DNA of 64,000 nucleotides from an uncultured Bacilli bacterium. GTDB lineage: Bacteria > Bacillota_I > Bacilli_A > RF39 > UBA660. Positions 1 through 64,000 of the stretch are shown here, piece after piece. The notes under the pieces were generated by a model. It did no database searches, was not told where the DNA came from, and worked only from the letters and a program-made list of their open reading frames with translations. The DNA is taken from positions 1 to 64,000 of the forward strand of contig CANRPY010000005.1 of the NCBI GenBank assembly GCA_947632595.1, given 5' to 3'. Within the stretch, counting starts at the first letter, position 1. The number at the start of each line of letters is the position of its first letter. The position numbers and the translations under genes are program-made.

Positions 1-92
1 GCTGGGATTGCAACCATCATTAAGATACCCATAATTGTAATAACGGCAAGTAATTCAATTAATGTAAAACCTTTATTTGACATTTTTTTCAT
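1..92 (-). CDS. Type IV prepilin-like / ComGC-like pseudopilin, truncated by the window edge
   Basis: Reverse complement reads MKKMSNKGFTLIELLAVITIMGILMMVAIPA, with a classic KGFTLIELL class III prepilin cleavage motif; purine-rich RBS upstream. Confidence 0.8.
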   Translation of the reverse strand, partial: MKKMSNKGFTLIELLAVITIMGILMMVAIP

Positions 93-187
93 TTCTTTAA
101 CACTCTCTTTCAATCTTATTTTTCATAATTTTATGTTATCACACTATTTTTTTGAAATCAATCACTTTTCACATACTTTACACATTT

Positions 188-748
188 TTATTGATAAACT
201 TCCATTTCTTTTCCACTTGGAATTTTGCAATCACATTCATTCTTTGCTTTTGTTTTTATTTTTTCTATACCTTCTGCTTCAATTGTCGATTCATTTCCTT
301 TTTGGAAGAGAAGTTTATCTAGATTGTCATACTCTTGGATATCTGTTTGATAGATTTTATCTCCTTTTTTTTCTACTATACGAACATAATATTTATATTC
401 GTATGTGATATCTGGAGGGCCAGTTTTTTGAGCCTTTCTTACTACAATGTAGGAATGATCTTTATCATAGACTCCTCCATTGGGACCTGCACTATAATCA
501 CCACTATCGTCTAAATATTTTAGAGTTAATATGATACATTCATCTTTCTTTGTCGGATACTTTACCTTTTTTGTTTGAAACTTTTGTTTTGCGGTTCCTA
601 CCATCTTGTTTACATCTTCTATTCCTATACTTTCTCGATTATTTTTTATGATTCCCGCAATGTTTGGTACCGCGATAGCCATTAATACTCCTATTACTAC
701 AAGCATTGCGAGTAACTCTACCATTGTAAAAGCTTTTTGATTCATCAT
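188..748 (-). CDS. Type IV prepilin-like protein (pseudopilin)
   Basis: N-terminus NQKAFTMVELLAMLVVIGVLMAIAVPNI matches the prepilin cleavage motif plus hydrophobic helix. Confidence 0.8.
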   Translation of the reverse strand: MMNQKAFTMVELLAMLVVIGVLMAIAVPNIAGIIKNNRESIGIEDVNKMVGTAKQKFQTKKVKYPTKKDECIILTLKYLDDSGDYSAGPNGGVYDKDHSYIVVRKAQKTGPPDITYEYKYYVRIVEKKGDKIYQTDIQEYDNLDKLLFQKGNESTIEAEGIEKIKTKAKNECDCKIPSGKEMEVYQ

Positions 749-766
749 ATCTCACCTTCTCTTTCA

Positions 767-1930
767 TTATAACAAATAAAAGGGGCTCTTTAATATTTTT
801 TTTAAGTTTTTCAATTCCTTTTGACTCATGTTTGTAAATTGAGACTCTGTAAAGATACTGTCATATCGATATAGAATAAAACCTTGGTAGTTCTTTAAGG
901 AACGTAGGTGAATGATTTCTTTACCTATGATATTGTCATTTACTAGCCACTCCTCTTTTCCTTCTTTGGCATATGAATCTATCTTTCCTACTTTATAAAA
1001 AGCAAGAACGGGATACAGAGGAATCTCTTCTTTTCCTAAATCGCTCCATTCCTTTGAAGTTGGGATAAAGGGTTTTACTCCATTCTCAAAGCCATAATAT
1101 AATTGTGGCATCATGAAGTCTACATAGTTATTACTAGATAACCATTTTTTTACATCGGCATAGTTTTTCTCATAATTATTCTCTATATTTCCTTCTGGGG
1201 ATACGCCAAAGGGTATCTTTTTTTTCTTACATAGATTATGAACTTTTTCTATCATCTCATTTACAATGGATAAATGAAATTCAGAAAGAGAAAGATTTTC
1301 ATTTTCTTTTTTTGCGTCTTCATATTCTTTTTTATCAATCTCATCACTTGGATAAAAATAGTCATCAAATAAGATACCATCTACTTTATAATTTAAGACT
1401 TCTTTTACTCCTTCTAGGATTAGAGCGGTTGTCTCTTCTCTTGCGGGATTTAGATAGATTCCTTCTTTTTCGTATAAGATATCTGTATTTTGATAAGAAT
1501 AGACAGGACTATTTTCTTTTATTTTCTCATTGGTAGTCGATACTCTATAGGGATTTATCCAAGCATATAGTTTTATTTTCTTTTTATGAGATTCTTCTAT
1601 AAAGTATTCTAAGACATCATAGGGATATGTTTCTTCTTCTGTTAGATATTTACTAATGGGAAAGAGGGAAGAAGGATAGATGGCATCACAGGATGGTCTT
1701 ACTTGAAGGATGATGGTATTTAGAGATAGGTTATTTACATTTTCTATCATTTCTTTTATTTTTTCCTTACTCTCTTCTTCCTTCTTCTCTTTTAAATGGT
1801 TACTGATTTCTATATAACTAATATAGATTCCTCTTGTCTCTTCTTTGGGACTTTCTAACTTCTTATTATTCTTACTACTGATTCCTAATAAAAGAAGAAT
1901 TCCTAAAAGAAAAAATAGTCCTTTTTTCAT
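767..1930 (-). CDS. GHL10/DUF187-type glycoside hydrolase-like lipoprotein or secreted protein
   Basis: RGIYISYIEI..., YAWINPYR, DGILFDDYFYP, GVSPEGN, DFMMPQLYYGF motifs typical of YngK-like family-10-like hydrolases; N-terminal signal. Confidence 0.75.
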   Translation of the reverse strand: MKKGLFFLLGILLLLGISSKNNKKLESPKEETRGIYISYIEISNHLKEKKEEESKEKIKEMIENVNNLSLNTIILQVRPSCDAIYPSSLFPISKYLTEEETYPYDVLEYFIEESHKKKIKLYAWINPYRVSTTNEKIKENSPVYSYQNTDILYEKEGIYLNPAREETTALILEGVKEVLNYKVDGILFDDYFYPSDEIDKKEYEDAKKENENLSLSEFHLSIVNEMIEKVHNLCKKKKIPFGVSPEGNIENNYEKNYADVKKWLSSNNYVDFMMPQLYYGFENGVKPFIPTSKEWSDLGKEEIPLYPVLAFYKVGKIDSYAKEGKEEWLVNDNIIGKEIIHLRSLKNYQGFILYRYDSIFTESQFTNMSQKELKNLKKILKSPFYLL

Positions 1931-1974
1931 ATGATCACCAAGACTATTTTATAGAAAATATTAGAAGATATTTG

Positions 1975-2622
1975 TCAATTTTTCTCTTCTTTTTGGATGA
2001 TAAATAATTCATTGTCTTGGAAGAAGGCATAAAAGATCTCTTTTTGTTTGATATTTTTCTTTCTTAATTCTTTTTTTAGCCACTCTTTTGATTTTTGAAT
2101 TTCTTTTAAGACATCTTCTTCTACTTTTCCATCTAATATTAATGCCATTGGGTATGGTGGAGTATCTTTCTTTTCAAAGATAGAGAGTTTCCCATTGGTT
2201 TCTAGGACGGCATATTCTACTTCTTCTATGGAAGAGATGGATGCTTCTCTTAGTTGACTTAATAAATCATCTAGGTTATAACGAAGTCTCTTCATCTCTT
2301 TGCGATTGATTTTTCCTTTTTTAATAATCATCGAGGGTTTTCCATCTAAAACATCTCTTATTTTTTTACTCATTAGCGATAGTTTTGCGGTTAATAGTTG
2401 GAGAGAGACTAATATTAAGATAGGAAGAAGAGAGTTCCATATACTATCTTTATAATTTTCAATAGAGATTGCCACTAATTCTGCGATAAATAAAGAGACA
2501 ATAAAATCGATTACAGATAATTCTCCTATTTCTCTTTTTCCCATTATTTTATATAAAATCATTATGACTAGATAAAAGATTATACTTCTTGTACAAATCA
2601 TTATTAATCTCACGAATATCAC
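1975..2622 (-). CDS. DUF421 (YetF-like) membrane protein
   Basis: Three N-terminal TM segments, MGKREIGELSVIDFIVSLFIAELVAI, LDGKPSMIIKKGKI. Confidence 0.8.
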   Translation of the reverse strand: MIFVRLIMICTRSIIFYLVIMILYKIMGKREIGELSVIDFIVSLFIAELVAISIENYKDSIWNSLLPILILVSLQLLTAKLSLMSKKIRDVLDGKPSMIIKKGKINRKEMKRLRYNLDDLLSQLREASISSIEEVEYAVLETNGKLSIFEKKDTPPYPMALILDGKVEEDVLKEIQKSKEWLKKELRKKNIKQKEIFYAFFQDNELFIIQKEEKN

Positions 2623-2687
2623 CTATTCTTATTTTTTCCTGGAATGATTCTTTTATACCTTACATATGGTTTATAGAGGAGATATTT

Positions 2688-3026
2688 ATGATTCGAAAAT
2701 TATTCTATCCTGTTCTTGGATTTCTTATTTTTACTTTTTTTCTTTCTCTTATGTATTATTATTCTTGTTTTTCTAAAGAAGTTTTTCTACTATTCCGAAT
2801 TCTTGGAGTCTTATTCTTTTTCTTACTAGAAGGGTATTTTTTAGAGAAAAGGTCTAGACGGAAATATCAGTATGATTTCTTCTTTTTGATTCTTTTTCTT
2901 ACTGTTTCTCTTCTTTATTTATTTTTTAGTCATCAATTTCATTTTTCTATTCTTATTTATTATTCTATTCTTTTTAGTTCTCTTTTCTTGGGAGGAGCGA
3001 TTTGTCACATAAAAAAAAGAAATTAG
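2688..3026 (+). CDS. Small four-TM membrane protein (possibly TIGR04086/YrzE-like)
   Basis: Start set at ATG 2688 behind TAGAGGAG; hydrophobic, internal start of ORF 2589..3026. Confidence 0.5.
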   Translation: MIRKLFYPVLGFLIFTFFLSLMYYYSCFSKEVFLLFRILGVLFFFLLEGYFLEKRSRRKYQYDFFFLILFLTVSLLYLFFSHQFHFSILIYYSILFSSLFLGGAICHIKKRN

Positions 3027-4276
3027 GCTTTTCTATCTAATTTCTTCTTTTTTTGCATATAGAAATAAAGGATTCCTCCTAGAAGAATTAGGATTCCTAT
3101 TCCTAAAAAGATTGCTTTACTATCTTTATCTTTTACTTCTATTACTTTATCTTCATCACTTATTAAGAAAAGGGATGTTTTATCTAGGTCACAATTATCT
3201 TTTTCTGGACAGATGATTTGTCCTACAAAGTACATCGTTTTTCCCTCTACATGGAAGGCTTTTATTTTGTAGTAATCATTTTTTATTTTCTTTACTTTTT
3301 CTCCGATTCCACCATCGCTATCGATTCTTACTACTTCTATACTACTTGAGTCTTCTTCTGTTGTGAGTAGGTAGTACCCTACTACTTTTTCTTCTTTTTG
3401 AATCGTCTCTATTTGAAGAAGAGGTTCTTCTCCTAGTGGAGTTTCGCCTATTGTTTCCCATTCTTTTTCATCTTGTTCATTATACTTGATTAGATAATAG
3501 CTGGTATCATCTTCTTTTTTAAATTTTACTTGATGGGTAATACCATATAAAAGATAGGAAGTATCTGTTTTTATAAGACGTGGAGAATCTTTTTCTTCAA
3601 AGTCTTCTTTGATTACTTTTACCCATTCTCCATTTTCTGTTAATTGAACTAATTTATAAGAAGTATCTATTTGAATAATGGCATAATACCCTTTTTCTTC
3701 TATCTCTATTAGATCTTCTATGGATGAATTTTGTCCTACGTCAATATATTCTTTTTCTAAAACTTTATTTAAGTTTTTATCTAGTTTTCCTAAATAAGCA
3801 ACACTATTTTTATTTCCTATAAAAAGATAGGAAGTACTTGTTTCTACTAATTTATTTATCTTACATTCTATAGGAATTGGTAGAGGAATTTCTTCTACTA
3901 ATTTTCCTTTTTCATTGATTTTTAAAAAGAAATATCCTTCTTCTTTTTTCTCTAAGAGATAATAGCCATCTATCTTATTTTCTAAATCATAAGAATATAC
4001 AATTTCTACTGGTTCAAAGTCTTTTTCTACTTTATGGTGGTATTCCCACTCTAAGGTTCCTGTTTTTTGATACTTCAAGAATAGAAGTTCTTTTTCTTTC
4101 TCTTTGGTTTCTATCGTACCTACTGTTACAAAACCTTTGTTTTCTTTTTCTTCTATCAGATATCTTAATTCTTCTTTTTCATATTTATTTAGGGAATACA
4201 TGGTATCTTGTGCATACACATGGCATCCTATTAGTAATAAAAGAATCTCAAGCCCTAATATTACAACTTTTTTCAT
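3023..4276 (-). CDS. Hypothetical secreted, C-terminally membrane-anchored protein with repeated WD/Kelch-like strand pattern
   Basis: N-terminal signal MKKVVILGLEILLLLIGCHVYAQ, C-terminal TM plus KKKKLDRK; many beta repeats. Confidence 0.6.
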   Translation of the reverse strand: MKKVVILGLEILLLLIGCHVYAQDTMYSLNKYEKEELRYLIEEKENKGFVTVGTIETKEKEKELLFLKYQKTGTLEWEYHHKVEKDFEPVEIVYSYDLENKIDGYYLLEKKEEGYFFLKINEKGKLVEEIPLPIPIECKINKLVETSTSYLFIGNKNSVAYLGKLDKNLNKVLEKEYIDVGQNSSIEDLIEIEEKGYYAIIQIDTSYKLVQLTENGEWVKVIKEDFEEKDSPRLIKTDTSYLLYGITHQVKFKKEDDTSYYLIKYNEQDEKEWETIGETPLGEEPLLQIETIQKEEKVVGYYLLTTEEDSSSIEVVRIDSDGGIGEKVKKIKNDYYKIKAFHVEGKTMYFVGQIICPEKDNCDLDKTSLFLISDEDKVIEVKDKDSKAIFLGIGILILLGGILYFYMQKKKKLDRKA

Positions 4277-4334
4277 TTTACACCTCGATAAAATCACGTG
4301 TTATCCCTATTATAAAACAAAAATAGACTAATTA

Positions 4335-5000
4335 CTAGTCTATTTCTTTTTGAATCATTTCCATCTCTTTTTTTAATTTCCATCTTTTATAGATATGTTT
4401 TTTAGGAAGAATCTTTAAAAGTATCTTTCTAGATTCATATTCTCTTTTATAATATTCTTGGAATAGGGGCCCTTTTTTTTCTAAAAAGACTGGCCCCATA
4501 AAATATTCTTTTTTAGAATATTTTCTTTTTCCTTTTTGAAAGATTATGATTTGATAAATAAAGTTTTTATCTTTTACAAATTCTTCTTTTTCGATATAGA
4601 AGCCATTTTGACAGATAAATCTTTTAACATCTTCTTGGTAGTTATTGGGACTTAGAATGAGGGTTTTTACTTTTTTTAGGACTGAGAGATCTTCTTTACA
4701 AATTCCTATTATGTTTCTTCCACCCATTCCTGATATGATGATGGTGTCAATCTCATCGGTATAGGGTTTTAGACCTGGACCTAGTCGCAACTCTATTTCT
4801 TTTTCTAGGTGTTCTTTTTCTATATTTTTTCTTGCTTGTTCTAGAGGACCTTTGGCAATATCAGAAGCGATTGTTTTGATTTTTTTTCTTTCTTTTTGGA
4901 GATAGATATCTAATAGTGCATGATCGCATCCTACATCTAAACAAAAGGAGTTAGCTTCCACTAAATCTCCTATTTTTTTTAAACGATTGTTGATTTTCAT
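4335..5000 (-). CDS. trmK: tRNA (adenine22-N1)-methyltransferase
   Basis: CLDVGCDHALLDIYL, ASDIAKGPLEQA, ISGMGGRNI; immediately downstream of rpoD as in Bacilli. Confidence 0.9.
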   Translation of the reverse strand: MKINNRLKKIGDLVEANSFCLDVGCDHALLDIYLQKERKKIKTIASDIAKGPLEQARKNIEKEHLEKEIELRLGPGLKPYTDEIDTIIISGMGGRNIIGICKEDLSVLKKVKTLILSPNNYQEDVKRFICQNGFYIEKEEFVKDKNFIYQIIIFQKGKRKYSKKEYFMGPVFLEKKGPLFQEYYKREYESRKILLKILPKKHIYKRWKLKKEMEMIQKEID

Positions 5001-6091
5001 TAATCTGTTAAAAAGTCCTTTAGTTTACGAGAACGAGATGGATGTCTTAATTTTCTTAAGGCTTTTGCTTCGATTTGACGGATTCTTTCACGAGTTACTC
5101 CAAAGATTTGTCCTACTTCTTCTAGTGTTCTACATTGTCCATCGTCTAATCCGAAACGTAGTCTTAGTACTTTTTCTTCTCTTTCGGTTAGGGTCGCTAA
5201 AACACCACTTAATTCTTCTTTTAACATTTCTACTGTTGCATATTCTTCTGGTCCCATTGTTCTTTCATCTTTGATGAAATCTCCTAAGTGAGAATCATCT
5301 TCTTCTCCAATTGGAGTTTCTAGAGATACAGGGTCTTGTGAGATTTTATAGACTTCTCTTACTTTTTCTACTGTAATTCCTAATTTTTTGGCAATTTCTT
5401 CATCTGTTGGTTCTCTATTTAATTCTTGTGTTAATTGACGTTGTACTCTTGCCAATTTGTTAATGGTTTCTACCATGTGTACTGGTACACGAATGGTTCT
5501 TGCTTGATCGGCGATTGCTCTTGTGATAGCTTGGCGAATCCACCATGTTGCATAGGTTGAAAACTTATATCCTTTGGTTGGATCAAATTTATCTACTGCT
5601 TTCATAAGACCAATGTTTCCTTCTTGAATTAAATCTAAGAATAACATTCCACGTCCTACATATCTTTTGGCGATACTTACAACTAAACGTAAGTTAGATT
5701 CTGCAAGTAATCTTTTGGCTTCTTCGTCTCCTTCTTCTGCACGTTTTGCATATTCAAATTCTTCATCAGAAGTTAACAAATTAATACGACCAATTTCTTT
5801 TAAATACATTCTAACAGGGTCATTTATTTTTACATCTTTTGATAAGGTTAAATTCTCAACAGACATATCTCCTGTTATTTCTTCTCCTGATGCATCATCT
5901 GATCCATCTTCTGAGACAATATCAATGTTTGCTTCTACTAAGAAATTATATAATTCATCTAGGGTATCACTATCTACATCTAATCCTTTTAATTGATCTG
6001 CTAATTGTTCATAGGTAATGAATCCTTGTTTTTTACCAAGTGCTAACAGTTTTTGTTTTCTCTCATCCAGTGTCTTTATTTCTTCCACCAT
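5000..6091 (-). CDS. rpoD: Primary RNA polymerase sigma factor
   Basis: [61 protein letters not shown] and [22 protein letters not shown]. Confidence 0.98.
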
Positions 6092-6092
6092 A

Positions 6093-7817
6093 CTAACTAT
6101 CTCCTAACCTTAACTTTCTAATCTTTTCTACTATTTTAGCTTGTTCTATTGGGTCCACTTCTTTTTTCATCCGATTCGTGAGTCTATTAATCTCCTGTTT
6201 ATTGATATATTCTCTTATTACTTTAAAATACAGGAATAGTTCCTCTTTTGTGGTATCTTCCACATAGTCTTCTGCTAAAATACTATTCAAGAATGTAAGT
6301 ATGTTCTCTTTCTCTTGTATATAGGTATAAAAGTCTGCTAAATTCATAGAACCATATTTCTTATAATAATAAATAATTTCACTACAGGTTGTTCTCATTA
6401 CTTCTGTTGGAAAAATAATTTTTTCCTTTTCTACTTGGGTAATTACCCATTCTTGATTTAACATAAAGTAAATGATTTGTTCATAGGCTTTTGTGTATTT
6501 ATCTTTTTTTGTTCTCTTCTTTTTTGGTATGATGACTGGTTCTTCTTCCTTCTTTTCGGTTAACAGGCTATTCATACGCATTTCCAGTGTATTATACCCT
6601 ATATCGAATTCTTTTGCAAGTCTTTTTAGGACAACTTCTCGGTGAATGGCATCTTCTAATTTAGAGGTTTCTTCAATTACTTTGTTGATATAAGAGGCTT
6701 TTTCTTCATCGCTTCGGAAATCGACGTTTTCTTTTAGTTTTTGCATCTTGTAGTCTACAAAGTTTTGGGCAGATTCGATCAATCCTTCAAAGCGTTCTTT
6801 GCCATTTTTTAGGATATAACTATCTGGGTCTTCGGGATTTGGAAGCGTGATTACTTTTACTTCTAATCCTTGTTCTAGTAAATGATCTCCTATACTTAGG
6901 GTTGCTTTTTGTCCTGGATCATCTCCATCTAAACATAGAATCATATTAGGAGATAATCTTCTAATGAGTTCTGTTTGTTCTTTGGTTAGTGCGGTTCCCA
7001 TTAGGGCCACTGTATTTTTGATTCCTATTGTAGATGCTCGAATCACATCCATGAACCCTTCCATCACAATTACACATTTCTTTTTTCTACATTCTTCTCT
7101 AGCGATATGGTAGTGATATAACATTTCCCCTTTTTTAAAGATATCAGTTTCTTTGGTATTTACATATTTATTTTGACCATTTTCTTTATAAATTCTTCCA
7201 CTAAAGCCTACTACTCTACCATTGACATCATATAGGGGAAACATAATTCGATCATTATAAATATCATGGTCATCACTTGATAGGCCAATTCGATTTAGGG
7301 TAACTAAATCATAGGATTTATTCGTTAATAGTTTCGTTAAGTCATCTCTTGATTCTAGAGAGAGTCCTATTTCAAATTCTTTGATGATGTCTTCTCCTAT
7401 TTGTCTTTTTGTTAAATAGTCTTTGGCATCTTTTCCTACGGTACTATTTAGGTTATTTTGAAAATATTTTAGAGAGAAGGAATAGGCATCATATAATTTA
7501 TCGTATTTCGTTTGTTTTTTAGAAATATGAATACTTCCTGTTGCGACTCCTGCTTTTTCTCCTAATAGCTTTAAGGCTTCTTTAAAATCAATATGTTCAT
7601 AGTTCATGAGAAACGTATAAACGTTTCCTGTTGCGTGGCAAGAAAAACAAGTATAGATTTGCTTTTCTCTTGAGACACACATAGAGGGGTTTGAGTCATC
7701 ATGAAAGGGACAAACTCCAAAAAAGTTTTTTCCTCTTGCGACGAGTGGTATTCTTTCTCCAATGACATCTACAATATCTACTTTACTACGAATTTCGCTT
7801 GCTAAATCATTGTTCAT
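6093..7817 (-). CDS. dnaG: DNA primase
   Basis: [13 protein letters not shown]...CFSC zinc finger, [11 protein letters not shown] Toprim, [13 protein letters not shown]. Confidence 0.97.
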
Positions 7818-7848
7818 TCTACCACCACCTTAAACATAGTTTATCTTA

Positions 7849-8364
7849 TCATATTTCTGATTTCTTTTCTAGTTGTTTTGCTGTTTTCATCGTTCTTAGT
7901 TTTTCTTCTACAAATGCCTTTACTTTTTCATGTTGATTTTCTACTCTTGGGTCAAAATACTGAATTCCATTTAATGCTATTTTTAAAGATTCTAATCTTG
8001 ATTGCCAATATTTTTGATTTTCTGTAAATCGTATTACGATAAAGTCTACTAATTTTCTTAATTCTTCAAAGTTTTCTTCGGATAATACTTCTAGGATTTC
8101 TGCCATCATATCAATATTATCTTCTATACAGTTCTCCATGCCGGTAAAGCACTCTTCTTCCCCTTTTAAAATTTCATTGGGTTCTCTTACTAATTTTTGA
8201 ACGATCCGATTTTTTCTTTTCTTTCTTGCGAGTACTTTTTCTCCTCTTATCCATTCTTTGATGAGAGCTTCTACTCCCAATACTAAATAAAAGGGATTGG
8301 GAATACTTTCTTGTAGTTTTTCTGATACTTGATATTCTTCATATGATTTTCTTATTTTTTCCAT
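7849..8364 (-). CDS. Hypothetical protein, paralogue of the adjacent upstream gene
   Basis: Shares EELRKLVDFxxxxx...(F/Y)...L..LKI... layout with 8352..8924. Confidence 0.6.
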   Translation of the reverse strand: MEKIRKSYEEYQVSEKLQESIPNPFYLVLGVEALIKEWIRGEKVLARKKRKNRIVQKLVREPNEILKGEEECFTGMENCIEDNIDMMAEILEVLSEENFEELRKLVDFIVIRFTENQKYWQSRLESLKIALNGIQYFDPRVENQHEKVKAFVEEKLRTMKTAKQLEKKSEI

Positions 8365-8924
8365 GCAATTCTCCTCTTTTGATATTCTTTTTTTTCGTCT
8401 TCTGGCACTTTTTGTTCTTGTTCTTTTACTTTTTCTGCTAAAAAGTTTAGGAAAGGCCCTTTTATATCTTGATATTTCGAATTTAATACATGATAGCCTC
8501 TTGCCATAATTTCTAAATCATCTCTTAGATGGTCATAATAGGCTAATTCTTTTTCATAATATACGATGGAAAAGTCTACTAATTTTGTTAGTTCTCCATA
8601 GTTTTCTTCGGTTGCGATACTTGCTATTTTTTCTAGATAGGTTTGTAGAATTTGAATCCAAGTCATTCCCTCTTTTACAATGACATCATCTTCTGCATAA
8701 AGTTCTACTTCCTCTTCTTCAAAAAGAAAGAAGAAAAAATTTCTGATTTCTGCTTCTAGGCGCCATCTACTATTTTCTCTTAGTTCTTTTTGTAAAAATT
8801 TTTTATCTGCTTTGAATCCTTGTCCTACCTCTTTTAAAAATAAATAAAAATCCTCTAAAGATTCTACTTCTGTTGTATTTTTTGTAAATGTATTATATTC
8901 TTCTTGCAATTCTTTCTTTTCCAT
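8352..8924 (-). CDS. Hypothetical protein, tandem paralogue of 7849..8364
   Basis: GELTKLVDFSIVYYEKELAYYDHLRDDLEIMARGYHVLNSKYQDI parallels EELRKLVDFIVIRFTENQKYWQSRLESLKIALNGIQYFDPRVENQ. Confidence 0.6.
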   Translation of the reverse strand: MEKKELQEEYNTFTKNTTEVESLEDFYLFLKEVGQGFKADKKFLQKELRENSRWRLEAEIRNFFFFLFEEEEVELYAEDDVIVKEGMTWIQILQTYLEKIASIATEENYGELTKLVDFSIVYYEKELAYYDHLRDDLEIMARGYHVLNSKYQDIKGPFLNFLAEKVKEQEQKVPEDEKKEYQKRRIAWKK

Positions 8925-9019
8925 AAATACCTCTTCTTTTTAACTTACTATTATATACTAGAAATTCTATTCTTGCACTCTTTCTTTCTTTTTTCCAAGA
9001 AAAAATCACCTTTTGGTGA

Positions 9020-10783
9020 TTATTTTCTTCTTTTTCTTTCTTTAATTTCTGATGTAATTAGTTCTATAAATTCTTTTATAGAGACTGTTGTTGTTTCTTC
9101 GCTACCAAATAATCGATAAGAAATTGTTTTGGCTTCTTTTTCTTTATCTCCTAAAATTAAGGTATATGGAACTTTCATGGTTTGTGCTTCTCTTAGACGA
9201 TATCCTAATTTTTCATTTCTATCATCTAATTCTACACGAATCTTTGCTTTCTTTAATTCTTCACAGACTTCTTTGGCATAGTCTCCTTGATATTCTGAGT
9301 TTACTGGAATCGCAATTACTTGAACAGGAGCTAACCAAGTTGGAAGAATTCCCTTGGTCTCTTCTAGATAATACGCCATTGTTCTATCGATAGAACCAAA
9401 GATTGCTCTATGAATGACTACTGGTGTTTTCTTTTCTCCATCTTTATCTACATAGGTTAAGTCAAATTTTGCTGGTAAACAGAAGTCTAATTGACAAGTA
9501 GATAATGTGAATTCATTCCCTACTGCAGGACGTACTTGGACATCTAATTTTGGTCCATAGAAAGCAGCTTCTCCAATTTTTTCAATGTATGGAATATTTA
9601 AATCATTTAAAACTTCTCTTAATTTGTCTTCTGCCATATTCCACATTTTATCATCTTGATGATATTTTATTTTATCTTCTGGGTCTCTTAGGGATAATTC
9701 AAAACGATATTCATGAATTCCCATTTCTTTATAGACTTCTAGGATTAGGTCTACTACTCCTTTAAATTCTTGTTCGATTTGTTCTGGAGTACAGAAGATA
9801 TGAGAATCATTTTGACAGAATGTACGGACTCTTTCTATTCCTTTTAGAGATCCACTTGTTTCAAATCTGGCATCTCTTGCGATTTCTGCAATACGAATTG
9901 GTAGGTCTCGATAAGAGTGAATTTCATTTCCATAAATAATCATATGATGTGGGCAGTTCATAGGTCTTAAAACAAATTCTTCTCCTTCTACTTCCATCTT
10001 TGGAAACATTGCATCTTGGTAATGATCCCAGTGTCCTGATGTTTTGTATAAGTCTACATTTCCTAGAGGTGGCGTTAATACGTGTTGATATCCTCTTTCT
10101 AGTTCTTTATTTCGAATGTAGTTTTCTAATTCATTCCATAAGATAAATCCATTTGGTAAGTACATTGGTAGTCCTTTTCCTACTAGGTCATCTATTAAGA
10201 ATATTTTTAAATCTTTTCCTAATTTTCTATGGTCTCTTTCTTGGGCTTCGGCAAGGGCTTTTAGATGTTCTTGTAAGTCTTCTTCGTTTTCAAAACAGAT
10301 TCCATAGATTCTTTGTAACATTTTATTCTTGGAATCTCCTTTCCAATAAGCACCTGATACTTTTAATAGTTTAAAGTATTTGATTTCTTTTGTTGACTCT
10401 ACATGTGGTCCACGACAAAGGTCCGTAAAATCTCCTTGTGTATAGCAAGAAATTGGTTCTTTTTCAGAATCCATTCTAGAAATTAAATCTATTTTATAAG
10501 GATCATCCTTAAATTTTTCTAGGGCTTCTTCTTTCGTTAACTCTTCTCGATAGATTCTTTTTCCATCTTTTGAGCATTTCTTCATTTCTTTTTCGATTTT
10601 TTCTAAGTCTTCTTCTTTGATTACTTCGTCTCCTAAATCTATATCATAATAGAATCCTTCTTCTATCGCTGGTCCTACCCAGAATTTTGCATTGGGGTAT
10701 AGATGTTGTACTGCTTGGGCAAGTAAGTGAGCACATGAGTGATTTAGCATCGTTAATCTTTCATTTTCTTTTATATTTATCAT
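9020..10783 (-). CDS. thrS: Threonyl-tRNA synthetase lacking the N-terminal TGS domain
   Basis: HSCAHLLAQAVQ, GPAIEEGFYYDID, FVLRPMNCPHHM, RTFCQNDSHIFCT, HRAIFGSIDRTM. Confidence 0.97.
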   Translation of the reverse strand: MINIKENERLTMLNHSCAHLLAQAVQHLYPNAKFWVGPAIEEGFYYDIDLGDEVIKEEDLEKIEKEMKKCSKDGKRIYREELTKEEALEKFKDDPYKIDLISRMDSEKEPISCYTQGDFTDLCRGPHVESTKEIKYFKLLKVSGAYWKGDSKNKMLQRIYGICFENEEDLQEHLKALAEAQERDHRKLGKDLKIFLIDDLVGKGLPMYLPNGFILWNELENYIRNKELERGYQHVLTPPLGNVDLYKTSGHWDHYQDAMFPKMEVEGEEFVLRPMNCPHHMIIYGNEIHSYRDLPIRIAEIARDARFETSGSLKGIERVRTFCQNDSHIFCTPEQIEQEFKGVVDLILEVYKEMGIHEYRFELSLRDPEDKIKYHQDDKMWNMAEDKLREVLNDLNIPYIEKIGEAAFYGPKLDVQVRPAVGNEFTLSTCQLDFCLPAKFDLTYVDKDGEKKTPVVIHRAIFGSIDRTMAYYLEETKGILPTWLAPVQVIAIPVNSEYQGDYAKEVCEELKKAKIRVELDDRNEKLGYRLREAQTMKVPYTLILGDKEKEAKTISYRLFGSEETTTVSIKEFIELITSEIKERKRRK

Positions 10784-10792
10784 AAATTCCTC

Positions 10793-11392
10793 CTAAAGTT
10801 TTTCTTCTACTTTGATTTCTTTGTCTACCAAACTCTTAAAGGTTTCGGCATCTTTCTTCTCTCCTACGACACTTCCGTAATGAATGGGAATCGCAAGAGA
10901 GGGTTTTGTTTCATTAATATAGCTGGCTGCTTCTTTTGCATCCATCGTATACGTTCCTCCTATTGGAACAAAGCATACATCTGTTTTGACCTTATCGGTC
11001 TCTGGTGTTCGATCGGTATCTCCCATAATGTAGTATGTTTTCTTATCTAAATGTAGGAGATAGCCTACATAATTTTTATCTATCGGATGAAATGGTTTTT
11101 CTAGGTTATATGCTCGAATAGTTTCAAAAGATAAGCCATCTAGTTCATAATGATTTCCTGGTTCTACTACCAAATCATTTGGTTTTTGTTTTAGAATGGT
11201 TGGTACAATGATTTTTGTAGATGGTTTTCTTACTTTTTCAATCGATTCTGTTTCATAGTGATCAAAATGATCATGGGTAATTAAAATAAAATCCGCATCA
11301 TGATACTCTTCTTCTATATGATAGGGATCGATATAAATTACTTTTTCTCCCGTTAATTTAATCGATGCATGATATAAAACTTCTATTTTCAT
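10793..11392 (-). CDS. Metallo-beta-lactamase-fold hydrolase (UlaG-like)
   Basis: ITHDHFDHYE, GDTDRTPE, IPIHYGS; start reassigned to MKIEVLYHAS at 11392 behind GGAGGAAAG. Confidence 0.85.
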   Translation of the reverse strand: MKIEVLYHASIKLTGEKVIYIDPYHIEEEYHDADFILITHDHFDHYETESIEKVRKPSTKIIVPTILKQKPNDLVVEPGNHYELDGLSFETIRAYNLEKPFHPIDKNYVGYLLHLDKKTYYIMGDTDRTPETDKVKTDVCFVPIGGTYTMDAKEAASYINETKPSLAIPIHYGSVVGEKKDAETFKSLVDKEIKVEEKL

Positions 11393-11411
11393 CTTTCTTC
11401 CTCCTTTATCC

Positions 11412-11600
11412 AAAGAAAAAAAGGATTGTACAGGAGTGCGTGGGCACGGTACCATCCTTTTTTCACTTATTTTTGATAACGACCTACGCCGGAATTACTT
11501 TTTCTAATTCTACTCGAAAGGTAGTAATGAATCATGCTCTTTCTCTTTTCCACCAACCAAGAGATCTCTTGTAAGAGGGAATCATTCATCGTGTCCTTTG
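11412..11600 (-). promoter_or_regulatory. T-box riboswitch (predicted tRNA-Thr) upstream of MBL hydrolase-thrS
   Basis: Minus strand has AGAGA...GGTTGGTGGAAAAGAGA stem I distal region, candidate specifier ATT-ACT-ACCTTTCGAG (ACU = Thr), T-box GGATGGTACCGTG, then terminator GGATGGTACCGTGCCCACGCACTCCTGTACAATCCTTTTTTT. Confidence 0.9.
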
Positions 11601-11625
11601 TCTATGTATTTTTTTGGTTATTTGT

Positions 11626-11654
11626 ACTATATCACTTTTTCTTTTATTTGTAAA
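11626..11654 (-). promoter_or_regulatory. Sigma-A-like promoter for the T-box transcript
   Basis: Minus strand TTTACA - 17 nt - TATAGT, upstream of the T-box. Confidence 0.65.
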
Positions 11655-12188
11655 TTATTTACGATGTTTTGATTTTAAATATCTCCAAAAATTTTGATAA
11701 CGATCGCTTATATATTTTCTTGTTGCTGGCAAGATATAGATTCCTAACATGACTCCTAGCCATACAACTCCTAATAGGTTTCCTTGAATGATTTCTCGAA
11801 TGGAGTCGATGATTATTACTAGGATTATGATTGTTAGTAAGATGACAATTCCAATATTTTTACGATCACTTTTTTTTCTTAACGTATCAAAGTTTGTTTG
11901 TTTCTTTTCTAAGAGAATATCTACTTCTTCTTGAAAGGTTTCAAATCTTGATTGTAATTCTTCTATATTTGAGATTGGAGAGGATGTTTCATACTCTTCT
12001 CCTCTCATTTTGATATTTCCATTTTTTAATACTTCGATATCGACATTTAAATAATCTTCTTTTGGTAGTACTACATTGAAATGTTTTTCTACAAGCTTGA
12101 TTAGATTTCTTTTGCATTTCGTTGAGATTCCACTTGCTTCATTTACATTTCTTTTCATCTCGTTATTCATTTCTTTTATGGTTTTCAT
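11655..12188 (-). CDS. Hypothetical two-TM membrane protein
   Basis: Long ORF; hydrophobic segments IGIVILLTIIILVIIIDSI and LLGVVWLGVMLGIYILP. Confidence 0.55.
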   Translation of the reverse strand: MKTIKEMNNEMKRNVNEASGISTKCKRNLIKLVEKHFNVVLPKEDYLNVDIEVLKNGNIKMRGEEYETSSPISNIEELQSRFETFQEEVDILLEKKQTNFDTLRKKSDRKNIGIVILLTIIILVIIIDSIREIIQGNLLGVVWLGVMLGIYILPATRKYISDRYQNFWRYLKSKHRK

Positions 12189-12224
12189 AGGTATCCACTC
12201 TCCTATTTTTATTATAGCATACTC

Positions 12225-13028
12225 TTATCTTGAATTCCAAGAAGGTGGAACATATACTAGGGCTCCTAATCCATAAAAGTTTTCACTTAATCTTTGTTTA
12301 TCGTAACGATACCAACCATTTAAATCTTTACAGTTTGGATCATTGGCATCGAATAATGCACAATCTAGAACCGTTAGGTGTAAGTGTACTCCTGTTGACC
12401 AACCAGTAGAACCCATTTGACCTAATGCGTCATTAATGGTTACTGGTTGTCCTACAGAAATTCCTGGAGCGTAACTTGATAAATGAACATACTGGGAGGT
12501 ATATTTCTTTCCATCAATATCATGGAGTACGGTTACGATTAAGGCTCCATACGTATCTGTGTAAATTCCTGATATTACACCATTCGCAACAGGATGTACT
12601 GTCTCACCTGTTCCTCGCCAACTCGTGATGTCATAGGCAACGTGTCCCATATTTGGGTACTGACTAATTTGGCCATTTTCTGTTGGCATGTACCAAATTC
12701 TTTTGCCTGCTTCTGTTGCTTTTTTGGTTGAGTTCTGGGTTGCGGGAAATTCAACTTCTTTTAAGGTTGAAACTTCCCCTTCTTTTTCATCATCGTTTTT
12801 TAGAGGAACTATCGTTTCAAGAAGTGTTTCAAATGAATCTTTTGGGGTGATTTTTTTGGAAACATTGGCACGAGTCATATCCTTAATATTTACATATTCA
12901 TAGCTAATTGTATAATCTTGTTTGGATGCTTCTGCCTCTTTTATTTGGATTCCTATAGAGGTACCCAAAAAAATAAGAGATAGTGCCAAAATACATTTTT
13001 GGGTAAATGCTAATTCTTCTTGTACCAT
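12225..13028 (-). CDS. M23 family metallopeptidase (LytM-like)
   Basis: GHVAYDI, HDIDGKKYTSQYVHLSSY, GSTGWSTGVHLHLTV; start set at ATG 13028 behind GGAGGG. Confidence 0.85.
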   Translation of the reverse strand: MVQEELAFTQKCILALSLIFLGTSIGIQIKEAEASKQDYTISYEYVNIKDMTRANVSKKITPKDSFETLLETIVPLKNDDEKEGEVSTLKEVEFPATQNSTKKATEAGKRIWYMPTENGQISQYPNMGHVAYDITSWRGTGETVHPVANGVISGIYTDTYGALIVTVLHDIDGKKYTSQYVHLSSYAPGISVGQPVTINDALGQMGSTGWSTGVHLHLTVLDCALFDANDPNCKDLNGWYRYDKQRLSENFYGLGALVYVPPSWNSR

Positions 13029-13109
13029 AGGCTGCCCTCCTCGATGTGAAAAGTAGTCCCTATTATAACGAAGGTTAGACATAATGTCAAATCATAATGT
13101 GCATTCTTC

Positions 13110-15047
13110 CTATAAGTATTTTTTATTACGGTATTTTCTCTTATATTCTTTTACAAAATATTCAATTGGAGTTTTTCGAAAATTAATTTCTTTTTCTTTT
13201 AATGAGATTTCTGCTTCTAATTTTTGTAGATCTTCTAGACTTGGTTCTCTGTCATAACAAACTTCTAGAGCATGTTCTACGATAATATCGGCTGCTCTTC
13301 TTAGGACGGATGTACAGTGACAGTAGTGTTCTAGATCAAGTCCTACGTGTCTTCCTTCTTTTGCGTACCATCCTTTTGGATAGATTCCGGATAGTAACTG
13401 ATAGAGTTCTCTAAATTGATTTCCGCCATATGTGGAGGTTAGTCCATCAATCATCGTTTGAAGTTTTTTCTCATTTTCTTCATTTACTTCGTGTACTCTA
13501 TACAAACATGGATAGGAGTTTTGGTGGAAGAAGTTGGCAACTTCTGTCCCTGTTAGTAACATGCATTGATATACGATATTTTCTGCTCCTACTTTTTTGA
13601 CTCTTAACTCCGATAAATCATCACTTGCTTCTTTTACTTTTTCATATAGGTCGGATGCTTGATATTTTTTCTCTAATATGAATGAGACTTCTTGTAAGTT
13701 TCTTAACGTTTCTGTAAGTGGAGTTTGTTCTTCGCTTTCAAGATGAGCATTCGCTTCCTCGTAGGTTAATTTTTTGTTGCATTTCGTAATCGTCTTTGGA
13801 AATCTTTCTGATGCAATCGTTCCGTCTTTTGTGATTTCAAAATAATAACTTCTTGTGAGTCTATTCTCTCCTTCTTTTAGAGAGCCTTCTTCTGCGGAGA
13901 AGTCATATGGAAAGATGGGAATCATTCTATGAAAGTCTCCTTTTGTTGTTTGATATACATAGGGAAGATAAATGGACTGATTTCTTTTAATTGCTTCTTG
14001 CACAATTTCTGATTCATATGGGAAATACCCTAATACGGATGCGATATGAACACCTAACAAATAATTTCCATTTTCTAATTTTCTACAAGACAAGGCATCA
14101 TCGATTTCTACGGCATCTTCTCCATCCATCGTTACACAGTAGTCTTCTACTTTTTCTCTTGTTGTCATTTCTCCTTCTCTTTTTTCTTTTACTAAGCGAA
14201 GAGAATCTAGTAATGTATCGGAAAAATGAATATGAATATCATACTTTCTGGCAATTTCTTCTACTTCTTTGGAAGAGATATCTCTTCCTTTTATTTTTTC
14301 TACTAGATCTGCTAAGTTCTTTGTATGCTCTTTATACTTCTTTGCACTTCTTTTATCCATCGTAATTTTATTCATAAAAGCATAGATATCTTCTAATACT
14401 TTTCTTTTTTCTTTTTCGGGTAATTGAAAACTGTTTTGGGAAAGAAGGAGTGTCATTAAATTTTCATAATAGAGTTCATCTTCTACTCTTTCTTCCAAGA
14501 TCGATGTTAAATAAGAGTTTACTAAGGTTCGAAAGATGGGTACTTCCTCTTTATTTCTTACATTTGCAAGAGAAGGCATCTTCTTTAATGCATATTCTAA
14601 ATAGGCAATATTTTTTTCTTCTTCTATTAAGAAATTCATAAAGTCATATTGCTTAGAATCTTTCTTTTCATTTTGTTCTGTTAAGACTTCTAATTCTCTT
14701 CTTACTTTATTCAATTCACTTTGAATTTTTCGAAGATTTTCGAATTTCTTTTTTCCTTCTGAAAGAATTCGATCTAGTTTTTCCTCTAGATGTTTTAGTT
14801 TTCTATCAATGATTTTTCTATTGATATCTTCTTGGGTATTTAAAATGATTTCTCCTAGTTTTAATACTTCTACTAATCGATCTAGTGTTTTTTGATCTGT
14901 CATGGTGTCTAATTCTTCGTTTGCTAATTTAAAAAGAACATTGAAAATGGCATTTCCTTGACCGGCAGAGTACTCCAAAAAGTCTTTTTCTTTTACTCTT
15001 GGTCCAGCACCTTTTAAATAGGTTCTTAATGCTTTTTCAATGTTCAT
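13110..15047 (-). CDS. RNB-domain exoribonuclease-like protein with helical N-terminus and no S1 domain
   Basis: TMDGEDAVEIDDALSC, LLGVHIASVLGYFP, TSVLRRAADIIVEHAL; long coiled-coil-like N-terminal region. Confidence 0.8.
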   Translation of the reverse strand: MNIEKALRTYLKGAGPRVKEKDFLEYSAGQGNAIFNVLFKLANEELDTMTDQKTLDRLVEVLKLGEIILNTQEDINRKIIDRKLKHLEEKLDRILSEGKKKFENLRKIQSELNKVRRELEVLTEQNEKKDSKQYDFMNFLIEEEKNIAYLEYALKKMPSLANVRNKEEVPIFRTLVNSYLTSILEERVEDELYYENLMTLLLSQNSFQLPEKEKRKVLEDIYAFMNKITMDKRSAKKYKEHTKNLADLVEKIKGRDISSKEVEEIARKYDIHIHFSDTLLDSLRLVKEKREGEMTTREKVEDYCVTMDGEDAVEIDDALSCRKLENGNYLLGVHIASVLGYFPYESEIVQEAIKRNQSIYLPYVYQTTKGDFHRMIPIFPYDFSAEEGSLKEGENRLTRSYYFEITKDGTIASERFPKTITKCNKKLTYEEANAHLESEEQTPLTETLRNLQEVSFILEKKYQASDLYEKVKEASDDLSELRVKKVGAENIVYQCMLLTGTEVANFFHQNSYPCLYRVHEVNEENEKKLQTMIDGLTSTYGGNQFRELYQLLSGIYPKGWYAKEGRHVGLDLEHYCHCTSVLRRAADIIVEHALEVCYDREPSLEDLQKLEAEISLKEKEINFRKTPIEYFVKEYKRKYRNKKYL

Positions 15048-15048
15048 T

Positions 15049-15966
15049 TCAATCCCTCCTATTCTTACTTATCAATTCTTGATCAATGGTCAATTGCTTG
15101 ATTCGTTCGATAATTCGTCTTGCTTTTACTTTATCTACACCAGAGGTTGTTACTGAGAGAGCTTTTTCTAACTCTTCTATGGTAAGATTTGAAGTAAAGA
15201 AAGTCGGTAGATGATTTTCCATTCGGTATTGTAGTAGTGGTCCTAGGATTTCGTCTCTAGACCAGTTACTACAATTTTCCGCACCAATGTCATCTAGTAA
15301 TAAGAGTGGAATTTTTTTAATTTCTTCAAATTGTTCATTATAGTTTGTATTAAAGGAAGCTTTTAATTTCCTTAAGAATTCTGGGAAGTAAATCATGATG
15401 CTTTTTACTTTTCTTTTTGCCATCTCATTGAATAAAGAAGCAATGAGATATGTTTTTCCGCACCCAAAAGAGCCATGTAAGTAAAGGCCTTTTGGTTTTT
15501 CTTCTGAATACGTATCGATAAATTCTTTAAAATATTTAATGATAGGAAGACGTGCTTTGTCATCTTTATAGATTTCTTTAAAGGAAGCATTTTTAATCTC
15601 TTCATTAATCTCAAATAATTCTAAGTTTTCTTTGTAGGCATTTTCTTTTAGAGATTCTTGTTTTTTCTCACATGCTTCATAAGAGAACGTAATGATTTTT
15701 TCTCCTCCTATTGGAGTGTAGCAGTAACCTGCTACTTTGTTTTTACAAGAAGATAGAGATTTACAATTTTTACAGTTTTGACATTCTTCAAAAGCATCTT
15801 CTAGGCTAGAGGTATATCTCATTAATACTTCTTCTTTTGCGTTGATTTCGGATACAAAATTTTTAAATTCTTTGTTGCTACAAGCGTCTTGAAAAGAGTG
15901 AGTCAAGGCAGTTAAATCTACTTTTGGAACTTCTTTCCATTCTTTCATTTTAACCACCACCTTCAA
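15049..15966 (-). CDS. dnaI: Primosomal helicase loader DnaI
   Basis: CQNCKNCKSLSSCKNKVAGYCY N-terminal Zn region, GLYLHGSFGCGKTYLI Walker A, LLLDDIGAENCSNW Walker B. Confidence 0.92.
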   Translation of the reverse strand: MKVVVKMKEWKEVPKVDLTALTHSFQDACSNKEFKNFVSEINAKEEVLMRYTSSLEDAFEECQNCKNCKSLSSCKNKVAGYCYTPIGGEKIITFSYEACEKKQESLKENAYKENLELFEINEEIKNASFKEIYKDDKARLPIIKYFKEFIDTYSEEKPKGLYLHGSFGCGKTYLIASLFNEMAKRKVKSIMIYFPEFLRKLKASFNTNYNEQFEEIKKIPLLLLDDIGAENCSNWSRDEILGPLLQYRMENHLPTFFTSNLTIEELEKALSVTTSGVDKVKARRIIERIKQLTIDQELISKNRRD

Positions 15967-15996
15967 TTAAATTTTATCTAACTTTTCTAAAAAAGT

Positions 15997-18039
15997 CTAC
16001 TCCCTTTCCAACTTTTTTACAGTGGAAAATATCCTTAATTTTCTTTTGGTAAATTTTATCTTTACTCCTCCTATTTGATCGGTACGATAGATTCTTGAGT
16101 CTTTTAAAACTTCTAAGGTTTCTTTATTGGGATGACCATAACGGTTGTTTTTTCCTACAGAGATTAAACTGATTTTTGGTTCTATCTTTTCTATTAATGT
16201 TTTGAGAGAACTGGTGTTGGAACCATGATGCCCTACTTTTAAAATATCGATTTTTTCTAGTTGATAATCTTCTAGAATTTGTTGTTCTCTTTCTTTTCCA
16301 GCATCTCCCATAAAAAGAATTTGATAGTCATCTATTTTTCCATACATAACAATCGAGTTATCATTTTCATTCTCATAGAGTGGATGTTCTAAAAATAGAA
16401 GGGTTGCCTTTTTCCACTTTAACTCTTTTGGTTCCTTGATGATTCTTATTTTCTTTTCTTTGGCTTTTTTTATTAGACTCTTTTCTAAGGTATTTTCTCT
16501 TCCTCTATTTAGAATGATTGTTTTTACTTTTAAGTTTTCTATAAAGGCATCTGCTTCTCCCATATGATCATAGTCTCCATGAGATAAAATTAAATAATCT
16601 ATTTTGGAGATGGCACTACTTCTTAGGGTAGGAAGAATGGTACTATAAAAGAGAACATGTTCTTCTTTGGTTGCTTTTCCGCCAGTATCGATTACTATAT
16701 TTTTTTGATTGATATGTAGTAGGAAACAATCTCCTTGTCCTACATCGATCATTTGTAAGTAATTGGTTGGGGATACTTTTCCTATTAGAAAATGAAGAGA
16801 TAACATACTTATAAAAAATATTAGTATTTTTTTATTTGGTTTTTTTACATAAAATAAGACTCCTATGAAATATAGAATATAAATTGGGATGGGTAGTTTT
16901 TGAAATAAAAGTTTCCCAATCGAAATCTTGGATAGAAATAGAGAAGATGCTTCTAATAGATGACAGAGTCCTTCATAGATTGGAGATAAGAACGGTAGAA
17001 GGAATACTATTAAGGACATAGGAAATAAAATGGTACTTACATAGGGTACATAAAAGATATTATAGAGAATACTTAAAATGTTTATTTGATAAAAATGAAA
17101 TAACGTAATGGGTAGACTTACGAAAAAAGAAAGAGCAGATACTTTTCCTAGAGCAAGAATCTTACTTGAAGAAGATAGGCTTTTTGACATTTTTAATAAA
17201 CTATAACTAATCAGATAGGAATAAGCAAACCCTACTTCTAATACATCGTATGGATTCCATAATAAGGAAAGAGATAGGATGGTTAAAAATAAATTTTCTT
17301 TTTTGATATAGAAATAATAGACTTTATTTCCTTCAAAGAAGATAAAGAAGAGGACTCCTCTTACGATAGAAGGAGATGGTCCAACCAATAGTAGATATCC
17401 TAATAGAAAGAGACTAATTCCTTTGTAGAGAGACTCTTCTTTGCAAAAACGCTTCCCTATTCTTTTTAAAATGGTTGATAATAGAGAAATATGCATTCCA
17501 CTAATTGCGAATAAGTGACTGATTCCATTTTCTTGATAACTACGAATGACTTCTTTGGAAAGATATGCTTTGTCTCCTAGAAGAAAGGTGTATAGATATG
17601 GGTTTTTGTGCATTCTTTTTTGGATTTTTTCTTTTAGAAAATAAAAGAGATTTTTATTTTTTTGAATAAGAGTCATTGTCTTTATGTTTACTAAGTAGAA
17701 GATTTTCTTTCTTTTTAAATAGTCTTGGTAACTCCAAGAAGAGAAATTTTTCAACTCTGTTGGTTGGTAAAATTCTCCTGTTATTTGTACTTTGTCCCCT
17801 AAAGAGAATTTGTTTTCTTCATCGATTGTTCCTATTACTTTTTCTTTTGCTTTAACTTCGTATGTAGTTGCTGCTTCTTTTTCTGTTATTTTGGTAATGG
17901 TTCCTATCATAGTTGTTGTGTTTTCTGAATAGTAGGATGTCTCTTTTTGCAGTAAGCGTAGAAGAGTTAGAAGAGACGCTAATAAAAAGAAGAAGAGATA
18001 GAGCTTATCACACAGTAATATTTTCCTTAATTTGAGCAA
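15997..18039 (-). CDS. comEC: ComEC/Rec2 DNA uptake channel
   Basis: NGISHLFAISGMHISLL, multi-TM, C-terminal MBL domain MIDVGQGDCFLL, LSHGDYDHMGE, VGHHGSNTSS. Confidence 0.95.
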   Translation of the reverse strand: MLKLRKILLCDKLYLFFFLLASLLTLLRLLQKETSYYSENTTTMIGTITKITEKEAATTYEVKAKEKVIGTIDEENKFSLGDKVQITGEFYQPTELKNFSSWSYQDYLKRKKIFYLVNIKTMTLIQKNKNLFYFLKEKIQKRMHKNPYLYTFLLGDKAYLSKEVIRSYQENGISHLFAISGMHISLLSTILKRIGKRFCKEESLYKGISLFLLGYLLLVGPSPSIVRGVLFFIFFEGNKVYYFYIKKENLFLTILSLSLLWNPYDVLEVGFAYSYLISYSLLKMSKSLSSSSKILALGKVSALSFFVSLPITLFHFYQINILSILYNIFYVPYVSTILFPMSLIVFLLPFLSPIYEGLCHLLEASSLFLSKISIGKLLFQKLPIPIYILYFIGVLFYVKKPNKKILIFFISMLSLHFLIGKVSPTNYLQMIDVGQGDCFLLHINQKNIVIDTGGKATKEEHVLFYSTILPTLRSSAISKIDYLILSHGDYDHMGEADAFIENLKVKTIILNRGRENTLEKSLIKKAKEKKIRIIKEPKELKWKKATLLFLEHPLYENENDNSIVMYGKIDDYQILFMGDAGKEREQQILEDYQLEKIDILKVGHHGSNTSSLKTLIEKIEPKISLISVGKNNRYGHPNKETLEVLKDSRIYRTDQIGGVKIKFTKRKLRIFSTVKKLERE

Positions 18040-18673
18040 ATAAACTATCTCCTATTCCAGATACTTTTTTAATGTCTTCTATTGTTTGAAATGGTCCTAC
18101 TGTTTCTCGGTAATTGATAATATCTTTGGCCTTTGCTTCGCCAATTCCTGATAATGTCATTAATTCATTTAGGGTTGCGGTATTGATATTTATCTTTGTT
18201 GATCCTGTTTGAGTATCTGAAATACAGGCATCATTTTTTAAAGAATTTTCATCTTTTTGAAGACATTTTTCTTGAAGATATTTTTCTTTTTCTCTTGTTT
18301 CTTCAAAGGAAGCTACTTCTTCTCTACTATAGATAATAATTACCATTTCGTCTTTGATTTTTTTACTTAAATTAATGACTGTTGTATCGGCATTTTCGGT
18401 TAAGCCTCCTGCTTTGTTGATGACATCAATTACTCTTGCATTTTTAGGCATTGTATAAATTCCTGGGGCCTTTACTTCTCCTTTGATATCCACTGAGTAT
18501 TCTTCTTCCTCTTCTTTCTTCTTTTCTACTTTTTCTATTACTGGTTCTTCCTCTTCTTCGGTTACTTCTTCTCCCCTATCATAGAAAATGAAAGTGGCTC
18601 CTACTCCTAGAAGAAGTAGAATGCCAATTACTGATATTATAATTTGTTTTCGATAACGATATCCAAATGTCAT
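18008..18673 (-). CDS. comEA: ComEA competence DNA-binding protein
   Basis: SLBB-like VKAPGIYTMPKNARVIDVINKAGG plus helix-hairpin-helix ININTATLNELMTLSGIGEAKAKDIINYR; start set at ATG 18673 behind GGAGGG. Confidence 0.93.
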   Translation of the reverse strand: MTFGYRYRKQIIISVIGILLLLGVGATFIFYDRGEEVTEEEEEPVIEKVEKKKEEEEEYSVDIKGEVKAPGIYTMPKNARVIDVINKAGGLTENADTTVINLSKKIKDEMVIIIYSREEVASFEETREKEKYLQEKCLQKDENSLKNDACISDTQTGSTKININTATLNELMTLSGIGEAKAKDIINYRETVGPFQTIEDIKKVSGIGDSLFAQIKENITV

Positions 18674-18729
18674 ATACTTCCCTCCAGTTGTATTATTCCA
18701 AAAAAAAAGAGAAATTCCTGTTTTCTCTG

Positions 18730-19848
18730 TCATTTTTTTAATTGTTTTACTTTTATCGTAGGTGGTTCTTCTGTTAGTTCTTCTTCAGAAGAGATTCCTT
18801 TGCGTACTTTACACATTAATCTTTTTTCAATACGGAAGAGGTCATCGGTTTCAATTCTTCCTCCTGCGGATTGAGCAGTTCCTCCTCCACCCATTTCTTT
18901 CATAATGGTTCCTACATCGACTCGTTTTCCACTTCTTGCGGAAATGTGAACAATTCCTTTGTCTACGTATCCTAGAGTGAAAGCGGCATCGATTCCTGTA
19001 AACTTCATCATTCTATCGGCTGCTTTGGCATAGTCTTCTTTTAAATAAATTTGAGTTGGTTTTTCTCTATTTAGAGAGAAAGATACTTGGATTGGATTTA
19101 AGAGAGATCTACTATATTTTTTGATTACGGTACCATGAACTATTAAATCACTAATTCGACAATAACTTTCAAATTCTTCTAAGAATAAGTTATTTACAAA
19201 GTCAATATCGGCTCCTCTTTTGATTAGTTTTTCGGCAATATCGTGTGTTTTATCGGTTGTATTTTGACGGAAACGATTGGTATCTAGACTGATTCCTGCC
19301 AGAAGATAGTTGGCTACTTCTTTTGGATATGGGGTTTTTGATAGATAAAGAATTCTTGCGACTAATTCACTTGCGCTAGATAATTGTCCTGAAATATAGG
19401 CATTTTTGGTTGGGATTGTGTCCTCTCCTTCGCTATGGTGGTCTAAGACAAATACGGTTTCTACACTTTCTAGAGAATCTCCTAGAGAAATCATACTCTT
19501 TTTATTCGTATCGGTTACAATAAGGATTGAGTATTTATCTTTTAGTTCTAAAAACTTACTTTTGGTTATAAAAGAGTATTTCTCTTTTTCATTCTCCATG
19601 ATTTTTTTTACACCAGGTTCTATTTTTAATTCATCATCATCGACTACAATATGAACTTCTTTTCCATACTTTTCTGCTAAAACAGAAAGACCTATGGCAG
19701 AGCCAATGGAATCAAAATCTGGATTGTTATGACCCACAATAAATACCTTAGAACATTTTTGGATTCTGCTTTCTAATTTTCGTTGCAGTTCTTTTGGACT
19801 TTCTAGCACTTTTTCATCACCCGATTTCTTTTCGTAATATTGTACCAT
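18730..19848 (-). CDS. Stand-alone DHH-DHHA1 phosphoesterase, GdpP-like (predicted c-di-AMP phosphodiesterase)
   Basis: GHNNPDFDSIGSAIG, IVTDTNKKSMI, VLDHHSE, GGGGTAQSAGG. Confidence 0.8.
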   Translation of the reverse strand: MVQYYEKKSGDEKVLESPKELQRKLESRIQKCSKVFIVGHNNPDFDSIGSAIGLSVLAEKYGKEVHIVVDDDELKIEPGVKKIMENEKEKYSFITKSKFLELKDKYSILIVTDTNKKSMISLGDSLESVETVFVLDHHSEGEDTIPTKNAYISGQLSSASELVARILYLSKTPYPKEVANYLLAGISLDTNRFRQNTTDKTHDIAEKLIKRGADIDFVNNLFLEEFESYCRISDLIVHGTVIKKYSRSLLNPIQVSFSLNREKPTQIYLKEDYAKAADRMMKFTGIDAAFTLGYVDKGIVHISARSGKRVDVGTIMKEMGGGGTAQSAGGRIETDDLFRIEKRLMCKVRKGISSEEELTEEPPTIKVKQLKK

Positions 19849-19881
19849 ACTTTTTCTTTCTTTTCAAAAAAAAGAAAGTTC

Positions 19882-20460
19882 TTAGACTTTCTTTAGTTCT
19901 TCATAGACTCTTTCTTCTAACTCTTTTATTAAATTCTCTTTTATCCAATGACTCTCTTCTTCTTTTTCTTTTTGCGATATCACTTTTTCTTTCCACTTTT
20001 TTAATCGCTCTTTTGAAATATTTAAAATATCATAAGAAGACTCTTCTTTTTGTAAGATTTCTTTTACTTCTTCCCATTCTTGAAAGTGATACTTATCCAT
20101 ATCTTCTCTCATTTCTTCGTGAGTGTTTTTATATCCCATCTCTTTTTGAATTTCTTCTCTTACTTGGTCATAGAAAAAGTCATCATATACAATATCTGTT
20201 AATAGGTGAATATAGTAACCTAAGATAAAATCTTTGGGATAATGGGTCTTTTCTTGGTCGTAAAACTTTTTGATTTTCTTACGCCAAACAACTCTATCTC
20301 CATCTCTTTCATGTGCCATCCAACGTTCTTCTCTTGGGGCAAAACCCTCTAGGTTAGGAGCGTCTGGTGCCAACAGTCCTAAAAAATAGTCATAACTGTA
20401 TACTCCTATTTTTTTCGATAAATCATATCCTACTTTTTCATGTATTTTACAGTTAGGCAT
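19882..20460 (-). CDS. Zinc-dependent phospholipase C-like / HD-like metal-binding protein
   Basis: H-rich pattern: IHEKVGYDL, LLAPDAPN, WMAHERD, YYIHLLTDIVYDD. Confidence 0.6.
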   Translation of the reverse strand: MPNCKIHEKVGYDLSKKIGVYSYDYFLGLLAPDAPNLEGFAPREERWMAHERDGDRVVWRKKIKKFYDQEKTHYPKDFILGYYIHLLTDIVYDDFFYDQVREEIQKEMGYKNTHEEMREDMDKYHFQEWEEVKEILQKEESSYDILNISKERLKKWKEKVISQKEKEEESHWIKENLIKELEERVYEELKKV

Positions 20461-21595
20461 TTTTACCACTCTTTTCTTTGATTAATCCATTATCAATACT
20501 TACTCTTTGTACAATTGTTAAAGCCGCAATTAAACAAATCGTGAAACTTCCTCCATAACTCATAAATGGTAGAGGAACTCCTGTCATTGGGATTAACCCC
20601 ATGATTCCTAATAAGTTAATCGCAATATGTAAGAAGATGTATGTCGCTATTCCATAACAGAGGATTGCTCCTCGGTTGGTTGGTGACCTCCTTCCAATTA
20701 CTAAGATTCTCCAGAGAACGACGATATAGAGAATAATAATAATGATTCCCGTTACAATTCCTAATTCTTCTACAATAATTGCGAAAATAAAATCGGTATA
20801 GGGTTCTGGTAAATATAAATATTTTTGAGTAGAGTTACCAAGACCTACTCCAAATAATCCTCCATTATTCATCGCAATATAACAATTACATACTTGGTTT
20901 CCATTTTCTAGAATTTTATCACATGGGTTTTTAATATCGAGACGTTCTTGTTGTTCTTCACTTAGAATATTTTTCCCCATGCCAAAGATGGTAAACATAC
21001 CTAGAGTTACTACAGACATTCCAATAAACAATACTTTTAATTTGATTTCTTTTGACATAGGGATTGCGAAAAAGATAATCGCTACAATTGCAGAATAAAT
21101 AATCGTTGTTCCTAAGTCTGGTTGTACAAAAATAAGTCCTGCAATGGCGATACAGATTCCAATTGGAAATAAGCATTTTAACCAACCATTTAATTTGTTT
21201 TTATTTTTTTCATAGTACTCTGCTAAAAAGACAATGGTAATTATTTTGATAAACTCTGATGGCTGTATGGTAATAGGTCCTATAGCAAACCAAGATCTTG
21301 CTTTGTTTCTTACACTACCATAGACAAATAAGGCAACTAAGGCAGCTATATTTCCAAGGAGTAAAAGATAAGATGATTTTCCATAGACATTTGTATTAAA
21401 GGCAATCATTACAAAGAATAAAATGACTCCTGCTCCTAGGAAGGCAGCTTGACGAATAAAATAGTTATAGGGACTATCTGCTTTCATATAGGCAGATACA
21501 TTGGACGCTGAAAAAATCATAACCAAACCGATTATGAATAATAATATGGTTACTGTTAATAAGATTTTATCTAAGTATTTTAGTTTCTTTCCCAT
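20453..21595 (-). CDS. ftsW: FtsW/RodA/SpoVE family peptidoglycan polymerase
   Basis: IGPITIQPSEFIKI, QPDLGTTIIY, LPEPYTDFIFAIIVEELG, PMTGVPLPFMSYGGS. Confidence 0.93.
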   Translation of the reverse strand: MGKKLKYLDKILLTVTILLFIIGLVMIFSASNVSAYMKADSPYNYFIRQAAFLGAGVILFFVMIAFNTNVYGKSSYLLLLGNIAALVALFVYGSVRNKARSWFAIGPITIQPSEFIKIITIVFLAEYYEKNKNKLNGWLKCLFPIGICIAIAGLIFVQPDLGTTIIYSAIVAIIFFAIPMSKEIKLKVLFIGMSVVTLGMFTIFGMGKNILSEEQQERLDIKNPCDKILENGNQVCNCYIAMNNGGLFGVGLGNSTQKYLYLPEPYTDFIFAIIVEELGIVTGIIIIILYIVVLWRILVIGRRSPTNRGAILCYGIATYIFLHIAINLLGIMGLIPMTGVPLPFMSYGGSFTICLIAALTIVQRVSIDNGLIKEKSGKNA

Positions 21596-21714
21596 ACCCT
21601 ATATCCTTCCATTATCAATATATCATATTTTCTACTTTCTCTAAAGTTTTCCCGTCTTTTTTACTCACATAAAATGTAAAGTAACATAGCATATATTAGA
21701 AAAGGAGGAAGACT

Positions 21715-21876
21715 ATGTATTATTATGGTAGCGGACAATCTTGTTGTCCAAATCAAACCACTTCTTATTGCTGCCCTACTACGAATCAAGGAAATGGGTA
21801 TGCAATTGTTTTAGTCTTATTTATTTTACTCGTCATCATTATTGGATGCCGAGGTCAAGTACCTGGTCAAAACTAA
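21715..21876 (+). CDS. YjcZ-like tiny single-TM protein (53 aa)
   Basis: Translated by hand: MYYYGSGQSCCPNQTTSYCCPTTNQGNGYAIVLVLFILLVIIIGCRGQVPGQN; RBS AAAGGAGG; terminator directly after; not in the ORF track. Confidence 0.85.
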   Translation: MYYYGSGQSCCPNQTTSYCCPTTNQGNGYAIVLVLFILLVIIIGCRGQVPGQN

Positions 21877-21904
21877 AAGAATGAGAAATCATTCTTTTCT
21901 TTTT
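21875..21904 (+). terminator. Intrinsic terminator
   Basis: AAAAGAATGA-GAAA-TCATTCTTTT followed by CTTTTT. Confidence 0.8.
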
Positions 21905-21944
21905 ATCTCTTTTTTGTTAAAATAGTTATGTTGAGGTGGTCGCC

Positions 21945-22508
21945 ATGTTATATACAAAAGATATTTTAGATGAGAGTAATCCTAAATTACGTCAAATTAG
22001 TAAAGAGGTTACTTTTCCCCTTACTAAAGAAGATCGAGATACGATTGATTTAATGATTCAGTATTTACATGATAGTCAAATTGAGGAGTTATCAGAAAAA
22101 TATCAATTGCGTCCTGGAATGGGGCTTTCTGCTATTCAACTTGGAATTGCGAAAAGATACTTTGTTGTTGTCTATGAACTTTCTAGTCCAGAAGATAAGG
22201 AAAAGGAATTTGAAACTTACATTTTAATTAATCCTAAGATTATTAGTAATTCTATGGAGCAGATTTATGTAGAAGAAGGAGAAGGTTGTTTATCTGTTAA
22301 TCGACCAGTTGAGGGAATTGTTCCAAGATATGCAAGAGTTACTATGGAAGCTTATGATTTAGATGGTAATAAAATTCATGTTCGAGCAAGAGAAGATTTA
22401 TCTGTTTGTTTTCAACATGAACTCGATCATTTAAATGGAATTTTATTTATTGATCATATTGATCCTAAAAATATTTATAAAGGAAAAGACCAGATGAGAG
22501 CCATCTAG
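21945..22508 (+). CDS. def: Peptide deformylase
   Basis: GMGLSAIQLG, EGCLSV, HELDHLNGILFIDH. Confidence 0.97.
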   Translation: MLYTKDILDESNPKLRQISKEVTFPLTKEDRDTIDLMIQYLHDSQIEELSEKYQLRPGMGLSAIQLGIAKRYFVVVYELSSPEDKEKEFETYILINPKIISNSMEQIYVEEGEGCLSVNRPVEGIVPRYARVTMEAYDLDGNKIHVRAREDLSVCFQHELDHLNGILFIDHIDPKNIYKGKDQMRAI

Positions 22509-22515
22509 TCTTTTT

Positions 22516-25470
22516 TTATACTGCATTTTGTGCTTCTTCTAATTTTACACTTACTAGTTTGGATACTCCAGACTCTTGCATGGTAATTCCATATAGAGTA
22601 TTGGCATATTCCATTGTTTTCTTTTTATGAGTAATAATTAAGAATTGCGTTTTGTCTTTATAGTGCTCTAGATATTTTCCAAACTGAGATACATTTGCTT
22701 CATCTAGGGCTGCTTCTACTTCATCAAATAGACAGAATGGTGTTGTTCTGACATTTAGAATGGCAAATAGAAGACTGATGGCGGTTAGTGTTTTTTCTCC
22801 ACCGGATAGTAATGTAATTGTCGTTAGTTTCTTTCCTGGAGGAGATGCTACGATATCGATGCCTGTATTTAGTAAGTCTTCTGGGTCTGTCATTTTTAGG
22901 TCCGCATGACCTCCTTTAAAGAGTTCTTTAAAGACATTTTGAAACTCGATACGAATTTTTTCGAATGTTGTTTGGAACTCTTCTTTCATGACATCATCCA
23001 TTTCATTCATGATTTCTAAAAGCGTATTTTCAGCATTTAGAAGATCTTCTCTTTGTTTGGTTAAGAATTCATACCTTGTGTTTACTCTTTCATACTCTTC
23101 TATGGCATCTAAATTTACCATACCAATTCGTTTGATGTTTGCTCGATAGGTATTTACTTTCTTTCTTGCTTCTTCTTCTTCGATATCTAGTACGTAATTT
23201 TCTTTTGCTTTTTCATAGGTTAATTCATACTCGGTTGCTAAAGTCGATAACATACTATCTAATTTTACATCGTCACGATTCATTTTAATCTCTAATTCAC
23301 GAGATGTTTTTTCTAATTGATGGAGACGATCTCTATTTCCTTTTTCAATGGCTTGTTCTTCTTCCATCTTTTGCTTTAGACGATCAATTTCTTTGGTAAG
23401 AGACTCGATGTGTAATTCAATTTGTTCTTTTAGAGCTGTTTTTTCATGGAACTCTTTGATTAGTTCTCTTTCTTTTTCACTGATTGAATTATTTTGAATC
23501 GATTCTAAAGACTCTAATTCTTTTTCTAGTCTTCTGCTATCTTCTTCTACTTCTTGTTGTTCTTTTGTTTTTCTTTCTAATTTTTCTTTGATTTCTACTT
23601 TTTCTTTGGAAATATTAAAATAGTCTTCTTCCGATTTTCTAATTTCTGTCTCTAATGTTTCTAATTCTTGTCCAATTTCTTGTTCTTCTTGTTTTAATAG
23701 ATTTGCGGTTTCTTCTAAATGTTTTAATTCTTGATTCAGGATTACTACACTTTTTGTTTGATTGAGAGATCCTCCTGTTAGAGATCCCCCTACGTTTACG
23801 ACGTCTCCTTCTAATGTTACGATTTTATATCTTGCTTTGATTAGGTGTGAGAGTCTTGTTGCGGCATCCATTGTGGTTGCGACTACCACATTTCCTAATT
23901 GATTTCTAATAACCGATGTATATTCTTTGTTGTATGTAATTAAATCGGATAAAACGCCTAAGTAGTCTACACTATTTTTTAAGAGATCAATGCTTTCTTT
24001 TTCAATAAATCTTTCTTTGATGATAGATAATGGGAAGAAAGTTGCTCTTCCTAAGTGATTGTCTTTTAAGAAGGTAATTGCTCTTTTAGCAGAATCTTCA
24101 TCTTTGGTAATGATATAGTTCTTACAAGATGAGATTGCTGTATTAAGTGCTTTTGTGTATTTTTCTTCACAGTCTACTACATTGCCAATGGTATTATAAA
24201 TTCCTGTTAGAGAAGAGTTCTTTAATACTTTTCGAACACTATTTGGCATATCCATTCCTTGTTCTATTTCTATTCGAATACCATCTGCTTTATGACTGAT
24301 AGAGATATATTCTTGATTGTGTTTAGAGTAGTCACTTAATAAAAGATTCTTTTTGGATTTTAACCCTTGAGTCTTTTTCTCAAGAGTCGTTTCTTCTTTT
24401 TCCATTCGAAGCATTTCTTTTTCTAATTCTTCTCGGTCACTTTTTAAAACTTGTTTTTCTGCTTCTTTCTTTTCTTTTTTTTCGATACTCTTACGAATCT
24501 CTTCTTTGATTTCCTCTTCTTCTTTGGTTGTCTTACTCTTTTCTTTTAATAAATTCTTTTCTCCTTCAATTCTTGTTCTTTCTTCTGTTACTTGAAGAAG
24601 TTGTCTATTATACTCTCTTTTTTCTTGTTCTAAACGATCTAGAGTATTACTATCTTCTAGGGAGGATGCATCTTTTTTGCTTGCTTCATTGGAAATGGTT
24701 ACAATCTCGTTATCAATTTTTTCTTTTTTTCGTTTATCGTTTTCATTTTCATTATGAATATTTTCAATATCATAGGCAAGTAATGCTACTTCATACTGGT
24801 CTAGCCCTTTTTTATTTTCTAAATATTCTTTTGCTTTTTCACTTTGTTCTTTTAATGGCATCACTTGTATTTCTAACTCATTAATAATATCATTTACTCT
24901 ATCTAGGTTATTATGAGTTCTATCTAGTTTTCTTAGGGCTTCTTCTTTTCTTTTTTTGTATTTTAAAATACCAGATGCTTCTTCAAAGATTACTCTTCTA
25001 TCTTGTGAGGAGTTCGATAAGATTTTATCGACTTCTCCTTGAGAAATAATATTAAAAGATTCTTTTCCCATACCAGTATCTAATAATAAGTTACTAATAT
25101 CTTTTAAACGACATTTTTCATTATTTAAATAGTACTCATTTTCTCCACTACGATAGACTCTACGTTTAATAGATAGTTCTGTATAAGGTACGTTTAGAAA
25201 ATGGTCACTATTATCAAAAAGCAATTCTACGGATGCAACATTTAGGGGATTTCTACTCTTACTTCCTGAGAAGATGATATCTGACATAGAGCCATCTCCA
25301 CGAAGAGATTTTACAGATTGTTCTCCTAATACCCAACGAACAGCATCTACTACATTACTTTTTCCAGAACCATTTGGTCCTACAATACAGGTTATTTTGC
25401 CATCTAAGTTTAATTCTATTTTATCAGCGAAGGATTTAAACCCACTTGCGATAATTCCTTTTAAGTACAT
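22516..25470 (-). CDS. smc: Chromosome segregation protein SMC
   Basis: GPNGSGKSNVVDAVRWVLGEQS Walker A, coiled coil with hinge, LSGGEKTLTAISLLFAI, FCLFDEVEAALDEANV. Confidence 0.97.
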   Translation of the reverse strand: MYLKGIIASGFKSFADKIELNLDGKITCIVGPNGSGKSNVVDAVRWVLGEQSVKSLRGDGSMSDIIFSGSKSRNPLNVASVELLFDNSDHFLNVPYTELSIKRRVYRSGENEYYLNNEKCRLKDISNLLLDTGMGKESFNIISQGEVDKILSNSSQDRRVIFEEASGILKYKKRKEEALRKLDRTHNNLDRVNDIINELEIQVMPLKEQSEKAKEYLENKKGLDQYEVALLAYDIENIHNENENDKRKKEKIDNEIVTISNEASKKDASSLEDSNTLDRLEQEKREYNRQLLQVTEERTRIEGEKNLLKEKSKTTKEEEEIKEEIRKSIEKKEKKEAEKQVLKSDREELEKEMLRMEKEETTLEKKTQGLKSKKNLLLSDYSKHNQEYISISHKADGIRIEIEQGMDMPNSVRKVLKNSSLTGIYNTIGNVVDCEEKYTKALNTAISSCKNYIITKDEDSAKRAITFLKDNHLGRATFFPLSIIKERFIEKESIDLLKNSVDYLGVLSDLITYNKEYTSVIRNQLGNVVVATTMDAATRLSHLIKARYKIVTLEGDVVNVGGSLTGGSLNQTKSVVILNQELKHLEETANLLKQEEQEIGQELETLETEIRKSEEDYFNISKEKVEIKEKLERKTKEQQEVEEDSRRLEKELESLESIQNNSISEKERELIKEFHEKTALKEQIELHIESLTKEIDRLKQKMEEEQAIEKGNRDRLHQLEKTSRELEIKMNRDDVKLDSMLSTLATEYELTYEKAKENYVLDIEEEEARKKVNTYRANIKRIGMVNLDAIEEYERVNTRYEFLTKQREDLLNAENTLLEIMNEMDDVMKEEFQTTFEKIRIEFQNVFKELFKGGHADLKMTDPEDLLNTGIDIVASPPGKKLTTITLLSGGEKTLTAISLLFAILNVRTTPFCLFDEVEAALDEANVSQFGKYLEHYKDKTQFLIITHKKKTMEYANTLYGITMQESGVSKLVSVKLEEAQNAV

Positions 25471-25540
25471 ACTCTTCACCCTATTCAAGATTATACACTA
25501 GATTCTTTATTTTCACAAATAAAACAAGGAAAAAGATAGG

Positions 25541-26380
25541 TTATTTTTCAGATAGTAGTTGTTCTACTGTTTTTAGGGTATAGCCTCTTTGCTCTAGGTA
25601 TTCGATTCCTGCGATTAGTTCTTCTCTAGAATCTTTTTCATAGGAAATTCCTAAAATCATCCCATTTTCTAAATTGTTTTTGATTGCTTGATAGTAATTT
25701 TCTTCTATGATTTTAGGTTTTAAGGTATGTTTTTTTTCTTTTTTACAGGAATTTAGGAGATTTTTGTTTTCTTTTTCGGTAATACAATACTTGGTTTTTC
25801 TTTTGGTAATGGACTCTAAATATAGAGAGGAACTTTTTAGAAGAGAAGGATCTGTTTTTTCTTGAAAGGAAGCAATTTCAAACTCGATATTTTTATTTTC
25901 TTTTAATTCATTTATTTTCTTTTCTATTATGGATCCATCTAGAAAGATTGTTCCTTCTACTTCTTTTTTCTTTAAGACTTCTACTACGGAAGAAAAATCT
26001 TCTTCTTTTTTGGGAAGAAAGATTAAAGATACTTCTCTTTTCTTTGCATTTGCCTTTTCGATATAAAAGTCATAATAGTCTTCTGTTGAGATATCGGGTT
26101 TGGATGGTTCTAATACCGTTAAGGATTCATTATAAGACCCATATTTTTTCATATGAGAAAAACTTTTGGATACATTAATTTCTACTCCATAGATTCCTGG
26201 AATAACGGTTTCTTTTTCAAATGTTGCATTGACTGCTTTTACTTCATACTTTTCTTTTGATTTTAGTATTTTTTGCATGATAGGGTCTTTTTGTTTTGTG
26301 TATTCAATTCCAATATTTGTAAGATACATACTGATTAATAATAAGAAAATCATTCCTATATGGTTTCTTAATCTTTTCAT
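25541..26380 (-). CDS. Polysaccharide deacetylase-like secreted protein, apparently degenerate
   Basis: N-terminal TM, VEGTIFLDGSIIEK, IEFEIASF, GYTLKTVEQLLSEK C-terminus; canonical NodB His/Asp motifs not seen. Confidence 0.5.
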   Translation of the reverse strand: MKRLRNHIGMIFLLLISMYLTNIGIEYTKQKDPIMQKILKSKEKYEVKAVNATFEKETVIPGIYGVEINVSKSFSHMKKYGSYNESLTVLEPSKPDISTEDYYDFYIEKANAKKREVSLIFLPKKEEDFSSVVEVLKKKEVEGTIFLDGSIIEKKINELKENKNIEFEIASFQEKTDPSLLKSSSLYLESITKRKTKYCITEKENKNLLNSCKKEKKHTLKPKIIEENYYQAIKNNLENGMILGISYEKDSREELIAGIEYLEQRGYTLKTVEQLLSEK

Positions 26381-26417
26381 AGTTCACCTAATTCAGTGTA
26401 TGAAAAAAGAAATTCTT

Positions 26418-26771
26418 TTATGAATTTCCTTTTAATCTTGCATTCTTTTTAATATAGATGATTCCTAAACCGATAATGGAGATTCCTGTTATCATCCATA
26501 AGGCACCACTACTTGCAGTATCAGGAGAATCTACTACTAAATTTTCTTCTGCTTGGTCTTCTTGTTCATCGTCTAGGGGAACTAAAGATTCATCTTCTTG
26601 TTCTTCTTGGTCTTCTTCTTTTTCTACTTTACTAATTCCTGGTTCATAACCACTTTCTTGGTTCTTTTTTGGAGTGGAGCTATTGCTTGCGAGGTTCGTA
26701 AGTAAAATAATGATTAATACAACAATCACTCCTAGGATTATCCACTTGATTGCGCTTCTTAAAAAGTCCAT
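26418..26771 (-). CDS. Small surface protein with N-terminal TM and C-terminal sortase-like signal
   Basis: C-terminus SPDTASSGALWMITGISIIGLGIIYIKKNARLK (xPxTx + TM + basic tail). Confidence 0.6.
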   Translation of the reverse strand: MDFLRSAIKWIILGVIVVLIIILLTNLASNSSTPKKNQESGYEPGISKVEKEEDQEEQEDESLVPLDDEQEDQAEENLVVDSPDTASSGALWMITGISIIGLGIIYIKKNARLKGNS

Positions 26772-26841
26772 CTTATCCCTCCGTTTCTTAATTGTTTTTT
26801 ATTCTAACACATTTTATTTAAAATTGCAAAAAGAAGAGAAA

Positions 26842-29025
26842 TTATTTCTTCTCTTCTTGATCTTCTTGTTTTTTCTTCTTTTCTTTTGGTGCTGGAAGTG
26901 CTTCTTTTCTTGAGAAGTTTTGTCTTCCTTTTTTATCCATACCTAGTGCTTTTACTAAGATTTCATCGCCAACAGATACAACATCACTTGCTTTTTCTAC
27001 TCTTTCATGTGCAAGTTGAGATACGTGTACCATTCCTTCACAACCAGGCCATAATTGTACAAAGCAACCAAAGTCTTCTACTTTTACAACTTTTGCTTCA
27101 TAGACTTTTCCTACTTCTACTTCTCTGACGATTTCTTCAATCATTTGACGAGTCTTGGCAATGATGTCTTTATCAGAGTGGTAGATGATTACTCTACCAT
27201 CGTCTTCTAATTCTACTTTTACGGCATTGACATTGGTTACTTCTGTTACATTGGATGCTTCACAAATAATCTTTGTGATCATTTCTCCACCTTTACCAAT
27301 GACATCTTTAATCTTTGCTGGATTAATCATAAAGGTTTCCATCTTAGGTGCATACTTAGATACTTCTTTACGAGGTTCTTTAATTTGTTTTTTAATGACT
27401 TTTAAGATTTCCATTCTTGCTTTCTTTGCTTGAGCAAGAGCTTCTTTTAAGATTTGTTCGGTAATTCCACTAATCTTAATATCCATTTGTAGAGCGGTAA
27501 TTCCTTCTTCTGTACCAGCTACTTTAAAGTCCATATCTCCAAGATGGTCTTCCATTCCTTGGATATCTGTTAAGATTGTATAATCATCTTCATGAGTAAT
27601 TAGACCCATAGCAATTCCGGCAACTGGTGCTTTGATAGGAACTCCGGCAGCCATTAAGGACATACATCCTGCACAAATACTTGCTTGAGAAGATGATCCA
27701 TTGGATTCTAGAATTTCGGATACTACACGGATGGTGTATGGGAATTCTTCTTCTGATGGAATTACTTGAGCTAGGGCTTTTTCTCCTAAGGCACCATGTC
27801 CAATTTCACGACGTCCTGGAGCACCGTATCTTCCCGTTTCTCCTACTGAGAATTGTGGGAAGTTATAATGTAACATAAATCTTTTTTGATCTTCTAGTCC
27901 AAGTCCATCAATAATTTGATGTTCATTTAGAGCACCAAGAGTTGTGATACTTAATGCTTGAGTTTCTCCACGAGTAAATAAGGCAGAACCATGAGTTCTT
28001 GGAAGAAGGTCAATATCTGTTGATAAAGGTCTAATTTCATCCATTTTTCTTCCATCTGCACGTTTATGTTCTTTTACTACAATGCTTCTAAATAATTGAT
28101 ATTCAATGTCAGAGACTACCATTTGTGCTTTTACAAGAAGTTCTTGTAATTCTTCTTCCTTCATGGTATCTTCATTTTCTTTGATCATTAAATCGTTAAT
28201 TTCTTCTTTGATGGCATCGATAGCAGCATATTTTTCTAATTTATCTTTAATACGAAGTGCTTTATCCATTTTCTTGGTAATTAATGAAGAAATTCTTTCT
28301 ACTAATTCTTTTTCTGGAGTAAGAGTTTCATATTCCATCTTCTCTTCGCCAATTTCTTTGATGATTTTTTCTTCAAATTTAATTAATTCTTTAATGGCTT
28401 TGTGTCCAAACATTAAGGCTTCTAACATAACATCTTCTGATACTTGTTTGGCACTTGATTCTACCATGTTAATGGCATCTTTTGTTCCGGCAACCGTTAA
28501 TTCTAATTCTGATAATTCACATTCTTCTGGAGTTGGGTTAATGATAAACTTTCCATCTACCCTACCTACTTTTACTCCGGCAATTGGTCCATTAAATGGA
28601 ATCTTTGAAATGGATACTGCTAGAGAGGATGCCAACATCGCTGTTAATTCTGGAGAACAATCTTGATCTACGGATAATACTGTAGAAATGATTTGTACTT
28701 CATTCTTAAATCCTTCTGGGAATAGTGGACGCATTGGACGGTCAATCATACGAGCAGCAAGTGTTGCAGATTCACTTGGACGTCCTTCTCTTTTAATAAA
28801 TCCTCCTGGAATCTTTCCAACAGAATATAGTTTTTCTTGATAGTTTACTGTTAGTGGAAAAAAGTCACTTAATAAGTTTACCGTTTTTGATACTACTGCT
28901 GCCGTTAAGATAACTGTATCATTATAACGAACTAAAACAGCACCATCTGCTTGTTTCGCAAGTTCTCCGTGTTCTACTACAATCTTTCTACCATAGAAAT
29001 CTAATTCAAATACTTTCTTTTTCAT
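26842..29025 (-). CDS. pnp: Polyribonucleotide nucleotidyltransferase
   Basis: [48 protein letters not shown] and S1 domains. Confidence 0.98.
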
Positions 29026-29067
29026 AAATACCTCTTTCTCAAAAAAAATAGACACTAAAAAATGTGT

Positions 29068-29337
29068 CTACTTTCTTAAACCTAATTTTTTAATAACTTC
29101 ACGATAACTTTGAATATCTTTCTTAGCTAAGTATTGTAACATATTTCTACGTTGTCCTACTTTTTTAAGAAGTCCTCTACGTGAATGATAATCGTGAGTG
29201 TGAACTTTTAAATGTTCTGTTAATTCCTCGATTTCTTTTGAAAGAATTGCGATTTGAACTTCTGCAGAACCAGTATCGTTTGCACTCTTGGCAAATTCTT
29301 TAATAATTGCTTGTTTCGTTTCTTTTGATAATGCCAT
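29068..29337 (-). CDS. rpsO: 30S ribosomal protein S15
   Basis: [48 protein letters not shown]. Confidence 0.98.
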
Positions 29338-29452
29338 TCTAACACTTCCTTTCTTTTCTATTCACCAGAATCTAAGTAAAAAGTCGGAAATTCTTTTAAC
29401 CTAGAATCGGTAAGCAATATGTATTATACTATTTTTTTTTTCTTTTGGCAAG

Positions 29453-30418
29453 TTATTTTGTATAGGACATTTGTTCTTTCATTGGTTGAGCATAAAACAA
29501 CACCAAATACTCTGCATAATCTTCGTTCGATTCACCTGCTTTTCTTGGTCTTGGTACAGCAGAGTCTTCTACTTTTTCTTCTTTATTCGGAAAGATTTTA
29601 CTATAGTGTTGCTCTAGATAAGCGGTATATTCTTCATCCGTTTCATAGATTCCTCTTGGACGAGGTTTTTCATATACTACTTCTTTTGGTTCTTCTTCCT
29701 CTGATTTAAATAAGCTATCATAGTATCCTTCTAAGTAAGAGACATAGTGTTCTTCACTTTCTTCTGGTCTTCTTTCTCTTGGTTTTTGATAAGATGTTCC
29801 TGGTATTTTGTCATCTTCTTCGATAGAGGAATCGGTTTCTCCTAATACTGGTTTTTGGAATTGAATACTTGTATATTTAATGGAATATGGAGCATATTCA
29901 TTGGTTGAGTTTTCAATAATATTAATTGCTTGAGAAGTGGTAATTTCATAGATTGTTTCTTCTCCTAGAGAAATACGTGTATATGGTTCTGGTAATTCAA
30001 AACGATCTAATACTTCTTTTGTTACAAAGGCTCTTCCTGAATCTTCTACATCTCGATAGATTACGATTTCTGTTGTAGCAGGTGTCTCATCCTTTTTGGC
30101 TTGTTGATACGTATCATTTAATTCATTTTCAAAGTCAAATGTTTGGAATTGAAAGTGGTATGGATTAGACGTATTATTGGCATGTTCGATAATATAGATT
30201 GCCTCTTGTGCCTTAATTTCATAGATACGTTGTCCATCTTCTAATACTAATTTATATGGTGGAATACTAATATGAAATTCTCTTAACACTTCTTCTGTTA
30301 CAAAGGTTCTTCCTAAATCATCTTTATCTCGATAAATGACTACTTGGTCAATATCTGGTTTTTCTCTTTCTTCTTCTACTATTTCAAATTCTTCTAATTT
30401 TTCTTCATTCTCAGCCAT
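29453..30418 (-). CDS. Hypothetical repeat protein: two ~75-aa N-terminal repeats and three ~35-aa C-terminal repeats
   Basis: VIYRD..D.GR.FVT.EVL..F...YEI...QAI.IIE...PY occurs twice; (K/R)PR.R..E..E.Y..YLE.YY..LF occurs three times. Confidence 0.75.
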   Translation of the reverse strand: MAENEEKLEEFEIVEEEREKPDIDQVVIYRDKDDLGRTFVTEEVLREFHISIPPYKLVLEDGQRIYEIKAQEAIYIIEHANNTSNPYHFQFQTFDFENELNDTYQQAKKDETPATTEIVIYRDVEDSGRAFVTKEVLDRFELPEPYTRISLGEETIYEITTSQAINIIENSTNEYAPYSIKYTSIQFQKPVLGETDSSIEEDDKIPGTSYQKPRERRPEESEEHYVSYLEGYYDSLFKSEEEEPKEVVYEKPRPRGIYETDEEYTAYLEQHYSKIFPNKEEKVEDSAVPRPRKAGESNEDYAEYLVLFYAQPMKEQMSYTK

Positions 30419-30668
30419 ATTTTTTCTCTCCTCATATCTTCTATAAAGTATTGTATCATAAAATGTGTCTAGATATCTACTATATTCTTTAAAATCTTCA
30501 TCCTTTTTTCTTTTGTTGCTTGCAAGAGAGCAAAATCTTTATTGTACTTTCTCTATTCTGTATTTAAGGATATCCTTGTTGAAATTATCATTGATTGGGA
30601 AATTCTAAAGAGGTTTTTCTCTCTTTGCAAGAAGTTTATTTTGTGATATTTTATATTTGGTGAGAATT

Positions 30669-31367
30669 ATGAAAAGAGAAGAAAATCGAGGTTTGGTTAT
30701 TGGAAAAAACATTTTTGCTTTTTTCTTATTTTTGTTTGGTGCTTACTTTCAATATATACCGATTCGACTTTTTTCGATTTCTAGAGAGCAATTACTACAG
30801 AATGAAAGACTTAGTATTTTATTATCGGTATTTTCTAGTATTGTTATTCTTTTTTGTTATTTACTCCTTTACCGAAAGGAGCTCATTCGGGAAGCGCAAA
30901 TCTTCTTTAAAAATTGGCGGGATCATTTAGATGTTGGGTTTGCTTGTTGGATCTCTGGCCTTATTATTATGTTTCTTTCTAATTTGATTTTGGTTAGTGT
31001 TTTTCATTCTGGTGGAGCGAACAACGAAAATGCTATCAGAGAGATGACAGAAGTCTTTCCTCTTATGATGGGGTTAGATGCTTGTCTTCTTGCTCCTATT
31101 GTGGAAGAGATTGCTTTTCGTAAGACTCTTAAAAATATTTTTCAAAAACCTGTACTTTTTATTTTCTTTTCCTTCTTATTCTTTGGAGGAGCACATGTTT
31201 TAGGAATGGCACAAAACTTTGTTGATCTTTTATATATCATTCCTTATGGTGCTTTAGGAGCCACATTTGCTTATGCTTATTGGAAGACCGATACGGTTTT
31301 TACTTCTATTAGTTTTCACATGATTCATAATACCATTACCTTTCTTCTTACTACTTTTCTTTTCTAA
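30669..31367 (+). CDS. CPBP family intramembrane glutamic endopeptidase
   Basis: APIVEEIAFRKTL, FFGGAHVLGMAQ, SFHMIHNTI. Confidence 0.85.
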   Translation: MKREENRGLVIGKNIFAFFLFLFGAYFQYIPIRLFSISREQLLQNERLSILLSVFSSIVILFCYLLLYRKELIREAQIFFKNWRDHLDVGFACWISGLIIMFLSNLILVSVFHSGGANNENAIREMTEVFPLMMGLDACLLAPIVEEIAFRKTLKNIFQKPVLFIFFSFLFFGGAHVLGMAQNFVDLLYIIPYGALGATFAYAYWKTDTVFTSISFHMIHNTITFLLTTFLF

Positions 31368-31395
31368 CAAAAAAACCAGATTTCTCTGGTTTTCT

Positions 31396-32160
31396 TTATT
31401 TGCTATTTGTAAATCTCTTTTTAAGAGTATATCCAAGTCCTAACGTTGAGATTGCTATTAAACTAAGATATAGTGTTAAGTTAATATCTGCTGTTTCTGC
31501 ATTTGGTTCTTCTCTTCTTTCAATACTCTCTTCATAGACTTTTATGGCTGCTTCTCTATCTTCTTCTACAAATTTAGCAGATTCTTCTACTGCACCACTT
31601 GCATCTGGATCAATCGTTAATTCTACATTTTTAGCATGAAGATTTACATAAACCGTTTGAGCAGAATCCTCTTCTGTTTCACCATTCCAATAAATCTTAA
31701 TTTCTTTTGTAATCACAGCGTCTTCTCCCGTTGCAGCTACTGCTTCTTTCAATTCATCTGCTTTGAATGGAATCCATAATGTATAATCATCTTCTTGTCC
31801 ATCTTTTACTGCTGGTGTACATGCTGAGGTTCCAATCTTCCAACAAGCGTTGTCTGCAGAAGGTAATGCTGTAGGAGCTTTTACACCAATTCCAAACCAA
31901 GTTGCATCATCATAACCCTCTGGTCTACTTTCTCCACCTTTTTCTCTATCAATTACCATTAATTCATTTTCTTCTATTTCGAATGTCGTAGTAACGTTGT
32001 TATCTTTTGAATCTCCCGTTACTGTTTGATATCCAGCTACTGTGTACCCTGTTTCTGTAATATCTTTTACACTATTAAATTCTAGATCTAGTGCGTATAC
32101 ATTCGTTACTGTAAATATTCCTGTAAGGAATGCTGTTGCAAATAAAAATTTTTTCTTCAT
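31396..32160 (-). CDS. Secreted surface protein with C-terminal sorting-signal-like tail
   Basis: Signal peptide MKKKFLFATAFLTGIFTVTNVYA; C-terminus NAETADINLTLYLSLIAISTLGLGYTLKKRFTNSK. Confidence 0.7.
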   Translation of the reverse strand: MKKKFLFATAFLTGIFTVTNVYALDLEFNSVKDITETGYTVAGYQTVTGDSKDNNVTTTFEIEENELMVIDREKGGESRPEGYDDATWFGIGVKAPTALPSADNACWKIGTSACTPAVKDGQEDDYTLWIPFKADELKEAVAATGEDAVITKEIKIYWNGETEEDSAQTVYVNLHAKNVELTIDPDASGAVEESAKFVEEDREAAIKVYEESIERREEPNAETADINLTLYLSLIAISTLGLGYTLKKRFTNSK

Positions 32161-32297
32161 AATTCTTCTATCTGACTTATCAGATATCCTCCTCTATTAT
32201 CATTCTATCTAACTTTTCTGAAAAGGTCAATTCTTTTTGTTCTTCCTCTTTCTCTTTTCGCAAGTATGTTATAATAAATCTAGATAGGAGGGATTTC

Positions 32298-33128
32298 ATG
32301 GCAATCAAAAAAAGAATTCGATTGAAGAAGAGCATTCAAAAAAATATGGTCTTTCTTTTTTGGACTACTCTCTTTACCTCTTGTCTTATTTTTTCTTGTT
32401 TTCAAATCTCTTCCTGGATGCGCGATAATCATGAAATTAAAAAAATCAATGAAGATCTTCATGATGAAATTGAAGTTGTACAAAATGTGGAAGAAGGAGA
32501 TTTGGTTGATGAGAATATAGAACCAAGTGACTACTGGTATTATATTGGGATTCCTTTTTATGAAGTTTCTTTTCAAGAATTATCTCAAAAGAATTCAGAT
32601 ACCGTTGCTTTTATTCATATGGAAAATACTAATATTAATTATCCTGTTGTTCAATCAAAGGATAATGATTATTATTTGCATCATGCTTTTGATCATAGTA
32701 AAAATGAAGCTGGTTGGGTTTTTTTAGATTATCGAAATTCTCTTACGGAATTGGATGATAATACAATTATTTATGGACATGGTAGACTTGATCAAACTGT
32801 TTTTGGTTCGTTAAAGAATGTTCTTACTGAGAGATGGCAACAAAATAGAGATAATTATTTTATTTGGATATCGACTCCTACTGAAAATATGGTATTTCAA
32901 ATTTTTTCTATTTATACCATTTCAAAGGAAAGTTATTATATTTCTACTCATTTTTCTTCCAATCAAGAAAAGCAGTCCTGGTTAGATACTATGAAGGGGA
33001 GAAATATTTCCCCTATTGATGTTCCTGTTTCTTTAGAAAATCATATTCTAACGCTATCTACCTGTCAAAATAACAATGGCGGAAGAATTGTGGTACAGGC
33101 AAAACTGATTAAAAAACAAGCAAGATAA
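32298..33128 (+). CDS. Class B-like sortase
   Basis: N-terminal TM, YPVVQSKDNDYYLHHAFD, GWVFLDYRN, NTIIYGHGR, LTLSTCQNNNGGRIVVQAKL (TLSTC + Arg). Confidence 0.9.
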   Translation: MAIKKRIRLKKSIQKNMVFLFWTTLFTSCLIFSCFQISSWMRDNHEIKKINEDLHDEIEVVQNVEEGDLVDENIEPSDYWYYIGIPFYEVSFQELSQKNSDTVAFIHMENTNINYPVVQSKDNDYYLHHAFDHSKNEAGWVFLDYRNSLTELDDNTIIYGHGRLDQTVFGSLKNVLTERWQQNRDNYFIWISTPTENMVFQIFSIYTISKESYYISTHFSSNQEKQSWLDTMKGRNISPIDVPVSLENHILTLSTCQNNNGGRIVVQAKLIKKQAR

Positions 33129-33139
33129 AAAGACATTTT

Positions 33140-33712
33140 TTAAATGCCTTTTTTTATTCTTTTTTCTATGTATGAGATTGGGATACAAATTAAACATTCG
33201 ATTCCTATTGTGATAAAGTATTTTGTCCAGTATCCATCTTGAATGACTAAATTTAAATACATTAATGTATAAATCATATAGTAAATTAAAATGGAAAAAA
33301 TATAATTTAATAAGATTAAGATATAGGGACTTTTGGTATTGTTTAGTAAAAATTCAAATATCATTAAGTTTACAAATTGACTTACTACATAGGCACAAAA
33401 TTCTCCCGTTAGACTCGATAAGATTAATCCTTTTCCTAGGGCAAAAGCCATCGTTACCATAAAACTTATGGAAATTACTGCAGAAATACAAATTCCTGCA
33501 ATTGCTTTTTTATAATCATATTTTTTACAGATATAGTTTGATAAAAAATAGATACCTGGGATTAAGAATACATTATAACCAATGTAACTTCCCATTAGGA
33601 CAAATTTATAACTTTTTACAGATTGAATTAAAATAGCAAGGGTTGTTAATAATAGGATATATATCCAGCAATCATCATAACTTTCTTTTAATTGTTTCTT
33701 CACAGGAAACAC
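33140..33712 (-). CDS. Multi-TM membrane protein, possibly VUT/YhhQ-type queuosine-precursor transporter
   Basis: Six or more TMs; SLTGEFCAYVVSQFVNLMIFEFLL resembles the VUT core motif. Confidence 0.45.
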   Translation of the reverse strand: MFPVKKQLKESYDDCWIYILLLTTLAILIQSVKSYKFVLMGSYIGYNVFLIPGIYFLSNYICKKYDYKKAIAGICISAVISISFMVTMAFALGKGLILSSLTGEFCAYVVSQFVNLMIFEFLLNNTKSPYILILLNYIFSILIYYMIYTLMYLNLVIQDGYWTKYFITIGIECLICIPISYIEKRIKKGI

Positions 33713-33724
33713 CTCTTCTACTTT

Positions 33725-34069
33725 TTATTCTTTTGCGTTTATTTCTTTTATCATCTGATCGATATGTTCTCCGTAATCGATAGATGTATCATATATAAAT
33801 CTTAATTCTGGGGTGTGTCTTACTTCTACTTTTTCTGCTAATTTCATACGGATAAAAGGAGATGCCTTTTCTAAGGCTTTTTTTGTGGAATCTTTTTTTG
33901 TTGCATCTAAGACTGTGTAATATACTTTGGCAAAGCTTAAATCATTCGTTACTTCTACGCCTGTAATCGTTACAAATTTAATTTCTTCATCTTTTACTTC
34001 TCTCATTAAAATTGTACTAATGGCTTCCTGGTAGTTATGATTTAATCTTTGTATTTTTAAACTTGCCAT
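33725..34069 (-). CDS. rbfA: Ribosome-binding factor A
   Basis: TGVEVTNDLSFAKVYYTV, RMKLAEKVEVRHTPELRFIYDTSIDYGEHID; follows infB. Confidence 0.95.
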   Translation of the reverse strand: MASLKIQRLNHNYQEAISTILMREVKDEEIKFVTITGVEVTNDLSFAKVYYTVLDATKKDSTKKALEKASPFIRMKLAEKVEVRHTPELRFIYDTSIDYGEHIDQMIKEINAKE

Positions 34070-34085
34070 AGAGATTTCTCCTTCT

Positions 34086-36218
34086 TTATTTTTTTCTTTC
34101 TACTAGTTCGTATCCTTCGATGATGTCTCCTTCTTTATAATCTTGACAATTTTCTAGAGTCATACCACAATCCATATCTTTCTTTACTTCTTTTACTTGG
34201 TCTTTCTCATGTTGTAGAGTATTGATTGCTCCATTATAGACTACTATATCATCACGAATAATACGAGCTTTTAAATTGCTTCTTATGGTTCCACTTGTAA
34301 CATGGCATCCTGCGATTAAGCCAATCTTTGAATATTTAAAGATTTGTCTTATCTCTGCTGTTCCTACTACTTTTTCATCATATTCTGGTTCTAACATACC
34401 TTTCATGGCTTTTTCTACATCTTCTACTACTTTGTAGATAATATCGTAGGTTTTGATTTCTATTCCATATTGTTTTGCAGTATCCATCGTAGAAGTGTTT
34501 CCTCTTACATTAAATCCTATAATAATGGCATGAGAGGCAGATGCTAAAACGACATCACTTTCGGTAATGGCTCCTACTCCTCCACGGATTACAGATACTT
34601 TTACGCCTTCCACATCAATTTTTTCTAAGGCATTCTTTACGGCTTCTAGAGAACCATTTACATCTGCTTTTAGAATAATATTGATTTCTTTTGCTCCACT
34701 TTGAATTCTTCCAAATAAATCTTCTAGTGTCATTCCACTTAAATTTTTATCTTCTTTTTTATTTCTCATTTGTCTTTCGTGGGCAATTTCTTTGGCTTGT
34801 TTTTCGGATTCAAATGCCATGAATTTGTCTCCAGCACTTGGTACTTCTGAGATTCCTGTTACTTCTACTGGAGTAGATGGTTTTGCTTCTACTACGTTGT
34901 TTCCTTTATCATCTTTTAGGGTTCTAACTTTTCCATAGTAGTTTCCAATTACAATTGGGTCTCCTAAACGTAGGGTTCCATTTTGAATTAGTAAGGTTAC
35001 TACAGAACCTACTTTACTATCTTTTCTAGATTCTACTACGGTTCCTGTTGCGTAACGATTTGGATTTGCTTTAAATTCTTGCATTTCTGCCACTAATAAA
35101 ATATTTTCTAATAATTCATCGATTCCTTGTCCTGTTTTAGCAGAGATTTTATTGACAATGGTATTTCCTCCCCATTCTTCTGGAGTTAATCCATTTTCTA
35201 CTAAGGCAGACATAATACGATCGATGTTTGCTTCTGGTTTATCAATTTTATTAATTGCAACAATGATAGGTACTCCTGCAGCTTTTGCATGATCAATGGC
35301 TTCTACTGTTTGTGGCATGATTCCATCATCTGCTGCCACAATAATGATAACAATATCTGTAATACTTGCTCCACGAGCTCTCATTTCCGTGAATGCTTCG
35401 TGTCCTGGGGTATCAATAAAGGTGATCGTTTTGCCATTGCATTTTACGGAATATGCACCAATTGCTTGGGTAATTCCTCCTGCTTCGCTTCCTACAACAT
35501 CGGTATTTCGAATGGCATCTAGAAGTGTTGTCTTTCCATGATCAACATGTCCCATAATCGTTACGACTGGTGGACGCTCTTCTAAGTCTTCTGCACGATC
35601 TTCTATTTGATAATTTTCAAAATTCGAAATATCTCTCGTTTCTTCTTTCTTTAATGTCTTATTATATTCGGATGCGACAATTTCTGCAGAATCATAGTCT
35701 ACTGTTTGGTTTACGCTTGCCATTACTCCAAGTCCCATTAGTTTTTTTACCAATTCGATAGGAGCTACTCCTAGTTCTTCTGCAAGAGTCGTTACTGTCA
35801 TATCATTTTTATATAAAATAACATTTTCATCTTTTGGTGATTCGTTACTTTGTAGTTTTTCTCTATGTTTATAGATTTTCTTTCTTTCTTTTAAGAATTC
35901 TTTTTTGTTATTTTCTTGTTTTTGAGAATTCTTTGATTTTACTTTGGTGAAGGAAGTTGTTTCTAAATCAATTCTTGTAGAGATTGCTAGTTCTTCTGCT
36001 TTATCTTCTACTTCTTCTTCTAATCTTTTTTCTTCTAAATCATCTGAACCGCCTGTTCCACTTACTTCCTCTTCTTGTAATTCATTATCTAATAATGTAA
36101 TACTTACATCATCTAATAATGAGTTTTCATCTTGATAAACAATACCTACTTTATCACATAATGCTTCAATTTCTTCTACTGATTTTCCGACATCTAATGC
36201 ATAATCTTCTAAAGTCAT
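34086..36218 (-). CDS. infB: Translation initiation factor IF-2
   Basis: [43 protein letters not shown]. Confidence 0.98.
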
Positions 36219-36232
36219 CATGATGACTCACC

Positions 36233-36496
36233 TCACTTTTCTATTATATTTTTTATTTCTTCATAGACTCTATCCTCTATCTTGCACTCCAATTTTTTTT
36301 CTAAGATTTGGGTTTTCTTTGCTTGTTCTAAAACCGCTAAATCTTTTTTAATATATGCACCTCTACCATTTAACTTTCCTGTTTCATCTACAAATACTTC
36401 GCCCTCTTTATTTCTTACGATACGAAGTAGTTCTTTTTTTGGAAGAGATTCTTTGGTAACGACACATGTTCTTAAAGGGATCTTTTTTTGTTTCAT
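36233..36496 (-). CDS. ylxR: YlxR family RNA-binding protein
   Basis: PLRTCVVTKES, LLRIVRNKEGEVFVDETGKLNGRGAYI; between nusA and infB. Confidence 0.93.
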   Translation of the reverse strand: MKQKKIPLRTCVVTKESLPKKELLRIVRNKEGEVFVDETGKLNGRGAYIKKDLAVLEQAKKTQILEKKLECKIEDRVYEEIKNIIEK

Positions 36497-36505
36497 AGAT
36501 TTCCT

Positions 36506-37723
36506 CTAACGAAAGTTAATTCCTGCTTCTCTTGCTTGTTCTGTTGTTTTAATATCAATCTTTTTAAACTTTGTTAAACGAGTTGCAAGACGAGCATTTT
36601 GTCCTTTCTTACCGATTGCTAAAGAGAAGTTATCTCCATCGGCAATTACCATTGCTTCTAATTTCTTAGGATCGGTAATGGCTACTGTTAAGTCTTTTGC
36701 TGGACTTAAGGCATTTTCTATAAAGACAGCAGGGTCTGAGTCATATTTTACAACGTCTAATTTTTCTCCATGTAATTCATTAATGATTCTTGCGATACGA
36801 GAACCTTTTTCTCCAATACAAGCTCCAATTGGATCTACACTTGGATTTTCTGAATAAACTGCTACTTTACTTCTGTTTCCAGGATCTCTTGCTACACTAT
36901 AAATCATTACGGTACCATCATTAATTTCTGGTATTTCTAATTCAAATAATCTTTTTACAAAGCCATAATGGGTACGACTTAAAAGGATTAACATGTTTTT
37001 TCCATTGTTATCTACTTTAGATACATAAACTTTGATTTGAGAACCCATTTCGATTTTTTCTCCAGGAATACAATCTTTTTTTGGTAAGATTCCATTGGTT
37101 CTACCTAAGTCAATGAAATAGTTATCGGTATCTTCTAGAGCAACAGTTCCTACTAGTAATTCATCTTGTTTATCTCCATATTCTGCCATAATACTATTTC
37201 TTTCAGCTTCTCTTATTTTTTGCATAACAACTTGTTTTGCAGTAGAAGTTGCTACTCTACCAAAGTCTTTTGGAGTTACTTCTGTATCAATTGTGTCTCC
37301 AATTTCTAATGTTTTATCTATCTTCTTGGCATCTGATAATTTGATTTCTGTTTCTGGATTGAAGAAAGAAATTTCTTTTTCTGGTTCTTTTTCTTCTTCC
37401 TCTTCTGTCTCTACCCCTTCTTCTGGTTCTTCTTGTTCTTCTTGTTTGGTGTCTAAGTCTTCATCTTCTGCATATCTTTCGAAGATGGCATCTTCATATT
37501 CTTCTTTTGTCATCTTGTCATCTTCTACTACTGTTAAGAATGAATATACTTTGATTTCTCCTGTTTCTCGATCAAAAAGAACTCTTACATTTGTTTTGGA
37601 ATTAAAATTCTTTTTGTAGGCAGAAGTTAATGCTAATTCCATTGCACTATATACGACTTCTGGATCGATGTCTTTTTCTTTGACAATATTGTCTAAGGCT
37701 GCTTTAAATTCTTTTCCGTTCAT
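36506..37723 (-). CDS. nusA: Transcription termination/antitermination protein NusA
   Basis: S1-KH1-KH2 layout; GACIGEKGSRIARIINELHGEKLDVV, IGKKGQNARLATRLT. Confidence 0.97.
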   Translation of the reverse strand: MNGKEFKAALDNIVKEKDIDPEVVYSAMELALTSAYKKNFNSKTNVRVLFDRETGEIKVYSFLTVVEDDKMTKEEYEDAIFERYAEDEDLDTKQEEQEEPEEGVETEEEEEKEPEKEISFFNPETEIKLSDAKKIDKTLEIGDTIDTEVTPKDFGRVATSTAKQVVMQKIREAERNSIMAEYGDKQDELLVGTVALEDTDNYFIDLGRTNGILPKKDCIPGEKIEMGSQIKVYVSKVDNNGKNMLILLSRTHYGFVKRLFELEIPEINDGTVMIYSVARDPGNRSKVAVYSENPSVDPIGACIGEKGSRIARIINELHGEKLDVVKYDSDPAVFIENALSPAKDLTVAITDPKKLEAMVIADGDNFSLAIGKKGQNARLATRLTKFKKIDIKTTEQAREAGINFR

Positions 37724-37727
37724 TTTC

Positions 37728-37976
37728 CTATTCTCCCTTCTCTTTTGAATAAATGTCTAGTTCATCGGCATCTTGCAATAAACTTTCATTGGCATCCATC
37801 TTTTTATTGATTATTCTTGAGGCTTCTGTAATTTTGTTTAAATCAATTACTTCTTCACTGTCTAATACAATATTCATGATTTTTTTGCCTTCTTCTGTAC
37901 TTAAAAAGGCATCATCTACATAAACATTTAAGTCCTTGATGTCATCATTTACTAAGCTTGCTACTGCATCTTTCAT
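37728..37976 (-). CDS. rimP: RimP-like protein restricted to the N-terminal domain (82 aa)
   Basis: Position before nusA; LNVYVDDAF...VIDLNKITEASRIINKKMD...ADELDIYS matches RimP N-domain; no C-terminal domain. Confidence 0.7.
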   Translation of the reverse strand: MKDAVASLVNDDIKDLNVYVDDAFLSTEEGKKIMNIVLDSEEVIDLNKITEASRIINKKMDANESLLQDADELDIYSKEKGE

Positions 37977-37999
37977 AGTTCACCTCCAATAAACAATAA

Positions 38000-38063
38000 G
38001 AGTGGGATCTTTCTTTCCCACTCCTTTCTGTTTGTATTATAACACATATTTTTGTTTTTACAA
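38000..38063 (-). promoter_or_regulatory. Promoter plus leader stem-loop of the rimP-nusA-infB operon
   Basis: Minus strand TTGTAA - 16 nt - TATAAT (38036-38063), then GAGTGGGA-loop-TCCCACTC (38000-38023) before the rimP RBS. Confidence 0.65.
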
Positions 38064-38071
38064 AGATTTTT

Positions 38072-39412
38072 TTAATATGTTTTATCTTGTTGTGCTTTTA
38101 AATCTTTTAATTCGGCTTTTGTGATGAATTTTGGTACAACCAATTCATCGGTTAGGGCATAAAGTCCATCCTCTAGTCGAACAATTGCTTCTTCATTTAA
38201 ACGGAATAATGTATCTACATCTGTTTCATACATTTTGGCAAGAGACTCTAATGAAATTCCTTCCGCTTGTATTTTTTGCGTGTAGTATTTTAATTCTTCA
38301 CTCTTGATATGATATGGAATCTTGATTGTATCATCTTGATATATTGTACTAGAGGATAATCCGTTTGCAATTCGTAAGTCTTCAGCACTAATATTTGCTT
38401 CTTCTGCAAGTTCTGATAATGTGTCTCCACTCTCTATTTTGTAATAACGATTTAGAGTTAATTCTTCTTCATTTGGAATAGTTGTTGTAGTCGTTGCTGC
38501 TAAGTCTTCTCCTTCTCTTATAGCTCCTGTTGGTGTTTTATCTGCTTGGAATACTCCAGTGGATACCATAACTCCTACGAGAATTGCTGCCGTTACTAAT
38601 TTACGGTTACGGATTACAAATTTGGTAAAAGCATCTTTATTTAAATATCTTAACTTTGCTAATTGATAAAACAATTCTAGTAAGACATGAGTTGCTCCGC
38701 TTCCTGCATAATATAGCACTTCTTTTGGAATGGATGTTACTTTATCGGCAAAGGCATCATAATAGTCTGCTGATATATCTTGATGACGATTTTTAAAATT
38801 ATATTTTTTCTCATCACGACGTACTTCTTGGTATTGTCTTTTAAGGCTTTGAAAAAAGTTTTCTTTTTTGTGAGAGGCTCTTTTTTGTGTTTGTGATCTC
38901 ATTGTGCTTTCTTGTCTTCTGGTATTTTGTGTATGGTAGGTACTACTTGTTCTACTTCTATTTTGCGTATTGCTTCTTGTTTCGTCTGCTCTATTTTGTC
39001 TTTCGTAAGTTCCTCTATCAAAACCTGTTGCATGATATGCATAATCCCAAGAATAACTTGCTCTTTGTTGTGCTCTTCTAAAAGCTTCTTCTTGTCTTCT
39101 TCTTTCAGCCTCTTGTTGTTTTGCTTCTTGTTGTCGTCTTATTTTTTCATAATGCTCTTTTCTTTTTTGATCATATTTTGCTTTTTCTTCTTCCTCTGTT
39201 AATGTTTTATAGGCTACGTTTGCTCTTGTAAATTCTTCTCTCATTTTTGTTAATTGTTCTTCTGTTAAGTTTTTATTTACATTTGCATCTGGATGTAGTT
39301 CTAGTGCCTTTTTACGATAGGCTTTTTTGATTTCTTCGATAGTTGCTGTATCTTCTACGCCTAAAATCTCATAGAAATCAAAAAATTCTTCACTATTCAT
39401 AATCATATTCAT
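38072..39412 (-). CDS. J-domain protein with internal TM and C-terminal LysM repeats
   Basis: N-terminal DFYEILGVEDTATIEEIKKAYRKKALELHPDAN; TM LVTAAILVGVMVSTGVF; LysM YYKIESGDTLSELAEEANISAEDLRIANGLSSSTIYQDDTIKIP plus a second LysM-like copy. Confidence 0.85.
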   Translation of the reverse strand: MNMIMNSEEFFDFYEILGVEDTATIEEIKKAYRKKALELHPDANVNKNLTEEQLTKMREEFTRANVAYKTLTEEEEKAKYDQKRKEHYEKIRRQQEAKQQEAERRRQEEAFRRAQQRASYSWDYAYHATGFDRGTYERQNRADETRSNTQNRSRTSSTYHTQNTRRQESTMRSQTQKRASHKKENFFQSLKRQYQEVRRDEKKYNFKNRHQDISADYYDAFADKVTSIPKEVLYYAGSGATHVLLELFYQLAKLRYLNKDAFTKFVIRNRKLVTAAILVGVMVSTGVFQADKTPTGAIREGEDLAATTTTTIPNEEELTLNRYYKIESGDTLSELAEEANISAEDLRIANGLSSSTIYQDDTIKIPYHIKSEELKYYTQKIQAEGISLESLAKMYETDVDTLFRLNEEAIVRLEDGLYALTDELVVPKFITKAELKDLKAQQDKTY

Positions 39413-39490
39413 TCCCCCTGAATTCTTTTTGACTACCTCTCAATTGGCTTATAAATTATAACATATCTTTTATAAAAAGTCAATTTTGAG

Positions 39491-40885
39491 CTATCTAAAA
39501 TTTTTCCATACTCTTAAATGATCTTCTTCTACTTCATAAATCCCTAGTAGTTTTTTTGAGGAATCTCTTATCATTACTTTTTCGGGTATGTTCCAATTAT
39601 TTGGAATTTTCTTGCCATTTTTGATGTCTTTTGCAAGACTTTCTTCTACTTCTACTACTGGGTATGGTAGAGTCTCTTCTATCTTCTTTATCTTAAAATT
39701 TCCTTCTTGTACTTCTTTTATTGTTTTTGCTTCTTCTAGAGAAATTTTTCCTTGTCTTGTTCTTATAAGAGAAGTCATTGTTGCATAGGTTCCAAGGGAG
39801 ATGCCTATTTCATGAATGAGACTTCTTATATAGCAACCTTTTGATACGACTGCTCGAAATTGAAACGTATCTTTGGTTTTTTCTAATAATTCGATTTCTT
39901 TTATGGTGACTTCTTTTTTTGGAAGTTCTACTTTTTCTTCTTTTCTTGCATATTCATATAATTTTTTTCCATCTACTTTTACGGCAGAATAGATGGGTAC
40001 TTCTTGAAGATATGTCTTTTGAAAAGAAGGAAGAATCTTTTCTAAAGCGATTTCTCCTACTTCTTTTCTTTTTAAGATTTTTCCTTCGATATCATACGTA
40101 TCTGTTTCTATTCCTAGTTTTGCGGTTGCGATATATTCTTTTTCACTGGCGGTTAAGAGTTCTACAATTTTGGTTGCGGTACCTATACAGACTACTAAGA
40201 CTCCTTCCGCTAAAGGGTCTAGGGTTCCTGTATGCCCTACTCTTTGGATGCCAAATGTTTTTTTAATTTGGTCTACTACATCGTAAGAAGTGCATCCTTT
40301 TTCTTTCTTTATGACCAGGACTCCACCATATGTTGTTAGATATTCTTCTAAGGTTAAATTATTTTCATCAATAAGTGTTGCGACAGGATTTCCTACATAA
40401 CGAATATGCCATGGTTCATAAGAATACCCTGTTATCTTTTCTTTTCCTTTTGGAAATCTTAGAATGAATCCATAATCTTTTAAATATTTATGTAAGTCTT
40501 CATAATCGGATGGGTTTTCTAAGACTTCTTTGTCATCTAATGGATATTTTCCATCTTTTTTGATATAGAAATCTATCGCTAGTCCTGTATGGTGTTCAGA
40601 ACAGCCTGGAGGAGCAACAAACTGATTACAGTAGTCTCTCCCATACTTGTCAAAATATTCTTTTTCAATTTTCTTTTGCTCTTCTATTCCACGATAAGCA
40701 GAATCGATTTCTATTTCGATTCCTTGTTTTTTTAAGAACTTTTGAAATTCTTTAAAATGTTCATACGCTTCTTTTTCTACTTGAATTTCTTCTTGATCTT
40801 TATTTTTTATTTTTACCAATTCTAATTTATTTTGATCTTTTTCTTTGATAGGATGATCTCTATTTACTAATCGTGTTTGTGTCAT
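39491..40885 (-). CDS. truB: Fusion of VanY-type M15 D,D-carboxypeptidase (N-terminal) and TruB tRNA pseudouridine-55 synthase (C-terminal)
   Basis: SAYRGIEEQ, GCSEHHTGLAIDF, EPWHIRYVG (M15), followed in frame by GGVLVIKKEKGCTSYDVVDQIKKTFGIQRVGHTGTLDPLAEGVL (TruB). Confidence 0.9.
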   Translation of the reverse strand: MTQTRLVNRDHPIKEKDQNKLELVKIKNKDQEEIQVEKEAYEHFKEFQKFLKKQGIEIEIDSAYRGIEEQKKIEKEYFDKYGRDYCNQFVAPPGCSEHHTGLAIDFYIKKDGKYPLDDKEVLENPSDYEDLHKYLKDYGFILRFPKGKEKITGYSYEPWHIRYVGNPVATLIDENNLTLEEYLTTYGGVLVIKKEKGCTSYDVVDQIKKTFGIQRVGHTGTLDPLAEGVLVVCIGTATKIVELLTASEKEYIATAKLGIETDTYDIEGKILKRKEVGEIALEKILPSFQKTYLQEVPIYSAVKVDGKKLYEYARKEEKVELPKKEVTIKEIELLEKTKDTFQFRAVVSKGCYIRSLIHEIGISLGTYATMTSLIRTRQGKISLEEAKTIKEVQEGNFKIKKIEETLPYPVVEVEESLAKDIKNGKKIPNNWNIPEKVMIRDSSKKLLGIYEVEEDHLRVWKNFR

Positions 40886-40902
40886 ACATTTCCCTCCTAT
40901 TT

Positions 40903-43900
40903 TTAGAAAAGAGATAATTGGTTTGAGTCTGGTAAGTCTTGTAAGACTCCCATTTCTTTCATTTTATCAATTAGTGTTTGAGAAACTTTTCCTCTTTTTT
41001 GGACATCCTCAATACTAATAAAAGCCCCTTTTTCTCTTTCTTCTACGATATTTTTGGCAACCGTATCTCCTAAGCCTTCAATGGCATTAAATGGTGGATA
41101 GATTTCTGTATCACTTTTTACATTCCATACGGTTGCATCACTTTTATATAAATCTACATTTAAGAATTTAATTCCTCTGGCGGTCGCTTCTAGGGCAACT
41201 TTTAGAGATTCTGCTTGTCCATTTTCTTTGTTGGTTGCTTCATATCCTTTAGACTGGATATCTTCAATTCTTGCTTTGATGGAACTATATCCCTTAATCA
41301 TGGTTTCTACATCGACATCAGTTGCTTTGGAAGAGTACCAAGATGCATAAAAGTATACTGGCATGTGTACTTTATACCACGCAATACGAAAGGCTGAAAT
41401 TACATATGCTGCGGCATGGGCTTTTGGGAACATGTATTTAATTTTTGCACAAGAACCGATAAACCATTCTGGAATTTCTGCTTCTTGCATCGTTTTCACA
41501 TGTTCTTGCCAAGTCTCTGGATCTTTGGATGCTTTTCCTTTTCGAACAAACTCCATTATTTTGAAGGCTTTGATTGGTTTTACTCCATGATACATTAAGT
41601 AGACCATAATATCATCACGACAGCCAATGGTTTCTTTAAATGGCACAATATTATTGGCAATTAATTCTTGCGCATTTCCAAGCCATACGTCTGTTCCGTG
41701 TGATAGACCTGAAATTTTTACTAATTCGGCAAAAGATGTTGGTTTGGTATCTTCTACTAATTTAATTGTGAATGCGGTTCCAAACTCTGGAATTCCTAGA
41801 GTTCCTGTATTACACATAATTTGTTCTTTGGTCACTCCTAGAGCATCTGTTGAGGTAAAAATAGACATGGTTGCTTTATCATCTAATGGAACTTTTAAGA
41901 TATCGGTTCCTGACTGATTTTGAATTAGACGTAATTGGGTTGGGTCACTGTGTCCTAAAATATCTAGCTTTAATAAACATTGATCGATTGAGTGGTAATC
42001 AAAGTGGGTCGTTTTCCATTCTGCTGTTGCATCTTCTGCAGGATATTGATATGGGGTAAAGTCTGATACATCTTTATAGTCTGGAATAACGACAATTCCT
42101 CCTGGATGTTGTCCTGTTGTTCTTTTTACACCGGTACATCCTATTGCAAGACGTTCCACTTCTGCTGTTCTTACGTCTGTAATCTCTTTATCTTCAAAAT
42201 ATCCTTTTACAAAACCAAAGGCTGTTTTATCGGCAACAGTACCAATGGTTCCTGCACGATAGACATTGTCTTCGCCAAATAATACTTTGGTATAGGCATG
42301 AGCAGATGCTTGATTTAAATCGGAGAAGTTCAAATCGATATCGGGTACTTTATCGGCATTGAATCCTAAGAAGGTTGCGAATGGCATATCTTGTCCATCT
42401 TTTTTCATAGGGATATGACAGTCTGGGCAATCTAGATCGGGTAGATCAAATCCGGAAGAGTATGTTGCTCCTAAAGGGTTTCCCTCTTCATCTTCAAAAA
42501 TACTTTTTTTACATTTTTCGCATCGGTAATGAGCTGCTAGTGGATTTACTTCGGTAATTCCCATCATGGTTGCGACAAAGCTTGAACCTACAGAACCACG
42601 GGATCCTACTAAATAACCTTCATCATTTGAGTGTTTTACTAATCTTTGAGCAATTAGGTAGATAGGATCGAATCCTCCACCAATTACTCCTCCTAAGGTT
42701 TTCTTTACTTTTTTCTCAAAGGCTTTTTCATCTAATTCTTCTTCGGATGTTCTTTTTACATATTCTCTTACCATTTCTTTGATATTTTCAGAGCCTTTTA
42801 AGATTTCCTCATGTAATTCTTTATGAACGACTTTTTGATATTCTTCTTCTGGTAGATCTTTTGATGAATATTTTTCTGATATAATTTTAAATACAATATC
42901 TCCATATAGTTCTGTTGCGATACGTTCCTCTATCATATAAGGAAGAGGTTCTCCATACCAATCTTTTGCTTTGGTATAAACTAATTCTGTTACGACAACA
43001 GGACAATCTAGATAACTTTTTCCATCATCTGATTTTACTCTTGGGGAGAATGGAATTCCTCCTGTATCCGGGATTACTTCTACAATTTCACATTCTTCTG
43101 CAAGTTTATTGGTATTTTCCACAACAATCTCATATGCTTCTTGTTCTCCTAAAAAGCGAAAGTCTTCTAACATTTCATCGGTTGTTCGAAAATGATTGCT
43201 TGGAATTTCTTTAATTTCACTTTTGGCAAGAGGATGTCTTCCTCCTCCTGGTACTTTTTGATTGACGATAATTTCGCGATAGATTTTATCCTCTCGATTG
43301 ATATGATGAACATCTCCTGTTGCGATGATTTGTTTTCCTGCTTCTTTTGTTACACGAACGACTTTTTCGATGTTGGCAATCACTTCTGCTGTAGATGCAA
43401 AATCTCCTGTTTGGACTAAATGACCATAGCATTCTACCGGTTGTACTTCTACATAATCATAAAATCTTATGATATTGGATAATTCATCATCACTTTTGGA
43501 TTTTGCTTGTTGGAAGACTTCTCCTTCATAACAACCACTTCCTACTAGTAGACCTTCTCGATGCTCATTGACAACGCTTCTTAAAATTCTTGGTGTTTTA
43601 TAAAGATACGTCGTGTTTGCAAGAGAAACCAGTTGGAATAAGTTCTTTAATCCTGTTTTGTTTTTTACTAGTAAATTAATATGATTAGCACGACCATATT
43701 TATGAATTTCTGATTTATCGACTAATTTGTCTAAATCGTTCATTTTCTCAATATTACGATTGGATAACTTCTTTAACATTTTATGGAATACTAGAGCCGT
43801 TCCTTCGGCATCATAATCTCCTCTATGGTGAGCAGATTCATCCCATGGTACTTCATAACGTTTTACAAGGGCAGATAGAGAGTGTCTTGCATAGTTATTA

Positions 43901-45537
43901 TCTAGAGTTCTTGATAATTCTAGGGTATCAATCACTGGATTTTCAAAGGTTCCTAAATGATATTTTTTATATGCCATTTCTAGGAAAGAAACGTCGAACT
44001 TTGCATTATGGGCAACCATTGGACAATCTCCGAACCATTCAATGAATCTCTTGATTGCGTTTTCTTCATTATCTTTTCCCTCTAACATACTATCCGTAAT
44101 ATTCGTTACTTCTACAATCTTTTCTGGTAGAGGTCTTCCTGGATTAATAAGTTCATCATACTTTTCTATAATATTTCCATCTTTTAGTTTTACAGCACCA
44201 ATTTCAATAATCGAGTCGGTTCCACCGGCATTAAAGCCTGTTGTTTCAAAGTCAAAGACAACAAAAGTTTCTTCTAACATTACTTTATCATTTGGTCTTG
44301 TTACAATGTCTACAGAGTCATCAATCATGGTAAGTTCTGTTCCATAGATTGCTTTAAATGGTTCTTCTCCTTCTTTTAAATTCTTATTGTAATCGGTTAC
44401 CATGCTGAAAACATGAGGGAAGCCTTGTACCCCATTATGGTCTGTAATGGCAACTGCTTTCATACCAAATTTCATCGCAGTTTTTACAATATCTTTTTCA
44501 TCGGCTACTCCATCCATTTGACTCATCTTGGTATGGCAATGTAGCTCTACTCTTTTTGTTTCACTATTATCTTTTCTAGTAGAATCTTTCGAATCAATTT
44601 TTAAGATATCTCTTGCATTAATGACTAATTCTTTTGAGTATTTATCATTTACAGAAGCTCCTCTAATTTTATACCAGTTTCCTTCTTTTAATTCTTTGGT
44701 TAGCCTCTTATATTCCTCTTCATCTCTTACAAAAACTTTGGAATAAATACTATCAGAATAATCTGTTAACTTCAAAGTAATGATTTTAAAATCTGTTTTG
44801 GCAGATTCAAAGAATTCTGTTCCAAATAATTTGGCTTCAATTACTACATTATTATCTTCTCCAATGATTGTTTTAATTTTAATAGGGTCTTCTTTGATTC
44901 CTCTTCCAATTACATTATTTTCTTCGACTGCTTCTCTTCTATACTTCTTTGGCTCTGGCTTCGTGGACGGCTCTTCTTTGCCTTCTTTTTTCTTTTCTTT
45001 GGTCTCTTCTACATGAGTTACTTCTTCTTGTAATTCTTGTTGAATCTTTTCTAAGATGTTTTCTTCTTTTCTTACTTCTATTGAAATCGTATTTGGATAG
45101 TCCAATTGTTCATAAAACTTTTGAATTTTGGGAAGAGACTTTTCAAGAGATGATTTTTCACTTTCATTAGAGACTACCAGAATTAAAGCATCTTCTTCTA
45201 TTTTCATACAATCTCGATAGATTTCTAATACTTTTAAATCTTTTTTTAGAGTTTCTAATAAGTACTCTTCATAATAGTTATGATAACAACTTATATCTTT
45301 ATTCGTAATTTTCCATACAAATTCAATAGATTTGGCATTTTCATCTAAAGATGTTTTTTTTTCTTCTAAACTCTTATATACATTTGGTGGCAATAAGTCT
45401 TCTTTGGTAATAAAAATATTCCAGGCTTTCTTTTTAGGATTTATTTTAATTTTTTCTATTTTGGCATCATTAAAATATGGAAAAAATTCTTCTTCCATAT
45501 TTATTTTCTCTAATAAGATTTTTATTTTTTCATCCAT
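40903..45537 (-). CDS. polC: DNA polymerase III PolC-type alpha subunit
   Basis: OB fold, PHP HCHTKMSQMDGV, DEDDh exonuclease VVFDFETTGFNAGG, polymerase PDIDLNFSD, HPGGIVVIP. Confidence 0.98.
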   Translation of the reverse strand: MDEKIKILLEKINMEEEFFPYFNDAKIEKIKINPKKKAWNIFITKEDLLPPNVYKSLEEKKTSLDENAKSIEFVWKITNKDISCYHNYYEEYLLETLKKDLKVLEIYRDCMKIEEDALILVVSNESEKSSLEKSLPKIQKFYEQLDYPNTISIEVRKEENILEKIQQELQEEVTHVEETKEKKKEGKEEPSTKPEPKKYRREAVEENNVIGRGIKEDPIKIKTIIGEDNNVVIEAKLFGTEFFESAKTDFKIITLKLTDYSDSIYSKVFVRDEEEYKRLTKELKEGNWYKIRGASVNDKYSKELVINARDILKIDSKDSTRKDNSETKRVELHCHTKMSQMDGVADEKDIVKTAMKFGMKAVAITDHNGVQGFPHVFSMVTDYNKNLKEGEEPFKAIYGTELTMIDDSVDIVTRPNDKVMLEETFVVFDFETTGFNAGGTDSIIEIGAVKLKDGNIIEKYDELINPGRPLPEKIVEVTNITDSMLEGKDNEENAIKRFIEWFGDCPMVAHNAKFDVSFLEMAYKKYHLGTFENPVIDTLELSRTLDNNYARHSLSALVKRYEVPWDESAHHRGDYDAEGTALVFHKMLKKLSNRNIEKMNDLDKLVDKSEIHKYGRANHINLLVKNKTGLKNLFQLVSLANTTYLYKTPRILRSVVNEHREGLLVGSGCYEGEVFQQAKSKSDDELSNIIRFYDYVEVQPVECYGHLVQTGDFASTAEVIANIEKVVRVTKEAGKQIIATGDVHHINREDKIYREIIVNQKVPGGGRHPLAKSEIKEIPSNHFRTTDEMLEDFRFLGEQEAYEIVVENTNKLAEECEIVEVIPDTGGIPFSPRVKSDDGKSYLDCPVVVTELVYTKAKDWYGEPLPYMIEERIATELYGDIVFKIISEKYSSKDLPEEEYQKVVHKELHEEILKGSENIKEMVREYVKRTSEEELDEKAFEKKVKKTLGGVIGGGFDPIYLIAQRLVKHSNDEGYLVGSRGSVGSSFVATMMGITEVNPLAAHYRCEKCKKSIFEDEEGNPLGATYSSGFDLPDLDCPDCHIPMKKDGQDMPFATFLGFNADKVPDIDLNFSDLNQASAHAYTKVLFGEDNVYRAGTIGTVADKTAFGFVKGYFEDKEITDVRTAEVERLAIGCTGVKRTTGQHPGGIVVIPDYKDVSDFTPYQYPAEDATAEWKTTHFDYHSIDQCLLKLDILGHSDPTQLRLIQNQSGTDILKVPLDDKATMSIFTSTDALGVTKEQIMCNTGTLGIPEFGTAFTIKLVEDTKPTSFAELVKISGLSHGTDVWLGNAQELIANNIVPFKETIGCRDDIMVYLMYHGVKPIKAFKIMEFVRKGKASKDPETWQEHVKTMQEAEIPEWFIGSCAKIKYMFPKAHAAAYVISAFRIAWYKVHMPVYFYASWYSSKATDVDVETMIKGYSSIKARIEDIQSKGYEATNKENGQAESLKVALEATARGIKFLNVDLYKSDATVWNVKSDTEIYPPFNAIEGLGDTVAKNIVEEREKGAFISIEDVQKRGKVSQTLIDKMKEMGVLQDLPDSNQLSLF

Positions 45538-45558
45538 AAATCCCCCTGCTTTCTATTT

Positions 45559-46374
45559 TTACATTTTGCCATCCCGAATGATATATTTTTGATTTCGAAT
45601 ACAGAAATCAATAAACTCTTCTAAGTTCATTTTCTTTAATTCTTTTTCATAAGCATACTTATCTATTTCAAAAGATATTTTATCTCTCATCATATAGGTT
45701 GGGAAATCTTTCTTTTCAATTCCTAAATACATTAACCAATATGGATAAATCCATCTTTTTAAGGATAATAGACGTGGGTCTCCACTTAGATAACAACTTC
45801 TATTATTTAGTTTGGTTGCATATTCATTTAATACGGCTAATTCTACAATGGCTTTTTTAAAGTCTTTTTGTTTTTCTTCATAGACTTTAATATTATTCAT
45901 TACAATATTCATAGTGATTTCATATAAAATCATTAATGGGTTTTTCATATCGATTTTTTTTCCTATAATCATACTTCCTCGCATAGGATGATCGATTACT
46001 CCTAATTCTTTATTTACAGTAAAAAAGGTATATTCTGGTATTTCCATTCTTACTACTTTTTCCATTAAATAATTCGTTTCTTTTTTATTTTTATCCCATA
46101 AATTCATAATCTCTAATCGATATTTTTCTGCTTGTCGTTTTATTTTGTCATAATACTTATTATCAATTACAACATTATAGATTGTATCATCATTTGGTAT
46201 AAAATTTTTATAGTCTTTCATAATCTCTTGTTTATCTTGGTAAGTCTTATTATATTCTTCTTTATACGTATCCCATAGTTTTGCTTTTAATTTGGAAAGA
46301 CTATCGGAGATAGATGCTTGAAACAATAAATTCCATATTAAGGCATAATCGTTTACGATAAACTTTGTGTTCAT
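45559..46374 (-). CDS. Hypothetical protein
   Basis: Long ORF on the operonic strand; start at MNTKFIVNDYALIWN. Confidence 0.55.
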   Translation of the reverse strand: MNTKFIVNDYALIWNLLFQASISDSLSKLKAKLWDTYKEEYNKTYQDKQEIMKDYKNFIPNDDTIYNVVIDNKYYDKIKRQAEKYRLEIMNLWDKNKKETNYLMEKVVRMEIPEYTFFTVNKELGVIDHPMRGSMIIGKKIDMKNPLMILYEITMNIVMNNIKVYEEKQKDFKKAIVELAVLNEYATKLNNRSCYLSGDPRLLSLKRWIYPYWLMYLGIEKKDFPTYMMRDKISFEIDKYAYEKELKKMNLEEFIDFCIRNQKYIIRDGKM

Positions 46375-46438
46375 GATCTTCACCACTCTTTCTTCTATCA
46401 TACCAAAAAAAAGGAAAAAGTTGAATCCTTTTTCTTTT

Positions 46439-47392
46439 TTAATTTAAGTTTAGATAAACGTAATAGGCTGCTACGGCAAGGATGGCAATGATTAAGATTC
46501 CAATTAATATTTTTACAAAAATTGGTAGTCCTTTTTCTTCAAAGTCATCGGATGTTTCAAAGTCTTGTTCCGATAGATCCATACTCTTGGTATAGAAGGA
46601 ATCATCAATTTTCTTTTCTTCTTGTGTATTTTCTTTTTGTTCTTCAATAGCTGCTAGTTCTTCGGTGTTGATGACAAATGGTTCTTCTTGTTTTTCTTCT
46701 TCTTTTGGTGGTTCTAATTCTTTAGGAGGTTCCTCTTTTGCTTCTAGAAGTTCCACATTCTCTTCTTGTTTTTCTTCTGGTTCTCCTAACTCTTCAGCAG
46801 GATTTACTTTATCCATAATACTTGTTGCCATTAAGTCACTTAATAGTTCTACTGTTTCTTCTTTGGAAATTTCTCCTGATAAAGTTTTGGATGCAATGGT
46901 ATCCATTAAATCATGGATTTCTTCCTCTTCTTTGGTTGCTTCTCTATTTTTCTTTTCTTCTCGATATTTGGCAAGTTCTTCTATATTTACTCCGGAGAAG
47001 ATATTGTAACTCGTATATTTTAATTTTCTTTTTTCATCTAGGGCGTCTTTTTCTTGTCTATTTTTTCTTGCATCTTCTAGAACACTATTAATATCATAGA
47101 TTTTATTTTCTTTTTTAGGATATAAGTAATTGAATTCATCTAATTCTTTTTTGCCTTTGGAAATGGTTTCCATACCATTATATTTTCTTAGTTGTTGGTA
47201 GGACTCTCTGGAAGAGGAAGCATTTTCTTTCTTTCCATTTAGTTCATACGCATTGGCATTGGTAACATCGGCAATGTTTGTATATTTTGGATTATTTGTC
47301 AGTTCTTGATACAAGTCTTTGTTTTTCTCCAGACGATTTAGTCTTTTTGGAGCGTCTTCTTGATATCGGTCCATTCGTCTCATACGACTCAC
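46439..47392 (-). CDS. Hypothetical tail-anchored, acidic, low-complexity protein
   Basis: C-terminal TM PIFVKILIGILIIAILAVAAYYVYLNLN; long charged cytosolic region. Confidence 0.6.
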   Translation of the reverse strand: MSRMRRMDRYQEDAPKRLNRLEKNKDLYQELTNNPKYTNIADVTNANAYELNGKKENASSSRESYQQLRKYNGMETISKGKKELDEFNYLYPKKENKIYDINSVLEDARKNRQEKDALDEKRKLKYTSYNIFSGVNIEELAKYREEKKNREATKEEEEIHDLMDTIASKTLSGEISKEETVELLSDLMATSIMDKVNPAEELGEPEEKQEENVELLEAKEEPPKELEPPKEEEKQEEPFVINTEELAAIEEQKENTQEEKKIDDSFYTKSMDLSEQDFETSDDFEEKGLPIFVKILIGILIIAILAVAAYYVYLNLN

Positions 47393-47524
47393 CCTCTTAT
47401 TATCAGTTTATCATAACTATAGGGAAAACAAAAGATTAATTCTTCGTACTTTACGTTTTCAAAAAAAGTTCTTTACGTGTGTTTTTTTTTTGATTATAAT
47501 AGTTATGAAAGGAAGGTATTCATA

Positions 47525-47719
47525 ATGAAAGTTAAGGTAAATCAAGATGCTTGCATCGGATGCGGAGTTTGTGCATCTACTGCAGAAGATCTATTTGAAA
47601 TTGGTAGTGAAGATGGATTATCTTCAGCTAAATGTGATGTTGTTCCTGAAGGAAAAGAAGAAGAAGCAAAAGCTGCTATTGAATCTTGCCCTACTGGAGC
47701 TATCGTTGAAGAAAATTAA
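47525..47719 (+). CDS. fer: Single [4Fe-4S] ferredoxin
   Basis: MKVKVNQDACIGCGVCASTAEDLFEI...AIESCPTGAIVEEN. Confidence 0.95.
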   Translation: MKVKVNQDACIGCGVCASTAEDLFEIGSEDGLSSAKCDVVPEGKEEEAKAAIESCPTGAIVEEN

Positions 47720-47730
47720 TTTTTCATAAG

Positions 47731-47764
47731 AAAAAGTATTAGGAATTTCCTAATACTTTTTTTA
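47731..47764 (+). terminator. Intrinsic terminator after ferredoxin, near-symmetrical (convergent)
   Basis: AAAAAGTATTAGGAATTTCCTAATACTTTTTTT. Confidence 0.85.
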
Positions 47765-49231
47765 TCCAATTCTAAAGGCAGGTGAGACTCCACTTTGGAC
47801 ATTTGGAAAGTCATTGTTCCAGTCTCCATTATCGCCGACTTCATAGAATCGATTTGGAACGCTAGACATTGCTCCTCTTAACCACCATGAAGTTGGAATG
47901 CCGTCTTTTAATTTTACGGCAGGACCGAAATTACTGGTTGTCGTATTTTCTTGTGCATAATAATCCAGTCTTCTTGTGTAATTCCAAGAAGTATCGTCTG
48001 AGAATGGGTTAGAAGACTCCACTCCCCAAATCTCGCCTGGTGATAATAGGTAGATTTTTTCTGTTGAGACAAAGTTTTCTCCTACTCCAGATCCCGTGTC
48101 TCTAGAACCATGTCCAGAAATTGTTGTTGTTGAAATGATTACTTCTTTTAACTCTTTTGGGAATGTGTTTAGAAAGTCTCCATTTAAGTACGTTCTCATA
48201 TCACTTTCTGCCCAGCTTCCTTCATTCGTTCCTGATGTTGTCATATCGTGCGTTGTCACAATATCTTTAAATTCTACGACAAAACCACATGCAGTTTGTG
48301 AGAAATCGGTTGTTTTTTCACAGGCGCTCGTATTGGCAATTCGAAGCGTATATTGTCCTAGTCCAGAAAGTTCTACTGTCTTTTCTTCTCCTACATGGTA
48401 GACTCCACTGGATACATTGTCTCGGATTGTTTCCCAATCATCTACTTGGAAGGAGATTGGATCTACCTTGTTAATACTTGTAATGGTAATATCATCTGTG
48501 ACATCTGTGATGGTTAATTCTCCATTTTGATAGGTAAATGGTTTCCCTAATTTTCCAGATTCTACTTCAATTCTTTTTGGAAGAGGATCTAAGTATTTAC
48601 AAAAATAGGTTTCTCCATCCATCACTTCTTGTGGATAAGAAGAAGTCTCAGAACGGAAGTCTACATAAGATACTTTATGGAATGGTTTAAATTCAAAATC
48701 TAATGCTAAATCATAGGTCGTTTTGGTAGCATCATACATTCCACTCTTATATTGAATCGTTATAAAAAACTCTTTTTGCATTCCTAGATTACAACGTTCT
48801 CTATCACATAATTTTTCTTTTAATTGGTATTCTTCTAGATGATACTCTAAATGTTCATCTAATCCCGTTATCTGTTGAATACCCATATCTACATTTCCAT
48901 AATTGGTAACACCAACTTTATATTTTATTTTTGAAGATTCGTTTGGTAGTTGAATGGAAGCCATAATGCGTTTTGCGGTAAATTCTTCCCAGTTTGATAC
49001 TGCTCCATTTAATTCTGACTCTGATTCAGGTGCGATGGTAAGACGGGTCAATCTTATCTCTTCATACGTTCTAACGGCAACTCCTATTTCATCGATTAAT
49101 AAGGTTTTACTAAAAGTTGCCCATCCTAGAGACAAAGAGAAAACAACTACAACTAGTAGTGCAGCACATAGACCATAGATATGAGAAGATTTTTGTTTAT
49201 ATCTTTTTTTTAGGCTTTCTATCTTTTCCAT
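47762..49231 (-). CDS. Secreted/surface protein: TasA/camelysin-like N-terminus and DUF6273-like C-terminus
   Basis: SLSLGWATFSKTLLIDEIGVAVR; C-terminal SWAESDMRTYLNGDFLNTFPKELKEVI...WWLRGAMS...GVSPAFRIG. Confidence 0.7.
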   Translation of the reverse strand: MEKIESLKKRYKQKSSHIYGLCAALLVVVVFSLSLGWATFSKTLLIDEIGVAVRTYEEIRLTRLTIAPESESELNGAVSNWEEFTAKRIMASIQLPNESSKIKYKVGVTNYGNVDMGIQQITGLDEHLEYHLEEYQLKEKLCDRERCNLGMQKEFFITIQYKSGMYDATKTTYDLALDFEFKPFHKVSYVDFRSETSSYPQEVMDGETYFCKYLDPLPKRIEVESGKLGKPFTYQNGELTITDVTDDITITSINKVDPISFQVDDWETIRDNVSSGVYHVGEEKTVELSGLGQYTLRIANTSACEKTTDFSQTACGFVVEFKDIVTTHDMTTSGTNEGSWAESDMRTYLNGDFLNTFPKELKEVIISTTTISGHGSRDTGSGVGENFVSTEKIYLLSPGEIWGVESSNPFSDDTSWNYTRRLDYYAQENTTTSNFGPAVKLKDGIPTSWWLRGAMSSVPNRFYEVGDNGDWNNDFPNVQSGVSPAFRIG

Positions 49232-49351
49232 GATTTTCTCCTATATTCTCTATTCTTACTACCAATATATCATTTTTTTCCCTCTTTTAGAGAAAAAGTT
49301 CATTCTTCTTGACAAAAAGAAAGTCAATTTCGTTGAAAATGTTTTCTTTTT

Positions 49352-49380
49352 CCACAAAAAAAACGCCATATGGCGATTGT
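49352..49380 (-). terminator. Intrinsic terminator
   Basis: Minus strand CGCCATATGGCG followed by TTTTTTTT. Confidence 0.7.
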
Positions 49381-49392
49381 CAAAATTTGTAA

Positions 49393-50268
49393 CTACTTCT
49401 GCTTTTTACTATTTTCTAATATATAGTAATTTATCGTAGGTATGGTTTCTATAAGAAAATCATATTGTCTAAAATACATTATAACCTCAGATGAATCCCC
49501 CTTAGAATAATAACCTTCTGGAATATTTTTATTTTCTTTCATTGTACCTTTAAAAAATTTGATAAAATTTGGATTTGCTTTATTTATACGATCTAAATAC
49601 TCTTTCGCTTTCTTATCATCTCCTTGCTTATAGTAAAGTGTAAATAGTGGAAATAACATTTCTAAGCCTTCCTCTGAATATTTTTTGTAAAGTTTAAGCA
49701 TATCTTTTTCTTCTTCTAAATATGCATATATCGCCATAAGTAAATATCTAGCACCCATGTTATCATTTTCATTTAATTTAAGAATTTCTTTACAAACATC
49801 GCGTGCTTGCTTTATTTTGCCATCTAAAATTAAATAATCTGCTTTTGCATATAACCCCCTAATATATGGTCTAGTTTCAAATATTCCATAAAAGTGCCCA
49901 ATATTATCTTTTTTAAATTGTTCTTCTTTTTCTAATTTATCTCTTTCAAATTTTAATCCTTCTTCTAATAGTTTCCACCTTTTTAAAGGATTATCTTCTA
50001 AATGTGCCTGAAATAAAATCGCATCAAAGCAATCTGGACACATATCATATGCTTCTTTTGCATATTTTATCGCTTGTGCTTTAGATTTTGCATTTTCTGC
50101 TTTATCTAATAGTTCATATGCATCATCCAATGGCGTATTTTCATATTCTAATTCACCTGCATTGTATTTTTGAATAAATTCTTGGAATTTTTCATCCAAT
50201 TCTTCTTCATCCTTTGCATCAGTATTTGTTAAAAATTCATTAATCATATTATTAAATTTATTATTCAT
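49393..50268 (-). CDS. Tetratricopeptide-repeat protein
   Basis: AYELLDKAENAKSKAQAIKYAKEAYDMCPDCFDAI..., ICKEILKLNENDNMGARYLLMAIYAYLEEE. Confidence 0.6.
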   Translation of the reverse strand: MNNKFNNMINEFLTNTDAKDEEELDEKFQEFIQKYNAGELEYENTPLDDAYELLDKAENAKSKAQAIKYAKEAYDMCPDCFDAILFQAHLEDNPLKRWKLLEEGLKFERDKLEKEEQFKKDNIGHFYGIFETRPYIRGLYAKADYLILDGKIKQARDVCKEILKLNENDNMGARYLLMAIYAYLEEEKDMLKLYKKYSEEGLEMLFPLFTLYYKQGDDKKAKEYLDRINKANPNFIKFFKGTMKENKNIPEGYYSKGDSSEVIMYFRQYDFLIETIPTINYYILENSKKQK

Positions 50269-50321
50269 TTTACATCTCCTACAATATTCTCTCAATATAT
50301 TCTTTGCATTTCTGCAGAATT

Positions 50322-51095
50322 TTATTTAGCAATCCAAACAGGCTTTGTATCTGAACCAACATTTTCAATTAATTTTTTTTCTTCTTTTGGATAACTATAG
50401 ACAATTGCCACTTCTTTGGGAGTTAGTTTACGATATTCTCCTGATTTTAAATGTTCTACTGTAAAGATTCCTATTCTTTCTCTTGTTAGTTTGGATACTC
50501 GGTAACCTACAGTTTCAAAGATTCTTTTTACTTCGTGATTTTTTCCTTCATGGATGGTTATCTCTACCATACAAGTGTTATTTTCTGTATTTACTTTTTT
50601 TAATTTTACTCTACTTGGAACAATTTTACTTCCATCTAATACAATTCCTTTTTTTAATGTTTGGATTTGTTCTCCTTTAATGATTCCTTCTAGTTTTGCC
50701 AGATAAACTTTCTCCACTTTATTTTTAGGATGTGTCATAATATTGGCAAACTCCCCATCGTTTGTTAGTAAAAGAGCTCCTGTTGTGTCATAATCCAATC
50801 TTCCTACTGGATAGATTCTTGCTTCCGTTGGAATGAGATCGGTTACAATTTTTCTATTTTTATCATCTGATGTAGAAGTAATGACTCCTCTTGGTTTATT
50901 GATCAAATAATATTCTTTTTCTTCTCTTGTTAAAAGATGATTCTCTACTTCTATTCGAGCTTTCTCATCTACCTTTGTTCCTAATTCTGTTATTACTTTT
51001 CCCTCTACTTTTACTTTTCCTGCTTGGATATATTCTTCTGCTTTTCTTCTAGAACAGAAGCCCGACTGGGCAATCACTTTTTGTAATCTTTCCAT
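50322..51095 (-). CDS. rluB: 23S rRNA pseudouridine synthase RluB-type
   Basis: S4 domain MERLQKVIAQSGFCSRRKAEEYI, VGRLDYDTTGALLLTNDGEFA. Confidence 0.92.
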   Translation of the reverse strand: MERLQKVIAQSGFCSRRKAEEYIQAGKVKVEGKVITELGTKVDEKARIEVENHLLTREEKEYYLINKPRGVITSTSDDKNRKIVTDLIPTEARIYPVGRLDYDTTGALLLTNDGEFANIMTHPKNKVEKVYLAKLEGIIKGEQIQTLKKGIVLDGSKIVPSRVKLKKVNTENNTCMVEITIHEGKNHEVKRIFETVGYRVSKLTRERIGIFTVEHLKSGEYRKLTPKEVAIVYSYPKEEKKLIENVGSDTKPVWIAK

Positions 51096-51197
51096 AATCA
51101 TCCCTCTTTTTCTTTCTAGATTATACTACAAAACAATTTATTTTGCTAGTGATAACCATTTCTTTTCTTCTAAATACAATATAGTAAGGAGGTTTTT

Positions 51198-51413
51198 ATG
51201 ATTCAAAATCAATATCCTGTTTATTATGGGAATCCTGAAGATGAGAGATTTTTTCTTGCTCCTTTTCTATTAGGTGGGATTGCAGGAACGGCTTTAGGAT
51301 ATGGAATTCAAAATAATAATACGCAGAATGGATATTATCCTTATCCAGTCTATCCTGTCTACCCTGTTTGTCCTAATTGTTCCAATTCTACGAATAACAA
51401 TTATTACTATTAA
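51198..51413 (+). CDS. Small Gly/Tyr/Pro-rich protein (71 aa), coat-like composition
   Basis: MIQNQYPVYYGNPEDERFFLAPFLLGGIAGTALGYGIQNNNTQNGYYPYPVYPVYPVCPNCSNSTNNNYYY; RBS TAAGGAGG. Confidence 0.8.
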   Translation: MIQNQYPVYYGNPEDERFFLAPFLLGGIAGTALGYGIQNNNTQNGYYPYPVYPVYPVCPNCSNSTNNNYYY

Positions 51414-51442
51414 AAATAGAGAGAAGCATCTTCTCTCTATTT
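51414..51442. terminator. Convergent bidirectional terminator
   Basis: AAATAGAGAGAA-gcatc-TTCTCTCTATTT. Confidence 0.75.
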
Positions 51443-51751
51443 AATTTCATCAATATATTTTTTTAATTGTTTGGACTCTGAGCCTAAAATAATTTTTAAT
51501 TGATTATCAATTTCTACAATTCCTTTGGCTCCTAGTTTTTGAATTCCTTCTTTATTTGCTTTTGATACATCTTTTAGAGTTACTTTAAAACGAGACATAT
51601 TGGTTTCTGTTCCAATAATATTGTCTTTTCCTCCTAATAACTCTACTAATTTATTAAAATCTAGTCCAGCATCTTTCTTTGTTGCTTTAATGACTGCGAA
51701 TAAGATTACAATCATTACTGCTGCTATTATGATATATTCTACATAATTCAT
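51437..51751 (-). CDS. Membrane-anchored PTS EIIB (glucose-family)-like domain lacking the phospho-cysteine
   Basis: LVELLGGKDNIIGTETNMSRFKVTLKDVSKANKEGIQKLGAKGIVEIDNQLKIILG aligns with EIIB ...daCiTRLRv.v.D...; one N-terminal TM. Confidence 0.75.
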   Translation of the reverse strand: MNYVEYIIIAAVMIVILFAVIKATKKDAGLDFNKLVELLGGKDNIIGTETNMSRFKVTLKDVSKANKEGIQKLGAKGIVEIDNQLKIILGSESKQLKKYIDEIK

Positions 51752-51803
51752 ATTCTCACCAAAAAACATTATAACGTATTTTTTATAAAAAGAAAAGTTT
51801 TTC

Positions 51804-52547
51804 TTATGAACTTGTGATTTGACTTACTTTTCGGATAAAGTCCTTGCTTTTTAAATAGAGTCCTGTAAATCGTTCATAATAATCATCTATGAAAGCATTA
51901 ATCTCTTGCGTTGTTTGTTTTCCTACTTCTAGTTTTGTAATACTTCCTAGGTCAACATAATAATACATTCGAATCATCTTAATAGTTTTTTCTTCTACTA
52001 AAGGCTCGTTGTCATAACAATCTTTACAGATATATCCCCCTTCTTCTGAGGATAATGTCACAATAGACTTGGTTGAACCACAGTGGCAACAAGAATCAAT
52101 GTTTGGCATGACTCCTAAAAAATCAAGTAATTTTAATTCTATAATGTTGGTAATGGGTAAAGGAGGAAGACCTTCTTCAATTTTTGTTAGAGCATCTCTT
52201 AGTAGAGGAAATATTTCATTTGAATCATTTTGTTTGGTTACCTGGTGAATTAAGTCTAATAGAAAAGAGGCATAAGAAATTTTTTCTAAGTCCATCATTG
52301 TTTTGGAAAAAGAATTGATGATATCTACACCAATTAAAGTAGATAATCCTTTTTCTTTATAGTAAATATGAAATGTTCCATAGATTAGTTTTCTACTTAC
52401 TCCTCGTAGTTTACTCTTCATATTACGACACCCTTTTGAAATGACTCCAATGGTGCCATATTTTTCTGTAAGGACATTTAATATTTTACTAGATTCACTA
52501 TAGTTTGTCTCACTTAGAACAATTCCTTCTAAGCTCTCTATTTTCAT
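51804..52547 (-). CDS. recO: DNA repair protein RecO
   Basis: EGIVLSETNYSESSKILNVLTEKYGTIGVISKG, CCHCGS...GGYICKDC. Confidence 0.95.
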   Translation of the reverse strand: MKIESLEGIVLSETNYSESSKILNVLTEKYGTIGVISKGCRNMKSKLRGVSRKLIYGTFHIYYKEKGLSTLIGVDIINSFSKTMMDLEKISYASFLLDLIHQVTKQNDSNEIFPLLRDALTKIEEGLPPLPITNIIELKLLDFLGVMPNIDSCCHCGSTKSIVTLSSEEGGYICKDCYDNEPLVEEKTIKMIRMYYYVDLGSITKLEVGKQTTQEINAFIDDYYERFTGLYLKSKDFIRKVSQITSS

Positions 52548-52548
52548 A

Positions 52549-52638
52549 TTATCCCTTCTTTTTTAACTTCATTAGTAAGTTATAATACTTGATATCTCCT
52601 GTTTTACGGAATAATTCCCAAAGTATTTTTTCATTCAT
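52549..52638 (-). CDS. yqzL: YqzL-like micropeptide (29 aa)
   Basis: Translated by hand: MNEKILWELFRKTGDIKYYNLLMKLKKKG; position between era and recO as in Bacillus; pattern W..F..TG.I..Y; not in the ORF track. Confidence 0.7.
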   Translation of the reverse strand: MNEKILWELFRKTGDIKYYNLLMKLKKKG

Positions 52639-52679
52639 AAAATCACCTCTATTACTATAGTGATGATTTTATTTTCATT

Positions 52680-53570
52680 TTATTCCTCTTCTTCTTGTAA
52701 ACCTAGTTCTAAGAAGTATTTTTCTTGATCTCTCCAATTTTTAAGAGTCTTTACATAGGTTTCTAAGAATACTTTTTTCCCAAGAAAAGCTTCCATATCT
52801 TTTCTTGCTCGAATACCAATTTCTTTTAACATAGATCCTTGATGTCCAATAATCATTTTTTTAATGTTTTCCCGATCTACTACAATTAATACTTGTATAT
52901 GAACTAAATTTTCCTCTTCTTCATAGTTTTCTGTATAACAAGTTACGGTATGAGGAATTTCATCATGTGTTAATTCTAGAATCTTTTCTCTTACAAATTC
53001 TGACATAATAAAACGAGTTGTTACGTTTGTTAATTCTTCTTCTGAATAAATTTTATCCATTTCTGGTAAATCTTTTTTTAAACATTGTAGAAGTACATCT
53101 ACATTTTGTTTTTTAGCGGCAGAGATAGGAATAATTTCTTGGAAGTGGTATTCTTCTTTTAATTCATCGATTTCTTTTAGTAGTTTTTCTTTTTGTTTTA
53201 CTTGATCGATTTTGTTTAATAATAGATAAATTGGAATATCATGATTCTTGATTTTTTCTAAAATAAAGCGATCGCCTTTTCCAAACCCTTTTGCGATATC
53301 CACTAAAAATAGAATTACATCTACGCCTTCAACATTATGATAGGCTTTTTTATTTAACAAATTTCCAAGTTTATCATTTGGTTTATGAATTCCTGGTGTA
53401 TCTACAAAAATAATTTGAGAATCTTCATCGTTGTAGATTCCTTCCATAATATTTCTTGTTGTTCCACTCACATTTGAAGTAATGGCAAGTTTCATTCCTA
53501 AAATGGAATTTAGAAGTGTACTTTTTCCAACGTTTGGTCTTCCTACAATGCTTACAAATCCACACTTCAT
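52680..53570 (-). CDS. era: GTPase Era
   Basis: GRPNVGKSTLLNS, DTPGIHKP, NKIDQVKQ, C-terminal KH IIGHQGSMLKEIG. Confidence 0.97.
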   Translation of the reverse strand: MKCGFVSIVGRPNVGKSTLLNSILGMKLAITSNVSGTTRNIMEGIYNDEDSQIIFVDTPGIHKPNDKLGNLLNKKAYHNVEGVDVILFLVDIAKGFGKGDRFILEKIKNHDIPIYLLLNKIDQVKQKEKLLKEIDELKEEYHFQEIIPISAAKKQNVDVLLQCLKKDLPEMDKIYSEEELTNVTTRFIMSEFVREKILELTHDEIPHTVTCYTENYEEEENLVHIQVLIVVDRENIKKMIIGHQGSMLKEIGIRARKDMEAFLGKKVFLETYVKTLKNWRDQEKYFLELGLQEEEE

Positions 53571-53953
53571 TTTAAATCATCCTCTCCAAATGGATAAGGG
53601 CATAATTGACGAACGGTATATATTTTTTTCAAACCATCTGTTTCATAACAATAGACTTTGGCATCTAGATCAAAAAACTCTAAGATTAATTGTCTACATA
53701 CAAAACATGGCGTTCCAATTTTTCCACTAGAGACCATAACATGAATTTCTTTAAAATCTCCTTTTTTATATCCTGCTGTTACTGCACTATCAATTGCAGC
53801 ACGTTCTGCACAAATTCCTGCTCTTGTTGAGGCATCTTCTACATTTACTCCGGCAAATTCTTTACCATCGTTCATTACGATAATGGATGAAACTGGAAAG
53901 TTGGAATAAGGGCTATAACTATTTTTATGTAATTGTAATAATTTTTCTACCAT
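53567..53953 (-). CDS. cdd: Cytidine deaminase
   Basis: NVEDASTRAGICAERAAI, GTPCFVCRQLILEF. Confidence 0.95.
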   Translation of the reverse strand: MVEKLLQLHKNSYSPYSNFPVSSIIVMNDGKEFAGVNVEDASTRAGICAERAAIDSAVTAGYKKGDFKEIHVMVSSGKIGTPCFVCRQLILEFFDLDAKVYCYETDGLKKIYTVRQLCPYPFGEDDLK

Positions 53954-54372
53954 AAGGGTCCTCCTAATACTTCTATGATTTTGGGAAGAAAAATAATTCC
54001 TCCTATAATTGCTGAAATGATTGCCATCATTAATACTCCGGCACTTGCGGTATCTTTTGCGGCTTTTGCTAAAGGATGAATACTAGGAGATGCTAAATCT
54101 ACTACATATTCAATTGCCGTATTCATAAATTCTGCCATAATGACTAGTCCAATTAAAATTAAGCAAGCAATCCACTCTCCTGTACTAATTTTTAGGAGAA
54201 AACCAAAAAGGATGACTAGAATTGCCATTAGAGTATGAATCTTTAAGTTTTGTTCTCCTTTGTAGGCTTGCACGATTCCTTGAAAAGCATATTGGAAACT
54301 ATTGATTAATCTTTTTTGATCTATTCCTAATTTTCTTTTTACTTTTGTTCTAACTTTCTCTTGTGATTCCAT
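53947..54372 (-). CDS. dgkA: Diacylglycerol/undecaprenol kinase
   Basis: SFQYAFQGIVQAYKGEQNLKIH, MNTAIEYVVDLASP, AKDTASAGVLM. Confidence 0.93.
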   Translation of the reverse strand: MESQEKVRTKVKRKLGIDQKRLINSFQYAFQGIVQAYKGEQNLKIHTLMAILVILFGFLLKISTGEWIACLILIGLVIMAEFMNTAIEYVVDLASPSIHPLAKAAKDTASAGVLMMAIISAIIGGIIFLPKIIEVLGGPLW

Positions 54373-54808
54373 ATGACTCTAGAACCTCCTCTTGTTTTTG
54401 GAACATTACTTTTTCTTCTTCCTCTGTTTGATGATCATACCCTAGTAAATGATAAAAGCCATGTACCGCTAAAAAAGATAATTCTCTTAAAAGAGAGTGC
54501 CCATATTCCTTGCTTTGACTTCTTGCTTTATCCATTGAAATATAAATGTCTCCTAAGATTCTTTCTTCCCCTGGTACTACTACCGTTGACTCATCTTCTA
54601 GGGCAAACGTAATTACATCTGTTTCCCGATCTATTTTACGATAGGTTTTATTTAATTCATGAATATAATCATTATCTACTATAATGACATTAAAACTAAC
54701 GTTATCTAAGTTTTCTTTTTCGATTGCTCGATAAAGTACTTTCTCTACGGTTTCTAATTCTTTAATTTCTTCCTCTACTTGTACAAAGATTTCTATTTTA
54801 CTACTCAT
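54350..54808 (-). CDS. ybeY: Endoribonuclease YbeY
   Basis: NKTYRKIDRETDVITFALED, AVHGFYHLLGYDHQTEEE. Confidence 0.95.
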   Translation of the reverse strand: MSSKIEIFVQVEEEIKELETVEKVLYRAIEKENLDNVSFNVIIVDNDYIHELNKTYRKIDRETDVITFALEDESTVVVPGEERILGDIYISMDKARSQSKEYGHSLLRELSFLAVHGFYHLLGYDHQTEEEEKVMFQKQEEVLESYGITRES

Positions 54809-54816
54809 TTATCCTC

Positions 54817-55440
54817 CTAAACTAATAACATTACAAGTCCTACGATTGCTAAGACAGATACAATATTTAATACCCATTCTCTATGGAAAATCTTAGGAAA
54901 TTTCTCCCCAATAGAGCGTAGAATGTGATAAATATGGTAACCAACAAATCCTCCTAATAAATTTAGAAGAATATCATCTACATCAAATACTCTTCCTATA
55001 CACATCTGAACAATTTCTATTGCTATGGATGCTACTAAAGTTAGATAGATGGCATAGTGCGGTTTTTCGGCTTTTAAATAATAACTGATAAAAAAACCAA
55101 ATGGTAAAAACATAATCATATTTCCTACGACATTTTTCCAAAAAAGACGACTCGTTATATTATAGCGCAGGATTTCTCGAAAGGGAATAAAATTATTACT
55201 AGACCAAGCAACATCATCTTGAAAAGTGACTACTTGGAAGAGACATAAAATATAAATAATAAAGAATAACATTAAGAACTCTTTATATAAAATAATCTCT
55301 TTTCTTTCTTTAATGAGATAAGTAAGCCTAGCAGATACTAAAATCACAACAGATATAATTAACATAGGCCAAGTAAAATTTACAACTCCCTGAATGGTAT
55401 CTGTTAATGGTCCTAGCATACTATTCCTCCTTTTCTTCAT
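54817..55440 (-). CDS. VanZ-like family membrane protein
   Basis: FIPFREI, VGNMIMFLPFGFFISYYLK, EIVQMCIGRVFDVDDILLNLLGGFVGY. Confidence 0.85.
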   Translation of the reverse strand: MKKRRNSMLGPLTDTIQGVVNFTWPMLIISVVILVSARLTYLIKERKEIILYKEFLMLFFIIYILCLFQVVTFQDDVAWSSNNFIPFREILRYNITSRLFWKNVVGNMIMFLPFGFFISYYLKAEKPHYAIYLTLVASIAIEIVQMCIGRVFDVDDILLNLLGGFVGYHIYHILRSIGEKFPKIFHREWVLNIVSVLAIVGLVMLLV

Positions 55441-56590
55441 TTAATTTTTCAATATCTACATTTGTTAAATCTTGATAAGTTCCAATTTCTTCCTCTATAG
55501 CATAAAATACATCTACTATTATTTTACTATCTTTTATAGTCTTTTTCAAAACTTTTTTCCGGATAATCATTGGTTTTCTTTTCTGTTTTTTCTCTAATTC
55601 TTTTTCAGATTCTTCATATGCTTTTTCATCAACATTTTGTAGGGTATAATTTTGTTCTTGCTTTTCTACTTCTTCTAAGATTAGAAAGCCAACCTTGGCA
55701 GGAAGTTTTTGATCCTCTATTATATTATACTCTTTTTTCTTACTATTCTCGTATGGACTAGGAAAAATCCATTCTTTCTTTGCTAGTTTTATATGAAATG
55801 CAAGAGATTTTTTATTTGTTTTCTTTTCTTTTTTCCTATTTTTTGGAACTTCTACTGTTACTTTATACCATGTTTCTCCATATACTTTTCCAATTGCACA
55901 TTTTTTTGAGACAATGGTTTCTTTATTATAGATTAGACCACTAATTAAAACTTCTCCCTTGGTAACATATTCTTGAGTTCTCTTTACAATTTCTCCACTA
56001 CTAGCTTCTATCTTGGTAATCACCGCATTCTTCTTTGCAATAATACTTCTAGGATTGCATTCTTTTTTCTCTTCTTGTTTCTTTTTTTCTTCTACTTTTA
56101 CAAGATATTTTGTTCCTATCTCTTCTATTTCAAGCCACTCTATTTTCTCTTTTTCTTTTTGAAGAAGATATTCTTTTATTTTTTCTTTTTCTTGGTATGA
56201 AATTTTCCAATGAAATTTCGCAATCTTTTTCTTTTTTAAATCTTCTAAAACGGTCTTTCTTAATTTTTGATTTGGAGTTTCTACTTCTACTTCCCAAATT
56301 ATTCTCGATAAGAAAATGTTTAATAGAATTCCTATTCCCATAAAAAGAATTAAAATTCCATATCGTTTTATTCTGTTTTTTAATTTTCTTTTCCCATAAA
56401 CCTCTATTATTTTTAGACTCTTGATTCCTCTTTTTTTTCTAATTTTTTCATAATCCTCTTCCTCGATGATTATTTCTAATTTTCTTTCTTGTTTCGTAAT
56501 AGAATATAAATTTATTTTTTGGGATACTATGTCTTTTATAAAACTTTCTGGTCTTTTTACTTCTAAGGATATTTTTATTCTGCTATTCAT
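55421..56590 (-). CDS. yqfD: YqfD-like (SpoIV family) membrane protein
   Basis: Gene pair with yqfC; N-terminal region, single TM and extracytoplasmic domain of YqfD type. Confidence 0.8.
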   Translation of the reverse strand: MNSRIKISLEVKRPESFIKDIVSQKINLYSITKQERKLEIIIEEEDYEKIRKKRGIKSLKIIEVYGKRKLKNRIKRYGILILFMGIGILLNIFLSRIIWEVEVETPNQKLRKTVLEDLKKKKIAKFHWKISYQEKEKIKEYLLQKEKEKIEWLEIEEIGTKYLVKVEEKKKQEEKKECNPRSIIAKKNAVITKIEASSGEIVKRTQEYVTKGEVLISGLIYNKETIVSKKCAIGKVYGETWYKVTVEVPKNRKKEKKTNKKSLAFHIKLAKKEWIFPSPYENSKKKEYNIIEDQKLPAKVGFLILEEVEKQEQNYTLQNVDEKAYEESEKELEKKQKRKPMIIRKKVLKKTIKDSKIIVDVFYAIEEEIGTYQDLTNVDIEKLNEEKEE

Positions 56591-56822
56591 CGAAAACCTC
56601 TATTTTCTCAAGAGTCCCTGTTATCATTAATTCTTTTTCTAGAATTCTTCTTGTCATTAAATTTTTGCCAGATACTTTTATTCTTTTTGTTTTTGTTAAA
56701 AAAGAAATTTCTTTTTCTTCTAAAGAAATTAATTTTTCAAAACTTGTTATATAGAGATTATTTTCTTTTAAGATCATTTGAAACTCATCATCATTTATGT
56801 ATTTTTTTACTTTTTCAAACAT
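56583..56822 (-). CDS. yqfC: YqfC-like (YabP/YqfC family) protein
   Basis: NNLYITSFEKLISLEEKEISFLTKTKRIKVSGKNLMTRRILEKELMITGTLEKIEV. Confidence 0.8.
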   Translation of the reverse strand: MFEKVKKYINDDEFQMILKENNLYITSFEKLISLEEKEISFLTKTKRIKVSGKNLMTRRILEKELMITGTLEKIEVFDE

Positions 56823-56884
56823 CTTATCACCATTATCAATATATGTTTTTTCTAACAAAAAAAGACACCTAGTTGGTGCTTTCT

Positions 56885-57322
56885 TTATTGTAGTCTTTCT
56901 CTAATCATTGTAGATACTTCTTTCATGTCTGTTTTGCCTTTTAGTTGTGCTTGTGCTTCTTTCATGACTTTACCCATATCTTTTTGTCCCTCAGGTTTTA
57001 CTTCTGCAAAAATCTGATCAATGATTTTTTCTACTTCTTCTTTTGATAATTGTTCTGGTAAATATTTTAATAAAATATCAATCTCTTTTTGTGTTGCTTC
57101 TATTAAATCTGTACGATTTCCTTTTTCAAATTCTGTAATAGAGTCTTTTCTCATTTTAATTTGTTTATTTACAACATCTATTAATAAATCATCATTTAAT
57201 TCTTTTTTATGATCTATTTGTTCTTGTTTTAATGCTGCTTTTACCATACGAATTACCATTAAACGATCTTTTTCTTTTGCTTTCATTGCTTCTACCATGT
57301 CTTTATCTAATTGTTCTATCAT
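56885..57322 (-). CDS. yqeY: GatB/YqeY family protein
   Basis: AMKAKEKDRLMVIRMVKAALKQ, LLKYLPEQLSKEEVEKII, MGKVMKEAQAQLKGKTDMKEVS. Confidence 0.95.
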   Translation of the reverse strand: MIEQLDKDMVEAMKAKEKDRLMVIRMVKAALKQEQIDHKKELNDDLLIDVVNKQIKMRKDSITEFEKGNRTDLIEATQKEIDILLKYLPEQLSKEEVEKIIDQIFAEVKPEGQKDMGKVMKEAQAQLKGKTDMKEVSTMIRERLQ

Positions 57323-57365
57323 AATCTCATCTCCTAGTGTTATTATATCGTATTTTTCTTATAAA

Positions 57366-57395
57366 AAATAGAGATAAAATTAATTATCTCTATTT
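57366..57395 (-). terminator. Intrinsic terminator overlapping the 3' end of rpsU
   Basis: Perfect 12-bp stem AAATAGAGATAA-loop-TTATCTCTATTT followed by T tract on minus strand. Confidence 0.8.
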
Positions 57396-57583
57396 CTATT
57401 TGCACGATCTCTTTTTCGAGTATTCTTGATTCCTTCTTTTTTAGCTGCTCTTCTCTTTACCCCTGGTTTATCATATGCTTCGCGTTTTTTCCATTCAGAA
57501 GGGACACCATCTCTTGCCACTTTTTGTTTAAACTTTCTTAGAGCCTGATCAAGATTTCCTCTAACAGTTACTTTAGTTGCCAT
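57380..57583 (-). CDS. rpsU: 30S ribosomal protein S21
   Basis: VRGNLDQALRKFKQKVARDGVPSEWKKREAYDKPGVKRRAAKKEG. Confidence 0.93.
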   Translation of the reverse strand: MATKVTVRGNLDQALRKFKQKVARDGVPSEWKKREAYDKPGVKRRAAKKEGIKNTRKRDRANRNRDN

Positions 57584-57616
57584 CTTTTTTCCCTCCCTTC
57601 GTTTTAACTAAAATGA

Positions 57617-57645
57617 ATTATAACAAATATTTATAGCATTTTCAA
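57617..57645 (-). promoter_or_regulatory. Sigma-A promoter for rpsU-yqeY
   Basis: Minus strand TTGAAA - 17 nt - TATAAT. Confidence 0.8.
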
Positions 57646-57666
57646 CCCCATTTTTCGACAATTTTA

Positions 57667-57825
57667 CTATTTTTCAACGAAAAAATACAAATTTCGGATA
57701 AAAATACCACAATATTTTCCAACTTGTAATAGAAAACGAATGAGTAAAGTCACTATAGGTAGAGAAAGATAGATACCAACTAGTTTTCCAAGAAAAATGA
57801 TTCCTGTTTTTATTTTAGAGGACAT
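57667..57825 (-). CDS. Putative bacteriocin immunity protein (52 aa, hydrophobic and cationic)
   Basis: Translated by hand: MSSKIKTGIIFLGKLVGIYLSLPIVTLLIRFLLQVGKYCGIFIRNLYFFVEK; start overlaps the 3' end of peptide B; not in the ORF track. Confidence 0.65.
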   Translation of the reverse strand: MSSKIKTGIIFLGKLVGIYLSLPIVTLLIRFLLQVGKYCGIFIRNLYFFVEK

Positions 57826-57983
57826 AGGTCGTCCTCTGCAATTCTTCTGATTCCAGATCCTAATTCATATCCTGCTTCTTGAATTAGCTTAATAACATTT
57901 ACAATTGCGGAAATAATTGGACCTGATACGGAAGAATCCCCTCCTTGTATTTTTACAAGTTCTTCTTTTTTCATTTCTGTCAT
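57810..57983 (-). CDS. Double-glycine-leader bacteriocin-like peptide B
   Basis: MTEMKKEELVKIQGG|DSSVSGPIISAIVNVIKLIQEAGYELGSGIRRIAEDDLCPLK; GxxxG (GYELG); ATGA overlap with peptide A. Confidence 0.85.
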   Translation of the reverse strand: MTEMKKEELVKIQGGDSSVSGPIISAIVNVIKLIQEAGYELGSGIRRIAEDDLCPLK

Positions 57984-58126
57984 GAGCCACACTCCTTTGG
58001 ATTGGTTATTCCTTCCATTACTCCTGATAAGAATATGATTGCTGTTGCAACAGCGATTCCTATCCAGATAAAGGGTGTAGAGCCTCCTCTTATTTGTTCT
58101 AATTCTTCTGGTTTTAATTTTACCAT
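57980..58126 (-). CDS. Double-glycine-leader bacteriocin-like peptide A
   Basis: Translated by hand: MVKLKPEELEQIRGG|STPFIWIGIAVATAIIFLSGVMEGITNPKECGS; GxxxG (GVMEG); not in the ORF track. Confidence 0.85.
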   Translation of the reverse strand: MVKLKPEELEQIRGGSTPFIWIGIAVATAIIFLSGVMEGITNPKECGS

Positions 58127-58534
58127 TTAATCACCACCCCATATATTTATTAACATTTCTAAGCCATTTATTTTTTTCTTACGAATGGATACTTCCATGA
58201 TATCTTCTTGTTGTTTTCCTTTGTCTATCTCTAACTCTACTTTATCATATTCTTTTTCTCCTACCCTATAGTCTTCTTCTCTAACTATCTTAAATTTTAT
58301 TTTTTCTTTGTTCTTATAAAAATGATTGTTTTCATATAATGTTTTTTTCTCTTCTTTCTCTACAAGACAAAAGGAATGATTCTTATCAATTTTCATTAGA
58401 GTCAGTCTTTGATATTGGCTAATTCTCACCTTTTCTAATCCTGTAAAAAAGAGTAATTCTAGGATTCCTAAAATTCCAATTACTAAAAATACGGCTGTTG
58501 TTTTTTCATAATTTTTCATTTTCATAAATGACAC
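58127..58534 (-). CDS. Short membrane-anchored bacteriocin export accessory protein
   Basis: 135 aa, one N-terminal TM (TTAVFLVIGILGILELLFFTGL), extracytoplasmic beta-rich remainder; between exporter and peptides. Confidence 0.6.
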   Translation of the reverse strand: MSFMKMKNYEKTTAVFLVIGILGILELLFFTGLEKVRISQYQRLTLMKIDKNHSFCLVEKEEKKTLYENNHFYKNKEKIKFKIVREEDYRVGEKEYDKVELEIDKGKQQEDIMEVSIRKKKINGLEMLINIWGGD

Positions 58535-60629
58535 CTTTTTCTAATTTTAAAATACGATCAAATTGTTTCTTATTATGAAACCTATGAGATATTACAATAA
58601 TTGTTTTTTCTTTTAAATAGGAAAATACATTTTCTAGTATCTTCTTTTCTCTTTGAATATCTACTTGTCCTAATGCTTCATCTAAAATATAAATACTTGT
58701 TTTTCTTAATAGGGATCTTGCTAAAATGATTCTTTGACGTTCTCCACTACTTAGGTTAAATCCATTTTCTTCGATAATGGAATCTAATGTCATGTTTTTA
58801 CTTTTTAACATTTCTTCTACAAAACAAATTTTACAGACTTCTTCTATTTCTTCTTTCTCATATTCTTGATAAAGACAAATATTGTTTTTTACACTATCTT
58901 GAAATAAATATTCATTTCCTGTTACATAAGTAATATTGGCACGAATATTTTGTAGATGATAATGGTTAATATCAATCTTTGCTATTTCAATACAACCATA
59001 TGGGACTTCAATATATCTCATTAGCATTTTCATTAATGTAGATTTACCAGAACCACTTTCTCCACTTAATAAGATTTTTTCTCCTTTCTTAATTTTTAAG
59101 TGTACGTCTTGTAAAATCTGTTTACTCCCTATTTCATACGTAATTCCTTTTAAGATGATATCTCCTTCTAAAAGATAGGGAAGATAAAAATAATTATTTT
59201 GAAATTTTTCTTCCTCTATCATAAATAATTCTTCTATTCTATCTAATGTTATTTTGTAGGATGGATAGTTGCTTATTAGATATAAGATATTCGTAAAACT
59301 ACTTATATAGTATCTAGATAAGGTCTCAAATAAGATTAATGTTCCAAGAGTCATTTTTTCTAGAATAACAGTATAAGTTCCTAGTGCAAATATTACTAGA
59401 TATAAAAGATCATTTATGATTCTTTTTTGGTAAGACTCTTTTTCACATTCTTTTGTGTATTGATAGGTATGCTCTTCTAATGCTTTAAAGTTTAAATCAA
59501 ACTTATCAATAAATCTTTTTTCTAGATGACTTCCTTTGATTGTGTCTACGTTACTGATTCCTTGTACTAAATAGGAATTTGCATTATCTTCTCTTTCTTT
59601 TACTTTTTTTAATTTCTGTTTCTTTTTCTTCTCCTCTATTATCGTTATGATTAATAGGAGTCCTAGAAAGAGATTTATTATGTTTGTTAACTTTTTTTCA
59701 TATTTTAACATGACTAAGAAAAAGGCTATACTTGAAAAAACATCTAAAGTAACTGTTGTAAAAAAAGAGGCAATATAATCTCTAATTTGTCCTAGATCTT
59801 GAAACCTAGATAGAACTTCTCCCGTTGTTCTATTTTTAAAATAGAGATAGGGAAGCAAAAGAATTTGTCGGTAAGTACTTGTCGTTATTTCTAAAGTAAA
59901 AAGACAACTCCATTTATTTAATAAAAGATTTCTTAGACTATTCATGCTATTTCTAAATAGATAAGCTCCTAATAGAAATAGACATATTGGTAATATATTA
60001 TCTGTTACATGGTAGTTAATTGCATACTCTAATAAGTATTTGAAATGAAAAGAGGTTATAATATTTAATAAAAAACAATTGATGGTTAGGAAAATGATGA
60101 ATAAAAATATTTTTTTATTTTCTTGATATTCTTTTTTTAACTGGTGATAAATTACATTCTTTTTTTTCATAATAGGAATTGTCTTTTTTGGCTTTAATAG
60201 TAAATAATGATTCGTTGATAGTAAGTGGTATTCTGCAAAAGAGATGGTTTTTTTGCCTTTTGCAGGATCCATTAAAACCACTTCTTTTTTCTTTGTTCGT
60301 ATCTTATAGATTACGACAAAATGTTTTCTTTTATTGGTTTCTATATGAGCAATACAAGGTAAATTTGTATCTTCTATATCTTCTAATGTTGCTGATACCC
60401 CTTGAGAAGTAAATCCCATTTTTTCTGCTGCTTCTAATAAGTTATATAGAGATACTCCTTCTTTTGTCGTATTTGTTAATTCTCTTAACTTTTCTTTCGG
60501 TACTTCTCCTCCATAAAACCGAATAATCGATAAGAGACAACAAACTCCACAATCTTTCATGCCATCTTGTAATACCACTTTCACTTTCTCTTCTTTCGCC
60601 TCCCATATTATTATTCCGTCTTTTTTCAA
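58506..60629 (-). CDS. Peptidase C39-containing ABC bacteriocin exporter (PCAT); probable true start GTG at 60584
   Basis: VVLQDGMKDCGVCCLLSIIRFYGG...KHFVVIYKI...DPA (C39), GESGSGKSTL, LSSGERQR, IYILDEAL. Confidence 0.95.
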   Translation of the reverse strand: MKKDGIIIWEAKEEKVKVVLQDGMKDCGVCCLLSIIRFYGGEVPKEKLRELTNTTKEGVSLYNLLEAAEKMGFTSQGVSATLEDIEDTNLPCIAHIETNKRKHFVVIYKIRTKKKEVVLMDPAKGKKTISFAEYHLLSTNHYLLLKPKKTIPIMKKKNVIYHQLKKEYQENKKIFLFIIFLTINCFLLNIITSFHFKYLLEYAINYHVTDNILPICLFLLGAYLFRNSMNSLRNLLLNKWSCLFTLEITTSTYRQILLLPYLYFKNRTTGEVLSRFQDLGQIRDYIASFFTTVTLDVFSSIAFFLVMLKYEKKLTNIINLFLGLLLIITIIEEKKKKQKLKKVKEREDNANSYLVQGISNVDTIKGSHLEKRFIDKFDLNFKALEEHTYQYTKECEKESYQKRIINDLLYLVIFALGTYTVILEKMTLGTLILFETLSRYYISSFTNILYLISNYPSYKITLDRIEELFMIEEEKFQNNYFYLPYLLEGDIILKGITYEIGSKQILQDVHLKIKKGEKILLSGESGSGKSTLMKMLMRYIEVPYGCIEIAKIDINHYHLQNIRANITYVTGNEYLFQDSVKNNICLYQEYEKEEIEEVCKICFVEEMLKSKNMTLDSIIEENGFNLSSGERQRIILARSLLRKTSIYILDEALGQVDIQREKKILENVFSYLKEKTIIVISHRFHNKKQFDRILKLEKGVIYENEKL

Positions 60630-60659
60630 ACATTCGGGTAAATTTTTAAAAAAAGCAAA

Positions 60660-60786
60660 AAAAAAAGAAGAGTACTTCTCTTCCGAACAAATTTCGTAAT
60701 TTGTTATTTAATCATGCGCGTGATAATGATTAACGTAACAAATCTTTCATAAAACTTTCGTTTTACTACAACGAAATCTGTTACGT
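60660..60786 (-). ncRNA. Structured leader RNA with alternative hairpins and terminator-like hairpin preceding the bacteriocin operon
   Basis: CGTAACA/TGTTACG enclosing TTTCGTT/AACGAAA; competing ATTTGTTATTTAATCAT/ATGATTAACGTAACAAAT; ACAAATT-TCGT-AATTTGT; then GAAGAG-loop-CTCTTC + T10 on minus strand. Confidence 0.6.
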
Positions 60787-60790
60787 ATCT

Positions 60791-60820
60791 ATCGTACCAT
60801 ATGGTTTCTATTTCAAGCAA
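60791..60820 (-). promoter_or_regulatory. Predicted extended -10 promoter for the bacteriocin operon leader
   Basis: Minus strand TTGCTT - 18 nt - TACGAT with TGG immediately before the -10. Confidence 0.5.
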
Positions 60821-60884
60821 TCTTTTTCGACATTTTTTTTACAATTGACGATATCCTTTACATTTTCCTTTTTTATATAATAAA

Positions 60885-60907
60885 AAACGACTTCAAATAA
60901 GTCGTTT
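60885..60907 (-). terminator. Intrinsic terminator downstream of tRNA-Ala
   Basis: AAACGACTT-atttg-AAGTCGTTTTTT on minus strand. Confidence 0.85.
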
Positions 60908-60918
60908 AGATTACTATA

Positions 60919-60994
60919 TGGTGGAGCATAGCGGGATCGAACCGCTGACCTCCACGGTGCAAACGTGGCGCTCTCCCAGCTGAGCTAATGCCCC
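60919..60994 (-). tRNA. tRNA-Ala (anticodon UGC), CCA encoded
   Basis: GGGGCATTAGCTCAGCTGGGAGAGCGCCACGTTTGCACCGTGGAGGTCAGCGGTTCGATCCCGCTATGCTCCACCA. Confidence 0.98.
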
Positions 60995-61053
60995 ATATTA
61001 CCAATGCTTTTCACACACCAGTAATTGAATTATAGCAAAGCATTTTTTTAGTG

Positions 61054-61827
61054 TCAATAATTTTTATCAAAATTTTCATATTTTTTTAGTAAGTATTCTT
61101 TCTCTTCTAAAACCTTATTTTTGATCATAATTTGATTTTTACGATACCGATAAAAGTTCTTTGGATTTCTTATTTTAATGGTTTTGGAAAAGGTATAATT
61201 TTTTAAAAGTCTTTCTAATAAGAATTTATGAAAATAGAGTTTTTGTTTTAAATCTTCTTTTCGTATTAAAAATAGTAATACGATATAGATTAGGATCATG
61301 TTGATACTTAGTTTTTGATTTAGAAATAATAACAGTATGGTTACTCCATAACTGATCCAAATAGATAATTTGAATGAGATTCGATATGGAAAGAAGACAT
61401 TCATTCCTAAGTTTACTAGTTTCCCTCCATCTAGTGGGTAGATAGGAAGTAAGTTAAATAATAAGATTCCTATATGATATTCTCTTACCAGTTCTTTTTC
61501 TTTCAAAATGTAACATAAAAGAAAATAAGCTAAAAATTGAAATATAGGTCCCATTCCTAGAATAATACTTTCTTTGATTGGGTTTGTATTGATATCCATA
61601 TCTAATTTTGAGATTCCTCCTAAGGGATAGAGGGTAATTTTATCTACTTTAATATGAAGAAATAAGGAAGATAACACATGCCCTAGTTCATGAATGGTAA
61701 TTAGAGTAAATACAATGATAAAGTCCTTATAAGCTCCAATTAGGATAGAGATCAATCCAAAAATAAGAACTAAGGGATCTATTTTAAAGATAGTTTTTGT
61801 AGTCGTAATACTTTCCTTTTTTCTCAA
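61054..61827 (-). CDS. M50 family site-2-protease-like metalloprotease (SpoIVFB-like)
   Basis: TIHELGHVLSSLF HExxH, FNLLPIYPLDGGKL; adjacent to SpoIVFA-like gene and mreCD. Confidence 0.88.
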   Translation of the reverse strand: MRKKESITTTKTIFKIDPLVLIFGLISILIGAYKDFIIVFTLITIHELGHVLSSLFLHIKVDKITLYPLGGISKLDMDINTNPIKESIILGMGPIFQFLAYFLLCYILKEKELVREYHIGILLFNLLPIYPLDGGKLVNLGMNVFFPYRISFKLSIWISYGVTILLLFLNQKLSINMILIYIVLLFLIRKEDLKQKLYFHKFLLERLLKNYTFSKTIKIRNPKNFYRYRKNQIMIKNKVLEEKEYLLKKYENFDKNY

Positions 61828-62335
61828 ATGATACTTGAATTTGATCTTCTACTGCTTCTCCTAATATTTCCCCTTTTTCGATATAGTCATATAATTTATA
61901 TTCTTTTGATTCAATATTTTCATAGATTGCAGATACTCCATCTACTTGTTCTATCATTATTTTCTTTGGTTCTATTAATACAATAATTCCACTTTCTAGA
62001 TTGGGAATTGTCTCTTTTTTTAAGACTGTTAATTTGACTCCTGTTTCTGTTTGTTCTTGTTTTTTGACTTGGAGTTTTTCTTCAAAAACACTTTCTTCTT
62101 TTTTTTCTTCTTTGGTAGAGATATATTTTTGATAGATCTTTCTTGCTTCTGTCATAGGAATACTTTTTTCATAAATATTTTCTTTTAATGTATTTTTCAT
62201 TGTTGGATGCTCTTTTACTAGAATCATTCCTATTAAGAAAAAGATAATTACCCATAAACACTCTTTTATTTTTTTCTTAATATAGGGTTTTAATACTAGT
62301 CTTTCTTTGATTTCTTTTTGTTGCATCTTCCTCAC
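61784..62335 (-). CDS. SpoIVFA-like degenerate M23 membrane protein
   Basis: Single TM; SGIIVLIEPKKIMIEQVDGVSAIYENIESKEYKLYDYIEKGEILGEAVEDQIQVSFEKKGKYYDY; no zinc ligands. Confidence 0.7.
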   Translation of the reverse strand: MRKMQQKEIKERLVLKPYIKKKIKECLWVIIFFLIGMILVKEHPTMKNTLKENIYEKSIPMTEARKIYQKYISTKEEKKEESVFEEKLQVKKQEQTETGVKLTVLKKETIPNLESGIIVLIEPKKIMIEQVDGVSAIYENIESKEYKLYDYIEKGEILGEAVEDQIQVSFEKKGKYYDYKNYL

Positions 62336-62369
62336 CTAATCCATTTTATGTATAAAAAAAATAAGTATT

Positions 62370-62876
62370 CTAATTAATCCTTATTTTCTTATATTTTTCT
62401 GGTATCCAACAAATCATTAACCATAGTAGAATTCCATAGATAAGATTTAGGAATAGACTATGAGATATTTTGTAGAATACTTTTGGAATTGTGACTGGAA
62501 CTACTTGATAGAGAAATAAGATCATTCCTGTTAGAGATTCATATAGGATAATGGTGCTTGTGAATTCTATCAATTTACTTAGGGTATTTTCTCGTAATTT
62601 CTTGTGAATTTGATACAGGATAAAGGTTACTAAGAAAAAGAGTACGGCATTGAAAAATAATAAATTGGTATAAAATAAATCATACAGTAATCCTACTAGG
62701 AAGACTGTTAGAAAGTATTTTTTTTCTTGTTTTCTAAAAAGTGGCATGATAACTATTAGGGATGTTAATGTTAGTAAGGGAGTAAAAAAAGATAAGTGAT
62801 TTGGTAGGTATGGTAAAAAATTGGTTAAGATTCCATCGAATAGGAATGAGATTATGATGATTAAATAAGCTATCAA
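62370..62876 (-). CDS. mreD: Rod shape-determining protein MreD
   Basis: Multi-TM, GLLYDLFYTNLLFFNAVLFFLV; overlaps mreC. Confidence 0.88.
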   Translation of the reverse strand: MIAYLIIIISFLFDGILTNFLPYLPNHLSFFTPLLTLTSLIVIMPLFRKQEKKYFLTVFLVGLLYDLFYTNLLFFNAVLFFLVTFILYQIHKKLRENTLSKLIEFTSTIILYESLTGMILFLYQVVPVTIPKVFYKISHSLFLNLIYGILLWLMICWIPEKYKKIRIN

Positions 62877-63664
62877 TTTTTCACCTTCAATACTGTTACA
62901 TAGTGTATATCATCAAAATTTTGTTTGGTTTTGATTAAGATAATTTTACTTAAGTTATATTTATCTTTTTTGATTTTTTTTACTTCTCCTACATAGATTC
63001 CTGCAGGAAAGAGTTCTCCTAAACCACTTGTTAAAACGGTATCTCCTATATTAATAGGTGTTGTTTGATCTATACCAGATGCGGTAATATACCCTGTTTT
63101 TGAATCAAAACCATTCATAATTGCATAATTATCATGGTCATTTGTTTTTACTGCAACACTTACTTTAAAGTTAATATCATCTGAAGTAATGAGTTTTATT
63201 TCACTAGAGTTTTTATATACTTTTGAGATTTTACCAATTAGTCCATTTTTGGTAATCACTGCCATATTCTCTTCTATTCCTGACTTATATCCTTTATCAA
63301 TGGTTATTGTATTAAACCAATAACTCTTATTTCTAGATAATATGGTTGCATTTACTGGGTCATATTCTGTTAAGGTTCGATTGAGTTCTAAAACATCTTT
63401 TAATTCTTCGATTTCTTTTTGTAAAGAAGAATTTACATTTTTTTGAATGACATAACTCTCATTTTGATTTTTTCCTTTTTCTTTGTTTAAAGAAGTAAAT
63501 GGCATCATTACTATTTTATCGATTCCCATTGATATATTTTTTAAAATATTATTTTTATTATCGCCATTTCTATTTGTTAATAAAGAAATACTTACTAGAA
63601 TCCATAGAATGACTCCTATTAGGATTCCCTGGTATATTTTTTTTTGTTTCTTCTTCTTATTCAT
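62873..63664 (-). CDS. mreC: Rod shape-determining protein MreC
   Basis: TM + coiled coil, ATILSRNKSYWFNTITIDKGYKSGIEENMAVITKNGLIGKI, DTVLTSGLGELFPAGIYVGEV. Confidence 0.95.
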   Translation of the reverse strand: MNKKKKQKKIYQGILIGVILWILVSISLLTNRNGDNKNNILKNISMGIDKIVMMPFTSLNKEKGKNQNESYVIQKNVNSSLQKEIEELKDVLELNRTLTEYDPVNATILSRNKSYWFNTITIDKGYKSGIEENMAVITKNGLIGKISKVYKNSSEIKLITSDDINFKVSVAVKTNDHDNYAIMNGFDSKTGYITASGIDQTTPINIGDTVLTSGLGELFPAGIYVGEVKKIKKDKYNLSKIILIKTKQNFDDIHYVTVLKVKN

Positions 63665-63707
63665 ATTATCATCTCACCTTTTATTATAGTATAAAACCCC
63701 TCTTCCT

Positions 63708-64000
63708 TCAATTCTTTAATTTGTTTGCTTCATAAAAACTATAGTAATTGTTTTCTCCTATAATCATATGATCAATGATAGGAATTCCTTGTATATTCCC
63801 CGTTTCCATTAACGCTTTTGTAAATTCTATATCTTGAATGCTTGGTTTGGTATCATTTGATGGATGGTTATGAAGGCATATGATACTTGAGGCACTTACT
63901 TTATAGGCTTCTTTAAAGATTTCTCTTGTATGGGTTATGGATGAGTTTACTGTTCCTAAAAAGATTAGTTTTCTCTCTATTAGTTCTTGTTTGGTATTTA
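63708..64000 (-). CDS. radC: RadC/JAB-domain protein, truncated by the window edge
   Basis: Minus strand translates ...LIFLGTVNSSITHTREIFKEAYKVSASSIICLHNHPSNDTKPS...TGNIQGIPIIDHMIIGENNYYSFYE. Confidence 0.93.
   Translation of the reverse strand, partial: NTKQELIERKLIFLGTVNSSITHTREIFKEAYKVSASSIICLHNHPSNDTKPSIQDIEFTKALMETGNIQGIPIIDHMIIGENNYYSFYEANKLKN

Follow-up and report, generated by a model that had tools for sequence, protein, structure and literature searches.

The window analysed here is a stretch of 64,000 nucleotides of DNA from an uncultured Bacilli bacterium. Between a tRNA-Ala gene (60922-60994) and a bacteriocin-export operon it contains a gene for a small structured RNA, which carries its own promoter and terminator (Table 1). 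Downstream of the exporter lie a gene encoding a protein of 135 aa and two genes for small peptides. The two peptide genes adjoin each other (57810-58126) and encode double-glycine-type leaders, and the 48-aa peptide among them matches the class IIb lactobin A/cerein 7B model; judged by these features, the pair is a possible two-peptide bacteriocin. Before the exporter start, in the window (around 60597-60617) and in relatives, AATAATA, an A-rich spacer and GGAGG are strongly conserved in any upstream context, and this stretch may be part of the exporter promoter or ribosome-binding region.

Table 1. Features of the small RNA locus and the target gene (window positions unless a contig is named)
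Feature	Position	Strand	Basis or remark
Small RNA gene, about 130 nt, three-way junction and terminator	60657..60786	-	Folding, covariation, models R1/R2
RNA gene -35 element, TTGCTT	60815..60820	-	Read from sequence; TTGTTT-like counterpart in relatives, 16-18 nt spacing
Extended -10 element, TGG-TACGAT (TGGTACGAT), 5 nt before P1	60791..60799	-	Recurs in homologues
P1, 5' strand (partner 60684-60697)	60771..60785	-	Pair probabilities 0.80-0.99; homologous helix covaries
P1, 3' strand	60684..60697	-	Fold of own sequence
P2 hairpin, GTAAAAC-GAAA-GTTTTAT	60749..60766	-	Own fold; P2 hairpin in folds of most relatives
P3 arm (hairpin 2 of the preliminary description), bears the invariant loop	60698..60744	-	Own fold; inner stem covaries
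P3 loop TATCACGCGC, core T[AG]TCACGCG	60716..60725	-	Core invariant in all homologues
Intrinsic terminator hairpin, then ten T	60662..60683	-	MFE fold; terminator scan places hairpin at 60684-60666
C39-peptidase bacteriocin export ABC transporter, about 73 nt downstream of the RNA	58506..60584	-	Peptidase_C39 2.3e-33, ABC_membrane, ABC_tran
Target gene in the window's own genome	G000:C29:8597-9358	-	Another contig than the window; 3' UTR complementary to P3 loop

The stretch 60786-60657 folds better than its shuffled versions (-36.0 versus -22.1 kcal/mol, z -4.35, 0 of 200 shuffles). The MFE and centroid structures both consist of one three-way junction, P1-P2-P3, and the terminator, whose hairpin has 7 pairs by the terminator scan and 9 pairs by MFE. 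The preliminary description had read this region as a leader of mutually exclusive hairpins. Its pieces are present (CGTAACA/TGTTACG, a hairpin 2 of about 17 bp, hairpin 3, the terminator hairpin and ten T), but their mutual exclusion does not describe the architecture: P1 pairs the 5' arm of its hairpin 1 with the 3' arm of its hairpin 3, so that these two hairpins are alternatives built from the two P1 strands, while P3 is hairpin 2, formed in full, and P2 (GTAAAAC/GTTTTAT), missing from that description, fills the junction. An alternative fold does exist in the window's own sequence: forcing hairpin 1 gives -32.3 kcal/mol, i.e. 3.7 kcal/mol worse, and requires the extended lower half of P3. 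The folds of the relatives show the three-way junction rather than this alternative.

The transcription start that the same description had proposed, at the 5' base of hairpin 1, fits the promoter, and relatives have a comparable -35/17/TGn-10 spacing. The spacer between the two promoter elements is 18 nt in the window. For most homologues, an arrangement of a -35, 16-18 nt and a TGn-10 sits 2-8 nt before P1; in G023 and G435 the automatic -10 pick was wrong, and the box can be made out by eye where it is expected.

Homologues were recovered by locating the orthologous exporter across the genus and reading upstream of it; DNA similarity alone gave mostly matches to poly-T terminators. The RNA is found as a single copy per genome in 23 of the 39 species of the genus that were analysed (including G007, detected by its sequence), as well as in 2 species of a sister genus. 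Model R1 detects the RNA in 13 genomes with E<1e-11 and, less strongly, in about nine others, and R1 and R2 match the own genome's RNA at E 3.1e-4 and 9.5e-6. Applied to 245 genomes of the family, R2 yielded one further true member, G435, which belongs to another genus; G672, from the same sister genus, was identified later (E 3.7e-7). Among 296 genomes of the class, R1 detected the RNA in no other genus, though this model performs poorly on divergent members. Weak model matches in G022, G010 and G026 turned out on inspection to be terminators without the core. An Rfam 15 scan of the window at the gathering threshold gives the tRNA only, and for 12 homologous loci the search down to E<=3 returns only tRNAs and chance matches.

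We aligned 21 of the sequences structurally. The structure guided the fitting of this alignment, in which the row of the own genome is misfitted, with a P1 register that differs from the MFE; 93.3% of the pair cells are standard and both sides change at 14 of 21 pairs. The covariation score is 0.383 compared to 0.166 for shuffled data (0 of 500), and sliding the partners abolishes the signal. Compensatory changes in relatives, which the preliminary description had named as a check on the fold, are present: both sides change at all 7 pairs of P1, and the inner stem of P3 also covaries. The loop of P3 keeps its core without exception across the homologues.

We then searched TTRTCACGCG as an exact sequence in the 39 genomes. 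Among the sites outside the RNA, four lie 3' of genes from a single family, each in antisense orientation, meaning that the mRNA is complementary to the loop; the five others that we inspected are in coding sequence. The site lies around 5-60 nt after the stop codon and upstream of the terminator. The gene, preceded by an XRE-type HTH gene (HTH_3, 3.4e-17) in a two-gene operon, encodes a protein of around 250 residues that apparently has a signal peptide and that Pfam, NCBIfam and PDB place in no family with confidence. In the window's own genome, 14 nt (ATTATCACGCGCAT) of the loop arm are complementary to the 3' UTR of this gene, between stop codon and terminator.

RNA and target co-occur within the genus: 17 genomes have both, 6 have the RNA and no detectable target protein, 5 the target only and 11 neither (p 0.011). 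The target protein has relatives in 41 of the 152 genera that were sampled from the taxonomic family. As it is distributed more widely than the RNA, the latter seems to have been added in this lineage. Across these 41 genera the secreted proteins share two conserved cysteines and a SYQHAM motif, and an HTH regulator gene often adjoins. The gene is duplicated in G060 (C20 and C41; L142, L162), where one copy is apparently disrupted by an internal stop and both retain a CGCGTGA site in the 3' UTR.

Complementarity between the RNA and the 3' UTR is found in 10 of the 17 same-genus genomes with both genes and in both sister-genus genomes, and extends over 10-15 nt or over two adjoining blocks. In clade A, each of the seven genomes with both genes is perfectly complementary over 12-15 nt, a length that exceeds shuffled UTRs in every genome (length p <= 0.002). 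In clade B it amounts to 11 nt in G016, 13 nt in G032 and 10 nt in G035, with none in the others. The seven same-genus genomes with both genes and no complementarity (G004, G005, G011, G018, G021, G025 and G028) retain the loop core.

The flanks of the match vary by lineage and agree inside a genome. For example, the pairs are CGCGCAT/ATGCGCG in the window's genome, ACTTATC/GATAAGT in G006 (ACTTATCACGCG/CGCGTGATAAGT) and GTCACGCG/CGCGTGAC in G023 (TCATATGTCACGCG/CGCGTGACATATGA); G023 has in addition, as read from the sequence, a second colinear block (GTCTACTTTGGTTAG in the RNA, CTAAC-AAAGTAGAC in the UTR). The summed duplex energy of own pairs is -403.2 kcal/mol compared to -334.8 kcal/mol for permuted pairs (0 of 200,000), in a permutation that took in all 19 genomes with both parts without selection and controls relatedness only coarsely. 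Restricting the permutation to within clades gives 23 of 200,000; taken separately, clade A has p 0.001 and clade B has 0.016. For the two sister-genus species by themselves, own and swapped pairs are not discriminated (p 1.0).

Separately, a AAGTAGACA motif recurs just past the target stop codon in the 3' UTRs of G000, G019, G013 and G016, and complements of it are present in the RNAs of G019 (TTGTCTACTTT) and G023. These sequences are a possible second contact.

At the level of sequence, comparison shows a structured RNA gene with an invariant loop and coordinated complementarity. The core is kept even where the UTR site or the target is absent, and in G016 the UTR site ranks only around 35th genome-wide by duplex energy; the core therefore probably has further partners. 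The invariance of the core also favours a reading in which the 3' UTR of the secreted-protein gene is a sponge that titrates the RNA, with the real targets elsewhere, perhaps among bacteriocin-related mRNAs; a sponge is expected to leave the same signature of co-evolution. We nevertheless consider it unlikely, given that no second conserved partner emerged in the window, among the CGCGTGA sites of the own genome or from BLAST in clade B genomes, where nothing convincing was found. CGCGTGA does not occur elsewhere in the window, and its other sites in the own genome look like chance occurrences (a cold-shock-like CDS, a site opposite a tRNA and a membrane-protein-like CDS). We discarded the best non-self duplex in G016 (C6:~7050), since it lies opposite a coding sequence, and attribute to chance a Pseudomonadota record (L094) whose exact match to the core falls in an apparent coding sequence, hemD-like by eye.

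The RNA is closely associated with the exporter. It lies upstream of the exporter orthologue in nearly all 25 genomes (in G018 the two are on separate contigs) and is present in 23 of 31 exporter-bearing genomes compared to 0 of 8 exporter-less ones (Fisher p 0.0002). The exporter also occurs on its own, e.g. in L042, L050 and L055, where tRNA-Ala and its terminator are directly upstream. The conserved position of the RNA, together with a structured junction, a terminator and the near-degenerate alternative fold of the window's own copy, would fit a cis-acting attenuator or riboswitch, which the preliminary description had put forward as one option; a three-way-junction aptamer and the terminator would then govern read-through into the exporter. 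The alternative fold, however, is not seen in the relatives, and no conserved sequence able to form an antiterminator was seen when their alignments were read. Nor is the RNA always in the leader of the exporter gene, being separated from it by one gene in G021 and by three tandem cassettes in G002. Moreover, the variable loop flanks co-vary with a distant mRNA, and this complementarity explains the invariant loop at least partly. Control by read-through is accordingly quite unlikely. The stand-alone small RNA that the same description had offered as its other option fares better, because the gene brings a promoter and a terminator of its own, its fold covaries, and some species have it apart from the exporter. 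The proposed control of bacteriocin export is not borne out by the partner that we detect, a 3' UTR belonging to a different operon, although only exporter-bearing genomes have the RNA.

The cassettes of G002 (L035, G002:C49, around 540-1300) are inserted between RNA and exporter, and at least two of them encode a 22-aa hydrophobic peptide, MSKKDFLIFLQIVIIILLIILN, which is type I toxin-like by eye.

In the sister genus the RNA has its target nearby: G435 and G672 each carry a contiguous block of secreted-protein gene, HTH gene, RNA and exporter, in which the secreted-protein and HTH genes are divergent from the RNA and the exporter. In G672 the 3'-UTR site was noticed first and led to the RNA, which was then identified in the surrounding sequence. 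Complementarity in this genus spans the P3 5' strand (AGTCTTTATC/GATAAAGACT) and part of the core. As the HTH gene adjoins the target gene and, in these two genomes, the RNA, the shared sequence could be a protein-binding site in DNA or RNA, such as an operator of the neighbouring regulator with P3 as its inverted repeat, but this is very unlikely, since the 3'-UTR sites of G019 and G006 have no inverted repeat, the matches reach into lineage-specific flanks that agree inside a genome, and the covariation of P1 demands an RNA.

With its conserved three-armed fold, a loop complementary to the tail of an mRNA, and the genes of both as neighbours in two related species, the gene therefore looks like an undescribed regulatory RNA. 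Based on these comparisons, we give a probability of around three in four to a trans-acting small RNA with co-evolving 3'-UTR complementarity that links the bacteriocin-export locus to the HTH/secreted-protein operon. The fuller proposal seems reasonably probable: an undescribed small RNA family which couples the two loci through pairing of its loop with the 3' UTR, the two halves co-evolving and lying apart in the own genus. The P3 loop would nucleate pairing with the 3' UTR of the target mRNA, in trans in the own genus, and pairing would spread from the loop into the P3 stem, so that P3 would have to open partly. For the regulator/secreted-protein operon, pairing may then mean altered stability or output and a tie to the bacteriocin-export locus. 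We claim no sign of regulation, because positive and negative effects are both known in parallel systems.

Little is known about the small RNAs that uncultured gut Bacilli possess, and, to our knowledge, few of the trans-acting RNAs described so far act on 3' UTRs. Here the structure, promoter, partner and co-evolution signal all come from comparative data alone, and the mechanism is directly testable. The RNA would connect a bacteriocin exporter with a regulator/secreted-protein pair whose protein relatives reach 41 of the 152 sampled genera.

Reviewed cases of pairing in trans include RsaI with the icaR 3' UTR in S. aureus and Spot 42 with the hilD 3' UTR in Salmonella (PMC7821165). They resemble the proposed system in that a trans-encoded RNA pairs with the 3' UTR of a regulator mRNA, the operon here containing a regulator gene. 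They differ from it in the linkage to a bacteriocin exporter, in pairing through an invariant hairpin loop and in the RNA and target being neighbours in a sister genus; we claim no relation in sequence. GadY-gadX and RatA-txpA (PMC5502269) are alike in that their small RNAs, encoded near the target gene, act at the 3' end of its mRNA. Those RNAs overlap their targets in cis, whereas here the genes do not overlap and are on different contigs in the own genome; unlike in a type I antitoxin system of the RatA kind, the target is a secreted protein of around 250 aa and not a small hydrophobic toxin. Riboswitches and attenuators with intrinsic terminators share the structured RNA and terminator upstream of a gene, while the RNA described here is separable from its downstream gene, has no antiterminator seen to be conserved and finds its partner elsewhere.
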